NCBI GenBank assembly: GCA_021737275.1
Contig: JAIPEE010000019.1
Location: 1 to 64,000 of the forward strand
Source of the DNA: Desulfobacterales bacterium
Lineage (GTDB): Bacteria > Desulfobacterota > Desulfobacteria > Desulfobacterales > JAIPEE01
Direction: 5' to 3'
Length of the DNA: 64,000 nt
This document shows positions 1 through 64,000 of this stretch, piece after piece. The notes beneath the pieces are model-generated. The model saw nothing but the letters and a program-made list of their open reading frames with translations, did not search any database and was not told the DNA's origin. The position numbers and the translations under genes were made by a program. Numbering within the stretch: the stretch's first letter is position 1; each line of letters opens with the position of its first letter.

Positions 1-324
1 CGACCTCAAGGGCAACTTACCCTGACGATGAGCGCAAATAAAGCAGTTCGAAAAGATCTTCTTCATTTTCTCGACGTGTTGCAAAAAGCAGCATGATATA
101 CTGAGAAAAAAGTTAAAATTTTATGCAACATTAGGGTAATGTTGGGGTTTTTCTCTTTGGGGAAGAGTTTTTTGGTTATTGGGAAGATGTCATCACCATC
201 AGAGTCGATTTTTTAATATTACAGATGCGATATACAACATTATCCAACATAGCTTTAGTAATGGCTTCGGCAATCGAAGATGCTGCCGCCCGGTTGTCGG
301 AACACTCACACGCATATTATCAGA

Positions 325-1722
325 TTAGCTTAATCCAATTAATTTACCCATAATAAACGCAATAGGAAGACAAATAATTGTTTTTTCAATTACCACAAAA
401 GTAACATCCCAAAAAGTAATTTTCATATTTGATTTCATAGCCAGAGCAGCGGTTTCACTTAAACACATCACCTGAATTACACCAATTGTGCAAATAACAA
501 ACTTGGTCAGTTGTGATACAATTTCTTCTGATATAAGAAATGGGATCAATAAATCAAGATATCCGATTAAAAATGCAGGTGCTGCAGTAGTTGCTTCCGG
601 CAGACCTATGAGATTCAGAACAGGTACAAACGGCTTGGCAATTATATCAAATACCGGCGTAAATTCACCGATTACTAATGCTACAGTTGCAATCAGAAGT
701 ATTGCCGGAAATATGTCCATATAAAGAAAAAAGGTTTCTTTACTTCCTTTAACAACCATTTCTTTAATCGTAGGTGCATTCTCAGCTCTTTTTAATGCTG
801 CTTTTACACCCAACTTCGGCTCGTTCTTTGATGTATCTTCTTCATCATTTTCACTGTTATCTTCGTTATAATATGTATTATGCATTCTTGATATTGGCGG
901 TATACGGCATAAAATAGCTGTTGAAACCAATGTACAAACAAGTATGGTTAAACAAAGATATCCAAACAAACTTACATCTACACCACCAATTGAAGTTGAA
1001 TATATAAAAACATATGGTACCGGTATCGTGCAAAACCCAAACATTAAAATTGCGCCTTCTTTAGCAGTAAGAAAACGTTTTTTATATTCTTTATTTGTTG
1101 CGATGATCCCAATAGAGCCATCTCCCAGCAATGAGCCTATTGCAAGTACTGCGCTGGAACCCGGCAATTTAAATAATGGTTTGAATATCCGTTTAAACAA
1201 AACACCTATAAGCTCTACACCGCCAAAATCCAATAATAATGGAATGAGTACACACGCAAGCCAGAATGATACAACCAGTATAGGCATCAAATAATATAAG
1301 ATAACCTCTCCGGTATACTCATTATAAATATATTCATGTCCTAATTTAAAATAAATTAAAATCCCAATTACAGCAGCTAATACTCTAATAATTAATGCTC
1401 TGGGGCCGGCAACAAACGTACCTTTAATAAATGCACTTTCTACATTTTTCTTTACAAAAGTAAAATACAGGCTCAATAAAGCCGACATCAGCATTATGAC
1501 AAGAACGATAATTGGAACAATTTGAACTTTTTCAATTAAAAAATCCGAGAATAAGGCATAAAGAATTTTAATCTCTCCATTTATTGTTAAAGGTGTCATG
1601 AAGAACAAGATGCCTATTGAAGTTGCAAAAATCAGTTTAAACCAATTCTTTGCGTTACTTGACCCAATTTCACTACCCCTGTTAATTTTATCGTCTACGA
1701 TATTTTCTGCGCTCCCGCTCAT
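325..1722 (-). CDS. YjiH-like membrane protein with nucleoside-recognition/GATE-type domain
   Basis: 465-aa polytopic ORF; overall sequence pattern resembles the YjiH/Gate family. Confidence 0.7.
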   Translation of the reverse strand: MSGSAENIVDDKINRGSEIGSSNAKNWFKLIFATSIGILFFMTPLTINGEIKILYALFSDFLIEKVQIVPIIVLVIMLMSALLSLYFTFVKKNVESAFIKGTFVAGPRALIIRVLAAVIGILIYFKLGHEYIYNEYTGEVILYYLMPILVVSFWLACVLIPLLLDFGGVELIGVLFKRIFKPLFKLPGSSAVLAIGSLLGDGSIGIIATNKEYKKRFLTAKEGAILMFGFCTIPVPYVFIYSTSIGGVDVSLFGYLCLTILVCTLVSTAILCRIPPISRMHNTYYNEDNSENDEEDTSKNEPKLGVKAALKRAENAPTIKEMVVKGSKETFFLYMDIFPAILLIATVALVIGEFTPVFDIIAKPFVPVLNLIGLPEATTAAPAFLIGYLDLLIPFLISEEIVSQLTKFVICTIGVIQVMCLSETAALAMKSNMKITFWDVTFVVIEKTIICLPIAFIMGKLIGLS

Positions 1723-1949
1723 TTTTTCCTCCTTTTATTTGTTCCAGAATTATTATATTTTATTTCATTAGCAGACATCCTTTGCACGATAACCATAAGG
1801 CCGGAAACTTCATTAAATCTATCTTTTTTGCCCTGCTTTAAATTACGAAAAAAGTTCGATAAAAAGATCAAGCAGGTAATTCCAATTTCATCAGCATTAG
1901 TGCAACCGGGGAGTTTTAACTACTCCCCGGCCCTGATCTAAACTATCTT

Positions 1950-2654
1950 TCAGGTTACTGGAAAACCTGCAAAAACTCCGGGAGCCTGTGACCGGACAGG
2001 CTTATATTTGGAAATAGCACTCAATATATTGTCCAGTTTTGTTACTGCCCCAGTTTGAAGGTAGTTTATTTGATCCAATGCATCTTCATGAGCTTTCCGG
2101 CTGGACCCGGAACAACACTCTTCAACAACGCGAATGTGATAATCACGCTGATGCGCATCCATAGAGCCATAATGAACGCACACATTTGTCATACACCCGG
2201 TAAATATAAGTGTATCCCCCGGCAATACATTAAGGCCATTCAGAATAATCTCAAGGCCTGTCCCATAAAAGCAGCTATAGCGCTGTTTGTTGATTACATA
2301 ATCGCCCTCCTCAGGGGCAACTTCTTCCAGTATGATATAATCATTCGTCTCTTCCATGCAGTGTAACCCCTCTGAACCATCGGTCTCACGGCCAAGGTCA
2401 ACAAGGTTCTTTCGATGCCACTCCCTCGTATAAATAACTGGAATACCTGCTTTCCGACAGGCATCGATAACCATTTTAGTCTGGGGTACGGTTTCTTCAA
2501 ACCCTTCGAGTGTTAGCCCTTCAGGCATATCTTTTTTAACTGCTTCTAAAGATTTCCCCTGCATATCAATCACCAGTAATGCTGCATTTCCCTCAATTAT
2601 CTTTTTTTTTCTTTCTACAACCGAGGTCGTTATATCAAAATTATTTCCCATCAT
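1950..2654 (-). CDS. Isochorismatase-like cysteine hydrolase
   Basis: ALLVIDMQ (Asp) and TGCMTNVCVHYGSMDAHQRDY (catalytic Cys region) motifs typical of the family. Confidence 0.85.
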   Translation of the reverse strand: MMGNNFDITTSVVERKKKIIEGNAALLVIDMQGKSLEAVKKDMPEGLTLEGFEETVPQTKMVIDACRKAGIPVIYTREWHRKNLVDLGRETDGSEGLHCMEETNDYIILEEVAPEEGDYVINKQRYSCFYGTGLEIILNGLNVLPGDTLIFTGCMTNVCVHYGSMDAHQRDYHIRVVEECCSGSSRKAHEDALDQINYLQTGAVTKLDNILSAISKYKPVRSQAPGVFAGFPVT

Positions 2655-2686
2655 CTTCTCCTTTTAAATATAATATTGTTAAATCT

Positions 2687-3769
2687 TTATTTCCATTGGT
2701 TCGGTACCCAATTCGGTGTATTAACTTCTTCATTATAGTAATCGGACCAAAATCTTTCAATTTCCTTACGGTTGATTTCATCTGCTTCAGCAAGGGTCAG
2801 ATTGTCGATATCCTTAAATTGAGGCTGAGGGCTCCAGCCTTTATGCTCATTGAGATAACTGTAGGCCCCAATTTTTAAATGGGCCATAAAATTGTTCATT
2901 CGGTTGTGTTTGCGGTGGTCCCGCAATGCATCGATATCAAGGGTTGCATAGGTAAGGGAATCTCCCGGGCTGGGAATCTCTGCTAAAACCCGGCCTTCAA
3001 AATCTACAATGTTGCTGGCCCCGGAACAAGGGAAAGAACCGAGATGACCGATGCTGCATCCTGAACCGGTATAAACGCCATAGGCCATATTTTCAATGGA
3101 TCTGGAGCGGCAGCATGTTTTCCATAAATCAATGGGCGGTCGACCATACGGATCCATCCAGGCAGTGGACCCAATAAAAATCTCACATCCGTTGAAAGCC
3201 AATTGTCTGGCAACTTCAGGAAAACAGCAGTCATAGCATATAAAACCACCGATATTTCCAATTTCAGTTTTTACAACCGGAAACAGGGGGTATTTTTCCG
3301 TATCATACCCTTCCGACAGAAGATCATGAGGAGAGACGCTTGTCTCCTGTGGCCACCATGGCTGGATTTTGCGATAACGGTAAAGAAGGCCTTCAGGGCC
3401 AACCAGAATCTGAGTGTTAAAAACCAGGTTACGGGATGAATCCGAGTCCCTTTCAGCAAAACTGCCCGGACATATATAACAGTTGTATTCTTTAGCTTTC
3501 TCAACAAGCCGTTCAGTTTCCTCTCCGGGAATATCAATAGCATGTTTTTCATGCATCTCTTTGTTATCAAAGGATGGCCAGCCGTAAACGGACAGTTCCG
3601 GCCCCACGATAAGTTTCACCCCCATGGGTGATTGCAGGCCATACTGATCAAAACAGTAGTCAATCATTTCGCAGGTGTAATCCATATGTGCTTTTCTTTC
3701 CTGCCGGGTCATGGCATTACCTGCCCGTTTTCCCAACTGCATGCATACAGCACCAAATCGTTGTGTCAT
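2687..3769 (-). CDS. Carbon-nitrogen hydrolase (nitrilase/aliphatic amidase-like)
   Basis: Glu (GPELS), Lys (YRKIQPWWP) and Cys (ICYDCCFPEVAR) triad motifs of the nitrilase superfamily. Confidence 0.85.
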   Translation of the reverse strand: MTQRFGAVCMQLGKRAGNAMTRQERKAHMDYTCEMIDYCFDQYGLQSPMGVKLIVGPELSVYGWPSFDNKEMHEKHAIDIPGEETERLVEKAKEYNCYICPGSFAERDSDSSRNLVFNTQILVGPEGLLYRYRKIQPWWPQETSVSPHDLLSEGYDTEKYPLFPVVKTEIGNIGGFICYDCCFPEVARQLAFNGCEIFIGSTAWMDPYGRPPIDLWKTCCRSRSIENMAYGVYTGSGCSIGHLGSFPCSGASNIVDFEGRVLAEIPSPGDSLTYATLDIDALRDHRKHNRMNNFMAHLKIGAYSYLNEHKGWSPQPQFKDIDNLTLAEADEINRKEIERFWSDYYNEEVNTPNWVPNQWK

Positions 3770-4055
3770 AATGATTCCTCCTTATAATAAATATAATTTT
3801 GTTTTTGATGATAGCAGTTAATCAAAATCAACGTATATACTCCCCTATTAAAGCTCATCTTTATTTCATATGCATTTTTAATAACGACCCTGATGGCTCA
3901 GGATTTTATCCTTGGAAAGAGGTAAAAAGTTCATCACCATCAGAGCCGCTATTTTATGAGAATAGCTTTAAATCCAAATTTCTGATTAAAAACCTGTTCT
4001 CTATTTTTAGGTACTCTTTGAAGGTCCCAATTTAGCTCTCAACACAAATCGTTTC

Positions 4056-5228
4056 TTAACCTTCTTTAATGTCAATAGCCTTACTCCCCCATTTCAGCTT
4101 TATACCCAGATAAATAGCAAATGTGGCAAGGCAGGTGCCTGCACATAGATAAAGTACGGTTGAAGAGCCATTTTCACCTATTACAACAAATGATGCCACT
4201 GCAGGGCCTATCGTTAAGCCAATTCCCATAACTGCCGGAATTAAAGCTGTATAGCGACCTGACTGATCATAATTACTTATTGTGCCCGCCTGGAAAATAT
4301 CAGTAACGTTCCAGAACATAAAAAACAGCATAATCCCTATAATGTATGCAAATGTAGTCATACTGAAACCCATTACAGATAATATAATTGTATTTGCGAT
4401 AAGGACAAAAGTTAAAGGCCGATACATGCCCAGGCGATCACCGATCCATGATGCGACCAGGCAACTTGTCAGACTGAGAAAGTTTCCAATTGTCAGATAG
4501 TTACCAATTGCTTCGTAGGATAATCCTATATTACCACCTATTACCTCTATATATGCCCAAAATGCGCCGATACCGGCATAAAAAATAAGAACTGCAGCAA
4601 GGCCCAATATAGCAGGAAGTGTATAAGACTTACCTTCAATCTGTTTTTTCTCTTCCTCACTCTGTTTATATTTTTCAGGAATAAATGTTACAAAAGGTAT
4701 ACATATCAAACCGATAGCTGAAAACACATAAAAAATACCTGAATAACCCCAGGCATCGGTAATCGTTGGAATAAAAAATAATTCTAATCCAATAAATAAT
4801 ACAATTGCAAAATACTGAAATCCAAAATTTCTGGGTGTATTGCTTGTACCTGCAATAATCACCATTCCAAGCGCAAAACAAAAACCCTTCCCAATCCCGG
4901 CAAAAAACCATACAAGCAATGCTGGAATTAAATCAGTTGTCCAAGCTGCAAGCAGGTTCCCCAAAAGCATCATAACCAATCCAACAAACATTGTTTTTTT
5001 CCGATTGACCTTTGATGCCAAAATCATAACTAAAAACCCTGCCACACATGATCCGCCAAGACTTGAAGAAGCAATCCATCCCGCATGCTGTTCGGTATAA
5101 CCATAAACATCTATCAAAACACCTAGGATCATCGGTAGGCCTGCAAATACTGCATTACCAGCAATCAAGATAAGTATTGCAGAAAAAATTGTTATTGGTC
5201 GATCATACTCATTCTCATACGCTTCCAT
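4056..5228 (-). CDS. MFS transporter
   Basis: 390-aa polytopic protein with about 12 hydrophobic segments and MFS-like loops (ASKVNRKKTMFVG). Confidence 0.75.
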   Translation of the reverse strand: MEAYENEYDRPITIFSAILILIAGNAVFAGLPMILGVLIDVYGYTEQHAGWIASSSLGGSCVAGFLVMILASKVNRKKTMFVGLVMMLLGNLLAAWTTDLIPALLVWFFAGIGKGFCFALGMVIIAGTSNTPRNFGFQYFAIVLFIGLELFFIPTITDAWGYSGIFYVFSAIGLICIPFVTFIPEKYKQSEEEKKQIEGKSYTLPAILGLAAVLIFYAGIGAFWAYIEVIGGNIGLSYEAIGNYLTIGNFLSLTSCLVASWIGDRLGMYRPLTFVLIANTIILSVMGFSMTTFAYIIGIMLFFMFWNVTDIFQAGTISNYDQSGRYTALIPAVMGIGLTIGPAVASFVVIGENGSSTVLYLCAGTCLATFAIYLGIKLKWGSKAIDIKEG

Positions 5229-5793
5229 TTTTTTATCCCCCTTTTCAATTTAATATGGTTTAAACCCATAACTTGTAAAAATGTACTGAAGTTTTATAAC
5301 CTGGTGTATTTTAAATGAACTGGGTACAAATGAATTAACCGTTTGAGTTGAAAATCTTTCTCTGATCTGTTTGAAGCGAAGTTGTTTTGGAAATAAAGTT
5401 CTTTTCTGCAGTTACAACATGAATTGTAATCCGAAGCTACCATAATTACTCCTTAAAAGCTTTTCATTAATGTTTTCTGTAACTTTAGAAATGTTTGACC
5501 TTAAATTTAGTTGACTAATTATTCATTCAGTTAAATACCAACCATACTTCTATTCAGGAAATATAAACTACAACTTAAGATTCTATTTTATTAATATTCA
5601 GGGATTCGATATTTGTAAAATGAATTATATTAATCAACAACTATTAATAAAGTTAATAACCTCATTAATTCAGTTGATTATATGCTTAAAAAGATAGAAT
5701 ATGCTGAATTTTATTGAATTCTAAACAGTGGTTAATTTATGGAATGGATAGACTTAGAAAATTATGGCAAAAATTTATGGGTGGGAGAGATTT

Positions 5794-6654
5794 TCAAACC
5801 CTGTTGTGGCCACCCAGTGTCAAAAGATCCCCGTAGCACTCCGGACGCCTGTCCCTGAAACAACACGCTTCACGCCTGAATTTAACCAATTCATCCAGAT
5901 CAAATTCATGTGTTATAATAATTTCATCCTTGCTATTGCCCTCTTTAGTAATCATTCCAATATTATCTGTAATAAATGACCGGCCATAAAAATCTATTTC
6001 CGTATTATTCAACTTTTCAACACCAATTCTGTTTGATGCAACAACCGGTATCATGTTCGCAGCAGCATGCCCCCGCATAACTGTTTGCCAGTGATCCACC
6101 GGTGTGGGCGACGTACCAATTGCCGTTGGATAAAAAAGGATTTCCGCACCATTCAGCGCCATACATCTGGCCGCTTCCGGATACCACTGATCCCAGCAGA
6201 TACCGATACCAATTTTTCCAAATTTTGTATGCCAGACTTTGAAACCGCTATCGCCCGGGCTGAAATAGTATTTCTCAAAATATCCGGGATCATCCGGTAT
6301 ATGTGTTTTTCTGTATACATCCAGCCATGTTCCATCAGCGTCAATAACAATCAGTGAATTAAAAAACACATTATTACTTTTTTCGAAAAAGCTGATCGGT
6401 AACACCACATTCAGTTTTTTTGCCAGTTTGGCAAAATGTTTTATTGTGGGATGACTTTCAGCTTCACAGGCCAAATCAAAATGATCCGGATTTACTTCCT
6501 GACAAAAGTATAAACTTTCAAAAAGCTCCTGCAGCAAAATAATATGGGCACCCTGCTCTGCCGCCTTTACAACCAGCTCTTCCGCCTTTAAAATATTATC
6601 TTTTATATTGCTGCTGTTTTTGAATTGTGTTGCAGCCACAACGGTTTTTCTCAT
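5794..6654 (-). CDS. Carbon-nitrogen hydrolase, N-carbamoylputrescine amidase-like
   Basis: LLQELFESLYFCQ, YRKTHIPDDPGYFEKYYFSPGD and IGICWDQWYPEAAR are characteristic of AguB-type amidases. Confidence 0.8.
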   Translation of the reverse strand: MRKTVVAATQFKNSSNIKDNILKAEELVVKAAEQGAHIILLQELFESLYFCQEVNPDHFDLACEAESHPTIKHFAKLAKKLNVVLPISFFEKSNNVFFNSLIVIDADGTWLDVYRKTHIPDDPGYFEKYYFSPGDSGFKVWHTKFGKIGIGICWDQWYPEAARCMALNGAEILFYPTAIGTSPTPVDHWQTVMRGHAAANMIPVVASNRIGVEKLNNTEIDFYGRSFITDNIGMITKEGNSKDEIIITHEFDLDELVKFRREACCFRDRRPECYGDLLTLGGHNRV

Positions 6655-6751
6655 CAGAAAACTCCCATTTCATGTCGGTTACTATTTCAACATAATCAAA
6701 TAAATGAAATGCATGAGGTTGACCATCCCATATTCATAATAATGCTTCAAT

Positions 6752-6786
6752 AAAAAACGCCGGACATAAAGCCCGGCGTTTCTATT
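6752..6786 (-). terminator. Intrinsic terminator downstream of the TRAP substrate-binding protein gene
   Basis: Stem AAACGCCGG (6755-6763) / CCGGCGTTT (6773-6781); T-run on the minus strand. Confidence 0.7.
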
Positions 6787-6907
6787 ATTCTTTCTATTAA
6801 CTTATTTCCCCTCAGCCGCCTTCGCTTATCCGGACTATGTCACGACAAGGCCCTGTCCCTCTCCCAAAAGGGGTGAGAAAATAATAGCGCAAAAAGGAAA
6901 ATTTCTT

Positions 6908-7993
6908 TTATTGCCGATATCCCAGATAATCTTGTACTTCTTTAAGAAAATTTTCCGGTTTATATGTATCTCCCTTATGAATTTTATTGATCTGTTCCGC
7001 ATATTTTTCATGAACCATGTCACCTTTATTTCTCAGCTCATTAAGATCCTCTTCTGACAGTTCAAAAAATTCAACTCCGGCTGCCTTCGCATTTGCAATT
7101 TCCGTATTTTCCTGCATTTCAGTTTGCTTACGGACATTGGCACATACTTCATGGACAACGTCTTCAAAGGTGTTACGCAGATCTTCAGGAAGACTGTTCA
7201 GCCAGGCTTTGTTAAATACCCAGATGTAAAGTCCCTGTGCATAATTAACGCGGGTATAATATTTAGCAACTTCAAATTTCTTACTGATGCTGCAAACCAT
7301 GGGCGTATGATCAAGACCGGTGATAACCTTCTGTTTAAGCGCCACCGGTACATCAGGCCACGGCATGACCACAGGATTGATACCCCATCGGGTATAGAGC
7401 ATCTGGTTTACAGATGCTTCGGCTATACGAAATCTGATTTTCTTTGCATCCTCAATTGTTTTTACAGGAGAAACCGTCGCCCATCCATAATTCCCATATC
7501 CGGTAAAATCCAGACCGGTGATACCCACATGGTCCATCGCCATCATATAATGATCAAACAGTTGACCGCTGTTGACAAACTTTTCCATTTTTTCAAATGA
7601 ATTAATTAAAAAAGGCAGGTTAACCAGACCGAAACGGGGCCCGAGGTTTGTACTAGCAACGGAACTGATACCCATACCCTGGATGGCACCCATCTGGAGC
7701 TGGTTCATCACTTCAACTTCACCGCCAAGGACAGAAAGCGGTTTAAAGTCTATATAAATCCGGCCGTTGGTACGTTCCCACAGCAAATCACGAAATTCAA
7801 ACCCTGCATAAACACCTTTTATGGCGGGGTGACCCACACAGGAAATTATGCTTTTGTATTTCGCGCCTGAAGGATCAAATGCCGGCTTCCAGGCGTCAAG
7901 AGAAGCCGTACCCGCCAGAGCGTTCCCTGAGAAAATAACAGATATTACAAAAAAGAACCCAATTAACAGACAACTGACAAAACCTTTTTTCAT
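6908..7993 (-). CDS. TRAP transporter substrate-binding protein (DctP family)
   Basis: Signal peptide; DctP-like motifs (GNYGWATVSPVKTIEDAKKIRFRIAE, KAWLNSLPEDLRNTFEDV). Confidence 0.85.
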   Translation of the reverse strand: MKKGFVSCLLIGFFFVISVIFSGNALAGTASLDAWKPAFDPSGAKYKSIISCVGHPAIKGVYAGFEFRDLLWERTNGRIYIDFKPLSVLGGEVEVMNQLQMGAIQGMGISSVASTNLGPRFGLVNLPFLINSFEKMEKFVNSGQLFDHYMMAMDHVGITGLDFTGYGNYGWATVSPVKTIEDAKKIRFRIAEASVNQMLYTRWGINPVVMPWPDVPVALKQKVITGLDHTPMVCSISKKFEVAKYYTRVNYAQGLYIWVFNKAWLNSLPEDLRNTFEDVVHEVCANVRKQTEMQENTEIANAKAAGVEFFELSEEDLNELRNKGDMVHEKYAEQINKIHKGDTYKPENFLKEVQDYLGYRQ

Positions 7994-8135
7994 TATCCAA
8001 TCTCCTTCATTTTTATCGTTTAGGTCGAAGAAAATTGATATCGGGTGAAAGTGTCAACGTCAATAATTTTTTACTGATAAATCGATATTTCTTTTAATTT
8101 TGACATGTTAATTATTCAATTTGAATATACGGACT

Positions 8136-8942
8136 TCACTGATCAGCGCAAAACTTTTCTTTGAGGTTTTCAAAATCCGATTCAGAAAATATTTCAGCAA
8201 ACCTTTTTCCGCCGCTGCTGTTCCGTTTATAAAAATCGATACAATATTTTACAATATCAAGAACCTTCTCTTCACTGAAAAGGCCCGGCAGTTCCCTTGC
8301 AAGCCGGGGGTGTCGCCCCAGTTTCCCACCGACCATAACCCGGAAGCCCTTGCTCGTTTCAGCGATTGTTCCAGTTGGGCAGACTTTCATACAATTGCCG
8401 CAGTAAAGGCACTCCACCTTATCAAAAACAGGTTTATCTTCTCCCGGCTTCATTACAAGTGCGCCTTCTTTACAGGCCTCAACACATGCTTCACACAATG
8501 TACATTCTTCGATTGTGAAGTTTGGCACACTTGCACCAATAATTCCGATATCTTTAATTTGAGGCTGGGAGCAGCCATTGGGACAATCTGCAAATGTTAC
8601 CCTGAACTCATGATGATATTTGATGCCATCTTTCACATTTTTTTTGATATGTTCCAACAAACCCGATGCCTCTAAAACTTTTTCAACCTTTTTCATCAGG
8701 CCGTCGGCAGAGCATGCCCTATGAGGGCAACCGGCGTTTCCAAAACAGGTATCCACCTGGAAACCCTTTACGTCTTTAGACATTTTTGAAAGAAATCGCT
8801 GCTGGGTTAACCTGACTTCATCTATAGTAATAGCATTCTTACCGTCAACCGTTGCCTCTTTTTCAACACGCTTACGGACTCGTTTTCTCACAAAAAAGGG
8901 TATTTTCTTTATTGCTGCCTGAGCTTCTTCTGTCCACTCCAT
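8136..8942 (-). CDS. Siroheme sulfite/nitrite reductase-like 4Fe-4S protein with N-terminal PCP_red-like region
   Basis: N-terminal WTEEAQAAIKKIPFFVRKRVRKRVE (PCP_red-like); CFGNAGC and CPNGC; ferredoxin clusters CTLCEACVEACKEG and CLYCGNCMKVCPTG. Confidence 0.75.
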   Translation of the reverse strand: MEWTEEAQAAIKKIPFFVRKRVRKRVEKEATVDGKNAITIDEVRLTQQRFLSKMSKDVKGFQVDTCFGNAGCPHRACSADGLMKKVEKVLEASGLLEHIKKNVKDGIKYHHEFRVTFADCPNGCSQPQIKDIGIIGASVPNFTIEECTLCEACVEACKEGALVMKPGEDKPVFDKVECLYCGNCMKVCPTGTIAETSKGFRVMVGGKLGRHPRLARELPGLFSEEKVLDIVKYCIDFYKRNSSGGKRFAEIFSESDFENLKEKFCADQ

Positions 8943-9269
8943 CTGTTATCACCCCCGGTTTTAGCCCGTCAGAAACTATTTAAGTTTTTACTGATTTTTT
9001 CTGTTTCAAAACCAATAATAAATATAAGTTAACACTTAAAATAAACACTGGAAATCAGACTGCAAGATATGTATACCTGAAAACCTTTATCGTAATCGTA
9101 AAAATATTAATCTCCAATTTTAAAAAACCGATTAGGACTACGAATGATCTAACAGACTTTTAGCTTTTTTAACAACGACCTCTTCAATAATAGTCCTATC
9201 GTTAAATCAGGTTCTTAGGAAATGGATTCTTTATTTGAGATTTATATTTTTTTTATATAAGGTTGCACA

Positions 9270-10583
9270 ATGCAGAAGATGAAACAGATAGCGGAAATGA
9301 TGAAGGATCTGGAAACACAGCTTGATGTCTGCACACGCTGCGGTATGTGCCAGGCTGTATGCCCACTCTTTATCCAGACCAGCCGTGAAGCTGATGTTGC
9401 CCGGGGGAAACTGGCGTTACTGGACGGACTCGCCCGGGAGATGTTTTCAAATCCCAAAGGGGTCAATGAGCGAATTAACAGATGCCTACTTTGCGGCTCC
9501 TGTGCGGCGCATTGTCCAAGAGGCGTCAATGCGCTTGAAATATTCATAAAGGCAAGATCCATACTGACCGAAGTGGTGGGTCTTTCAACCGGCAAGAAAA
9601 TGGTTCTACGCAGTATGCTGGCTAACCCTAAATTTTTTGACCGTATGATGAGTATGGGTGCAAAAATGCAGGGTCTCTTCAGCAAACCGGCCAATGAATT
9701 ACTTGGCACATCATGCGGACGGATCATGTCTCCTTTGATTGCAGACAGGCATATCTTACCCCTTGCGGCCAAACCATTTCATAAAATTGCACCACAGGAG
9801 CCTGAACCTGATTCTGAAGGTAATATCACCGTTACATTTTTTGTCGGCTGCCTGATCGATAAAATCTTTCCACGAATTGCAAGTACAGCCATCGATATCT
9901 TTCGACATCATGATATTGGCTTTTATATTCCTGATTCACAAGGTTGCTGTGGCATACCGGCTCTGTCGGCAGGAGATACCGCCACCTTTGAAAGGCTTGT
10001 CACCTATAACGTCGAAAAAATTATGGCTCAATCCTTTGACTACCTGGTAACCGCCTGTGCAACATGCACCTCCACCATAAAAAAATTATGGCCGGCCATG
10101 TCAACACATATGGACGACGAATTAAAAAATAATATAACCGATATTGCTGACAGAACGTTGGATATTTCTCAGTTTCTCGTTGGAAAAGGCTATATAACTG
10201 AAAACAATATAACGCCCGGCAAAACGGCACAGACGATCACCTATCATGATCCATGCCATTTAAAAAAATCCCTGGATGTCTCATCTGAACCCAGAACAGT
10301 TATCAAGAATAACGCTGAGTATCGGCTCGAAGAGATGAAAGATGCAGATCGATGCTGCGGCCTGGGCGGCAGTTTCAGCATTGACCATTATGACCTCTCT
10401 TCAGAAATCGGTATGAAAAAACGGAAAAATATCATATCAACAGGATGCAGCACAGTAGCCACTTCCTGCCCGGCCTGCATGATGCAGCTGTCTGATATGC
10501 TTTCAAAATCTGATGATCCGGTTGTGGTCAGGCATGCTTTGGAAATTTATGCAGAGGGACTTTTTAAGAAAACCGCTGAATAA
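9270..10583 (+). CDS. (Fe-S)-binding oxidoreductase, GlcF/LutA-like (CCG domains)
   Basis: CTRCGMCQAVCP and CLLCGSCAAHCP clusters; CCGIPA and HDPCHLKKSLDV...CCGLGG motifs. Confidence 0.85.
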   Translation: MQKMKQIAEMMKDLETQLDVCTRCGMCQAVCPLFIQTSREADVARGKLALLDGLAREMFSNPKGVNERINRCLLCGSCAAHCPRGVNALEIFIKARSILTEVVGLSTGKKMVLRSMLANPKFFDRMMSMGAKMQGLFSKPANELLGTSCGRIMSPLIADRHILPLAAKPFHKIAPQEPEPDSEGNITVTFFVGCLIDKIFPRIASTAIDIFRHHDIGFYIPDSQGCCGIPALSAGDTATFERLVTYNVEKIMAQSFDYLVTACATCTSTIKKLWPAMSTHMDDELKNNITDIADRTLDISQFLVGKGYITENNITPGKTAQTITYHDPCHLKKSLDVSSEPRTVIKNNAEYRLEEMKDADRCCGLGGSFSIDHYDLSSEIGMKKRKNIISTGCSTVATSCPACMMQLSDMLSKSDDPVVVRHALEIYAEGLFKKTAE

Positions 10584-10600
10584 GCTATTCAGCGGTTTTC
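10568..10600. terminator. Bidirectional intrinsic terminator between convergent genes
   Basis: Perfect 15-bp inverted repeat GAAAACCGCTGAATA / TATTCAGCGGTTTTC with 3-nt loop; overlaps the stop codon of the upstream CDS. Confidence 0.75.
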
Positions 10601-10606
10601 ATCAGA

Positions 10607-11368
10607 TCAGAAGCTGACGGTGACAGCCGCATAAGGCCCTGAAATATCAAAATCAACCAGCACATCATCTTCGTCAAAATCAACTATAATTGTCCGGTAA
10701 CCGGCATGAATATCCAGAAACGGAAAAGGTGTCAGAGAAAGCTCCAGCATTCCGTCATATGCGGAATCGCCACTGTAGGAAATACCGGTTAAAAGAGCTC
10801 TTGCTTCCAGAAAATCTTTAAGGATCCCGATATGAAGGTTTGCACCGACCATCGGCAGCGGCAGTGTAAAATCTTCCTGTTCGGAAATTGTGGAGGAGAC
10901 AACAGATGCCGAACCGTCAAAAATGGTAACACGGCCAACAAGGCCCAGTGAAAAACCGGCCAACCAGTTTTCAAGATCAATAAGGTCATATCGGTACATA
11001 AAATCATATGAATCAAATGAAAGTTCTGAAACAATATCATCATTTGCACTATATGTCCGGCCCTTAAAATTGATACTCCTTGTCAGGGTATTATCGCCAT
11101 CAAATTCAAGAGAATAATAAGTAAAGCTTAAATGATGGTTGCCCAGACCTGCAAATGCTTCAAGCATGGGGAAGTTATCATCATCCATCCCGAGATCATC
11201 TTCAATGTCAAGCATGGTACCGGTAATGCCGGCTTCATCAACCCTCAGGCTGCCATCCAGTGATGGGAACCAGTAGTAGCCGCGAACACCCAATTCAGCA
11301 GCAGAAGCAGGCAGCGCCAGCCCAATTATAAAAGTAACACAAGTAATAAGTAAAAGTAATTTCTTCAA
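10607..11368 (-). CDS. Predicted outer-membrane beta-barrel protein
   Basis: Signal peptide; alternating amphipathic strands; C-terminal aromatic (AAVTVSF). Confidence 0.6.
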   Translation of the reverse strand: MKKLLLLITCVTFIIGLALPASAAELGVRGYYWFPSLDGSLRVDEAGITGTMLDIEDDLGMDDDNFPMLEAFAGLGNHHLSFTYYSLEFDGDNTLTRSINFKGRTYSANDDIVSELSFDSYDFMYRYDLIDLENWLAGFSLGLVGRVTIFDGSASVVSSTISEQEDFTLPLPMVGANLHIGILKDFLEARALLTGISYSGDSAYDGMLELSLTPFPFLDIHAGYRTIIVDFDEDDVLVDFDISGPYAAVTVSF

Positions 11369-11391
11369 GCCGAACCTCCTTTAAAAAAATA

Positions 11392-13401
11392 TTAGCGGTT
11401 GAGCAGGCCCATTGCCTTTTTAACAATATTATCAGCATTAAATCCATATTTATCCAGAACTGTGCCGCCCGGTGCTGATGCACCGAATGTTGTAATGCCG
11501 ATAATATCACCGCAGGCGCCCACATATTTTTGCCAACCCAGCGGAATACCGGCTTCAACTGCAAGTCGCTTTTTAACCGCAGAGGGAAGTATCTTCTCTT
11601 TATATTCCGAAGATGCCGCTTCAAAAAGCTCCCAGCTTGGCATACTGACAACCCGGGCCTTCACACCCTTTTCAGCCAGTTTTTCCTTTGCAGAAATGGT
11701 AATTCCCATTTCAGACCCGGTGGCAATGAGAATGACATCAGGTGTTCCGGATACATCGGAAACAATATAGGCGCCTTTTGGCAGGCCGGCTGTCATGCCG
11801 CTTTTTTGCTTATTAATGATCGGCAGTTTCTGGCGGCTCAGGATCAGGGCAACCGGGCCATTTTTGACCTGCAGGGCCTGTTTCCATGCTTCTGCTGTTT
11901 CATTGGCATCGGCCGGTCTTATAACGGTAAGGCCCGGAATCATTCTGAGGCTTGTTATATGCTCAATCGGCTGATGGGTTGGTCCGTCTTCACCGACAGC
12001 GACACTGTCATGGGTAAATACGTATATAACCGGCTGTTTCATCAATGAAGCAAGGCGGATTGACGGACGCATATAATCAGCAAATACCAGAAATGTACCA
12101 CCATAAGGTCTTAGGCCCTTGTGAAGCGAGATACCGGACAGGATTGCACCCATAGCATGTTCCCTTACGCCAAAACGGATATTCCGGCCATCATAGTTAT
12201 CTTTCTGAAAATCATGAGATGAATTAATAATGGTTTTGTTTGACGGTGCAAGGTCCGCAGAACCGCCAAAAAGTGTCGGGATTTTATCAGCCAGTGCATT
12301 CAAGACTTTACCTGAAGCCGCGCGGGTTGCGATGGCACTGTCATCTGATGAAAATACCGGGACATCAGCATCCCAGTCTTCGGGCAGGTCGCCGGCCATA
12401 GCCATTGTCCACGATTTAGCCGGATCAGGATTTTGGGCAGCATAATTCTCAAACAGTTTTTGCCACTTTTCTTCAGCAGCCTTTCCATTATCTACACATT
12501 TTCTGTAAACAGCCAGCGCTTCATCAGGGACCAGAAATTGTGCACCTTCAGGCCATCCAAGATTTTTCTTGGTCAGAACGATTTCATCTTCACCAAGCGG
12601 TGCACCGTGAGCATCAGCAGTATCCTGTTTATTCGGACTGCCGTAAGCAATACTGGTTCTCAGTGCAATGAGTGACGGTTTGCCCGTTACTTCCATGGCA
12701 GCCTCAAAGGCTTTTTCAATGGCATCCAGATCATTTCCGTCTTCAACGGCCACCACATGCCAGCCATAAGCTTTAAAGCGAAGCTGAACATCTTCGGTAA
12801 AAGCGATATCCGTTCCGCCCTCAATGGAAATTTTATTATCATCATAAGTTACAATCAGTTTTCCAAGGCCCAGATGGCCGGCCATCGATGCCGCTTCTGA
12901 TGTAATACCTTCCATCAGATCGCCGTCGCCACAGAAAACATATGTATAATGGTCAACAATATCAAAACCCGGTTTATTATATTGAGAGGCAAGGTGCCTT
13001 TCTGCCATCGCCATGCCGACAGCACTGGAAAAACCTTGTCCCAAAGGACCGGTTGTCATCTCTACACCGGCTGTATGGGCATATTCCGGATGTCCGGGTG
13101 TTTTGCTGCCCCATTGCCTGAAATTCTTTATCTCATCCAGTGATAGATCGTATCCGGTAAGGTGAAGCAGGCTATAGAGAAGCATGGAAGCGTGGCCACC
13201 GGAAAGAATAAACCGGTCACGGTCATACCAGTCCGGATTGGAAGGGTTATGATTCAGAATACGGGTCCATAATACATAGGCCGCAGGCGCAAGCCCCATG
13301 GGGGCACCGGGATGTCCCGAATTGGCTGCCTGAATAGCATCCATCGCAAGTGTTCGAATCGTGTTGACGCAAAGTGAATCGACCGACTGTTTTTCAGTCA
13401 T
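11392..13401 (-). CDS. tkt: Transketolase
   Basis: [45 protein letters not shown]; start reassigned to [11 protein letters not shown] with an upstream AAGGAG. Confidence 0.95.
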
Positions 13402-13561
13402 GATATTTTTCTCCTTTAAAAAATCTTTAGCGCCGGATACAATTAATATGGACGCTATAAAAAGTATTTGGAGGGCTTGATACAATGGATTTTAATTATA
13501 ATCAAGAATTTTGACATTTAATACGCTAAAATATTGTAATTGTTAGATTAGTGCCAAAAAC

Positions 13562-14431
13562 CTACAGGCCGCGCAACCATTCCGGCCGGAGGCTCACACG
13601 CCCTGACAGTGCCGCATCTATCAGGTCCAGTGTTTTTTCTCTGTCTTTGGGAAGACGCGCCTTGATGGGCAGATAGTTGGAGGCATGGTTGGCATAAAAC
13701 AGCCCCCGGGAAAGGTTTGTTCCGGCAATCATTTCGCGCAGCTCCCTCAACATACCCTCAGGATCGGGCAGATTGAATTTCCCCGCTTCATAATCATCAT
13801 AAAGCGGCGTTCCCGGCACAAGCATCACACTGAGCGCACCAACATAATCCGGATCAATTGCCGAAAGGACGCCGGCGGTTTCTTTTGCATGAATAGTCGA
13901 TCTTTCAGTTCCTGCGATACCAAGGAGCACTGTCAGCCAGAGTTTCATACCGGCAGCCTTAATTTTTCTGCCCATATCAATCATCTGCTTTGAATCGACA
14001 CCTTTTTTCACATTTGATAAGGTTTCATCATCTCCGGTTTCAAGGCCCATATAAACCATACCAAGACCATGTTGTTTTAATATATCAAGCTCTTCGGACG
14101 TTTTCATTTTAATGCTTTTGGCATTGGCATAAATCCCGACCCGGTTGATCCACGGCAGTTGTTTTTCAATTTCCACAAGAATATTTAAAAGGCGTTTCTG
14201 GGGAATAATCAGCGCATCTCCATCACAGAGAAACAATCGACGGTGGTCTTGATAGTGCTTTGCCGCATAAGCGATATCCGCCATAATCTGTTCGTCAGAT
14301 TTGATGGCAAACCGCTTACGCTTATAAGCCCCGCAGAAGGTACACTTGTTGTGAGAACACCCTACTGTAACCTGAAGCAGGATGCTTTGCGCCTCACTCG
14401 GCGGTCTGATTATATTTCCGTCATAATGCAT
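13562..14431 (-). CDS. Radical SAM protein
   Basis: VGCSHNKCTFCGAYKRKRF = CxxxCxxC cluster with typical radical SAM context (YMGLETGDDETL). Confidence 0.85.
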   Translation of the reverse strand: MHYDGNIIRPPSEAQSILLQVTVGCSHNKCTFCGAYKRKRFAIKSDEQIMADIAYAAKHYQDHRRLFLCDGDALIIPQKRLLNILVEIEKQLPWINRVGIYANAKSIKMKTSEELDILKQHGLGMVYMGLETGDDETLSNVKKGVDSKQMIDMGRKIKAAGMKLWLTVLLGIAGTERSTIHAKETAGVLSAIDPDYVGALSVMLVPGTPLYDDYEAGKFNLPDPEGMLRELREMIAGTNLSRGLFYANHASNYLPIKARLPKDREKTLDLIDAALSGRVSLRPEWLRGL

Positions 14432-14660
14432 TTATGCTCCCATATTTTATTTCATCACTTTCGCAGAATCTATCATCAGAATTCAATAAAGTAAATTATG
14501 ACTTTAAAATATTAACACCATTTGAACTTTTCTTAATCATAGGTATGAGCCTATAGCGTCGGTTTTAAAACCGTATTAAAGATACCATACTTGACACTTC
14601 CCCTCTATTTTCATATGTTGCGGAAGGTTTTTTAACACCTCAATTCAAGGAGATTAATCT

Positions 14661-16241
14661 ATGCACGTTACCTTTTACGGCGCTATTCGCGAAGTTACCG
14701 GCTCCATGCACGTTCTATCAACTGAAACCGACAGAATCCTTTTTGACTGCGGTATGTACCAGGGCCGCCGTAAGGAGGCCAATGAAAAAAATAAAAAATT
14801 TCCAATTGAACCCAAAAGCATAACCAACATGGTGCTTTCCCATGCCCATATTGATCATTCAGGACGTATACCCGTGCTGACCAAAAAGAATTTTCCGGGC
14901 AGAATTTTCTGTACCCGTGCTACGGCGGATGCCAGTGAATATCTGTTGCTGGATTCTGCACATATTCAGGAATCTGACGCTGAATACCTGAACTATAAAA
15001 AAGTTCGTCATACCCTTTCTCAGGCCGGCACGACTGTTAATGGAAAGGTAATCAGTAAACGTGATCTTAAAGATATAAAGGGTCTTCTAAAGCGAAACAG
15101 CTACAGACTGAATTCCGATAAAATTAATGAATTCATTGAGGAGTACGATGTTGACGCTGTCCGTCCCCTTTACACTCAGGAAGATGCGGAAGACGCCCTG
15201 ACACAGTTTGACGGTTACCCTTATCAGCATCCTGTTTCCATTGGCAAGAATATGACCTGTACGTTTTATGATGCAGGGCATATTCTAGGATCTGCCATCA
15301 GCATCGTAAAAGTTAAGGAAAACGGCAGGGAATATAAAATCGGTTATACAGGTGATATCGGACGTTTTGACAAACCGATTCTAAAAAATCCGACGCTTAA
15401 TTTTGCCGAAGAAGATCGGGATCTTGATTTCCTTATCATGGAAAGTACTTACGGAAACCGCCTTCATGAACCTACGGCTGATCTGAAGAACAAGCTCCAT
15501 GACGTTGTTGAGGAAACTGTTGCGCGCGGCGGTACGATAATCATACCGTCCTTTGCATACGGCAGGACCCAGGAGCTTGTCTATGTAATGCATGAGCTTT
15601 ATAATGGCAGTGATATACCGAAAATTCCGGTTTATGTAGACAGCCCGCTGGCGACCAAATTGACAAAGGTTTTTGGTGAACACCCGGAAGTATACGATAA
15701 AGAGACACATGAAACATTTCTAAACCATGGATTGAACCCCTTCTCCTTCAAACAGATCAATTTTGTTAGCTCTGTTGAAGAGTCCATGGCGCTAATGCGT
15801 GATGAAAGGCCCAAAGTCGTCATCTCAGCCTCGGGTATGTGTGAGGCCGGGCGCATTCTTCATCACCTGCGTTGCAAAATTCATAATGAAAAGAATACCA
15901 TACTGATAGTAGGGTTTATGGCCCAGCATACCCTTGGCCGCCGGATCCTTGAAGAAGGCCGTGCATATGAAAAAGCCGGCCGGGTAGGCGATGCGCCCAT
16001 CATGAAAATCATGGGTAAGGAATATCCTCTCAAAGCCCATGTTGTAAAACTTGGCGGCTTCAGTGCCCATGCGGACAAAAATGAAATGCTTCATTTCCTT
16101 AAAGATTCAAATCTTAATATCAAGAAGATTGCCATTGTTCATGGTGAAGAGGATCAGTCCCTTTCGTTTGCAGAAACACTAAATACGGAAGGGTTTGACG
16201 CGTTTGTTCCAACAGAAGGAGAAACAATGGAAATTAATTGA
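14661..16241 (+). CDS. MBL-fold/beta-CASP RNA metallo-hydrolase
   Basis: SHAHIDHSGRIP metal motif; beta-CASP motifs VISASGMCEAGRILHHL and GGFSAHADKNEM. Confidence 0.9.
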   Translation: MHVTFYGAIREVTGSMHVLSTETDRILFDCGMYQGRRKEANEKNKKFPIEPKSITNMVLSHAHIDHSGRIPVLTKKNFPGRIFCTRATADASEYLLLDSAHIQESDAEYLNYKKVRHTLSQAGTTVNGKVISKRDLKDIKGLLKRNSYRLNSDKINEFIEEYDVDAVRPLYTQEDAEDALTQFDGYPYQHPVSIGKNMTCTFYDAGHILGSAISIVKVKENGREYKIGYTGDIGRFDKPILKNPTLNFAEEDRDLDFLIMESTYGNRLHEPTADLKNKLHDVVEETVARGGTIIIPSFAYGRTQELVYVMHELYNGSDIPKIPVYVDSPLATKLTKVFGEHPEVYDKETHETFLNHGLNPFSFKQINFVSSVEESMALMRDERPKVVISASGMCEAGRILHHLRCKIHNEKNTILIVGFMAQHTLGRRILEEGRAYEKAGRVGDAPIMKIMGKEYPLKAHVVKLGGFSAHADKNEMLHFLKDSNLNIKKIAIVHGEEDQSLSFAETLNTEGFDAFVPTEGETMEIN

Positions 16242-16950
16242 GTTCAAACCGTATCGGCACATAAACCCGGGTTTCAATCGGGATATTTCCCCGTTGCCCG
16301 GGTTCAAACAGCCACCGCTTGACCGTTTTCAGAGCGGCCTGATCCAAAACACGGTGTCCGCTTGAAGTATGAACTTTCATGTCGGAAGGACGACCCTTAA
16401 CGTCCACCAGAACATCAAGAACAACCACGCCCTGATAGCCTCTTTTTCTGGCCGGCTGAGGATATTCGGGCTTTGGATTACTGATGTAAAGTGGTGTTGC
16501 CTCTTTAATGACTGCCTGTGAGTTAATAACATCAACAGCTTCAACCGGCTCTGAAAAAGATTCCGCTTCAGCCTGAATCTGTGGTTCGGATTGATCCGGT
16601 TTAGCTTCAGGCTCAGAAACCTTTTTATCTTCAACTGCCTCCTGCACCATTACCGGCTCAACAGGTTTTTTTTCAGGCTCCTCTTTTTTTACAGTTTCAT
16701 CAGGCTTTGGGATCTCTATTGGCTCCGGCTTTTTTACCGGTTTTTTCTCAATTTTTTTTTCAATCGGCACCGCCGGTTTTTGAATGACAGCCTGTTTTGG
16801 TTTATCCGGTTTTTTATATACCATGGTAACCGATACCGGTTGGGGGGTGAGCCGGACCGGTTTTATTTTACCGCCCCAGTCCGGGTTCAGTAACAGCAAT
16901 ACAGCATGCAGCAACAGTGCTAAAATAATGGCAGACCCCAGGCGTTTCAT
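16234..16950 (-). CDS. tonB: TonB energy-transducing protein
   Basis: N-terminal TM, Pro/Lys-rich linker, C-terminal YPQPARKRGYQGVVVLDVLVDVKGRP...VKRWLFEPG TonB_C domain. Confidence 0.9.
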   Translation of the reverse strand: MKRLGSAIILALLLHAVLLLLNPDWGGKIKPVRLTPQPVSVTMVYKKPDKPKQAVIQKPAVPIEKKIEKKPVKKPEPIEIPKPDETVKKEEPEKKPVEPVMVQEAVEDKKVSEPEAKPDQSEPQIQAEAESFSEPVEAVDVINSQAVIKEATPLYISNPKPEYPQPARKRGYQGVVVLDVLVDVKGRPSDMKVHTSSGHRVLDQAALKTVKRWLFEPGQRGNIPIETRVYVPIRFELN

Positions 16951-16955
16951 TGGTC

Positions 16956-17357
16956 TTATTCGGCCTCTGCCTGCATGGAGATTCTTGAAATACCGGCCTT
17001 TCGGATCTCATCCATAACCTGAAAAAGTGTCTGGTAGGGCAAGTCACGGTCACCGAATAAAAGCACGCCGGGGTCATCGGAGCCCGAGGCTCTTTGCTGT
17101 AAAACGGAAAACAGATCAGAAAGGTCCACCTCTTCCTTTTCCACAAAAATACGTCCACCGGCTTTTACGGAAACAGATAGTTCAAGCCGTTTATCAATTT
17201 TTGCGGTATCAGAAGTCGGAAGTACAACCGTAATGCCCCGGTGAACAGCCATGGACAGCATAGAGTAGATAAAGAAAACAAGCAGCAGAAAAACGATGTC
17301 TATAAGCGGCAGCATCTCAATGCGAACTTTTCTGCCTCTCTTCATATTGACCTTCAT
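16956..17357 (-). CDS. exbD: ExbD/TolR biopolymer transport protein
   Basis: MLPLIDIVFLLLVFFIYSML single TM with conserved Asp; adjacent to tonB and exbB. Confidence 0.9.
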   Translation of the reverse strand: MKVNMKRGRKVRIEMLPLIDIVFLLLVFFIYSMLSMAVHRGITVVLPTSDTAKIDKRLELSVSVKAGGRIFVEKEEVDLSDLFSVLQQRASGSDDPGVLLFGDRDLPYQTLFQVMDEIRKAGISRISMQAEAE

Positions 17358-17359
17358 TT

Positions 17360-17986
17360 TTAAACAGCTCCCTCCCCATTTTCATTGCTGACCAATTTTT
17401 CATATACAATTTCAAGACTGGTTGCATATTTTTCAACAGCAAGGCCGGCAGATTCAACTCGTGAGTTAAAATAGTTAAACGGAAACACACTTAATATGGC
17501 AATGCCCAGCCCGGAAGCTGTTGTAATCAGAGCCTGTGCAATGCCGACAGTAACCGTTTCAGGTTGCTCAATTCCTGATACGCCCAGCATTTCAAAGGAC
17601 ATAATAATGCCGATAACGGTGCCAAAGATACCCAGCAGCGGCGCAACGGTGATCATGGTATCAATGACATTCATATACCGCTGCATTCGCCTGATCTCTT
17701 CGGCTGCAGCGGCCTCCATTGCTTTGGCCATGGAGAACTCCCTGTGAAGGATACCGCTGATCAAAATTTTAACAATATAATCCTGGGATCCTTTGGTTTT
17801 CCGGCGAATTTCTTCCCATGAACCTGAACGACTGAGATCCATTACCTCATCCACCAGTTTTTGGTTCCGCTGCGAACCCAGCCGAACCCAGAACATTATC
17901 CGCTCGATAATAACGGCCACTACAATAATGGAACAGATCAGCAGGGGATACATAACCGGTCCGCCGCTTAAAAATATATTCAACAT
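17360..17986 (-). CDS. exbB: MotA/TolQ/ExbB proton channel protein
   Basis: APLLGIFGTVIGIIMSFEML...AQALITTASGLGIAI signature. Confidence 0.9.
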   Translation of the reverse strand: MLNIFLSGGPVMYPLLICSIIVVAVIIERIMFWVRLGSQRNQKLVDEVMDLSRSGSWEEIRRKTKGSQDYIVKILISGILHREFSMAKAMEAAAAEEIRRMQRYMNVIDTMITVAPLLGIFGTVIGIIMSFEMLGVSGIEQPETVTVGIAQALITTASGLGIAILSVFPFNYFNSRVESAGLAVEKYATSLEIVYEKLVSNENGEGAV

Positions 17987-18042
17987 AATACGCGTCTCTC
18001 TTTCATACTTTTACATCAAAATATGGATGTAAGCCTACCCAT

Positions 18043-18846
18043 TTATCCACCGGTTTTTGCGAATTTTTCCGGGACCAGCGTAATTCTGGGATATTCTCCC
18101 AGGGGGCTTTGGTCAACCAGCAGCCGGCATCCATAAGTCTCTTCCAGTATTTCATAGTTTATTACATCGGCCGGTTTTCCTTTTTTTACAATCCGGCCTT
18201 CTTTTAAAAGAAGTAATCCGTCGCCATACATGGCTGCCATGTTGATATCATGGGAAACCATAATGATCGTAATATCTTTTTCTTTCTTTAACTGCTCCAT
18301 CAGATCCATGACGCGCAACTGGTGGGCCAGATCCAGGGCAGACGTGGGTTCATCCAGTAAAATGATCTTCGGCTCCTGGCAGATGGCCCGGGCAATAAAG
18401 ACCCGCTGACGTTCTCCGCCGCTCAGTTGAGAAATTTTTCGATCCGCAAGGTGGCCGACTTCTGTAAATTTCATGGCCTGGCTGGCAATATCAATATCAT
18501 GTTTCTGATCCAGCCCCAACACACCCATATGGGGTGACCGCCCCATCAGCACCACCTCGGTAACTGTAAAAGGAAAATCAGACATTACATTCTGAGAAAC
18601 CATGGCCATTTTCCGGGCAAGATCCTTTCGTGAAAAGTGATGCATCGGCTTGTCCAGTATTGTTACACCATTTCCAGGCACTTTTTCCATGCCGGACATG
18701 CACTTCAACAACGTTGTCTTTCCGGAACCATTGGGGCCGATGATAACAAAAAAGCTGCCCTCGGGAACAGAAAATGTTACATCTGTAAGGACGCTTACAT
18801 TTCCGTATGCATGATTTAAGTTATTTACTTCAATCGCTTTTTTCAT
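18043..18846 (-). CDS. btuD: Corrinoid/Fe-siderophore-family ABC transporter ATP-binding protein
   Basis: Walker A GPNGSGKTT, signature LSGGERQRVFIAR, Walker B IILLDEPTSALD; operon context with riboswitch. Confidence 0.9.
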   Translation of the reverse strand: MKKAIEVNNLNHAYGNVSVLTDVTFSVPEGSFFVIIGPNGSGKTTLLKCMSGMEKVPGNGVTILDKPMHHFSRKDLARKMAMVSQNVMSDFPFTVTEVVLMGRSPHMGVLGLDQKHDIDIASQAMKFTEVGHLADRKISQLSGGERQRVFIARAICQEPKIILLDEPTSALDLAHQLRVMDLMEQLKKEKDITIIMVSHDINMAAMYGDGLLLLKEGRIVKKGKPADVINYEILEETYGCRLLVDQSPLGEYPRITLVPEKFAKTGG

Positions 18847-19853
18847 TGTTTCGACTTCATCAGCAGATAAATAAACAGCGGCACGCCTATCATCGCTGTA
18901 ATGACACCCACCGGCAATTCTCCATGGCGGGACAGAACACGCGCCAGCAGATCACATAAAACCATATAGGATGCGCCACCCAGTATACAGGCCGGCACCA
19001 GAACACGATGATCCGGTCCGAATATCATTCTCAGCATATGCGGTATAATTAACCCCACAAAACCCAAAAGCCCGCACTGAGATACGGTGGCACTAACCAT
19101 AAAGGAGGTTACAATCAGGAGCGTATAGGTTACAACCTTGATATGAACGCCCATACTCATGGCCATCTCACTGCCCATCAAAAGCAGGTTCATGTCATGG
19201 GACAACCGGAACATAAGAATAAAGCAGGGAATCAGCATGGCCGACAATATGCCGACCTGATCCATACCCGCCATGGAAAGATCTCCCATCAGCCAGAAAA
19301 TAATATTGTGAAGGCGCGAGTCCTGAACAAGAGAGACCATGAACATAATGACAGCAGAACAGAAGGCATTGATCATGACACCGGCCAGCAGAAGGGAATC
19401 CTTTTTTAAAACTGAAGCTCCGGAAGACATCATCAGAACAAGAAACAGGGTTCCCATACTTCCTAAAAAAGCGGTAAAGCTTACACCCGGAAAATTGGAC
19501 AACCCCAATAAAATACCCAGAATAGCACCAATGGCTGAACCGCCTGAAACACCTAGAATATAGGGCTCTGCAAGTGGGTTTCTCAAAAGAGCCTGAAATA
19601 CCAAGCCACCAAGGGACAACGTCGCCCCAACAAGAGCTGCCAGTAATGCACGGGGAAACCGGAGGTCCCAAATTATTGTTTTGAGCATACTGTCGGAAGT
19701 ATCTCCGCCCAGCAGTGCCTGAAAAACATTCTTCATATTACCGCCGGCCGCACCAACGGAAATCGCCAGAAAAATACTGATGATCAGTATCAACATCAGA
19801 AACAGGCTGATCAATGTCATCCGCCTGATTACATGCGGCTGCCGTACTGTCAT
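18843..19853 (-). CDS. btuC: FecCD-family ABC transporter permease (BtuC-like)
   Basis: LRFPRALLAALVGATLSLGGLVFQALLRNPLAEPYILGVSGG signature; 4-nt overlaps with both neighbours. Confidence 0.9.
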   Translation of the reverse strand: MTVRQPHVIRRMTLISLFLMLILIISIFLAISVGAAGGNMKNVFQALLGGDTSDSMLKTIIWDLRFPRALLAALVGATLSLGGLVFQALLRNPLAEPYILGVSGGSAIGAILGILLGLSNFPGVSFTAFLGSMGTLFLVLMMSSGASVLKKDSLLLAGVMINAFCSAVIMFMVSLVQDSRLHNIIFWLMGDLSMAGMDQVGILSAMLIPCFILMFRLSHDMNLLLMGSEMAMSMGVHIKVVTYTLLIVTSFMVSATVSQCGLLGFVGLIIPHMLRMIFGPDHRVLVPACILGGASYMVLCDLLARVLSRHGELPVGVITAMIGVPLFIYLLMKSKQ

Positions 19854-20755
19854 TGAACACCCCCGAAAAGTTCCGGATGAATTATTTTCGCCAGTACTTC
19901 AAGGCCGTCCACCAGCCGTGGTGTGGCGCGGTCAAAAAAATCAGAATTCACAAGATGAATCCGGTTATTTTTAATGGCAGGCATATCCGGCCAGCGTTGC
20001 CACTCGGCCTTTACCTGTTCAAATGCACCGCCCCTGGCCATTGATGTGATAATAAATATTTCGGGCGCCAGCCTCAGTACCTGCTCCCTGCTGTATCGCG
20101 GGTAGGCAATCGGTCCTGCGGTTAAATTATAGCCACCTGCCATTGTAATTAACTCATGAATAAAGGTATCATTTCCTATCGCAACAATCGGGGCAATGCC
20201 GATCTGGAAAAAGACCTTGGGTCGCGTGCTTGAACCACTAACAGCTGTTTTTACCTGGCTGATTCGAGCCTGCATATCATCTACCAGTTTTTTTGCATTG
20301 TCACTGGTATCCAGAACATCCCCTATTTCAATAATGGATGTCATCACCGCTTCTAAATCTCTCGGATCCACTGCATAAACCGGGATATCCAGCTTCTCCA
20401 GAAAACTGACAACCTCAATGGGATTGCCATCCTTAACGGCAATACAAAGATCCGGTTTCAGGGCGACAATCTTTTCAATATTCAGATGAACGTAAGATCC
20501 TACTTTGGGAAGTTTTTGTGCTTCAGAAGGAAAATCACTGAACATGGTAACACCCACCAGTCGATGGCTTTGTTCCAGAGCAAAAATGACTTCTGTAATA
20601 CTGGGCGCCAGCGAAATAATGCGTTTTGCATGCACAGGAATGCGAACTGTTCTGCCCAGATGGTCGGTCACAGTTTTAGTATCTGCGCTCAAAACCCCCG
20701 GAAGGTATAAAACCAGATATAATAACAGTACAATTTTTTGAAACCGTTTTCTCAT
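19850..20755 (-). CDS. btuF: Corrinoid ABC transporter substrate-binding protein (BtuF-like)
   Basis: Signal peptide; VTDHLGRTVRIPVHAKRIISLAPSITEVIFALEQSHRLVGVT; directly downstream of a cobalamin riboswitch. Confidence 0.9.
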   Translation of the reverse strand: MRKRFQKIVLLLYLVLYLPGVLSADTKTVTDHLGRTVRIPVHAKRIISLAPSITEVIFALEQSHRLVGVTMFSDFPSEAQKLPKVGSYVHLNIEKIVALKPDLCIAVKDGNPIEVVSFLEKLDIPVYAVDPRDLEAVMTSIIEIGDVLDTSDNAKKLVDDMQARISQVKTAVSGSSTRPKVFFQIGIAPIVAIGNDTFIHELITMAGGYNLTAGPIAYPRYSREQVLRLAPEIFIITSMARGGAFEQVKAEWQRWPDMPAIKNNRIHLVNSDFFDRATPRLVDGLEVLAKIIHPELFGGVQ

Positions 20756-20789
20756 AAAAAAACCCAGACCAATTTGTATCCGATCCGGG
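20756..20789 (-). terminator. Riboswitch expression-platform terminator directly before btuF
   Basis: Minus strand CCCGGATC-ggatacaaatt-GGTCTGGG-TTTTTTT immediately followed by the ATG of btuF. Confidence 0.7.
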
Positions 20790-20849
20790 GATTCCTTAAT
20801 TATATATCCTCAAATACGAAGGCAAATGATCAGCTACGCAACTTTGTCT

Positions 20850-21042
20850 TCCTGCTCAGGCAGGTCTTCTGACTCCCTTATTCTACTGACGGCCTTCCCA
20901 TTTAATCATTTGAAATAGTGGCACAAGTTTGTCAGCAAAACCCCCCGATATATATTATCAGGGTCAGGTTACAGCGGCGGGCCCGTCTCCGATTTTCACG
21001 GTGTTCCCTATTACGCCTTTTTTAAGGCACCTGAACAATTTA
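20850..21042 (-). promoter_or_regulatory. Cobalamin riboswitch controlling the btuF-btuC-btuD-exbBD-tonB operon
   Basis: Minus strand contains CAGGTGCC...AATAGGGAACACCGTGAAAATCGGAGACGGGCCCGCCGCTGTAA and B12 box AGTCAGAAGACCTGCCTG (about 20858-20876). Confidence 0.93.
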
Positions 21043-21049
21043 TTATGAT

Positions 21050-21078
21050 TTTGTATTAATTACCCGTCGGGAAGTCAA
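21050..21078 (-). promoter_or_regulatory. Candidate sigma70 promoter for the minus-strand riboswitch operon
   Basis: TTGACT - 17 nt - TACAAA just upstream of the riboswitch. Confidence 0.5.
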
Positions 21079-21185
21079 CAAAAAACATCAATTTGCTTTT
21101 CAATATAATTCACAAGCATACTGATTTTATTGATATTTTCCAAATACACCAACCATTTTTATGATTTATCCTCCTTTATTCATCC

Positions 21186-21214
21186 TTGACATCCAAAAAT
21201 GATTCTAATATGCA
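21186..21214 (+). promoter_or_regulatory. Candidate sigma70 promoter for the btuB riboswitch leader
   Basis: TTGACA - 17 nt - TATGCA just upstream of the riboswitch. Confidence 0.5.
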
Positions 21215-21224
21215 ACAGTAAAAA

Positions 21225-21410
21225 CGTTCTGGTGCTTCATTGAAGCTTAGTAGGGAACTCCGTGAAAATCGGAGACGAGCCCGTCGCTGTAATCGGGGAC
21301 GAACGTCGCATTAAAGCCACTGAACTGCCTGAGGCGGATTGGGAAGGCGCGACAAGTAGAATGATCCATAAGTCAGAAAACCTGCCTGAACGGGATAGCA
21401 TCGTATCCCA
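21225..21410 (+). promoter_or_regulatory. Cobalamin riboswitch controlling btuB
   Basis: GGTGCTTC...TAGGGAACTCCGTGAAAATCGGAGACGAGCCCGTCGCTGTAAT...GCCACTG...GGGAAGGCG...AGTCAGAAAACCTGCCTG (B12 box 21370-21388). Confidence 0.95.
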
Positions 21411-21456
21411 CGTGGACCATGGGCTACAGAATGATCAGAGGATAAAAAGGGCTTTC

Positions 21457-21492
21457 CCCGGGTCGATTGATAATCGGTCCGGGATTTTTTTT
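21457..21492 (+). terminator. Riboswitch expression-platform terminator before btuB
   Basis: CCCGGGTCGAT-tgata-ATCGGTCCGGG (11 pairs including two GU) followed by A and T8. Confidence 0.85.
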
Positions 21493-21530
21493 GCCCGGAC
21501 CAAAATAAAAAGATCTGTGAGGTAAAGAAA

Positions 21531-23606
21531 ATGAGGAAAGGTTTAATTTATTGGATGGTTCTGGCAATCACCTTATGCCTGCCGGTGGTTTCCAGTGCAG
21601 AAGAAGACAAACATGAAGCGCCGGTTGTTACAACGATGGAAGAAGTGCTGGTAAGTGCAACAAAAACAGAAGAGCAGCGTAAAGACATCCCCAACAGTGT
21701 CATTTTAGTTGACCGGTATGATATCCAGGAGTCACCAGCCAAAACAGTTGGTGAGTTGTTGGGCAATGAACTGGGTATCGACTGGCGCACTTATGGAAAC
21801 TATGGCGGCGCTTCAGAAGAAATTAAAATACGAGGTATGTCCAGTGACGGCACACAGGTACTGGTCAATGGCGTCAGCAGGTTGTCACCGTCTTTAGGCA
21901 TAGCCAATGTAGCAGAAATTCCGCTCAATAGTATTGAACGCATTGAAATCGTTAAAGGCTCCGGTTCCCTTCTTTATGGGTCCGGCGCAATGGGCGGTAC
22001 AATCAATATTATCACAAAGCGGCCGGCAAATGATAAAATTGATGCAAAAGCAACGGCCGGTTACGGTAGCGAAAGCACATATCTGCTTTCGGCAGAACAG
22101 GGTATGAATGTCATTGAGGACCTCGGTTACTATATTACGGCTAACAAAAAGGAAACCGATGGATTCAGAGACAATGGTGACCTGACGCATAATGATGTCT
22201 CCCTTAATCTGGTTCTGGATAAAGATGACGTTCTTGATATCAGCCTCTACGGTGAATATGTAAACCGTGAATTTGGCCAGCCCGGTGTTCAACCGCCGGA
22301 AGGGACACAGGACTATTATGTAAAAAATGAAATATTCTATAACAGCGAGTCGGCCAGCCTGCTTAATCGTCATGAAGATACAAACAAGATGGCTGTGTTG
22401 AATGTAAAAAGCAATCCGCTGGACTGGCTCGGATTGAGTTTGAAGGGCGACTATACTTCTCTTGAAAGTTATAACTATATGCGAAATGCTGGCGCAAGTT
22501 GGCCCAAGGTTGCAGGAGAGGGCTATGAAACGTGGATTATCAATGATATTGCCGGTATTGAAGGTTTTTTTACGTTAACGCCCCACTCCAGCACTGAAAT
22601 CCTTCTGGGAATGGACTACAATGACTATGGTTATGAAAACAGACAGGGTGATATTGATGCATCCGGAAATGCTGTCGCAGGCACAATAGCCACTGAAGAA
22701 CATAAGGTACACACAAATGGTTCTTTTGCTGAAGCACAATACCGGCCCAGCCGGTATATAAAATTTTTGGCCGGTATTCGCCATGAAAGCCATTCCACAT
22801 TCGGGTCCGAGGATCTGCCCCGTTTTGGATTAATCCTCAATCCGTTTGAGCACACTGCCCTGAAGTTCAGCCATGGAAAACACTTCAAGGCACCTACAAT
22901 GAATGATCTGTTCTGGCCGGATGATGGCTGGACCCGGGGTAATCCAGACCTTAAAGCTGAAACAGGCTGGCACTCTGATGTTACACTGGAGCAGAGTCTT
23001 TTAAGTGATAAGCTGTTCTTTGAAGCAACATATTTTGACTGGGACATTAAGGATAAAATTAACTGGGCTGAAAATCCTGCCTTTCCTACTCCAGTCCCGG
23101 GTTTCAACTACTGGACACCATCAAATGTTGATACATATGAAGCTCAGGGTTGTGAGATTGGGGCACGCATCAAACCCATTCATAATACCATACTCTCTCT
23201 GAGTTATACTTATACAGATGCAACGGAAGAGCTCTCCGGCGGGACAGTAAGACAAGCTCAATATACGGCCAGGCATCTTTTCAAGGGAGATATCTCTTAC
23301 TGGTTTGATTTTGGGCTTACAGCAACCTTTATAGGCAGATATGTGGGATCCCGACCGGCATTTTATAATACTGCCCAGGATGAATTTGCTTCTTATATTC
23401 TGGATTCCTACTGGACGGCTGATCTTAAACTTGAGCAGAGACTTTATGACAAATGGCTGATTGGATTACAGGGTACCAACCTGTTTGACACAGGATATTA
23501 TACACGACTTTCAAACTTCCAGGATCAAACCTCCGGCCTGATTACCAGAGAAGGTTTTCCCGGTGCAGAGCGTGCTGTATTTTGCAGCCTGACTTATGAA
23601 TATTGA
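21531..23606 (+). CDS. btuB: TonB-dependent outer-membrane receptor, corrinoid (BtuB-like)
   Basis: TonB box/plug (MEEVLVSATKTEEQRKDIPNSVILVD, IRGMSSDGTQVLVNGV, GSGSLLYGSGAMGGTINIITK); riboswitch control. Confidence 0.92.
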   Translation: MRKGLIYWMVLAITLCLPVVSSAEEDKHEAPVVTTMEEVLVSATKTEEQRKDIPNSVILVDRYDIQESPAKTVGELLGNELGIDWRTYGNYGGASEEIKIRGMSSDGTQVLVNGVSRLSPSLGIANVAEIPLNSIERIEIVKGSGSLLYGSGAMGGTINIITKRPANDKIDAKATAGYGSESTYLLSAEQGMNVIEDLGYYITANKKETDGFRDNGDLTHNDVSLNLVLDKDDVLDISLYGEYVNREFGQPGVQPPEGTQDYYVKNEIFYNSESASLLNRHEDTNKMAVLNVKSNPLDWLGLSLKGDYTSLESYNYMRNAGASWPKVAGEGYETWIINDIAGIEGFFTLTPHSSTEILLGMDYNDYGYENRQGDIDASGNAVAGTIATEEHKVHTNGSFAEAQYRPSRYIKFLAGIRHESHSTFGSEDLPRFGLILNPFEHTALKFSHGKHFKAPTMNDLFWPDDGWTRGNPDLKAETGWHSDVTLEQSLLSDKLFFEATYFDWDIKDKINWAENPAFPTPVPGFNYWTPSNVDTYEAQGCEIGARIKPIHNTILSLSYTYTDATEELSGGTVRQAQYTARHLFKGDISYWFDFGLTATFIGRYVGSRPAFYNTAQDEFASYILDSYWTADLKLEQRLYDKWLIGLQGTNLFDTGYYTRLSNFQDQTSGLITREGFPGAERAVFCSLTYEY

Positions 23607-23613
23607 TAAATAA

Positions 23614-23658
23614 GCATAGTGCCCGGCATATAATTGCCGGGCACTATGCCAATTTTTT
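23614..23658 (+). terminator. Intrinsic terminator after btuB
   Basis: Perfect 14-bp stem GCATAGTGCCCGGC / GCCGGGCACTATGC, 8-nt loop, then CAATTTTTT. Confidence 0.85.
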
Positions 23659-23684
23659 CTACAACCCTACACTGAGACAACATC

Positions 23685-25736
23685 ATGATTTTTTTTAATA
23701 GCTACCGGATTGGAAATATTATATCTGACCGCAGATACCTTTTAACCGTTATCTGTTTTTTCTGTTTTCTGAGTTTTATGACGCAACCGGCAATAGCCGG
23801 TCTCTATCCTTTGTCATTTACTGATGATGAAGGTCATCAGGTAGTTATCAAAAAACGTCCTGAAAATGCTGTTTCGCTGGTACCGTCTGTTACAGAAATA
23901 ATTTTTAAGCTGGGTGCAGCTGATGCAGTAAGTGGGATTACCTATCATAGCAGCCGGCTGCCCGGTGCTGATAAAAAGCAGATTGTCGGCGGTTTTTTCT
24001 CACCGGCTCTCGATAAAATTGATGCGCTTCAACCGGATGTTATTTTTGTATCTGATCTCAACAGTCAAAAAGTCCATCAGTATTTTGGGAATAAGTATTT
24101 AATTATTACTATCAATACGACCTCAATTGCCGATAGCTTTAACGATATCCTTTTGTTGGGAAAAGTCTTTGACCGGCAGATAGCAGCCACATCAATTATA
24201 AAGGAAAATCAACAAGCACTTGATCTGATTTCCAGAAAGGTCCCCGGCTTAAAAGATAGAAAACGGGTTATCAGGCTTATGGGCCGAAATGAAATCATGA
24301 CACCCGGACTGGATTCGTTTCAGAATGAATTGATTAAAGCCGCCGGTGGTATTCCTCATAACATTAATAAAAATGGAAATGTTATATCCATCTCCCTTGA
24401 GGAGTGGCTGCGGTTCAATCCGGAAATTATCTATGGTTGCGGCGATGATCGTGATGCAGCTGAACTTTTTTTCAACCAGTCCGGTTGGAAAGATGTAGAT
24501 GCAGTAAAAAATCATCAGATCTATTACTTCTCGTGTGACCTGACCTGCCGGGCCGCAACCCATACCGGATATTTTGTTTCCTGGCTGGCGGCCAATATTT
24601 ACCCTGAAGTTTTTTCTGAAAAAAGCAGACAGGTTCTGGACGAAAAAATCACCCATGAGCGGCCTATCAATATTGATCTTGACTATGTCAAAAATGCCCG
24701 AATTACTTACAGCAATATTTATGACTTCCCCAACAAAACCCTGATTGTGGATTTTGAAAAACCCATGGCAATTGTCTCAACACTGGAAGGACAGCGAGAA
24801 GGAATTAAAACCATCGGCAATCATTACTCTTCACCGCCCTGCTGGATGATTGAACATGTTCAGGGATTTGACAAATCAAGAAAACGGATGCTCCGGGTTA
24901 TGGGTAAGTCATCTGAAGATTCGAGTTTTCTTTATACCGGAGCAGATATGGACAACCTGTCGATCCGGAAACAGCAATATAAAGACATGACGGTTTATGC
25001 GCTGGTTACGGCCGGTGTTCAGTCCAATGCCGTCAGAATGTCTTGTGACGTTGGCGGATATTATGAACCGGGGACAATTAATATTATCATTTTACCCAAC
25101 ATGAAGCTTTCAAAAAGAGCCATGACCCGTGCCATCATATCGGCGACCGAAGCCAAAACTGCTGCGATGACGGATCTGGATATCCGGAGTACATATACGC
25201 CGCTTAAAAATCAAGCCACCGGAACCGGCACAGATAACTTGATCATTGCAGAGGGCACCGGAACACAACTGGAACTTGCCGGCGGACATTCCAAACTGGG
25301 TGAACTTATCGCAAAAGCGGTTTATGCTGGTGTGCTGGATGCGGTCAGCAAACAAAACGGCCTTGTAAAGGGACGAACGGTTTTTCAGAGGTTGAAGGAA
25401 AGAAACATCACCATATCCGGCATTGTGTCTGAATCGGAATGCGAATGTATAAAAGGTGACAGTGTTGTGGCGGCTGAACTGGAAAACATTCTGTTAATAC
25501 CCCGATATGAAGGTTTTGTTGAATCTGCTCTGATTCTTAGTGATGATTATAAAAGTGGTGCGATCAGCAATCTGGAAACTTTTGAGCAATTATGCAGCAA
25601 TATTACAGATGAAATTGCCGGCAAACCGGTTCATCCGATGGAAGATCTGGTGGGTGATAATATTCAACTCCCACCTGTTTTAAAAATGGCATTTAATGCT
25701 CTGCTGAACGGAGTAAAACAGGCATCCATAGAATAA
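23685..25736 (+). CDS. BtuF-like corrinoid-binding domain fused to CbiZ-type adenosylcobinamide amidohydrolase domain
   Basis: N-terminal signal peptide and VVIKKRPENAVSLVPSVTEIIFKLG (BtuF-like); C-terminal VTAGVQSNAVRMS, GTINIIILPN, SATEAKTAAMTDLDIRS, ATGTGTDNLIIAEG, GGHSKLGELIAKAVY (CbiZ). Confidence 0.85.
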   Translation: MIFFNSYRIGNIISDRRYLLTVICFFCFLSFMTQPAIAGLYPLSFTDDEGHQVVIKKRPENAVSLVPSVTEIIFKLGAADAVSGITYHSSRLPGADKKQIVGGFFSPALDKIDALQPDVIFVSDLNSQKVHQYFGNKYLIITINTTSIADSFNDILLLGKVFDRQIAATSIIKENQQALDLISRKVPGLKDRKRVIRLMGRNEIMTPGLDSFQNELIKAAGGIPHNINKNGNVISISLEEWLRFNPEIIYGCGDDRDAAELFFNQSGWKDVDAVKNHQIYYFSCDLTCRAATHTGYFVSWLAANIYPEVFSEKSRQVLDEKITHERPINIDLDYVKNARITYSNIYDFPNKTLIVDFEKPMAIVSTLEGQREGIKTIGNHYSSPPCWMIEHVQGFDKSRKRMLRVMGKSSEDSSFLYTGADMDNLSIRKQQYKDMTVYALVTAGVQSNAVRMSCDVGGYYEPGTINIIILPNMKLSKRAMTRAIISATEAKTAAMTDLDIRSTYTPLKNQATGTGTDNLIIAEGTGTQLELAGGHSKLGELIAKAVYAGVLDAVSKQNGLVKGRTVFQRLKERNITISGIVSESECECIKGDSVVAAELENILLIPRYEGFVESALILSDDYKSGAISNLETFEQLCSNITDEIAGKPVHPMEDLVGDNIQLPPVLKMAFNALLNGVKQASIE

Positions 25737-26873
25737 CTATACGTAAATACGTTTCACCCGATCAGTAATGGTCGATACAATTTCATAATTGATGGTATTC
25801 AGTTTTTCGGCAAGCTCATCCACATGGATTTCTCCATCACCCTGCCTGCCGAAAATCACAACCTCATCGCCAACTTGCACGTCCGGAATATGCCCCACAT
25901 CAATCATGGTCTGATCCATACATACGCACCCGACAATGGGTGCTCTCTTTCCACGAACCAGCATTTCTCCATTTGAAGAGAGCAAACGGTTTAACCCATC
26001 TGCATATCCGGCTGCAACAGTTGCAATGACTGTAGGCTTATCTGTTTCATAGGTGCAGCCATAACTGATTTTAAACTCTGCAGGCACCTGTTTTATATGG
26101 ACAACCCTTGTCTTGAACGACATTGCCGGTTTAAGTGATATTTTTGAAATATTAACTTCCTGTGAAGGAAAAAGGCCATAAAAAGATATGCCGGCCCTTA
26201 CCATATCCAGATGTGATTCAGGCATATCAATAATGGCCGCACTATTGGCAATATGATGAACCGGTATCTTTATGCCCTTTTCGTCCAGCCGTTTGAGCAA
26301 TGACAAAAAGGTTTCAAGCTGCTTACAGGCATAGGTTTTATCAGCAGCGTCAGCTGTCGCAAAATGACTGAAGATACCTTCCGTTTCCAGATAAGGCAGC
26401 TCGGCCACTGATTCAATATTCTGGGCAAGCTGCCGGACAGTTCCATTTTCTTCCGGAAGAAATCCGAATCGGCCCATTCCGGTATCTATCTTAAGGTGAA
26501 TACGAAGTTTTTTCCCGCGTGAAGCGACAAGATCAGACAACTTTCTTGCAATCGTAACCGAACCAACCGTCTGGGTGAGATCATATTCGATAATCTTTTC
26601 TGCCATATCAATCGGGGTATAACCAAATATCAAAACAGGGGCATTTATTCCGGCTTTTCTTAATTGAATCCCCTCTTCCAGACGGGCCACACCCAGTGCA
26701 GAAGCACCGTTTTCAAGTGCAATACGGGACACTTCGATCATACCATGTCCATAACCATTTGCCTTTACAGCAACCATTAGACGGGCTGACGGTAAAGTAA
26801 TGCTGCGAAGCTTTTTTACATTTTCTGCAATGACTTTTAAATCGATTTCCGCCCAAATCAGAGGGGTTTCCAA
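25737..26873 (-). CDS. alr: Alanine racemase
   Basis: AVKANGYGHG (PLP Lys), GCVCMDQTMIDVG motifs. Confidence 0.95.
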   Translation of the reverse strand: METPLIWAEIDLKVIAENVKKLRSITLPSARLMVAVKANGYGHGMIEVSRIALENGASALGVARLEEGIQLRKAGINAPVLIFGYTPIDMAEKIIEYDLTQTVGSVTIARKLSDLVASRGKKLRIHLKIDTGMGRFGFLPEENGTVRQLAQNIESVAELPYLETEGIFSHFATADAADKTYACKQLETFLSLLKRLDEKGIKIPVHHIANSAAIIDMPESHLDMVRAGISFYGLFPSQEVNISKISLKPAMSFKTRVVHIKQVPAEFKISYGCTYETDKPTVIATVAAGYADGLNRLLSSNGEMLVRGKRAPIVGCVCMDQTMIDVGHIPDVQVGDEVVIFGRQGDGEIHVDELAEKLNTINYEIVSTITDRVKRIYV

Positions 26874-26876
26874 TTT

Positions 26877-27914
26877 CTACTCCTTATAGTCCGGATGATT
26901 CTTCGGCGTGTCCTTCTTATCAAATTTGTCATACCATTTAAAATATTTTTCTACACCCTTTGAACCTTCTTTTACAAGCTTATGTTTTGTATTATCATCA
27001 AGGTTAAAGTCTGTTGTATTTACGCCAATGGTATCGATATAAACGGTCCGATGCCAGTCATCACTATGGAGGTGCTGATTATCCTGGGCATTCATGATAG
27101 ACTGAATCAGGGCCCAGCCGTAATCAAAAAAGTCATTTATCTTTTTATGCTGGGGTTCAGCCCCATCTCGAAACACCGCAATTTCCTTTCCTGAATCAAG
27201 ACGAAACCCCAGGCTCTCCTTATTATAAATATAACGGCTGCTTGTTTTGGAAAGTGCTTTGTTTACTGAACTGTAATATCCGGTTTTTCTACCGTGTATC
27301 GGCTTTTTTGATTTGGCAATATACTTTTCACGATCGAAAAGTTTGATCGGGTAATTGTCAAAAACGCCGCCATCCACATAAACATCTTTACGAACATTTC
27401 TGACAGCAGCAAAAAACAGCGGAATAGACATGGAGATCCGTGTGGCATCCGCAACACGCATCCGGGGCGCATGTTCAAGAGAAAATACTTCTGAGTACCC
27501 CGTGGAAAGATTTGTACCGACAAGATACAGATCCTGACATCCTTTATTCTTTAAATCGTTGAATGTTGAATTTTCATTTCCGGTTTTTTCTTTGATCAGA
27601 CCCCCGATCCACGATCTGAAAAAATCACCCTTGTACCACCCATATTCACTGATCAGCCTTTTGGCATCCCTGACACTACCCCATGAGTCATCCATAAAAT
27701 TATTAAAATCAAGTCCATACAAAATATCCCGTGTTTCATCCAGTGTATAGCCCAGTGACAGCAGGACGGCATTGATCGCCCCTGCAGAAGTACCGCCAAC
27801 TCTTTTAATATTTTTTAGAATTTTTCTTTCATTTAGCGCTTCTAATGCGCCAACATATGCAATACCTTTTACACCGCCGCCCTCAAAAATCAAATTTTTA
27901 AATGGATAGTTCAT
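26877..27914 (-). CDS. Patatin-like phospholipase
   Basis: GGGVKG oxyanion motif, GTSAG nucleophile, DGG (VDGGVFDNYP). Confidence 0.9.
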   Translation of the reverse strand: MNYPFKNLIFEGGGVKGIAYVGALEALNERKILKNIKRVGGTSAGAINAVLLSLGYTLDETRDILYGLDFNNFMDDSWGSVRDAKRLISEYGWYKGDFFRSWIGGLIKEKTGNENSTFNDLKNKGCQDLYLVGTNLSTGYSEVFSLEHAPRMRVADATRISMSIPLFFAAVRNVRKDVYVDGGVFDNYPIKLFDREKYIAKSKKPIHGRKTGYYSSVNKALSKTSSRYIYNKESLGFRLDSGKEIAVFRDGAEPQHKKINDFFDYGWALIQSIMNAQDNQHLHSDDWHRTVYIDTIGVNTTDFNLDDNTKHKLVKEGSKGVEKYFKWYDKFDKKDTPKNHPDYKE

Positions 27915-28167
27915 CTTCGCCTCCTGTCCAGTATTTTTATTTTGAAGCGGTAAATCATGCTTGCTTGCAACAAAATATAACTTCCGGGCTTTTTTATATA
28001 GAATAAAAAATCTTGGCCTTTACGGATCAAGTGCTGCAAAAAGCCATCTTGTTCAACTTCTCTGCAGGTATTTTCTGCGAAAGCGCTTAACAATTTTGAG
28101 AAGATCCGGCGTCAAACGCTTTTGTGCTTCCCTCGTGATATCGTTTCTATTTTCGCCATAGAAGTCT

Positions 28168-28926
28168 TCAGCGATTAAGGCATATCGTCTCAAAGTCCAT
28201 ATACTGTTTCAGGGTCTTTGTTCCACCGCCTTCTGAAATAATTTTCTCCACTGCTGAAGCATCGCGTACCCTGGCCCCGGCAATATGAGTCACCGGTGTC
28301 CCGGAAAAAACTTCCGGTCTCATAAAGGTAGATGGTCCCAGAATTACAGCGGCGCGGACATTCCCTAAACTGGAAAGCAGATTATCAATCGTGTTGGTAA
28401 CTACGGATGTGGCTGTGATTATGGCAACATCGCATACTTCAAGAAATGGTCGTCCCTCATCAGTTGACATGGTGCCGGGCTTGTCATTTTTCAGCTCGAG
28501 GATATCCAGGCGACATCCGACCCGGTGAAGCCTCGGAACCAGGGGACCAAAAAAACCTGCCATAACGACATGCTCAGACGGCTGAATATCAATAAGTTCC
28601 AGAATTTCAACTGAAACGGTTTCCGGACGGGGCATCCCTGCCGCAAGCGCATTGGCCGTAGCAAGGCCTATTGTTCTGAGCAGGGAATTATCGTTGACCG
28701 CTATCATATTAAGGAGTTCCCCTGCCGGTCTTCCGGCAAGCGTTCCGGCTTTCGCCAAATGGATGCAGCCTCCGGATCGTCTGTGAGCCGTCCATGCAAT
28801 GCCTGTGTTTCCGTTATCAAGCCGTACACTTGTATATACCAGTCCGATGCGGACATCAACCGCAGTAAGACCTTCGGAAACAGGGGTCATTAAGCTGATT
28901 GTTTTTTGCTGAATTGTTTGATTCAT
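28168..28926 (-). CDS. DUF4213/DUF364 (putative heavy-metal chelation) protein
   Basis: N-terminal DUF4213-like (GIAWTAHRRSGGC) and C-terminal Rossmann-like DUF364 pattern (DVAIITATSVVTNTIDNLL, VILGPSTFM). Confidence 0.65.
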   Translation of the reverse strand: MNQTIQQKTISLMTPVSEGLTAVDVRIGLVYTSVRLDNGNTGIAWTAHRRSGGCIHLAKAGTLAGRPAGELLNMIAVNDNSLLRTIGLATANALAAGMPRPETVSVEILELIDIQPSEHVVMAGFFGPLVPRLHRVGCRLDILELKNDKPGTMSTDEGRPFLEVCDVAIITATSVVTNTIDNLLSSLGNVRAAVILGPSTFMRPEVFSGTPVTHIAGARVRDASAVEKIISEGGGTKTLKQYMDFETICLNR

Positions 28927-28950
28927 AAATACGCCTTTCTGATTTTATCT

Positions 28951-30951
28951 CTACCGCAACCCATGCTCCCAGTTCCATAAACCGGGTCTTTTTTTCAATG
29001 TTACTGTTTTCGGTACCGGCTCAAAAAGATGAATGAATCGGCGATACCCGGCTCTGACCAGACTTTCCTGTTTCTTTCTTATATCCACCTTCCAGTTGGG
29101 ATACACCCAGTAGTTATGATTATATTTCTTTGCCCACCCCTGTTCCCCCATGGGGCTGGTAAAAGGCTCTCCTTCCTTCAGATTTTCTGCAAGAACACGT
29201 GAAATACATAGCGGCCAGTTACCATACACAACAATACCCAACGGCAGGGAACTGTGTTCAGGCAACTTCATATAATCATCTTCACCAAGTTCGGTGCTGA
29301 CAATCGCACCTGAAAATCCCAGTTTTTTCAAACCATCAATCATCAGGGCGTTTGCTGCATTACAAAAAGGGCCCGCCCAAAACTCCATGCTCTCTTTTTT
29401 TGAAAACAGGGCTGTTTGCCACGGCGCATTCAGTACAAACTTACGGCCTCCATTTTTCACCGTCTTTTCAACCTGACGTATGGTCTCATCCTGGTTTTCC
29501 GGCCAGATAACCGGCGGCAGCCACCACCATATCTTTTCAATCTGTCTTGTGGTGATGCCTTTTGTCGTATCTCCGCCAAGCCAGCACCCAATGGTCCGGT
29601 TTTTTACACCGGTTATCTTGTGCAACATTCTATAAACAGAGACCTCATCTATCTTGATCTTTTTCTTCACTTTTTTTGGATAGCGCACCTTAAAAACATT
29701 GCTGCCCTCGCTGATTTCCGGCTTTTCAACAAACTTCTCTTCAAAGCCTGCAATCATATCTGCCAGCGCCTTTTCCCTGCGGTCTGTCAGAAAAACAGGC
29801 GCACCCTGACCCATACCTTTTTTGGAACCGGTTTTTATATGAAAATTTCCCTTCCTGGGAACAGATTTATTAATACGTACAATTGTATGAAATGCATCAT
29901 CTTCATAACCAATTCTAAGCACATCACCGGGAAGCAGCTCTTCCCTGGGCACAAGAAAAGATTGTTTGGCCGAACCCTTAACACGACCGATCAAAAGGCC
30001 GGAACCGGTCTGGATATCTGTTCGAACCGGATTCTGGGGGCGTTGCGGCAGAAAGTTATAATGTGTTGACGGTCGTCCCAAAGCGCGTTCAAGAAGGCCG
30101 ATGGCATTTTTCTTTTCTGCAGGGTCATTGCCGTGGTCACGCATCATACGGTAAGCGCTGACCGTATAATAAACATAATGTGGTCCTTTTTTTCTGCCCT
30201 CTATTTTCCATGCCTTTATTTGCGGGACATTACGTAAAACTTTAGCCAAAACATCCATACTTAAATCCTGGCATGAAAAGTAACGGTTTTTATTCTTTTC
30301 ATGGTCATAGTGCCGTCTGCATGGCTGGACACACCTTCCCCTGAGGCCGCTCCTGCCGCCGAGAAAACTACTCCAGTAACACCGGCCGGAAACACCATAA
30401 CATAGCGCACCATGAATAAATGCCTCCAGATCAAGCCCGGGGGGGCAGGCAGCCGCCATCTCCTTCATTTCATCAATATTAAGTTCCCTGGGAATTACCA
30501 CACGATCAACACCAAGGCTGGATTTTACCAATTTCATAGCGGCCGGAAATGTTACATTGGAGAGTGTTGAGAGATGAATTTCACCTTTAAAACCAGCCTG
30601 CCTTGCCAGGTCGATCATAGCCAGGTCCTGAATGATGATGGCATCCGGTTCAATATGATGTGACAGCATGGCTATGGATTTTCCGGCGCGTTCCAGATCA
30701 CCCGGCTTCAGCATTGTATTAAAAGCGATATAAACCTTTGTCCCCTGGGCATGGGCCAGATCGGTAAGAGATGCCAGCTCCGAATGGGGGAAATTTTTGG
30801 CTTCCATCCTGGCTGAAAAACGCTTCAGGCCGCAGTAGATGGCATCGGCACCTGCAGCCAGGGCAGCCATAAATGAGGCCCTGCTCCCGGCAGGTGCCAG
30901 TATGTCCGGTCTGAAGATCTCTTTTTGATCCGGTTTGATATTTTTATCCAT
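28951..30951 (-). CDS. U32-family peptidase/RNA-modification protein
   Basis: DILAPAGSRASFMAALAAGADAIYCGLKRFSARM; EAFIHGALCYGVSGRCYWSSFLGGRSGLRGRCVQPCRR. Confidence 0.9.
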   Translation of the reverse strand: MDKNIKPDQKEIFRPDILAPAGSRASFMAALAAGADAIYCGLKRFSARMEAKNFPHSELASLTDLAHAQGTKVYIAFNTMLKPGDLERAGKSIAMLSHHIEPDAIIIQDLAMIDLARQAGFKGEIHLSTLSNVTFPAAMKLVKSSLGVDRVVIPRELNIDEMKEMAAACPPGLDLEAFIHGALCYGVSGRCYWSSFLGGRSGLRGRCVQPCRRHYDHEKNKNRYFSCQDLSMDVLAKVLRNVPQIKAWKIEGRKKGPHYVYYTVSAYRMMRDHGNDPAEKKNAIGLLERALGRPSTHYNFLPQRPQNPVRTDIQTGSGLLIGRVKGSAKQSFLVPREELLPGDVLRIGYEDDAFHTIVRINKSVPRKGNFHIKTGSKKGMGQGAPVFLTDRREKALADMIAGFEEKFVEKPEISEGSNVFKVRYPKKVKKKIKIDEVSVYRMLHKITGVKNRTIGCWLGGDTTKGITTRQIEKIWWWLPPVIWPENQDETIRQVEKTVKNGGRKFVLNAPWQTALFSKKESMEFWAGPFCNAANALMIDGLKKLGFSGAIVSTELGEDDYMKLPEHSSLPLGIVVYGNWPLCISRVLAENLKEGEPFTSPMGEQGWAKKYNHNYWVYPNWKVDIRKKQESLVRAGYRRFIHLFEPVPKTVTLKKRPGLWNWEHGLR

Positions 30952-31099
30952 GTTTGTATACCTTTAATTAGATTGATCTCTGTCTTATAATATATGTATT
31001 CGTGTTGATCAAATTTAAAAACCGGGCTTGCTTTCGCTTGCCCGAATTTTATCTCAGTGCTATATATTTAAATATTTCTGATTTGGAAAGGATTTACAT

Positions 31100-31855
31100 A
31101 TGAAAATAGCTGTAAGCGGAAAAGGCGGTGTTGGCAAAACAACATTCTCCTCTCTTTTAATACGTGCCCTTAATGAACAGGGCAAAAGTGTCCTTGCAAT
31201 CGATGCCGATCCGGATGCAAATCTGGCCGCAGCAGTGGGCATAGAAAATGCCGATAAAATTATCCCTATTTCTGAAATGAATGATCTGATATTTGAACGG
31301 ACAGAAGCCAGGCCGGGAACTGTTGGCGGATTTTTCAAGCTGAACCCGAAGGTGGATGACCTGCCGGATGCCCTTTCTGCAAAAATGGGTAACATCAAAC
31401 TTATGCGACTTGGCGGCGTAAAAAAAGGTGGAGGAGGTTGTATATGCCCTGAAAGTACCCTTTTAAAAGCGCTGGTTATGCATATTGTTCTGTCCAGGGA
31501 TGAAGTTGTGGTTATGGATATGGAAGCCGGAATTGAACACCTTGGACGGGCAACTGCTTCAGCCGTGGACAAGCTCATTATTGTTGTAGAACCCGGGCGA
31601 CGGAGTATAGAAACGGCCGGTCATATCCGCCACCTTGCCGGTGAAATCAAGCTTAATAATGTTGCTGTGATCGGCAATAAAATTCGTGGCCCAAAAGATG
31701 AAGAATTTTTAAAAAAGCATCTGCCCGATTTTGAGATTCTTGGTTTTCTGCCATTTGACGATGGCCTGATAGAAGCGGATCTTGACGGGAAATCACCATT
31801 TGATGTTGAGACACCGGCAACCGCTGCAATTCTGGAAATTGTAAGCAAGCTTTAA
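31100..31855 (+). CDS. CooC-like P-loop ATPase (CODH nickel-insertion/ArsA family)
   Basis: KGGVGKTTF deviant Walker A; DADPDANLAAAVG; MDMEAGIEHLGRAT. Confidence 0.85.
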   Translation: MKIAVSGKGGVGKTTFSSLLIRALNEQGKSVLAIDADPDANLAAAVGIENADKIIPISEMNDLIFERTEARPGTVGGFFKLNPKVDDLPDALSAKMGNIKLMRLGGVKKGGGGCICPESTLLKALVMHIVLSRDEVVVMDMEAGIEHLGRATASAVDKLIIVVEPGRRSIETAGHIRHLAGEIKLNNVAVIGNKIRGPKDEEFLKKHLPDFEILGFLPFDDGLIEADLDGKSPFDVETPATAAILEIVSKL

Positions 31856-32013
31856 GAGTGTTTAAAAATTCATATCCTGATTTCGGTTATTGGTTTTTTT
31901 ATATACTCTTATTAAATAGGGTATTCTCCTTTTACCTTTTACCCTTTCAACAAAGATGGGCGTTGCTATTGTATGCGGGAAAAGGATTAGAGAATATGCC
32001 GGATAATTAATTT

Positions 32014-34158
32014 ATGCAAAAAAGATATTTCTCTCCCCGCAGACATGGTAAACACCAGCGACCAAAGATTTTAAAAATCAGGCCCGGTGCAGACCCTTCT
32101 CTTAAAAATGTATTTTCACGCATAGGCATTCCTTCCCAAAAGTCATTCATACCGGATCCATTTCAAATTGAGGCTCTTGATGCGATACAAAAATCAGACT
32201 GCCTCGTTACCGTTCCTACCGGATCAGGTAAAACATGGATTGCCAGACAAGCCATTGAACAAATGTATAAGTCCGGAAAACGCTCATGGTATGCGTCACC
32301 ATTAAAAGCATTGTCTAATTCCATTTTTGCCGAATTTTCTCAATATTTTGGTGAAAAAAATATGGGTATCCTGACCGGTGACCGAAAAGAAAACCCGGAT
32401 GCGCCCATCATCATCGGCACAACCGAGATCCTGAGAAATCAACTTTATGATGCCATGCATCGGGGAGAAGACCTTTCAACAGACCTGGTTATATTGGATG
32501 AAGCCCACTACCTCGGGGATGAGGATCGGGGTGTGGTGTGGGAGGAAACCATAATTTATCTGCCGGTACGTATTCCCATACTGATGCTTTCTGCAACTAT
32601 CGGCAATGCCGGACAGATTTCAAAATGGTTATCCTCCATCAGAAACAAACCGTGTAAAGTTATAACTGCCGGTGATCGTCCCGTTCCGCTCTATCCACTT
32701 TTTTTTCATCCATCAGGCACGTTAATCCCGCTAACAATGGAAGGTTTCAAAAAAGGAAAGGCCAGGCTTCACAAAAAAGTTAAAGAATATGTAAATAGCG
32801 AGGCGCCGCCTCTGATTGCACCGCCACGAAAACTGCCGCCCTTTGGTAAAATTTTACAGGTGCTGAGAACGTATAATCTTTTACCGGCACTGTTTTTTCT
32901 GAAATCACGATCGGATTGTGATGCCGCCCTGGAAAAATGCCGGGACTTTTTTCAGCATGACCATGGCAGAACAGATGAACGACGTGGCTGTATAGTGCCG
33001 CTTATTGAACAAAATCCCCATCTTTCCAAACACCGCCAGTTATCGGATCTGGAGCATCTTGCCATCGGATCGCATCACAGCGGCCAGCTTCCGGCATGGA
33101 AACTGGTTTTGGAATCATTGATGACAAAAGGGCTTCTGGATGCCATTTTTGCCACATCAACAGTTGCGGCCGGTGTTAACTTTCCGGCAAGAACCGTTGT
33201 TTTTCTTAATTCAGACCGCTTTAACGGAAAAGATTTTCTGCCGCTCAGCTCCACGGAATTTCACCAGATGACCGGCCGGGCCGGCAGAAGGGGCATGGAT
33301 AAAATCGGTTTTGCCATAGCCGTTCCGGGCAAATTCATGGATCTCGAATTGTGTGCCAAACTTGTCAATGCGCCGCCATCTGATGTAAACAGCCAGATCA
33401 TGATCAATTTTTCCATGGTGCTGAACCTGCTCTTGTCGCATTCACCGGAACAGATTGAAAAACTGTTAAAAAGATCATTTGCCACTTTTCAACTGATGCG
33501 CAAAAAATCAAAACTGCCGATATCTGTCCTGGAAGCACAAAGCCGGGTTCTATGGGAAGAATTTTCAAGACACATGGATTTTCTAAAACAGATTAATTTT
33601 GTTGATAAAAATAACGCGCTTTCAGAAGACGGCAAATGGGCATCCCGGCTCAGGGTAGACCATCCACTGGTTATAGCCGAGGGATTCAGAAAAAAGCTTT
33701 TCCCTGAAAAAAACCCGGCACATATGGCAGGTATCATTGCCTCTTTTGTAAATGAACGGGAAAGTGATGTTGATCCGGATACGGATATATATTCCAAACG
33801 ACTGCACAGCGCATTTCTAAAAGTAAAACAGGGGCTTTCCCCATTTAAACGCCATATGGCTGCACGCGGATTTGATACCCAGCCGCTTTATTTCAAACCG
33901 GCTGTGACCATTTTTGACTGGGCAAATGGCATGCCTTGGGAAAAAGCAATAGCAAAATCAGAGATGGCCGAAGGTGATCTGGCAATGCTGATTTTACGAA
34001 CAGCGGATAATTTACAGCATATCCGTGCGCTATCCTCTGTATTTAAAGATGCGGCAGAAACAGCACACCAGGCCATTATGCTGATTAAAAGACATCCGGT
34101 TGTAATGGATTATGAACTGGAACAGGAGGACGATACTGAGGAGACTGTTACCCCCTGA
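32014..34158 (+). CDS. Superfamily 2 DEAD/DEAH helicase (Ski2-like)
   Basis: VPTGSGKT, DEAH (ILDEAHYLGD), LSATIGNA, HSGQLP, QMTGRAGRRGMD motifs. Confidence 0.9.
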   Translation: MQKRYFSPRRHGKHQRPKILKIRPGADPSLKNVFSRIGIPSQKSFIPDPFQIEALDAIQKSDCLVTVPTGSGKTWIARQAIEQMYKSGKRSWYASPLKALSNSIFAEFSQYFGEKNMGILTGDRKENPDAPIIIGTTEILRNQLYDAMHRGEDLSTDLVILDEAHYLGDEDRGVVWEETIIYLPVRIPILMLSATIGNAGQISKWLSSIRNKPCKVITAGDRPVPLYPLFFHPSGTLIPLTMEGFKKGKARLHKKVKEYVNSEAPPLIAPPRKLPPFGKILQVLRTYNLLPALFFLKSRSDCDAALEKCRDFFQHDHGRTDERRGCIVPLIEQNPHLSKHRQLSDLEHLAIGSHHSGQLPAWKLVLESLMTKGLLDAIFATSTVAAGVNFPARTVVFLNSDRFNGKDFLPLSSTEFHQMTGRAGRRGMDKIGFAIAVPGKFMDLELCAKLVNAPPSDVNSQIMINFSMVLNLLLSHSPEQIEKLLKRSFATFQLMRKKSKLPISVLEAQSRVLWEEFSRHMDFLKQINFVDKNNALSEDGKWASRLRVDHPLVIAEGFRKKLFPEKNPAHMAGIIASFVNERESDVDPDTDIYSKRLHSAFLKVKQGLSPFKRHMAARGFDTQPLYFKPAVTIFDWANGMPWEKAIAKSEMAEGDLAMLILRTADNLQHIRALSSVFKDAAETAHQAIMLIKRHPVVMDYELEQEDDTEETVTP

Positions 34159-34930
34159 TATCTGATAGTTTATCTGCATCCATCCATGCCGGGAATGCTT
34201 TCCGCCAGACGGTCATATTAGTGTAGGACAGCGTCTCTGTATGGATAACGGAATCATAGTCCTGATGGAAAAGGATTTTCCCCTTGGGGTCGATAACAGA
34301 TGAATCGCCACTGTAGGTAAACTCATTGCCATCCTTGCCAACCCGGTTGACCCCGATGACATAACTCAGATTCTCTACAGCCCGTGCCTGCAACAGCAGA
34401 CGCCATGCATCTCTTCGTTTTTCAGGCCAGCTGGCAATAAAAACAGCCAGATCATATGCATTATTAATATTTCTTGTCCATATGGGGAATCTGAGATCAT
34501 AACAGACAAACGGTCTGATCTTCCAGCCGTTGAGATATATGGCAATATTTTCCGTACCGCCGCTATAGATCTTATCTTCACCGGCCATACGGAAAAGGTG
34601 CCGCTTATCATATGTAAAAAACCGGCCATCAGGTTTGGTCCAGATAATGCGGTTAAAATATTTTCCGTCTTCTTCAATAATCATGCTGCCCATAATATCA
34701 AAACCCTTGTCGGCAGATTTATCTCTGAGCCATTTTACCGGCATGCTGTCCATGGGCCGGGCCATGTTCCGGACATTCATTGTAAAACCGGTTGAAAACA
34801 TCTCCGGCAGAATGACTAGGTCCGTTTTCTCCTGAATACCACCAATCAGGTTATCAAACATACTGATATTTCTATCAATATCTTCCCAAATCAGTTCAGT
34901 CTGTATTAATGTAACGGTCAGATCCTGCAT
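34148..34930 (-). CDS. Carbon-nitrogen hydrolase, omega-amidase (YafV)-like
   Basis: LPEMFSTGFTMN, YDKRHLFRMAGE, PFVCYDLRFPIW motifs. Confidence 0.85.
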   Translation of the reverse strand: MQDLTVTLIQTELIWEDIDRNISMFDNLIGGIQEKTDLVILPEMFSTGFTMNVRNMARPMDSMPVKWLRDKSADKGFDIMGSMIIEEDGKYFNRIIWTKPDGRFFTYDKRHLFRMAGEDKIYSGGTENIAIYLNGWKIRPFVCYDLRFPIWTRNINNAYDLAVFIASWPEKRRDAWRLLLQARAVENLSYVIGVNRVGKDGNEFTYSGDSSVIDPKGKILFHQDYDSVIHTETLSYTNMTVWRKAFPAWMDADKLSDIRG

Positions 34931-36060
34931 AATCTCTCCGCAGCCTTTTCAAGGGTGTTATCTTTTTTGGCAAAACAGAATCGGAGCACCTTGTAATCCT
35001 CACTGTTGCTGTAGAAGACAGAAGGCGGTATAGCTGCCACCCCATGCTCTATGGTCAGACGTTTTGCAAATTCCGTATCCGGCTCATCTGAAATATCGGA
35101 ATAATCCAGCATCTGAAAGAATGTGCCATGGGCAGGCAATACCTTGAATCGTGAATCTTCAATCAATGATAAAAATATCTCTCTCTTTTTCTGGTAAAAT
35201 GCGCCCAGCTCCAGATACATCTCCTTTTTTTCCATAAACTCTGCATACGCATACTGAATAGGGCTGTTTGGTGTAAATGTGATATACTGATGTACCCGGT
35301 CAAGCTCCTTTGACAGCGGCGCAGGGGCAAGGCAATAACCTGTTTTCCAGCCGGTTGTATGGTATGTTTTGCCAAAAGAGCTGACAATGAAACTTCTTTC
35401 CACCAGTTCAGGATAGCGTGCTATACTTTCGTGGCGCGTACCGTTAAAAATGATATGCTCATACACTTCATCACTTAAAATCATCACATCCGTATCTTTT
35501 ACAACATCGATGAGTGATGCCATATCCTGCTGCGTTAAAACAGCGCCGGTAGGATTGTGCGGTGAATTGATGATCATAAGCCTTGTTTTGGGCGTGATGG
35601 CACTTTTTACCTCATCCCAGTCAATACGATAATCCGGATGTTTTAGCTGAAGACAGATCTTTTTCCCACCGCAAAGTTTTACCACCGGCATATAAGAATC
35701 AAACGCCGGTTCAAAAATAATAACCTCGTCTCCGGGATTAACAACAGTGGTTATCACTGTATACAATGCCTCTGTTGCTCCGGAAGTTAAAGTGATCTCT
35801 TTATTGGCATCATAGGCATGTCCATACAGCTCTTCAGTTTTCTGGACAATTTTCTCCCGTAAAACCGGTACGCCCTTTAAAGGGGCGTACTGGTTATAGC
35901 CTTCACGCATGTATTTTTCGACCAGGGAGATCAGGTCCGGATGGGGATTAAATTCCGGGAACCCCTGGGAAAGATTTATAGCATCGTGCTCATTGGCAAG
36001 ACCGGTCATCACCGTAAATATAGTGGTACCGACATCCGGAAGTTTGGATTGTATATTCAT
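34918..36060 (-). CDS. PLP-dependent aminotransferase (methionine/glutamine transaminase, YbdL-like)
   Basis: INLSQGFPEF, NSPHNPTGAVL, SSFGKTYHTTGWKTGY (PLP Lys); overlaps the omega-amidase gene. Confidence 0.88.
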   Translation of the reverse strand: MNIQSKLPDVGTTIFTVMTGLANEHDAINLSQGFPEFNPHPDLISLVEKYMREGYNQYAPLKGVPVLREKIVQKTEELYGHAYDANKEITLTSGATEALYTVITTVVNPGDEVIIFEPAFDSYMPVVKLCGGKKICLQLKHPDYRIDWDEVKSAITPKTRLMIINSPHNPTGAVLTQQDMASLIDVVKDTDVMILSDEVYEHIIFNGTRHESIARYPELVERSFIVSSFGKTYHTTGWKTGYCLAPAPLSKELDRVHQYITFTPNSPIQYAYAEFMEKKEMYLELGAFYQKKREIFLSLIEDSRFKVLPAHGTFFQMLDYSDISDEPDTEFAKRLTIEHGVAAIPPSVFYSNSEDYKVLRFCFAKKDNTLEKAAERLCRI

Positions 36061-36078
36061 CCCGTAGTAATCCTGACC

Positions 36079-37071
36079 TTAACTGACAATAACCTGAATA
36101 TTGGACTTAGCTTTGAGATCATTTACAAGCTGATCAACCGCGCTATTGACCTTCTGCTGCTTCAGGTACATCCCAATCTGACTTCTGGCCTGCTCAAAAC
36201 CGATAACTGATGCCTCTTTTTTATCGGTCACCTTTATAATATGATATCCAAACCGGGTTTCCACAATATCGCTCACATCACCGGCTTTCATGGAAAATGC
36301 CGTATCTTCAAAAGGTTTAACCATCTGGCCCCTGCCAAAATAGTCCAGATCACCGCCTCTTGAAGCGCTGGGGCACTGTGAGTGGGCTTTGGCCAGTTCA
36401 GAAAACGTTTCACCGCTTTTAAGTTTTTTTTCGATACCCTTGATTTCCGTCAGCGCTTTAGCTTTTGCGTGTTCATCGGCACCCTGATCAACTTTTATGA
36501 GAATATGGCTGGCCCTTACCTGTTCCGGCTGTTTGAAACTGTTCGGATTGCTGTCATAAAAAGTTTTAATCTCTTCTTCCGTCACATCAATTTTTGACGA
36601 TACATGTTCTTCAATATATTTACCAACAACAGCCTGCTCTTTTATCTGTTCTTTCAGGTCCGCTTCTGAAAAACCCATCATCCCCAGCATCTGTTTATAT
36701 GACAACTCATCCGGGAACTGCTCTCTCAGCTGTTTCATCCGGTTTGCGACTACTGCGTCATCAACAACCACTTTTTTATCCATGCACTCCTGGTAAAGCA
36801 CTTTTAAAGTGATCATCTCGTCAATAACCTTTTCCTTTATTTCAGCAAACTGGGCATCGGTAAGCTGGGTGCCCTGGCTTTCATAACGCATCTTTGTGTT
36901 GCGAACTTCACGGTCTACATCTTTTTGTAAAATATTACTTCCATTGACCTTAACAGCCACTTTCTGATCGGTTGCGGCATCTCCTGCCTGCACATTAAGA
37001 GTAAGCGCAAAAAATACACATAAAGAAATAATTAAGAGTATCGATCGTTTAATTTGCAGATTTTTCAGCAT
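36079..37071 (-). CDS. SurA/PrsA-like parvulin peptidyl-prolyl isomerase
   Basis: Signal peptide; SurA_N-like domain; RASHILIKVD...GGDLDYFGRGQMVKPFEDTAFSMKAGDVSDIVETRFGYHIIKV. Confidence 0.92.
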   Translation of the reverse strand: MLKNLQIKRSILLIISLCVFFALTLNVQAGDAATDQKVAVKVNGSNILQKDVDREVRNTKMRYESQGTQLTDAQFAEIKEKVIDEMITLKVLYQECMDKKVVVDDAVVANRMKQLREQFPDELSYKQMLGMMGFSEADLKEQIKEQAVVGKYIEEHVSSKIDVTEEEIKTFYDSNPNSFKQPEQVRASHILIKVDQGADEHAKAKALTEIKGIEKKLKSGETFSELAKAHSQCPSASRGGDLDYFGRGQMVKPFEDTAFSMKAGDVSDIVETRFGYHIIKVTDKKEASVIGFEQARSQIGMYLKQQKVNSAVDQLVNDLKAKSNIQVIVS

Positions 37072-37326
37072 AAATGCTCCTTTGAAAATATAGTAATTAC
37101 ATAAAGTTTACCTAAAGAAGATTGAACTAATAACATTGAATCATCAAATGGATCAACCCTATTTTTCAGGGCCATCTCACCACACATAAAAGCTGAAAAC
37201 TCTTTCATGGAACCATAAAAAACGCCATAAAGATAAGATACGGTTATGGCCTGAAAAGATAAAATTATTTATATTATTGTAATCTCATAACGACACTTTA
37301 AAAAATTGATACAAAATATGATAAAA

Positions 37327-38643
37327 TTATTGGCTGTTATCGCCATTATGTCTGTTTGCAATTTCAGGACACCCCATACAGTCCATCAGCAGGTTCTTCA
37401 ATTTCTGCTGAAGCGTCTTATATGAGTAGTATGTTCTGGCAATTTCATAGTTGGTGTCAACCATTTTCCGGCGATAGTCAGCATCGGTTAATACCTTTTT
37501 TGTTTTTTCAATTGATTCATATGTGACATACCCATCAAGCTCTATAACCTTGAAACCTTTGGGTTTGATATCCATGGTATAAATCGCATAGGTATTTACA
37601 ACAATGGGTTTATGAAAATAGATAGCCTCCAGAAATGCGTTGCCGAACCCCTCTACTGTCGAGGGATATGTAACAAGGTCTGCATGCGGATAAACATCTT
37701 GCAATGTATAGATTTTTTGACCATCTTTTGTGACACCTCTCTCCTCACCGATAATATCGGAAACAAAGAGTGTATCAACCTTTAAAAGTTCTGAATAATC
37801 CTTTACCCTGCATTCATAGTCATATCCTTCATCGCCGGACGCATGGGATATAACCAGTTTTGCCTTCATGCCGATTCGATGGACAAGTTCAATGGCATGC
37901 TCAATTCCTTTCCGTTGAACAATCCTGGTCGGCTGTAAAATAAACAGTGTATCATCTTCAATTCCCAATGCGTGGCGAACATCAGAAGTGTAATCATCCG
38001 GTGGCGGCGGTGGATTTTCAAAATCCATTACGTTGGGGATCAGGGTTGGTGAAATTCCGGTTCTGAGACTCAGCTGATTATCTGCCGAGGAGTTTATAAC
38101 AACATGCTGAATAGATGGCAAATGAGGCGGGAATGCCATATTAAGATAGTCCCATACGCCATTTGTTTTGAACCGGTCACGCTCCCAGTAAAAATCGTGG
38201 TGGTGGGCAATGGTATTGATTCCAATTTCTGCTATAAACTCTGTTATTGCAATGCCCAGAGGGATATTAAGCGGTATCGTCAGAGAATTTTGAGGAACAA
38301 GAAGATCGATTTTAAATTTTTCAACAAACTTATATAAATTGTCCTTAATTTCACGCTTTATATCCTGAATTTCAGTCGTAATAAAACGCTTACGATAACG
38401 AACACCAAAACTGTTCAAATATATATCTTTGATGGCAGGATGTTTGAAATGGGCCTTATCTACTAGAAATGACACCTCGGGTGGTGTATCCAGTTCGCCG
38501 GCAAAAAAATAACTGGTAAAACCCAGCTTTTCCAAAACTGTCACCCATTTATCCACTTCAAGAGAAACGCCATCTGTTCCGGCAAGTCGTGTGGATATGA
38601 ATCCGACGTTATGTTCCCTGCCGCAGTAGTCACAAAAAGCCAT
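37327..38643 (-). CDS. Glycosyltransferase (GT4-like)
   Basis: GT-B pattern: LQPTRIVQRKGIEHAIELVHRI, HADLVTYPSTVEGFGNAFLEAIYFHKPIVVN. Confidence 0.85.
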   Translation of the reverse strand: MAFCDYCGREHNVGFISTRLAGTDGVSLEVDKWVTVLEKLGFTSYFFAGELDTPPEVSFLVDKAHFKHPAIKDIYLNSFGVRYRKRFITTEIQDIKREIKDNLYKFVEKFKIDLLVPQNSLTIPLNIPLGIAITEFIAEIGINTIAHHHDFYWERDRFKTNGVWDYLNMAFPPHLPSIQHVVINSSADNQLSLRTGISPTLIPNVMDFENPPPPPDDYTSDVRHALGIEDDTLFILQPTRIVQRKGIEHAIELVHRIGMKAKLVISHASGDEGYDYECRVKDYSELLKVDTLFVSDIIGEERGVTKDGQKIYTLQDVYPHADLVTYPSTVEGFGNAFLEAIYFHKPIVVNTYAIYTMDIKPKGFKVIELDGYVTYESIEKTKKVLTDADYRRKMVDTNYEIARTYYSYKTLQQKLKNLLMDCMGCPEIANRHNGDNSQ

Positions 38644-38783
38644 ACGTACTCCTTTAATGATTACATAAATCGCTTTTGATCATAACAATGAACTTACGTT
38701 ATGGGTATTAGAAGCCGCTTTGGTTTCAGCTTTTTTTTGTGCGCTTATACCGACAGCATAAATGAGATACCGTGAAAGTCTCG

Positions 38784-39353
38784 TCAGGATTGCGCACTGA
38801 TCTTTTTCACCTCATGGTGCCTGAAACAGTCTGTAGTATGATCATTTACCATGCCGACAGCCTGCATAAAGGCATAACAAATAGTCGGGCCTGTAAAATT
38901 AAACCCTCTTTTTTTCAGGTCCTTACTCATTGCAATAGAGATATCCGTTTTAGCGGGGATATGTTCAAGCGTTTTCCACTTATTGGTTACTGGTTCTCCA
39001 TCAACAAATTGCCAGATATATTTATCAAAACATCCGAATTCTTGCCGGACTTTCAGAAAAGACCTTGCATTTTGAACCGCAGATTGTATTTTAAGCCGAT
39101 TTCGAATAATGCCTGCATTCTCCATAAGGCGATCAATCTTTTTGTTATTATAATTTGCAATAATCTCTGGATTAAAATTATCAAAAAGGTTTTTATAATT
39201 TCCCCTTTTCCGCAAAATAGTAATCCAGTTTAAACCGGCCTGGGCACCCTCAAGTATGAGAAATTCAAACAACTTTATATCGTCATGAAGCGGAACACCC
39301 CACTCCTGATCATGATAATCAACATAAAGCGGATCCGATCCGGCCCAGATACA
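38784..39353 (-). CDS. tag: DNA-3-methyladenine glycosylase I; 5' end disrupted or unusual
   Basis: Tag core (FEFLILEGAQAGLNWITILRKRGNY, FVDGEPVTNKWK). Translating upstream of the listed ORF start gives RCIWAGSDPLYVDYHDQEWGVPLHDDIKL, the canonical Tag N-terminus, but with no in-frame ATG/GTG/TTG before a TGA. Confidence 0.85.
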   Translation of the reverse strand, partial: CIWAGSDPLYVDYHDQEWGVPLHDDIKLFEFLILEGAQAGLNWITILRKRGNYKNLFDNFNPEIIANYNNKKIDRLMENAGIIRNRLKIQSAVQNARSFLKVRQEFGCFDKYIWQFVDGEPVTNKWKTLEHIPAKTDISIAMSKDLKKRGFNFTGPTICYAFMQAVGMVNDHTTDCFRHHEVKKISAQS

Positions 39354-39649
39354 TCTTTTTTTTTCTTTTGCGATACCGGCACCTCACATCAGATTATTAT
39401 GTATACACAACAGAAAGTTACGAATTGGCGTTATTAAATGAAGTTAAGAATTAGGTTACTTATGCTACATGTTATATATAAATTTAGTACTTTCAGTTAA
39501 AAATTGCAAGTGCCTATTTTACGTCGAACATGTTGCCAACCTGTTGAAAACAGAAGATATTGAGGCTCTACAACTCAGCCAAAGCAATTTTTACCGCTTC
39601 ATATCCAATTTGGAAAAATTGTTTTATCAGTTATAAAACCCTATATTTC

Positions 39650-39678
39650 TTGACAATTCAGGCCTCATTTAATATTTT
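39650..39678 (+). promoter_or_regulatory. Candidate sigma70 promoter
   Basis: TTGACA - 17 nt - TATTTT, 16 nt upstream of ATG at 39695. Confidence 0.5.
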
Positions 39679-39694
39679 CAGATTATTCAGTTTC

Positions 39695-40465
39695 ATGGAC
39701 CCCACATCGAGTTCAGACAATAACACTCGATCTATCCGACATTACAAAAAATTAAGGAAGCGCGCTATGTATAATGTAGCAACAGAAGAGATATTTAATG
39801 ATGGCCAGCTCATTTTCGGTGAAGGAGATTCCGGAGACTGGATATATGTTATAGAATCCGGATCAGTTGAGCTTTCCAAGGTGGTTGGCGAAAAAAAAAT
39901 CATCATAGAAATTTTGAAAACCGGAGATATTTTTGGTGAATTAAGCTTCATAACAAAATCACCCAGAACAGCCTCAGCCACAGCACTTGGCGAAACCAAA
40001 ATCGGAATCATAGACAGGAAGTATCTTGACAGGGAGTTCAACAAGCTTTCAGGTAGTTTTCAGAAAATTTTAAAAACGCTTTCATACCGATTAAATAAAA
40101 CAACCCAGATCGCCGCCAAAACAAAACTTAGAAGAAAGGCTCCACGGGCCCAAAAGGTCGTCGCACTTTCGTTCAGGTCAACGGAAGGTCTTGTTAAAGC
40201 CTACACAGAAAATATGTGTTCCAATGGCCTTTTTATCAATATGCCTACCCCCATGCCGGAAGGTGAAGAGCTTATGCTGGATCTGCACATGCCTGAATCA
40301 CCCCGAACACTCAAAATCGAATGCCGTGTAGCATGGCGCCGTACCGAAACAGATGATTCGGTCAGATATCCGATAGGCATGGGTGTTGAGTTTACAAAGG
40401 TCTCTGATGAAGACAAAAAACTTCTAAATAAAGAACTTAGCAAGGTGGGGCTCGCAATGGAATAA
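39695..40465 (+). CDS. Cyclic-nucleotide-binding (cNMP) domain plus PilZ domain protein
   Basis: IFNDGQLIFGEGDSGDWIYVIESGSVEL...GDIFGELSFI (CAP_ED); C-terminal PilZ-like FRSTEGLVKAYTENMCSNGLFI...GMGVEF; start chosen from promoter placement (ORF track start is 39560). Confidence 0.8.
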   Translation: MDPTSSSDNNTRSIRHYKKLRKRAMYNVATEEIFNDGQLIFGEGDSGDWIYVIESGSVELSKVVGEKKIIIEILKTGDIFGELSFITKSPRTASATALGETKIGIIDRKYLDREFNKLSGSFQKILKTLSYRLNKTTQIAAKTKLRRKAPRAQKVVALSFRSTEGLVKAYTENMCSNGLFINMPTPMPEGEELMLDLHMPESPRTLKIECRVAWRRTETDDSVRYPIGMGVEFTKVSDEDKKLLNKELSKVGLAME

Positions 40466-40648
40466 AAAAAGGACTGTTTTCAGACCGGATACTACCCCTA
40501 TATATTAAAAGCTAACTCAAAAATGGGGGTTTCGGTTAAAATACAGGTCAGGTAAAAATTTTAAACACAAGAACACATTAAAGATCAACTCTAAATATTT
40601 TGAAAATTAAAAATTGACCGGAAGGCATTTTTTCAGAAACGGCCTGAA

Positions 40649-41143
40649 TTATTTCTTATCGCTTTTTATACCATGACTTTGATACATTTCCATTAATTGA
40701 TTATGCCATTTCATAGTTTGATCCCGCCCCTCTTCAATCAATCTGTTGGCAGCTATAATCTGTGAATCATCCTGATTCTCAATGCCGTTTTTCTTGACCC
40801 TGAACCCATTATACATTGTTTCAACGCCATAAACATATATTGAATGGAGGGCAATGACTTCATCTGTTTCAGGGTCAATTGTTCTCAAAAGATCCAGATA
40901 CAGTTTAAATCTTGGAATTACTTCAAGTTTTAAGGCTTCAAATACGGCTTCGTCTGTAGTGTAGTTTAAACCTGTAACCAAAGCATATTGCTGTAATGCA
41001 TCAGTTTCCAGTTGAGAAAATTTTAATATACCCTGGTTAACATATTCTACCAAATCAGGAGTGACCTCATTTCTTGCACATCCCTCCAAAAAGCCTACAC
41101 ATAATAAAACTATAACCAAAACCTGCTTGATATTTGATTGCAA
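40649..41143 (-). CDS. Hypothetical lipoprotein
   Basis: Signal peptide with lipobox-like LEGC; no recognised domain. Confidence 0.55.
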   Translation of the reverse strand: MQSNIKQVLVIVLLCVGFLEGCARNEVTPDLVEYVNQGILKFSQLETDALQQYALVTGLNYTTDEAVFEALKLEVIPRFKLYLDLLRTIDPETDEVIALHSIYVYGVETMYNGFRVKKNGIENQDDSQIIAANRLIEEGRDQTMKWHNQLMEMYQSHGIKSDKK

Positions 41144-41490
41144 TTTAACTCCCGCATTTAATATTTTTTAAAAATATAATAAACTAACCAATCAAATGGA
41201 ATCAAGCCCTTAATATCTTTTTGATATCTTTTTTATATTTTGTATAAATAGCGAAGAACAATGAGAAAAATGTCGTTTTTGTTAATCCCGAACGACAGGA
41301 TTGTATAAACGTGAATTTTATAACGGTTTCCTTTCTAAATTTTCATCTATTGTATCTTTCAATAATAAAAGATTTCAGCTAAATTGTTATTTTTTATTGA
41401 CTTATAAGCGAAAATACTATTTATTTTTGAAAGTCTTATGCCAAGATCTGCAGTAATCCAAATAACCATATACGAATAAATGAGGACAAG

Positions 41491-41958
41491 ATGAAAAACA
41501 AAAAAATTAGTTACGGTATCAAAAGCTTGGTATTTGCATTGATTATTTCATGCACATTGTTGCCGGTTTTTCCTTCAGTTTCGTTAGCTCTTGAAGGTGC
41601 TGCGCTGGAAGCAGCGCAACAAGCCGCTGCTAATGCCGGTGCCCAAGCTGCTGAAGCTGCTGCTGCAGAAGGTGCAACCGCTATTCAAGTACAAACTGCT
41701 GCTGCTCAGGCTTCTGCTAATTCAATGGCTGCGGCAGGAGGAACTGCTGCCCAGGTTGAAGCGGCTGCTACTGCTGCTGCCAATACCGCTGCGGCTTCAA
41801 CAGGCGCAGTTGCATCTGCTGGTGTTGCCGGCGCCGGTGCTACTACAGGAATAAGCGGTGCCGCTATTGCCGGTATTGTAGCAACTGCAATTGCTGCAGC
41901 TATTGTTATTGCTGTTGCACTTGATGATGATGATGATGCAACAACTGCTCACCATTAA
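41491..41958 (+). CDS. Secreted alanine-rich low-complexity protein
   Basis: Signal peptide, about 80-aa Ala-rich stretch, hydrophobic Gly/Ala segment, acidic DDDDD tail ending in TTAHH. Confidence 0.65.
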   Translation: MKNKKISYGIKSLVFALIISCTLLPVFPSVSLALEGAALEAAQQAAANAGAQAAEAAAAEGATAIQVQTAAAQASANSMAAAGGTAAQVEAAATAAANTAAASTGAVASAGVAGAGATTGISGAAIAGIVATAIAAAIVIAVALDDDDDATTAHH

Positions 41959-42171
41959 TACCTGATATACCAATCTTAATTTTATCAGCGCAATTCAGCT
42001 TATTTAAGATTGGATTGTGCTGATAATAAAATCCCAAAAAAACTTTCTCTTCTGATCCTTTCAAAAACAGCTCCGGATTCCTTTGTCTTTAACATTTGAC
42101 TTTTTTTTTAGCCTACAGGCATTTTCATAAAATTATTGCCAATGTCGTTATCTTTTTCATTATATGACGGC

Positions 42172-42337
42172 CTGATCAAAATCACCGTTACATCTGTTGT
42201 CGGAAACCCTGGATCACATACCCGTTTTGATTATACGATGATTGGTGGGTGATGCAGTAAATCCGGCTGCCCGCCTCGAAGGGACCAACAAGCAATTTGA
42301 AACGTGGTACGGCGTCCTGGCAATGACATCAAAATGA
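42172..42337 (+). pseudogene. Fragment of a class III adenylate/guanylate cyclase catalytic domain
   Basis: Two-frame translation TSVVGNPGSHTRFDYTMIG / GDAVNPAARLEGTNKQFET, matching the class III cyclase signature VVGNxGSxTRFDYTxxGDAVNxAARLEG; frame broken by a 4-nt insertion at about 42247-42250. Confidence 0.85.
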
Positions 42338-42400
42338 GATACCATGAAGGCTTTTAACAACTACCTAAAATATTTGGAAAAAACACATCTCTGTAAATGA

Positions 42401-42429
42401 TTGACACCGATCATGGCCGGTGCTATATT
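42401..42429 (+). promoter_or_regulatory. Strong candidate sigma70 promoter for tatA
   Basis: TTGACA - 17 nt - TATATT. Confidence 0.7.
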
Positions 42430-42518
42430 TTCAATAAATTTGCATCATTAAATTTAACAGGGTGCTGAAAATATAATTCTTTAAAGCCCAGCTCATTAAA
42501 TTGCTGGCAGGAGGAAAC

Positions 42519-42710
42519 ATGTTTGGAATTGGGATGCCGGAACTCATTATCATCCTTGTGATTATCCTGATCATTTTTGGTGCAGGAAAGCTTCCTGAAA
42601 TCGGTGCCGGAATGGGCAAGGCGATCAAAAACTTCAAAAGTGCCACAAATGATGTCGATAAAAAAAAGACTGATAAAAAGATTGAAGAAGATAACAACGA
42701 CAGTACATAA
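42519..42710 (+). CDS. tatA: Sec-independent translocase protein TatA/TatE
   Basis: [47 protein letters not shown] upstream of ATG at 42519. Confidence 0.92.
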
Positions 42711-42812
42711 TTGCTGAAAAACTAACGCCCGGCGAGCATTCACCGGGCAAACGCTATCTTACAATACACCTTTTTAATTCAATATTTTAAGCTCATTATT
42801 ATTTTGTAAATA

Positions 42813-43751
42813 TCAAAGTATTTTTGTGCGCGCCATTTCTATTTCACAAACAACACCATAGTGATCGGAAACAGGATCCTGTAACGTATCATAACTGACA
42901 AATTCCATATCGGATGAGATCAGTATCCAGTCAATACGCCTGTTAAGCTTTGAAAACGTATGCATGGCTGAATTATCCGGCTGATATACTTTTAAATCAA
43001 GTTTTTCAGCCAAAATGCGTATTGCTGAATTTTCCGTATCCCATTCACAATTAAAATCACCCATTATAATCAGTGGATTTTTGCTGCCGGATAACTTGGC
43101 GATCATATTTTCTATCTGATCCTGGCGTACAGATTTTCGGGCAAAGTCCAGATGAACGGATACAATATCAACCTCTGAATTTTTATCCTGGCCCCACGGA
43201 ATGGATGTCAGCACATAACCTTTTGTAAAGGTAGGTGGTGATGGATCAAACGTTATCGAAACCGGATTCTTGGGCGGCAGCAAAGACAGCAGTGCGGTAC
43301 CATAAGCGAGATCTATTCCCTTTACATGCTCACCCCTGATCGCGTATGGGAAGCCTGCATTCTGAGCAAGATAATTCACCTGATCCATGTGACCGCTCCA
43401 GATGGATGGTCCATCTGCTTCCTGCAGCGCAGCAACATCCGGTTTTTCACGTTTTAGAACATCTGCGATATCAATCAGGTTGGATTCAATTTTTTTTGTT
43501 TTCTGGAAAATCTGATTGGGACCTTTTTGCCTGCCATGTGCAATATTCAGCGTCATGAGTTTTAAGGTCTGATTTTCTTCAGCGGTATTGCCTGTGTTGT
43601 TTTTGGGGAAAACGTTGTTTTTTATGGTCTTAAGCGTTACTTCCTGATCGCCCTGCAGAAAGTAGGCAAAGGCAAATGGTGTTGAAGCTGCCAGTGCGGT
43701 AAGCGCTGTTGTTACGATAAAAATTTTTTTAAACCTTCTTTTTAACTTCAT
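42813..43751 (-). CDS. Endonuclease/exonuclease/phosphatase family protein
   Basis: LMTLNIAHG, ALQEAD, IIMGDFNCE, SDHYGVV motifs. Confidence 0.88.
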   Translation of the reverse strand: MKLKRRFKKIFIVTTALTALAASTPFAFAYFLQGDQEVTLKTIKNNVFPKNNTGNTAEENQTLKLMTLNIAHGRQKGPNQIFQKTKKIESNLIDIADVLKREKPDVAALQEADGPSIWSGHMDQVNYLAQNAGFPYAIRGEHVKGIDLAYGTALLSLLPPKNPVSITFDPSPPTFTKGYVLTSIPWGQDKNSEVDIVSVHLDFARKSVRQDQIENMIAKLSGSKNPLIIMGDFNCEWDTENSAIRILAEKLDLKVYQPDNSAMHTFSKLNRRIDWILISSDMEFVSYDTLQDPVSDHYGVVCEIEMARTKIL

Positions 43752-43994
43752 AATCCTGACAATAAAAACGCCCGAAACCGGCTATATCGGGATAGGCCTG
43801 AATACCAGCTAATTTTATATTAAGCAATCAAAAACGTTTTTATGAAGACCCTTTTTAATGCCGCTTTAAGTTTTAACAATAAATACAAATTATTAAGCTT
43901 AATAACAAAAAAATGTACAATACGGAATTTGACCTAACCATTTTTTGCAGATTTTTTAATTTAATATCAGCAGATTAGAGGTGTAAAATTTAAA

Positions 43995-44026
43995 AAGGGT
44001 CGACCGGTTTAATGCGATCGACCCTT
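43995..44026 (-). terminator. Intrinsic terminator after the solute-binding protein gene
   Basis: Stem AAGGGTCG / CGACCCTT; T-run on minus strand. Confidence 0.65.
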
Positions 44027-44046
44027 CCGGCTATAAGTATAAAGGA

Positions 44047-44787
44047 TTATTTTACAGGATACTCACCCATTTCATACTTTTCATAGATCTTATCAAGCTC
44101 ACCGGACTTAGCCAGTTCCGGCATACGCTCATTGTAAATTTTAAGCAGCTCACGGCCTTTGGCATTATCATAAAATGAAATGGCAATAGTATCTTCGTAC
44201 GCTGAAACCATAGCGAAATCGTCAGTATTATTTCCGCTATCCCCAATTGCTTCTATAGCATCAGCTTCATAATCAACGATAAAATCAAGTCGGCCTTTCA
44301 TCATCATACCGATACCGGCATCAAGACCACTAAATTCATAAGAATTGTATCCATCCGCAGAAAGTTCAATATATGAATCGATCGCATAACCTCTCTGCCA
44401 GCCAACCGACTTCCCTTTTAAAGAGGATTCATCAACAAACGGATTTGCTTTTAAGGAAATAACAGTAAGGCTTGTGATTTCAATCGGGTATGCTGTGGGA
44501 GAAATAAGATTTTCATTTTCTTCATATATACTTGTTCCAAGTACGGCATCAAAATTGCCCTTACTCGCTTCACTGACCGCCCTTGCATATGGCATATGTT
44601 TGTAATTGACTTTAATGCCCACAGGCTCAAAAACAGCCCTGATCATATCAAAATAAAAGCCGGTACCATCTATCTCAGTATAGTCTGTCCATTCATCCGT
44701 AACAACATTGATTTCTGTGATATTGCCTGCAAAGGCTGTTGTTATAACCATCATTAGCATAAGTACAACCATAATTAACTTTTTCAT
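44047..44787 (-). CDS. Extracellular solute-binding protein family 3 (amino-acid ABC-type SBP)
   Basis: Signal peptide MKKLIMVVLMLMMVITTAFA; SBP_bac_3 pattern; start moved to the signal-peptide Met. Confidence 0.8.
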   Translation of the reverse strand: MKKLIMVVLMLMMVITTAFAGNITEINVVTDEWTDYTEIDGTGFYFDMIRAVFEPVGIKVNYKHMPYARAVSEASKGNFDAVLGTSIYEENENLISPTAYPIEITSLTVISLKANPFVDESSLKGKSVGWQRGYAIDSYIELSADGYNSYEFSGLDAGIGMMMKGRLDFIVDYEADAIEAIGDSGNNTDDFAMVSAYEDTIAISFYDNAKGRELLKIYNERMPELAKSGELDKIYEKYEMGEYPVK

Positions 44788-44890
44788 AATTTCTCCTTTA
44801 ATTTCAAACAATTGAGTCAACGTACCCTATAATAACTTTACGCTCAGTTTAACAGGGCTCAATCTATTCAATATAGTTAATAACCATAAA

Positions 44891-44920
44891 AATGACGTAT
44901 ATTCAAAAATATACGCCATT
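44891..44920 (-). terminator. Intrinsic terminator after ssb
   Basis: Stem AATG-a-CGTATAT / ATATACG-c-CATT; T-run on minus strand. Confidence 0.6.
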
Positions 44921-44949
44921 TCTATTTACAATTTAACGGATGGTAACAA

Positions 44950-45387
44950 TCAAAAAGGAATATCATCATCCGGCGGACCTGCCGGTCCGCCACCCTGATA
45001 GCCACCTGAAGGCTGATTATTGTCGGATGACCCTGCAAAATCACCGCCTCCACCTTTCTGCCCCAACATAATCATCTGATTGGCAACAATTTCAGTGGTA
45101 TATCTTTTATTTCCATCTTTATCTTCCCAGTCACGGGTCTGAATCTTACCCTCAAGATAAATCTGCTTTCCTTTGGACAGGTATTCACCGCAGATTTCAG
45201 CTAAACGACTAAATGCCACAATACGGTGCCATTCGGTTTTATCGACCTTTTCACCGTTTTTATTTTTGTATGTCTCGGTTGTGGCAATACTGAAGTTACA
45301 TACCGCTAATCCGCCCGGTGTATACTTCATTTCAGGATCTCGACCGAGATTACCTATCAACGTCACCTTATTCAAACCGTTTGCCAT
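44950..45387 (-). CDS. ssb: Single-stranded DNA-binding protein
   Basis: [35 protein letters not shown]-terminal DDDIPF tail. Confidence 0.97.
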
Positions 45388-45577
45388 GTTTCCCTTCCTT
45401 TCAAAAATTAAGATCGGATAAGTATAATTATTGATTACATTGTTAGTATATTATTATCGCAAAGATGACTTATGCCATACCATCTTAAATAAAAGAATTC
45501 AAAAAAAATATTTAATGCGCTACAATTGAATAATACATTAAATTAAATATTTTAAAAAATAAGGGCTAAACTCTCAT

Positions 45578-46765
45578 ATGGCATCAGAAAGTGCATTAGA
45601 AAAACGCATAAAACGACACGTTGTTGGTAAAGTCTTATCTTTTTTTGCCGCTTCAACGCCCGGCATGGAACAACATTGCCATGATGAGCTTAATACGCTT
45701 CATGGAGATATTGACAATATCCAGTCAATTAATGGTGGGGTAGATTTTACCGGCCGCTTGAGTGACTGCTATACGGCCAATTTAAAACTTCGTACAGCAA
45801 ATCGGGTATTAATGCGTATTGATGATTTCAAAGCAACCAACTTCAGACAGCTTGAAAAAAAAGTAACTGATTTTCCATGGGAACTCTATTTGGAACAAAC
45901 TGTGATTCCTGATATTCATGTAACCACTCACACATCCCGGCTCTTTCACAAGGACGCCATTAAAAATCGAATTTCTGATGGCATCCGAAACCACCTTTCC
46001 ACCTTTATAAATAACATTGAAACATATAAAAAAAGCGAAGCGCAACAGCAACTTTTTATCCGGGCAGTTAATGACCGTTTTTTCATATCCATTGATGCAA
46101 GTGGTGAGATTCTTCATAAACGGGGAGTCAAAACCCATGGCGGCAGAGCGCCCATCAGGGAAACGCTTGCTGCTAATATATTGAAAATAGCCGGTTACGA
46201 AGCCGGCAAGCCCCTTATTGACCCCATGTGCGGTTCCGGCACATTTCCAATTGAGGGTGCTATGATGGTAAAACATATTCCGCCAGGATGGTTCAGAAAT
46301 TTTGCCTTCATGAGCTGGCCGTCATTTCAGCCTGGGCGATGGTCTCATATCAGAAGGGAGCTTGAAAAAAAGATTATTACCGACGGCAAACCAACCATTT
46401 TTGCATTCGACAAGGATGAAACAGCATGTAACAAGTTAAATACGGTTATACAAAAATACCAATTTGAAGATGTTCTAAAAGTTAAGAATTGTGATTTCTT
46501 TTCTATAAAACCATCTGAAATAACGGACAAAAAGGGCCTTATTGTAATAAACCCGCCTTACGGTCTCAGAATCGGCACCATCAAGGAACGTACAGCGCTC
46601 TTTTTTTTAATTTGTGACAGATTGAAAACATTTTATAACGGTTGGAACTATGCACTGATTGCACCGTCTCCTAAACTTGCCCAAGGTGCTCCCTTTGATA
46701 AAAAGGTTACTCCAATTCTTCATGGCGGGCTCAAGCTTAACTTACTTACAGGAAAATTAACTTGA
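45578..46765 (+). CDS. THUMP-domain class I SAM-dependent RNA methyltransferase (RlmL-N/RlmK-like)
   Basis: IDPMCGSGTFPIEGAMM and INPPYGLRIG motifs. Confidence 0.88.
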   Translation: MASESALEKRIKRHVVGKVLSFFAASTPGMEQHCHDELNTLHGDIDNIQSINGGVDFTGRLSDCYTANLKLRTANRVLMRIDDFKATNFRQLEKKVTDFPWELYLEQTVIPDIHVTTHTSRLFHKDAIKNRISDGIRNHLSTFINNIETYKKSEAQQQLFIRAVNDRFFISIDASGEILHKRGVKTHGGRAPIRETLAANILKIAGYEAGKPLIDPMCGSGTFPIEGAMMVKHIPPGWFRNFAFMSWPSFQPGRWSHIRRELEKKIITDGKPTIFAFDKDETACNKLNTVIQKYQFEDVLKVKNCDFFSIKPSEITDKKGLIVINPPYGLRIGTIKERTALFFLICDRLKTFYNGWNYALIAPSPKLAQGAPFDKKVTPILHGGLKLNLLTGKLT

Positions 46766-46806
46766 ATGGAAACGTGCCTAAACCATTACGACAGAGAAAC
46801 ATCTTT

Positions 46807-47829
46807 TTAATTCTTACCCGCAGCCATTGCTGCAAGAGTTGTGTCCAGCATACGATTTGCAAACCCCCACTCATTATCAAACCATGTCAGTATTTTTACC
46901 ATCCGTGTACCGCTGACACGTGTCTGAATACTGTCTACAATTGCTGACCGGGCATCATGATTAAAATCACATGAGACAAGCTGTTCATCTGTATAACCCA
47001 GAATACCCTTTAGCGGACCTTCAGCGGCTTTCCTTAAAATGTTATTGATTTCATCAGCTGTGGTATCACGATTTACCATGACATTCAGGTCCATAAGAGA
47101 GACATTAACGGTGGGCACACGAATAGCCAGTGTTTCAAACTTGCCGGCCAGTGAAGGAACAATTCTTTCAATCCCCCTGTTCAGTTCCGTATTGACCGGT
47201 ATAATGGACCGAATAGCGGATCGCGTTTTACGCAGGTCCGGATTATATGCATCAATTACAGGCTGGTCATGCATGGCCGCATGGATCGTGGTTATATTTC
47301 CCTTATAGATACCAACAGCATGGTCCAGCGTATGAAGAATCGGTATAACACAATTGGTGGTACATGATGCATTTGATATAATGGTATGATCTTTTTCAAG
47401 TAAGTGATGGTTGATGCCATAAACAATGGTGGCATCCATATCCTCATTAGCCGGCTGTGAAAAAATCAGCTTTTTTGCGCCCTGTTTAATATGCATCCCG
47501 GCTGTTTCCCGGTCTGAAAAGGTGCCGGTACACTCCAGCACGACATCAATGCCCAGATCCTTCCAGGGCAAATTCTCCGGTGATTTTTCAGTCAGGATTT
47601 CAACATAATCCTGCCTGATTATCAGACCTTTTTCCGTATGTTCCACCGGTTCAGTGAAACGGCCATGTGTCGAATCATATTTTGTCAGATGATACATCGC
47701 TTTGAGGTCTGCCAGTTCATTGATGGCAACCAGCTGAATACGATCATAGAAATACTTTGATTCATATAAAGCACGAACGATACATCGGCCGATTCGGCCA
47801 TATCCATTCACTGCAACTTTTACTTTCAT
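46807..47829 (-). CDS. epd: Erythrose-4-phosphate/glyceraldehyde-3-phosphate dehydrogenase, Epd-like
   Basis: NGYGRIGR, SNASCTTNC; LVAINELADLKAMYHLTKYDSTHGRF and TTIHAAMHDQPVIDAYNPDLRKTRSA are closer to Epd than to GapA. Confidence 0.75.
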   Translation of the reverse strand: MKVKVAVNGYGRIGRCIVRALYESKYFYDRIQLVAINELADLKAMYHLTKYDSTHGRFTEPVEHTEKGLIIRQDYVEILTEKSPENLPWKDLGIDVVLECTGTFSDRETAGMHIKQGAKKLIFSQPANEDMDATIVYGINHHLLEKDHTIISNASCTTNCVIPILHTLDHAVGIYKGNITTIHAAMHDQPVIDAYNPDLRKTRSAIRSIIPVNTELNRGIERIVPSLAGKFETLAIRVPTVNVSLMDLNVMVNRDTTADEINNILRKAAEGPLKGILGYTDEQLVSCDFNHDARSAIVDSIQTRVSGTRMVKILTWFDNEWGFANRMLDTTLAAMAAGKN

Positions 47830-47897
47830 AATACTCCGATTCTAAAAACATATCCCAAAATGGCAATACTCCATACCGTTAAAGTTCTGAGGCTCTA

Positions 47898-49430
47898 TCA
47901 GATAAACTTGCTCCTGTCCAGATTTCGATACTGAACAGCTTCAGCTACATGACCGGCATTAATAGCCTCCTGATGATCAAGGTCTGCAACTGTTCGGGCA
48001 ATCTTCAGGATACGGTTATAGGCCCTTGCAGAGAGGCCAAGTCTGTCAATGGCTGCTTCGAGCATTTTACAGGAAGCGTCATCTATCTGACAATACTTTT
48101 TGATCTGACGGCTGCCCATTTGAGAATTACAAAAGATTTTTGCCCTTGAAAACCGTTCGGATTGGATCAGTCTGGCTTCGGCCACACGTTTTGCAATAGT
48201 AGTTGAAGGCTCTGTCTTTGTCTCCTTCATCAGATCTTTATAAGGTACGGCCGGGACTTCTACATGGATGTCTATCCTGTCCAGCAGCGGGCCGGATATT
48301 TTTGATCTGTATCGCCGGATTTGTGAATATGTACAGGTGCACTCATGCTTTGGATCAGAAAAATGGCCGCACGGGCAGGGGTTCATCGCTGCAATCAGCA
48401 TAAAACTTGCCGGATATGTGATAGTTGATGATGCCCTTGAAATAGTAACCTGCATATCCTCAAGGGGTTGTCTTAATACTTCCAGGACATGCTTTTTAAA
48501 TTCAGAAAGTTCATCCAGGAAAAGAACCCCGTGGTGCGCAAGGCTGACCTCACCAGGTCTTGGGATATGTCCGCCGCCAATCAGGCCGGCATCTGAAATG
48601 GTGTGGTGCGGAGAACGGAATGGTCGTTGTGTAACCAGCGCCTGATCTCTTTCAAGCATTCCCACAACACTGAAAATCTTTGTTGTCTCAATGGCTTCAT
48701 CAAATGTCAGAGGCGGTAAAATAGTTTTTATACGCTTTGCCAGCATCGTTTTCCCGGAACCGGGCGGACCGATCATAATTAAATTATGGCCACCTGCTGC
48801 TGAGACTTCGAGCGCACGTTTCACATGCTCCTGACCCTGTACATCTGCAAAATCAACATCGTTTTCATTACCCATTTTAAAGAGCGCAACAAGATCTGCT
48901 TTTTCCGGATCAATCCGGGAAAGCCCTTTAAAATAATCCACAACATGGGAGAGCGTTTTAACCGGAATAACAGAAATTCCATCAACAACAGATGCTTCCC
49001 GGCCATTTTCCTCGGGCACCACAATACCGCTATAACCTTCTTTTTTTGCAGCAAGGGCCATAGGCAGAGAGCCGTTTACCGGCTTTATTCGACCGTCAAG
49101 AGAAAGCTCTCCCAACACCTGGTACTTTTTTATGACCGGCTGGGGTACAATTCCTGTTGCTGCCAGAATGCCCAGGGCAACCGGCAGATCCAGACCTGTT
49201 CCCTCTTTTTTAATATTCGCCGGTGCAAGATTAACGGTTATTCTGTCGTCCGGAAAAGCATACCCTGAGTTTTTGATTGCCGCCTTAACTCTTTCACGGC
49301 TCTCTTTTACCGAAGCCTCGGGAAGGCCAACGGTTGTAAATGAAGGCAGACCGGATGAAATATCAACCTCCACTTCCACTTTGTAGGCATCTATGCCAAT
49401 AACAGCACTGCTTAAGACTTTTGCGAGCAT
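47898..49430 (-). CDS. YifB/ComM-family Mg-chelatase-like AAA ATPase
   Basis: N-terminal Lon-protease-like YifB domain; GPPGSGKTMLAKR; LFLDELSEF; AMNPCPCGH. Confidence 0.95.
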   Translation of the reverse strand: MLAKVLSSAVIGIDAYKVEVEVDISSGLPSFTTVGLPEASVKESRERVKAAIKNSGYAFPDDRITVNLAPANIKKEGTGLDLPVALGILAATGIVPQPVIKKYQVLGELSLDGRIKPVNGSLPMALAAKKEGYSGIVVPEENGREASVVDGISVIPVKTLSHVVDYFKGLSRIDPEKADLVALFKMGNENDVDFADVQGQEHVKRALEVSAAGGHNLIMIGPPGSGKTMLAKRIKTILPPLTFDEAIETTKIFSVVGMLERDQALVTQRPFRSPHHTISDAGLIGGGHIPRPGEVSLAHHGVLFLDELSEFKKHVLEVLRQPLEDMQVTISRASSTITYPASFMLIAAMNPCPCGHFSDPKHECTCTYSQIRRYRSKISGPLLDRIDIHVEVPAVPYKDLMKETKTEPSTTIAKRVAEARLIQSERFSRAKIFCNSQMGSRQIKKYCQIDDASCKMLEAAIDRLGLSARAYNRILKIARTVADLDHQEAINAGHVAEAVQYRNLDRSKFI

Positions 49431-49716
49431 GAGTTCTCCTTTTTGTGGTCAGGTTCAGATAGTCGGCACTGCTTGAGATGTCATTTTTAATATCGTTTCC
49501 GCATATATCAAAACAAACGTCGTCTCACAATCATTTTAAGCACTTATGTTACGCTTTTAAAATTATAATTCATTGAAAATATTGAAAATTAAGAAAATTA
49601 AGATTTTGTTGCATTATATAAACAAAACCGCTAAAATATTGCCGTTTTATTAACATCAACCATTTTATTAATAGCCGGGCAAAAAATTTACCAGGTTATT
49701 TGAAATATATAAAAAT

Positions 49717-50619
49717 ATGTTTTTTCATCAACGGACCATTAAAAAGGCTGTTAGCTGTGAAGGTGTCGGTCTTCATTCCGGCAAAACAGTCAGGCTTAAA
49801 GTGAAGCCGGCTGAAGTTAATCATGGCATAACATTTGTACGAACCGACCTGCCTGATAATCCGGATATTCGCGCACATTTCAATAAGGTGGTTGATACCA
49901 GTCTCGCAACTGTAATTGGCGAAGGTGGCATCATCGTCTCTACTATTGAACACCTGATGGCATCACTCTCCGGACTTTCCATAGACAATGCCATTGTTGA
50001 AGTCACTTCTTATGAGCTCCCGATCATGGACGGCAGTGCCGGACCATTTGCTGAAATGCTTAAATCGGCAGGTATTAAAAAGCAGGAAAAACCACGCTAT
50101 TACTTTGTTGTCAAAGAACCCATTGAAATTGAAGACGGTGAGAAATTTGTAGGGGTTTACCCTGACCCGGACTTCAGAATTACCTGCACAGTAGATTATG
50201 ACCATCCCCTGTTAAAAGATCAGACATTTTCTGTAAATGTTACGCCTGATATCTTTGAACAGGACATTGCCAGTGCCAGGACATTCGGGTTCCTCCATGA
50301 AGTGGAACATATGAAACGGTATGGTCTGGCCAGGGGCGGATCGTTAGACAATGCAATTGTTGTGGGAAAAGATGATATTTTAAATCCGGATGGACTCAGA
50401 TTCTCTGATGAATTTGTAAGGCATAAGATACTGGACTGTGTTGGAGACTTTTCCTTACTGGGCATGCCGTTTCTTGGGCATGTAATTGTCAGGAAATCAG
50501 GCCATGCATTTAATCATGCTTTTCTGAAATCTTTTATTGCAAACAAGTCTTCCTGGGATACGTTTACCATGAGAGAAATTCAAAAGCAGGACAACTATTC
50601 GAAATTACTTGCCAATTAA
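49717..50619 (+). CDS. lpxC: UDP-3-O-acyl-N-acetylglucosamine deacetylase
   Basis: CEGVGLHSGKTV, STIEHLMASLSGL, MDGSAGPF, HKILDCVGD motifs. Confidence 0.97.
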   Translation: MFFHQRTIKKAVSCEGVGLHSGKTVRLKVKPAEVNHGITFVRTDLPDNPDIRAHFNKVVDTSLATVIGEGGIIVSTIEHLMASLSGLSIDNAIVEVTSYELPIMDGSAGPFAEMLKSAGIKKQEKPRYYFVVKEPIEIEDGEKFVGVYPDPDFRITCTVDYDHPLLKDQTFSVNVTPDIFEQDIASARTFGFLHEVEHMKRYGLARGGSLDNAIVVGKDDILNPDGLRFSDEFVRHKILDCVGDFSLLGMPFLGHVIVRKSGHAFNHAFLKSFIANKSSWDTFTMREIQKQDNYSKLLAN

Positions 50620-50715
50620 TTAAATATCCGATATAAAATCAGAAATTTATAAGATATTCAGGTGTTTTGGACACAAGGGGCATAAGATTACCTTCTTTTA
50701 TTTTTTACGACTGAT

Positions 50716-51288
50716 ATGAAACCTTTTTTAAAAAGAACTACAATTTTTCTGCTGGTCTTTCTGGTACTGGTTGTTCAGCAACCTGTTTTTGCGCAGGATG
50801 ATGCAAGGCTGGCCAATATTATTGTTACCAATACGCGGGATGACCTGCTGGTATATATGAATGTGGAAGGTGCATTTACAGATGAGATGATTGAAGCGAT
50901 CAATAGTGGCGTTCCCACAACATTTTCATTTTATGTACAGCTCTATTATACGCGTAGCCTTTGGGCAGACAAACAGATTGCAGATATTGTTATCACACAT
51001 ACCATAGCGTTCAATGCACTTAAAAAAGAATATGCGGTCACACGCTCCTGGGACAGAAACAACCCTGTGACCACACAATCACTTGATGAAGCAAAGCAGC
51101 TGATGGCTAAAATCAACAGCCTGAAGGTGATCCCTTTAAATAAGCTGGAAAAAGGAATTCAGTACCAATTGAGAGCCAAAGCTGAATTAAATAAGGTTAC
51201 CCTGCCCTTTTATCTCCATTATGTCCTGTTTTTTCTGTCACTTTGGGATTTTGAAACAGATTGGTATACCATTGATTTTATATATTAA
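50716..51288 (+). CDS. DUF4390 domain-containing exported protein
   Basis: Signal peptide; conserved position between lpxC and ntrY. Confidence 0.65.
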   Translation: MKPFLKRTTIFLLVFLVLVVQQPVFAQDDARLANIIVTNTRDDLLVYMNVEGAFTDEMIEAINSGVPTTFSFYVQLYYTRSLWADKQIADIVITHTIAFNALKKEYAVTRSWDRNNPVTTQSLDEAKQLMAKINSLKVIPLNKLEKGIQYQLRAKAELNKVTLPFYLHYVLFFLSLWDFETDWYTIDFIY

Positions 51289-51314
51289 AACCTTGTAACA
51301 CGGCGAATGATGCC

Positions 51315-53588
51315 ATGAGTGAAAACAAGCTGGCGAAAAAATTTATCTCCGCAACGTCCATTTCAGAAAAAAAACGCCGAAAGCGTGAACTCGTTCTGAG
51401 TATCTGTATTTTATTTCTTATTGTTATTCTGACCCTTGTTGAATCCAGAACAGTTAACCTGGGTATTGACCTGCCGGTTTCCAGTACAATATTGATGTTC
51501 ATCCTGATGAATATCAATATCCTGTTGCTCATTCTCCTGCTTTTTCTTGTCTTCAGAAACTTGGTCAAGCTGATGTATGACCGGAGCCGAAAAGTTCTTG
51601 GTGCAAAACTTAGAACACGACTGGTTATTGCATTTATCATGCTGACACTTCTGCCGTCGACTGTGTTATTTTTTTTCTCACTTAAATTTATCACAAATAG
51701 TATTGAGTTCTGGTTTAGCATCCCAATTGAGGAGACGCTTGAAAGTTCTCTGAATGTCGGCAGACGCCTATACTCTTATGCTGAAGAGCATAACCGGTTC
51801 TATATAAAGCAGGTCGCATACCAGCTCAAAAAAAGAGAACTTTTAAATCCCGAAAAAAGGGATGAACTTTCACAGTATATTCAGGTGGTACAACGTTATT
51901 TTAATATTCATGCCGTTGAAATCTACTCCACCAATACAGACAGAATTACATTTGCCATTGACCAGCAGCTGGAAGATAACCCCTTCAGTGTTATCTCTGC
52001 AGACAATCTTCAGAAAGCCATCCCGCCATCAGGTGTCCGATCCATCACCGAAGCAATAGAAAACGGCGAATTAATAAGAACCATCGGCACCACACCTTTT
52101 GGTATTGAACCGGCCAGTGCCGCTGCCTTTATTGTTCTGACAGACCTTATACCACCTGATCTTTCTGAAGACCTTGCTGGTATTTCCAGTGGCTTTAATG
52201 CGTATAAGGAGAGAAAACTATATAAAAAATTCTTTCAGATCAGTTTCTATATCGCTCTTTCCATTGTTGCACTTCTGGTTGTATTCAGTGCTATCTGGTA
52301 TGGTTTCCGCATTGCACAGTCCATTAGTATTCCCATAATGGAACTTGCCGAAGGTACAAAAAAAGTAGCCGAAGGAGATTTAAGCTTTACCATAGATCTT
52401 CAATCAGATGATGAAATCGGCAGTCTCGTCAACTCTTTTAATAAGATGACCAGAGATCTCAGAGCCAACAGAGAACAACTTGAGCGATCTGCTCAAATGC
52501 TCAGTAAGCAGAATATCGAAATCGAAGAGAAAAGGCAGTATATGGAGATTGTTCTCAAAAATGTCTCCACCGGGGTCATTACCATAGATGCGGACGGCGT
52601 TATAACAACCATGAACAAGTCGGCTGAAAGGATGCTCAACCTTTCTGCTAAAGAGGTTATGAATAAGAACTACAAAATGCTTTTGGGCGAACCCCACCTC
52701 AAACTTGCCGAAGAGGCAATGAGATCACTTGCCTCAACCCGGGATAATGCGATTGAGTTACCCGTAAAACTTTCCATCAGCGGAAAACCGAGAAGCTTTG
52801 CTGTAAATGTTAATGCCTTAAAAAGTGATACTGAAAAACAGTTAGGTATCATCATCGTATTTGATGACCTTACTGAACTGGAAAAGGCCCAGCGTGTGAC
52901 CGCATGGCGAAATGTCGCCAGAAGAATTGCCCATGAAGTTAAAAATCCGTTGACCCCGATCAAGCTTTCTGCCCAGCGCCTCAAACGAAAATTTGCAAAA
53001 ACGGTTAATGACCCGATTTTTGACGAATGCACGGGCATGATAATTGATCATGTTGATATTATTAGAAATCTTGTAAATGAGTTTTCTACATTTGCAAAAT
53101 TTCCCACATCAAATCTCAGACCGGATGAACTGCCGCCCATTATCAACGAAACACTTGCGCTGTATCGGGAAGGCTATCCAAATGTCAACTTTGAATTCAG
53201 TATAAAAGATGAAATACCGCGCCTGAACCTTGACCGCCAGCAAATAAAACAGGCTCTGATAAATCTTATTGATAATGCGATAGCCTCCATCAGGGCTTCC
53301 GGAAAAATTACAATCATATTGACCCACGATCCTATATTAAAACTGATTCGCCTTGAGTTGTCAGATGACGGGGAGGGGCTTTCTGATGAAGTAAAGATGC
53401 GTCTTTTTGAACCTAACTTTTCTACCAAAAAGACCGGAATGGGCCTCGGGCTGACCATTGTCAGCACAATAGTATCCGACCATAAAGGCATGATCCAGGT
53501 TCAGGACAATCATCCCAGGGGTGCACGATTTGTTGTTGAGCTGCCGGTTCCGGATCTTAATCTGAATAAATCCGGAGGACATAAGTAA
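51315..53588 (+). CDS. ntrY: NtrY-like membrane sensor histidine kinase (HAMP-PAS-HisKA-HATPase)
   Basis: TM segments, HAMP, PAS, RRIAHEVKNPLTPIKLSAQRL H-box, GMGLGLTIVSTI G-box. Confidence 0.9.
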   Translation: MSENKLAKKFISATSISEKKRRKRELVLSICILFLIVILTLVESRTVNLGIDLPVSSTILMFILMNINILLLILLLFLVFRNLVKLMYDRSRKVLGAKLRTRLVIAFIMLTLLPSTVLFFFSLKFITNSIEFWFSIPIEETLESSLNVGRRLYSYAEEHNRFYIKQVAYQLKKRELLNPEKRDELSQYIQVVQRYFNIHAVEIYSTNTDRITFAIDQQLEDNPFSVISADNLQKAIPPSGVRSITEAIENGELIRTIGTTPFGIEPASAAAFIVLTDLIPPDLSEDLAGISSGFNAYKERKLYKKFFQISFYIALSIVALLVVFSAIWYGFRIAQSISIPIMELAEGTKKVAEGDLSFTIDLQSDDEIGSLVNSFNKMTRDLRANREQLERSAQMLSKQNIEIEEKRQYMEIVLKNVSTGVITIDADGVITTMNKSAERMLNLSAKEVMNKNYKMLLGEPHLKLAEEAMRSLASTRDNAIELPVKLSISGKPRSFAVNVNALKSDTEKQLGIIIVFDDLTELEKAQRVTAWRNVARRIAHEVKNPLTPIKLSAQRLKRKFAKTVNDPIFDECTGMIIDHVDIIRNLVNEFSTFAKFPTSNLRPDELPPIINETLALYREGYPNVNFEFSIKDEIPRLNLDRQQIKQALINLIDNAIASIRASGKITIILTHDPILKLIRLELSDDGEGLSDEVKMRLFEPNFSTKKTGMGLGLTIVSTIVSDHKGMIQVQDNHPRGARFVVELPVPDLNLNKSGGHK

Positions 53589-53664
53589 AGACCGGTTGCA
53601 AGCACAGCTTCCTTTTGGTATCATAAAATTTTATAAATAATTTTTGTGAAAGGATTTCTATCTG

Positions 53665-55026
53665 ATGTTTCCATCAATTCTGGTAGTTGATGATGAACCC
53701 AATATTCTTAAATCCATAAGCGGTCTGCTTTCTGATGAAGGTTTTGATGTTATTACTGCCTCAAACGGTTATGAAGCGTTGAAAATTATTGATGAGCAGT
53801 CGCCGGACCTGGTGCTTCTTGATATCTGGATGCCTGGCATCGATGGAATTGATACCCTTAAAGAGATTAAGGCCAACAATCCAATTACCCAGGTTATCAT
53901 TATTACCGGGCATGGTACGATTGAAACAGCAGTAAAGGCAACAAAACTGGGTGCATTTGATCTGATAGAAAAACCCCTTTCCATTGACAAGGTTATTGTT
54001 GCCATTAATAATGCCCTGAACTTCAGGCGGCTTGAGGAAGAGAATAAATACCTCCGGACTAAAACATTACAAAAACACTCCATCACCGGCAACAGTCCTG
54101 CCATCATGGAGTTGAAAAAACAGATCAGTACTGCAGCACCGACAGATTCCTGGATACTTATTTCAGGTGAAAACGGAACCGGCAAGGAACTGGTGGCACG
54201 AACCATTCACCAATTGAGCCAGAGAGCTGAAGAGCCGCTGGTTGATGTAAACTGTGCTGCCATCCCTGAAAAGCTTATAGAAAGTGAACTTTTCGGACAT
54301 GAAAAGGGCGCTATCAAGGGTTCCACCACAAGGAAACGCGGCAAATTTGAACTGGCCGGAAGCGGCACCGTCCTGCTAGATGAAGTTGGCGATATGAGTA
54401 TAACCACACAGGGCAAAATGCTGCGCGTTCTTCAGGAGCAGCAATATCAGCGGATGGGCGGAACAAGAACGCTAAGCCTTGATGTCAGAATTATTGCTGC
54501 AACCAACAAGGATCTGAAAAAGGAAATTGAAAAGAAAAAATTCAGAGAAGAACTCTATTATCGATTAAATGTTATCCCGATTGATGTACCACCCCTGAGG
54601 GATCGTGCAGAAGATATCCCATTGCTGGCGGATACATTTCTTGGTGAATATGCTAGACAGACAAGGACCGGCAAAAAAGAGATGACTCCTGAAACAGTTG
54701 AGCTTCTTAATAAGTACTGGTGGCCCGGCAACGTACGTGAATTAAAAAATCTTATTGAACGCCTGGCCATCATGGTAGACAAAGATATAATTGAGGTTTC
54801 CGATCTTCCTGAACCGTATAATATCAAAATCACAGATAAAACATCTGTTGAATCTGCCCTGTTTTTAAAAGACAGTTTAGCTGATGCCAGAACAGCTTTT
54901 GAAAAGGAGTTTATAGAGCGTAAGCTCTTACAGTTTGATAATGATGCAGTAAAAACGGCAAAAACGTTGGGCATCAAGCAGACAACCATTCAAAAAATCC
55001 TTGGGCAGGAGAAAGCTGCCGATTAA
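53665..55026 (+). CDS. ntrX: NtrX/NtrC-family sigma54-dependent response regulator
   Basis: Receiver LVVDDEP...LLDIWMPG; AAA+ GENGTGKELVART, DVNCAAIPEKLIESELFGHEKGA; C-terminal HTH. ESELFGHEKGAIKG differs from the usual GAFTGA. Confidence 0.92.
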   Translation: MFPSILVVDDEPNILKSISGLLSDEGFDVITASNGYEALKIIDEQSPDLVLLDIWMPGIDGIDTLKEIKANNPITQVIIITGHGTIETAVKATKLGAFDLIEKPLSIDKVIVAINNALNFRRLEEENKYLRTKTLQKHSITGNSPAIMELKKQISTAAPTDSWILISGENGTGKELVARTIHQLSQRAEEPLVDVNCAAIPEKLIESELFGHEKGAIKGSTTRKRGKFELAGSGTVLLDEVGDMSITTQGKMLRVLQEQQYQRMGGTRTLSLDVRIIAATNKDLKKEIEKKKFREELYYRLNVIPIDVPPLRDRAEDIPLLADTFLGEYARQTRTGKKEMTPETVELLNKYWWPGNVRELKNLIERLAIMVDKDIIEVSDLPEPYNIKITDKTSVESALFLKDSLADARTAFEKEFIERKLLQFDNDAVKTAKTLGIKQTTIQKILGQEKAAD

Positions 55027-55027
55027 T

Positions 55028-55588
55028 ATGGGGTTACGGGTTATTGCCGGTTCTCTCAGAGGGAGAAAACTTTCCACCGTCAAGGGAAATTCTGTTCGAC
55101 CTACGGCTGACAGAGTTCGGGAATCTATTTTTAATATTTTGTCAGCAGAAATTGCCGCATCACAGATCCTGGACCTTTTTTCCGGTACAGGCGCGCTAGG
55201 TATAGAGGCTTTGAGCCGCGGTGCAGAAGCTGCTGTTTTTGTTGACCGGCAACAAAATTCACTTGCTGCTGTCGAAAAAAATATTAATGTTTGCGGGCTC
55301 CTTGAAAAGACAAAAATCATTTGCTGGAACATTTCACATAACCTGAGTTGCCTTAAGGCATACAGAGAAAGATTTAATATGGTCTTTATGGATCCGCCTT
55401 ATAACAAAAACCATATAGCACCAACACTGCTCTCTCTTAAAAAAAGTGAATCACTTTGCCACAATGCAATCATCACCGTGGAACATTCACCACAGGAATT
55501 AATACCTGAGGATATTGAGTCCTTTACCTTAAAGAATCAACGAAAATATGGCCGTACAATGATTTCATTTTTAACATATAAAATTTAA
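55028..55588 (+). CDS. rsmD: 16S rRNA (guanine(966)-N(2))-methyltransferase
   Basis: MGLRVIAGSLRGRKL, VRPTADRVRESIFNIL, DLFSGTGALGIEALSRGA, FMDPPYNK. Confidence 0.95.
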   Translation: MGLRVIAGSLRGRKLSTVKGNSVRPTADRVRESIFNILSAEIAASQILDLFSGTGALGIEALSRGAEAAVFVDRQQNSLAAVEKNINVCGLLEKTKIICWNISHNLSCLKAYRERFNMVFMDPPYNKNHIAPTLLSLKKSESLCHNAIITVEHSPQELIPEDIESFTLKNQRKYGRTMISFLTYKI

Positions 55589-55610
55589 TTTTATAAAGGA
55601 TAATTACCTT

Positions 55611-56102
55611 ATGAATAGGATTGCTATTTATCCCGGATCATTTGATCCGGTCACGAACGGACATCTTGATATTATCAAAAGAGGCCTGAGACTTTTTGAC
55701 AAAGTTATTGTGGCCATATTGAAGAACCCTGAAAAAATTCCGCTCTTTACTGTTGAAGAACGGATGGAAATGCTTGAAGTAAGCTGTAAAGGGTTGGGAA
55801 ATGTTGAGCTGGGCACCTTCGATGGCCTGCTTGTTGATTTTGCAGCTCAAAAGGATGCGGTTGCGATTTTAAGAGGTATGCGAGCCGTATCCGACTTTGA
55901 TTATGAATTTCAGCTGGCGCTTATCAATCGTAGTTTTAAACGAGAAATCGAATCCGTCTTTCTGATGACAGGCCTGAGGTGGATTTTTACAAGTTCTTCG
56001 ATTATAAAAGAAGCTGCCCGCTTTGGTGGAGATATTACCGCCATGGTGCCACCGATAGCATGTGAAAAATTAAAAGAGAAACTTAAACTCCCCCACCTTT
56101 AA
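55611..56102 (+). CDS. coaD: Pantetheine-phosphate adenylyltransferase
   Basis: AIYPGSFDPVTNGHLDIIKRG; LRGMRAVSDFDYEFQLA. Confidence 0.97.
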   Translation: MNRIAIYPGSFDPVTNGHLDIIKRGLRLFDKVIVAILKNPEKIPLFTVEERMEMLEVSCKGLGNVELGTFDGLLVDFAAQKDAVAILRGMRAVSDFDYEFQLALINRSFKREIESVFLMTGLRWIFTSSSIIKEAARFGGDITAMVPPIACEKLKEKLKLPHL

Positions 56103-56112
56103 AGATATTATT

Positions 56113-57015
56113 ATGGATTTGTGGCAATTAAATATATTCTGCAAGGTGGTTGAGCTAAAGAGTTTTTCTAAAACGGCTGAGCTGATAAGGCTTTCGCAAC
56201 CTACCATAAGCAGTCATATGAAAGATCTGGAGAACCATTTTGGTTGCCGCCTCATTGACCGTCTTTCAAAAGAAGCCGTTCCTACAGAAGCCGGCAAACT
56301 GCTTTATCATTATGCACTAAAACTGACAAGTTTACGTGATGAGACTGAAACGGCGCTTGCTGAATTTCATGGAAAAATGAAAGGAAGACTGACAGTTGGC
56401 GGCAGTACAATTCCCGGCCAGTATATCTTGCCGAAACTGATTGGCAATTTTATCAGAAAGTATCCTGATGTAAGAATTTCCCTGAAAATCGGAGATACGG
56501 ATACGATTCTGGATAATATTACTTCGGGTGAAACAGCCCTTGGTATTGTCGGCGCCACAACCGCCCATAAGCAGCTCATACAGGAAAAAGTTTTTGAAGA
56601 TAGCATGTGTCTTGTTGTACCTACCGGACACAAATGGGCTAAAAAAAAACAGATCAGTATGGCATTACTGCATGGCGAGCCGTTTATTATCAGGGAGTCC
56701 GGCTCCGGCACTCTTAAATCAATTCAAAGAGGCCTTTCCGATAACACGATGAATATTCATGCGCTAAATATTATTGCTGAGCTTGGCAGCACAGAGGCTG
56801 TGCGCCAGGGGATAAAGAACAATCTTGGTGTGTCTATACTATCCAGATTAGCTGTAGCTGAGGATATAAAAACAGGCACTTTAAAATCGCTTGATATCAA
56901 AGAACTCAACCTGGCCCAGTCATTCTACCTGACAACCCACAAACACCGCAGCCAATCGCCAATATGCAGTTCTTTCAATAGTTTTATTAAAACGTCTCTA
57001 CTGTCATTTGAATAA
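56113..57015 (+). CDS. LysR-family regulator (selenium-metabolism-associated type)
   Basis: MDLWQLNIFCKVVELKSFSKTAELIRLSQPTISSHMKDLE; subfamily call from overall resemblance. Confidence 0.8.
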   Translation: MDLWQLNIFCKVVELKSFSKTAELIRLSQPTISSHMKDLENHFGCRLIDRLSKEAVPTEAGKLLYHYALKLTSLRDETETALAEFHGKMKGRLTVGGSTIPGQYILPKLIGNFIRKYPDVRISLKIGDTDTILDNITSGETALGIVGATTAHKQLIQEKVFEDSMCLVVPTGHKWAKKKQISMALLHGEPFIIRESGSGTLKSIQRGLSDNTMNIHALNIIAELGSTEAVRQGIKNNLGVSILSRLAVAEDIKTGTLKSLDIKELNLAQSFYLTTHKHRSQSPICSSFNSFIKTSLLSFE

Positions 57016-57060
57016 AATTTTTTATACTGATTCTCCAAACAACCACTCAGGATAAACATT

Positions 57061-59229
57061 ATGACAAAAGACCTTTCACCACATGCACAGATCGTTCTTG
57101 AAAAACGTTATCTGAAAAAAGATCAGCACGGTAAGGTTATTGAAACGCCTGAAGCTCTTTTCAAAAGAGTTGCTGAAAACATCGCTGCTGCGGATATAAA
57201 ATTTGATGCTGATGCTGATATTGAAAAGACAGAGCTGAAATTTTTCAAACTGTTAAACAGCCTCTGGTTTATTCCCAACTCCCCAACACTGATGAATGCC
57301 GGTCGAAAGCTTGGCCAGCTGGCCGCATGCTTTGTATTGCCGCTGGAAGATTCAATGGAGGGCATTTTTGAGACCCTTAAACATACCGCTATGATCCATA
57401 AGAGCGGAGGCGGCACCGGATTTTCCTTCTCACGGATTCGCCCGGCACAGGATGTAGTGCTTTCAACTGCAGGCATATCCAGTGGACCGCTTTCATTCAT
57501 GACCGTTTTTGATGGTGCCACTGAAACTGTTAAGCAGGGCGGCACACGAAGGGGTGCCAACATGGGCGTTTTGAGGGTCGACCATCCGGATATTGAGGTT
57601 TTTATCGAGAGTAAAAACGATATCGGGCTTTTGAATAATTTTAACATCTCGGTGGCACTGACGGATGTTTTTATTCAGGCCCTTGAACAAAACGGAAACT
57701 ATGAGTTGATCAACCCCCGTACAGGCACTTCAGTGAAAAGCCTTCCGGCCAAATCAGTTTTTGATATGATTGTCAATTCTGCATGGCAGACCGGTGAGCC
57801 GGGTATTATTTTTCTGGACCGCATAAACAGAAATAACCCTACACCCAACATTGGAGAATTTGAAGCAACAAATCCTTGTGGTGAACAGCCGCTCCTGCCC
57901 TATGAATCATGCACACTGGGTTCCATTAATCTTTCCAGAATGGTTACCAAAAATACGCTTAACATAAAACGCTTGAAACAGACGGTTCATGACGCCGTAC
58001 ACTTTCTGGATAATGTTATTGAGGTCAACAAATACCCGCTGCCATTAATAGAAAAAAATAGTAAAGATACGCGCAAGATAGGTCTTGGTGTAATGGGGTT
58101 TGCCGATATGCTGATCCGGATGGGTATCCCTTATGATTCAGACGAGGCCGTTGCTGAAGCTGAAAAAGTGATGGCTTTTATTACTGAAGAATCAAAAGCG
58201 GCATCTGCAAGGCTTGCAAAAAAACGCGGCAATTTTCCCAAATACAGCGGCAGTATATATGATAATCCTGAAACACCATATATGCGAAATGCCACAACAA
58301 CTACGATTGCACCAACCGGAACCATCAGCATTATTGCCGGTACCTCCAGTGGTATTGAACCAATATTTGCCGTGGCTCATGAAAGACATGTTCTGAATGG
58401 AGAGGTCTTCTATGAAATTCATTCCTCTTTTGTAAAAGCAGCAAAAGCGGAAGGTTTCTTTAAAAAAACAATGGCCGAACAAATTGCTGTTTCCGGATCT
58501 ATCCAAAACATTGAATCTGTTCCGGACCATATTAAAAATATTTACAAAACAAGCCATGATATCTCCACCAAATGGCATATAAAAATTCAGGCTGCATTTC
58601 AAAAATATACAGACAATGCTGTTTCCAAAACTGTAAATCTTCCAGCTGAGGCCACTACAAATGATGTTGAAAATGTATACCTCTCTGCCTACAATCAGGG
58701 ATGCAAAGGCGTCACAATTTACCGATATGGCAGCAGGGATCACCAGGTACTGAATATCGGCAGGCAGAAAGCAGCTGAGGACAAGATTGCCCCGAGAGCA
58801 CGCCCCCAGCGTACGCAGGGTATTACTGAAAGAATTCAGACCGGCTGCGGCAAGCTTTATGTTACGATCAATTCTGACGAAAAGGGTATTTGCGAAGTTT
58901 TTGCACAGATGGGTAAAACCGGTGGATGCGCCTCTTCTCAAATTGAGGCTGCCGGGCGCTTAATATCTCTTGCACTTCGGTCGGGTGTAAAAAGCGATGC
59001 AATTATCAAACAGCTCATTGGTATCCGGTGCCCGTCTCCTGCATGGCAAAATGGTTCCATGGTGCTTTCCTGCCCTGATGCCATTGCACAGGTTGTTAAA
59101 AAGGCAACTAATTCTGATTTTGTTGAATCCAACAAAGTTATGGGTAGCTGCCCGGAATGCAGCAGCTCTCTTTCACATGAAGAGGGCTGTCTGATCTGTC
59201 ATGCCTGCGGATTTTCCAAGTGTGGATAA
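57061..59229 (+). CDS. nrdJ: Adenosylcobalamin-dependent (class II) ribonucleotide reductase
   Basis: NSPTLMNAGRKLGQLAACFVLPLEDSMEGIFETLKHTA; HKSGGGTGFSFSRIRP; NPCGEQPLLPYESC; C-terminal zinc-ribbon CPECSSS...CLICHACGFSKC. Confidence 0.95.
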   Translation: MTKDLSPHAQIVLEKRYLKKDQHGKVIETPEALFKRVAENIAAADIKFDADADIEKTELKFFKLLNSLWFIPNSPTLMNAGRKLGQLAACFVLPLEDSMEGIFETLKHTAMIHKSGGGTGFSFSRIRPAQDVVLSTAGISSGPLSFMTVFDGATETVKQGGTRRGANMGVLRVDHPDIEVFIESKNDIGLLNNFNISVALTDVFIQALEQNGNYELINPRTGTSVKSLPAKSVFDMIVNSAWQTGEPGIIFLDRINRNNPTPNIGEFEATNPCGEQPLLPYESCTLGSINLSRMVTKNTLNIKRLKQTVHDAVHFLDNVIEVNKYPLPLIEKNSKDTRKIGLGVMGFADMLIRMGIPYDSDEAVAEAEKVMAFITEESKAASARLAKKRGNFPKYSGSIYDNPETPYMRNATTTTIAPTGTISIIAGTSSGIEPIFAVAHERHVLNGEVFYEIHSSFVKAAKAEGFFKKTMAEQIAVSGSIQNIESVPDHIKNIYKTSHDISTKWHIKIQAAFQKYTDNAVSKTVNLPAEATTNDVENVYLSAYNQGCKGVTIYRYGSRDHQVLNIGRQKAAEDKIAPRARPQRTQGITERIQTGCGKLYVTINSDEKGICEVFAQMGKTGGCASSQIEAAGRLISLALRSGVKSDAIIKQLIGIRCPSPAWQNGSMVLSCPDAIAQVVKKATNSDFVESNKVMGSCPECSSSLSHEEGCLICHACGFSKCG

Positions 59230-59244
59230 TGTTTTAAATTTGGT

Positions 59245-59829
59245 TTAGTGAATAAAAATCTTTATGGCTATAAATCCGGCAATCAATAGGATGGTAAAGG
59301 AAACTGCCAGGATATTGAAGTATTTATCAATAAATGATTGAATTTGAGGACCGAAAATATAAATTAATCCGCCGACAATAAAAAATCGTGCCGAACGTGA
59401 AATTAGTGATGCAAAGACAAAGACGGGAAAGTTGATGCCAAAGGCACCGGCGGATATGGTAAAAACCTTGTAAGGTACGGGTGTAAAACCTGCAATGCCA
59501 ATAGCAAGGGCATCATATTCTTTATATAGTGTTCCGATGTAATCATATTTTGATGAAAGGCCGTAGAAATTGATAATCTCATTACCAATACCGCCCATAA
59601 ATTTCCAGCCGATCAGATAACCAAAGCATCCGCCAAGCACTGACCCGACTGAACAGATAAATGCATATTTATATGATTTTTTAGGAATGGCTACGGCCAG
59701 CGCTACAAGCAGAATGTCGGGCGGTATCGGGAAAAAGGATGATTCGCAAAACGCCAGTATAAAAAGAGCCCAGGTGCCATATGGTGTTTCCGCCCAGTGA
59801 AGTATCCAGTCATAAAGACGTCTGAACAC
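59245..59829 (-). CDS. DedA/YqaA-family membrane protein
   Basis: FCESSFFPIPPDILL...GSVLGGCFGYLIG motifs. Confidence 0.88.
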   Translation of the reverse strand: MFRRLYDWILHWAETPYGTWALFILAFCESSFFPIPPDILLVALAVAIPKKSYKYAFICSVGSVLGGCFGYLIGWKFMGGIGNEIINFYGLSSKYDYIGTLYKEYDALAIGIAGFTPVPYKVFTISAGAFGINFPVFVFASLISRSARFFIVGGLIYIFGPQIQSFIDKYFNILAVSFTILLIAGFIAIKIFIH

Positions 59830-59831
59830 AG

Positions 59832-60488
59832 TTATTCACTCCATCCGTGTTCGCCTATCAGCTTTACAAAACGGCATCCGCCAAGACTCTCTTTATAAAC
59901 TCCTTTTTCATCGCGGTGGATCCTGATCAGCTCCTGGGAGTGTTGAGTTCCAACCGGCAGTACCATACGTCCCCCCACCGCAAGCTGGTCTACCAGCGTC
60001 TGGGGTATCTCCGGCGCACCGGCTGTAACGATAATGGCATCAAAAGGGCTTTCGTCAGGCCATCCGTTGGTGCCGTCTGAATACCGGGTTACAATATTAT
60101 GATACCGAAGCTTATCAAAAAGTTTACGTGTTCTCTGGAGAATCGGCAGAATTCTTTCAATGGTATAGACGCGATATGCTATTTCAGCAATAATGGCTGT
60201 CTGAAATCCGGAGCCGGTTCCAATCTCAAGCACACGATCATCTTCTGTAAGTTGCAATGCCTGAGTCATCTCGGAAACAATGTAAGGCTGGGATATTGTC
60301 TGCTGTTCACCGATTGGTAGCGGAAAATCACCATACGCCTGATCCATCAGAGCCTCACTGACAAAAAGATGCCTAGGGACACGCCGAAACGCTTTCAACA
60401 CTCTGGAATCGGTTACTCCGCGGGCCTCAATCTGCCGTTTAACCATCTCTTCGCGCAACCGTTCAAATTTCAAGGAATCTTTAACCAT
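59832..60488 (-). CDS. pcm: Protein-L-isoaspartate O-methyltransferase
   Basis: [39 protein letters not shown]. Confidence 0.95.
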
Positions 60489-60735
60489 AGCCTATTGCAT
60501 CTATCAATTCACAGTGTTCTCGTCAAGAAGTTACAATTTTATATCCTTTATTTATAGTCTTTATAAAAAAATCAATTTGCCCATGCAACATATTTAGTAT
60601 ATATTGCTATAAATTTTGTTCTTTGATCTCTTTTACCAAAACCTTTCTGACGCGCTTAATAAATTGGCAGGTGGTTGGTTTAATTTATCATGAAGGAAAT
60701 TTTATTCTTTCTAATTATTAAATCAGGATCTTTTC

Positions 60736-60984
60736 ATGGACAGTACTCGATTTCTGGTATTTGGTGCCCTTTCATCCATAATTGTCATTACTTTTGGTGT
60801 TGTTGGATATATGGTTGTTGAAGGATGGCCCCTCCTTGATTCTCTTTATATGACAATAATTACGCTCACCACCGTAGGTTACGAGGAGGTCCACCAACTT
60901 AGTCCTTCCGGACGGACGTTTACCATTTTTCTTATTATTACAGGTGTCAGCTTCTTTTTATACATGGCAAGTGCCATGGTTTAA
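60736..60984 (+). CDS. Potassium channel pore module (two-TM Ion_trans_2), terminated by in-frame TAA
   Basis: Selectivity filter TLTTVGYEE between two hydrophobic segments; same frame as the next ORF. Confidence 0.8.
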   Translation: MDSTRFLVFGALSSIIVITFGVVGYMVVEGWPLLDSLYMTIITLTTVGYEEVHQLSPSGRTFTIFLIITGVSFFLYMASAMV

Positions 60985-60987
60985 TTC

Positions 60988-61737
60988 ATGGTTGAAGGAC
61001 GCATCAGGGAGTTACTGGGGAGGAAAAAATTGGACAGAAAAATCAATCGGCTAAAGGAACACTATATTGTCTGCGGCTATGGACGCATAGGAAGAGTGCT
61101 TTGCAACAAACTTAGAAAAAAGCCCATTGACCTTGTTGTTATTGATTCAAGCGAAGATTTGATCAACGTTATGGAGGAAGATGGCGTGCTCTATATACCG
61201 GGTAATGCCTCTGATGAGACTATACTTAAGCAGTCCGGTATAGAAAAAGCTAAGGGTCTTGTGGCTGCGCTGGCTACAGATACAGATAATGTCTTTCTTA
61301 TTCTGACCGCTAAACAGCTGAACCCCGATCTGTTTATTGTAGCGCGAGCAACACATGAATCTGCCAAATCCAAGCTGTTTGCCGCCGGTGCGGACCTTGT
61401 AGAGTCCCCCTATGATTTGGGCGCTGCCAGGATGGCACAAAGAATTATAAACCCCACGGTAACCGACTTTCTGGATCTTGCCTTTACCCATAAACGTAAA
61501 GATATTCAAATGGAAGAGATCCCTGTAAAACCGGAATCAAAGTTGGCCGATGTAGCACTCATGGATTCCGGAATCAGACAGGAATTCAACCTGATTATCA
61601 TTGCCATCAAGCAAGCCAATGGCGGCATGTTATTCAACCCGTCATTTGAGTCGAGAATCACACCAGGTGAAACAGTTATTGCAGTTGGTGAAGTGGATAG
61701 CTTAGAGCGCCTTGCAAAAGTTTTAAACCCTTCATAA
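60988..61737 (+). CDS. TrkA-N/RCK NAD-binding module of the split potassium channel
   Basis: HYIVCGYGRIGRVLCNKL Rossmann motif; TrkA_C-like C-terminus; in frame with the upstream pore ORF across TAA-TTC-ATG. Confidence 0.85.
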   Translation: MVEGRIRELLGRKKLDRKINRLKEHYIVCGYGRIGRVLCNKLRKKPIDLVVIDSSEDLINVMEEDGVLYIPGNASDETILKQSGIEKAKGLVAALATDTDNVFLILTAKQLNPDLFIVARATHESAKSKLFAAGADLVESPYDLGAARMAQRIINPTVTDFLDLAFTHKRKDIQMEEIPVKPESKLADVALMDSGIRQEFNLIIIAIKQANGGMLFNPSFESRITPGETVIAVGEVDSLERLAKVLNPS

Positions 61738-61739
61738 AA

Positions 61740-61778
61740 AATGCGACAGATAATATTATCTGCCGCATTAATTTTTTT
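61740..61778 (+). terminator. Intrinsic terminator between convergent genes
   Basis: AATGCG-a-CAGATAATATTATCTG-c-CGCATT then AATTTTTTT. Confidence 0.75.
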
Positions 61779-61796
61779 CTATCTGCTATTAAAATC

Positions 61797-62384
61797 CTAA
61801 ATCTTATAAATAATACGTTTTTCCGTAATAATAATATCAACATGCTTGTCCTGAGATTTCAAAGGTAATTGCGGAAATATCTGACATTCAAGGGAAAGTG
61901 CCACCTTTCTGGTTGTGATAGGCAGCGAAGGTATAAGCTTGTCATAACGCTTTCCGCCTGAACCGATGCGGCCACCCTTTTCATCAAATGCAATACCCGG
62001 AATAACTGCAATATCAATACATTCTGTCGGCACTTCTTTGCAAACAGAAGTATCCGGACCCAATACACCCCGTGAACTTTCAACCAACTCTGTATCAGGA
62101 TTGTCAACCTTGTATAGTTTAAAACCCATTTTTTCCGTATCAAATAACGGCAGAGCAACCAGTTTTTTCTGGGCAAGACACCGCTTGATTATATTTTGTG
62201 TCTCAACCTCACAATCTCTATTGGCATAAAGCAGTACAATTTTTGACTCCATGAAGTTTGCAAACTCAAAGAGTCTATCTTCAACGTCCCTGTTTATTTT
62301 TTTCAATTCTTTTTTGGAAAAAGCTGATAACAACTCAGCAACCTCATCTCGTATCTCACGTTTTTTTTCTAAAATTTCATCCAT
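61797..62384 (-). CDS. 5-formyltetrahydrofolate cyclo-ligase
   Basis: VIPGIAFDEKGGRIGSGGKRYDKLI signature. Confidence 0.93.
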   Translation of the reverse strand: MDEILEKKREIRDEVAELLSAFSKKELKKINRDVEDRLFEFANFMESKIVLLYANRDCEVETQNIIKRCLAQKKLVALPLFDTEKMGFKLYKVDNPDTELVESSRGVLGPDTSVCKEVPTECIDIAVIPGIAFDEKGGRIGSGGKRYDKLIPSLPITTRKVALSLECQIFPQLPLKSQDKHVDIIITEKRIIYKI

Positions 62385-62410
62385 ATATGAGCTCCCAATT
62401 TATTTTACCT

Positions 62411-62439
62411 AATATACAAAATCGACAAATACAAGTCAA
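62411..62439 (-). promoter_or_regulatory. Candidate sigma70 promoter for the cyclo-ligase gene
   Basis: Minus strand TTGACT - 17 nt - TATATT. Confidence 0.6.
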
Positions 62440-62690
62440 CTTGCATTAATCATTGACTAAAATACACCTCCATGATAGTTTTTCTAAGCTTTTTTATGCA
62501 TTTTTTCGTTTTGCCGAGATTGGTTCATTACTGCTGTTGAACAACCAGTGCAGAACATTAATGCCACTGATAAGTTAACTATGTCAGGATAAATTATACC
62601 CGGTTTCCCGCCAAAAACATCCTATTAATCCGGTGTGGAGAACGGGTATTAAGCCATTAAAACCAAATACATGAATAATATAGGTATTTT

Positions 62691-63965
62691 ATGCTGGAAA
62701 TCAAGTTTGTCAGGCAAAATTTTCAAAAAGTAGTCGATGCACTTTCAAAACGTGGAGATTCTGCCAAACTGAATGAATTTATCAAATATGACGAAAATCG
62801 TCGTAATATTCTGCTTGAAGTGGAAAATCTTAAAAACAAACGAAACGTCGTCTCTGGCCGAATTGCAGAGATGAAAAAAAAGGGTGAAAATACTGAGGAC
62901 CTCATCCTTGAAATGCGGGAAGTGTCAAAAACAATTAAATCGCTTGATGCTGACCTGTCTGAAAGTGAGGGTGTCGTTAACGACTTGCTGATGAGTATCC
63001 CCAATATACCACACCCATCAGTACCCGAAGGCAAAAATGAGCGCGATAATGAACTGGTAAAAAAAGAAGGCGTTATTCCGGATTTTGATTTTGAGGCAAA
63101 AGCACATTGGGATATTGGCGAAGATTTGAAAATACTGGATTTTGAACGTGCCGCCAAAATTACCGGTGCACGATTTCCCTTATATTTTGGCGCTGGAGCA
63201 AGACTGGAAAGAGCACTTATCAACTTTATGCTCGATATCCATACAACCGAACATGGGTATAAGGAGGTTCTGCCACCTTTTATTGTAAACCGCCAAAGCA
63301 TGATTCATACCGGACAACTCCCAAAGTTTGAAGAAGACCTTTTCAAACTGGAAGGGTGGGACTATTTTTTGATCCCCACTGCAGAAGTTCCGGTTACAAA
63401 TATCCATCAGGGTGAGATTCTTGATGAAAGCGATCTGCCTGTTTATTTTACTGCGTACACGCCGTGTTTCAGATCTGAAGCCGGTTCTTATGGTAAAGAT
63501 ACCAGAGGCCTGATCAGACAGCACCAGTTTAACAAGGTTGAACTGGTTAAACTGGTAACACCCGAATCTTCATACGATGAACTTGAAAAGCTGCTGGCCA
63601 ATGCCGAAGAGATTCTGAAACGTCTCGGACTGGCTTATCAAGTGGTAACGCTTTGTGCAGGTGATCTTGGTTTTTCTTCTGCAAAAACATATGATATTGA
63701 AGTCTGGATGCCGGCGCAAAACACCTACAGAGAAATTTCATCCTGTAGTAACTTTGAAAGCTTCCAGGCCAGAAGAACAAGTATCAGGTTCAGGAAAAAG
63801 GGCGTCAAAGGAAGCGAGCTTGTCCATACATTAAATGGCTCTGGATTAGCTGTAGGACGAACCCTTGCCGCAATTCTGGAAAATTATCAACAGGCTGATG
63901 GATGCGTAATCATACCGGAAGCATTACGACCCTATATGGGTGGAATGGAAAAGATAGAATCATGA
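62691..63965 (+). CDS. serS: Seryl-tRNA synthetase
   Basis: [70 protein letters not shown]. Confidence 0.97.
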
Positions 63966-64000
63966 AATTAAAAGATTTTCCTGAAGATATTCGGGAATAT
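63962..64000 (+). CDS. Start of a CDS truncated by the window edge ([13 protein letters not shown]...)
   Basis: ATGA overlap with the serS stop; 13 codons open to the window end. Confidence 0.5.

Follow-up and report, generated by a model that had tools for sequence, protein, structure and literature searches.

A predicted exported BtuF-CbiZ fusion protein at a corrinoid-uptake locus of a Desulfobacterales bacterium, and its relatives in the Desulfobacterota

The window, i.e., the whole stretch of 64,000 nucleotides that we analyzed, contains corrinoid-uptake genes on both strands (Table 1). On the plus strand a cobalamin riboswitch precedes btuB and then the gene under study, which encodes a fusion protein, and on the minus strand a second, divergent riboswitch precedes btuF, btuC, btuD, exbB, exbD and tonB; a terminator-like stem lies behind each of the two. 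The separate stand-alone BtuF that a preliminary description of this DNA had reported is present in the minus-strand set, with BtuF as its best NCBIfam match, at 159 bits against an equivalog cut-off of 234. Between btuB and the fusion gene there is a strong stem-loop, which counts against assuming that the fusion is co-transcribed with the riboswitch operon in the source genome; this stem-loop occurs once in the genome, which rules it out as a dispersed repeat. Neither the riboswitches nor the stem-loop appear in the preliminary description. Near the locus, positions 28168-28926 encode a DUF4213/DUF364 "putative heavy-metal chelation" protein.

Table 1. Features of the corrinoid-uptake locus and of the fusion protein, in window positions
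Feature	Position	Strand	Basis
BtuF-CbiZ-(CobZ-like) fusion protein, predicted exported, 683 aa	23685..25736	+	ORF, domain matches and recurrence
Predicted Sec-type signal peptide, aa 1-38	23685..23798	+	predicted cleavage between AIA and G; aa 13-33 modelled as helix
BtuF-like putative corrinoid-binding domain, aa 40-315	23802..24629	+	Pfam Peripla_BP_2, aa 63-281
Putative binding-site residues C252, C284-x-L-T-C288-R289, family-specific	24438..24551	+	invariance among fusions
CbiZ domain, aa 357-550	24753..25334	+	Pfam and invariant residues
ATGTGTD motif, aa 511-517, CbiZ-invariant	25215..25235	+	alignment
C-terminal degenerate CobZ/PgpA-like domain (putative), aa 560-683	25362..25733	+	CbiS profile, hhalign
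Cobalamin riboswitch upstream of btuB and fusion	21213..21403	+	Rfam RF00174, 107.2 bits
Terminator-like stem behind plus-strand riboswitch (expression platform)	21457..21483	+	
BtuB-like TonB-dependent outer-membrane receptor	21531..23606	+	profile matches
Strong stem-loop between btuB and fusion, near-perfect 15-pair palindrome	23614..23649	+	single genome copy
Second, divergent cobalamin riboswitch upstream of btuF	20842..21049	-	Rfam RF00174, 91.1 bits
Stand-alone BtuF	19850..20755	-	profile matches
BtuC-type permease	18843..19853	-	profile matches
BtuD-type ATPase	18043..18846	-	profile matches
ExbB-like protein	17360..17986	-	reading of translation
ExbD-like protein	16956..17357	-	reading of translation
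TonB-like protein	16234..16950	-	reading of translation

The preliminary description had read the fusion gene as one open reading frame for a signal-peptide-like N-terminus, a BtuF-like domain, a CbiZ-like domain and some 130 further residues, and our analysis recovered the frame and each of these parts. The hydrophobic core of the N-terminus ends at a predicted cleavage site. The N-terminal half matches Peripla_BP_2 (PF01497, E 1.7e-20), and in the full-chain model, a confident one (mean pLDDT 89.2, pTM 0.85, from an alignment of 55 sequences), this first part has the fold of periplasmic binding proteins and matches solved examples, including BtuF of Vibrio cholerae. The CbiZ match (PF01955) is strong, with E 6.1e-51 and 173.6 bits against a curated cut-off of 27; all four motifs quoted earlier are present, and this is the sole CbiZ found in the source genome. 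The residues that follow are real, alpha-helical and conserved across the family.

The taxonomic survey of BtuF-CbiZ fusions that had been suggested shows this to be a widespread conserved family across the phylum, and no isolated oddity. Of 297 genomes sampled from the phylum, 41 have a match spanning both the BtuF and the CbiZ domain, and in a one-per-species collection of 84,980 species the 80 best loci all encode a BtuF-CbiZ fusion, nearly all of them labelled Desulfobacterota or Deltaproteobacteria and some shortened by contig ends. Cultured carriers include Desulfonema magnum, Desulfosarcina widdelii, D. alkanivorans, D. cetonica, Desulforhopalus singaporensis and strain NaphS2. An artefact or a chance fusion of reading frames is ruled out, since the three-part architecture recurs, at 40-57% identity, across dozens of species. 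In the sampled fusions the CbiZ domains group into a single supported clade (99/96). Partners at the 80 loci, many of which lie on short contigs, include BtuB (47/80), BtuC (29/80) and ExbD (29/80). Cobalamin riboswitches were found at all seven relatives' loci of a first scan and, in a later one, at L035, with none found at L048, L105 or L159. In three species the fusion is extended to BtuF-CbiZ-CobZlike-BtuF, with BtuC next to it (L057:5-2782, L068:9726-12605 and L070:17-2704); the second BtuF of these triple fusions shares 70-80% identity with stand-alone transporter BtuFs from other loci, against only about 30% with the fusions' own BtuF domain.

CbiZ with a signal peptide of its own also occurs as a stand-alone protein in BtuB clusters, i.e., at L118, L121, L122 and L123 (contexts L159-L162) and at L124/L168, the copy in L168 being shortened to 163 aa and apparently internally deleted. 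Such stand-alone proteins adjoining BtuB occur in four deep-branching lineages, and cobalamin riboswitches are present at four of the five loci. That exported CbiZ as a whole goes back to one origin was neither rejected nor established by the AU test (p = 0.28 with the Dehalococcoides sequence and p = 0.11 without it).

The BtuF domain of the fusions has the fold and family of BtuF, the periplasmic cobalamin-binding protein, with V. cholerae BtuF among the best structural matches, but it differs from stand-alone BtuFs in being joined to an enzyme and in carrying C252, C284, R197 and Q213 in place of their residues. Common to the fusions' BtuF domains are R197, M199, Q213, C252, C284 and C288, and the three cysteines are invariant among fusions; of 30 stand-alone BtuFs, none has C252 or C284 and 13 have C288. 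Because these residues are shared and the first two cysteines are absent from stand-alone BtuFs, the putative corrinoid pocket is, on this comparison, specialized and family-specific. The fusion scores 33.5 bits against the NCBIfam BtuF equivalog cut-off of 234, and it is from the gene neighborhood and the riboswitches that we infer corrinoid binding by this domain.

The last ~125 residues of the fusion gave no direct match in Pfam or the PDB and none to PgpA, and their relationship came out through the CbiS profile and hhalign. In most fusions the CbiS profile continues from CbiZ into this C-terminal piece, to position 262-281 of 335 (it covers positions 3-269 in the window fusion), and it ends near 195-197 in the stand-alone exported CbiZ. 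By hhalign the domain aligns over 119 columns, at E 4.8e-5, with the CobZ part of L120, a CbiS-type protein of the same phylum in which Pfam recognizes CbiZ and, weakly, PgpA; the best E-values of the controls were 0.036 (40 shuffles) and 0.037 (80 decoys). The C-terminal piece thus reads as a degenerate CobZ/PgpA-like domain, which would make the fusion a BtuF joined to a CbiS-like protein, with a CbiS-derived C-terminal half. This half has the same domain order as the bifunctional CbiZ-CobZ protein CbiS, but the fusion scores far below the CbiS cut-off (NF038002; 77.4 bits against 250), and the PgpA-type DExxG motif of the CobZ-like part is mostly lost, with D first in only 2 of 27 domains and E second in 15; L120, for its part, has neither a signal peptide nor a BtuF. 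As part of our best explanation, we propose that the domain is a remnant of the phosphatase (CobZ) half of a protein of the CbiS type. A group of cytoplasmic CbiZ proteins of ~394 aa (L112-L117 and L119) also carries a conserved C-terminal domain, of ~140 aa, which matches nothing in Pfam and does not resemble CobZ; profile comparison gave no support for homology between the two.

Among 37 CbiZ domains, from fusions, from exported, cytoplasmic and CbiS-type proteins and from Dehalococcoides (five kinds in all), 29 positions are invariant or vary in no more than one sequence. All 29 are retained in the window protein, among them ST, N379, T418, TxGxxxNAxR, GTxN, TExK, ATGTGTD and H535, so that the key active-site residues of the family are not lost. 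Such retention, in a family of 40-57% overall identity, is as expected under catalytic constraint. It argues against the idea that the exported CbiZ domain is no longer catalytic and forms with BtuF a larger corrinoid-binding or hand-off module, raising affinity or selectivity for some corrinoids; the strongly specialized BtuF pocket and the degeneration of the adjoining CobZ-like domain, by which enzyme parts of the fusion can evidently be lost, would suit this idea, but we consider it unlikely. In the predicted model of aa 318-683 (pLDDT 89.6), the nearest solved structures to CbiZ are the amide hydrolases NylC, BapA and PH0078, with E down to 3.4e-6 and a TM of only ~0.4; the nearest folds are thus of the NylC/BapA/DmpA class with a weak global fit, and we take the match as a lead for the CbiZ fold and no proof.

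A cluster under riboswitch control in the source genome encodes CbiP, CobU, CobS, CobD, CbiB and CbiR, and CobT lies nearby. In this 96%-complete assembly CbiC, CbiD and CobN were not found, and CbiK gave only a weak partial match. With the enzymes of loop assembly from cobyric acid to cobamide present, the gene content fits a corrinoid salvager able to rebuild the loop from cobyric acid.

At about 14 of the 80 fusion loci, a CobN-type class I chelatase with a signal-peptide-like N-terminus lies directly downstream of the fusion or close to it (for example, L111:12225-16784, L034:4249-8232, L037:3739-7659 and L040:4533-8444, with about ten more loci), often beside DUF2162, ExbB-like and DUF2149 genes, which suggests a periplasmic metal-tetrapyrrole step. 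In addition, CbiK cobaltochelatases with signal-like N-termini adjoin BtuB and an exported CbiZ or the fusion (L160:4475-5356, L162:7378-8346, L094:3183-4154, L081:508-1401 and L111:17966-18850). These neighbors, which the stand-alone exported CbiZ shares, would be consistent with an exported amidohydrolase of another substrate or purpose, e.g., one that serves to obtain cobalt from corrinoids together with the chelatases, or that acts on a different tetrapyrrole or on a metal chelate with an amide linkage. We regard this as improbable, since the cobalamin riboswitches point to corrinoids and the source genome, in which CobN was not found, retains the genes for loop assembly, which would draw on cobyric acid. 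A broader reading, which we hold to be rather doubtful, is an extracytoplasmic dismantling of corrinoids, in which the nucleotide loop would be taken off by an exported CbiZ, either stand-alone or joined to BtuF, and the trimmed ring would be acted on, in many species, by the neighboring exported CobN/CbiK-type chelatases, all before import.

The preliminary description had also placed the hydrolase outside the cytoplasm, and the relatives of the fusion support this. A signal-like hydrophobic stretch, as scored by simple hydropathy and not SignalP, is present in all 77 fusions with an assessable N-terminus, the relatives L028-L030 carry a lipobox, and in the triple fusions CbiZ lies between two BtuF domains; on these grounds the predicted extracytoplasmic location of the fusion is well supported. 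The fusion would thereby depart from the customary cytoplasmic location of CbiZ, which is not part of the family definition, and 12 comparison cytoplasmic-type CbiZ of the same phylum mostly have no signal-like N-terminus. The RR in the N-terminus of the window protein is not conserved among relatives, and we rejected Tat export. That the CbiZ part is cytoplasmic after all, with the hydrophobic N-terminus only an anchor of inverted topology or the true start downstream, would agree with the characterized CbiZ enzymes, which are discussed as cytoplasmic, but is very hard to reconcile with the N-termini and lipoboxes of the relatives, with the position of CbiZ between two periplasmic binding domains in the triple fusions, and with the cytoplasmic-type CbiZ of the same phylum. 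The three points on which the preliminary description could have failed, i.e., the CbiZ profile match, the predicted location and the key active-site residues, all hold.

We think it probable that the fusion serves periplasmic capture of incoming corrinoids and amide cleavage to cobyric acid, followed by import through BtuFCD. Exported by the Sec route, it would work in the periplasm on corrinoids that enter through the BtuB-type receptor; its BtuF domain, with invariant Cys and Arg in the pocket, would hold the corrinoid while the adjoining CbiZ hydrolyses the amide tying the aminopropanol/nucleotide loop to the ring. The stand-alone BtuF would pass the trimmed corrinoid to BtuCD, and cytoplasmic CbiB, CobD, CobU, CobT and CobS would fit it with the loop that the cell itself makes. 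The observations are the architecture, the intact CbiZ residues, the signals for export and the gene context; from these we infer the activity, its substrate and the order of trimming before import. The upper ligand poses the chief difficulty. Most work on CbiZ has used adenosylated corrinoids, and no adenosyltransferase is known in the periplasm, adenosylation being cytoplasmic, so that an exported CbiZ would have to accept other upper ligands. In addition, the source genome encodes CbiR, presumably a remodelling enzyme of the cytoplasm, which makes trimming on the outside seem in part redundant.

The fusion belongs to the same Pfam family as the CbiZ adenosylcobinamide amidohydrolases of Methanosarcina mazei and Rhodobacter sphaeroides, with the same invariant residues and a common theme of corrinoid-transport neighbors, but those are stand-alone proteins. 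In Bacillus, CbiZ is reportedly joined to BtuD, a part of the B12 ABC transporter; there it would sit on the cytoplasmic ATPase and here on the periplasmic binding protein, i.e., on opposite sides of the membrane. According to one report (PMC7733943), the amide that CbiZ cleaves is the one adjoining the aminopropanol linker, the R. sphaeroides enzyme acts on pseudocobalamin and not cobalamin, and a coupling of CbiZ to uptake has been suggested. The same report treats CbiR, the cobamide-remodelling phosphodiesterase of Akkermansia, which like CbiZ starts cobamide remodelling but has an unrelated fold and cuts a different bond. HmuS/BtuS, a CobN-like heme de-chelatase of Bacteroidota (PMC12583661, PMC6460266), is likewise a biosynthesis-type tetrapyrrole enzyme, membrane-anchored, that dismantles an imported tetrapyrrole, but enzyme and cofactor differ and the analogy is one of logic only. 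In the searchable literature, whose coverage does not extend to the primary CbiZ papers (Gray, Woodson, Escalante-Semerena), we found no published exported CbiZ or BtuF-CbiZ fusion.

Which relatives of B12 a bacterium can use depends on cobamide remodelling, a process taken to begin in the cytoplasm. With a conserved, exported CbiZ attached to a capture protein, this first step would move outside the cytoplasm, where unusable lower ligands would be removed before import and one common product, cobyric acid, would become importable from many cobamides; sulfate-reducer-type bacteria may thus trim foreign B12 relatives before taking them up. The fusion makes the suggested link between CbiZ and uptake directly testable, and cultured carriers exist in Desulfosarcina, Desulfonema and Desulforhopalus.

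Elsewhere in the source genome, a riboswitch-preceded pair of genes for a zinc dehydrogenase and a TrpD-type phosphoribosyltransferase lies before CobT (L170:14979-18229), and a pair of similar appearance is found immediately upstream of an exported CbiZ at L161:8648-10752; this pair is possibly involved in lower-ligand handling.
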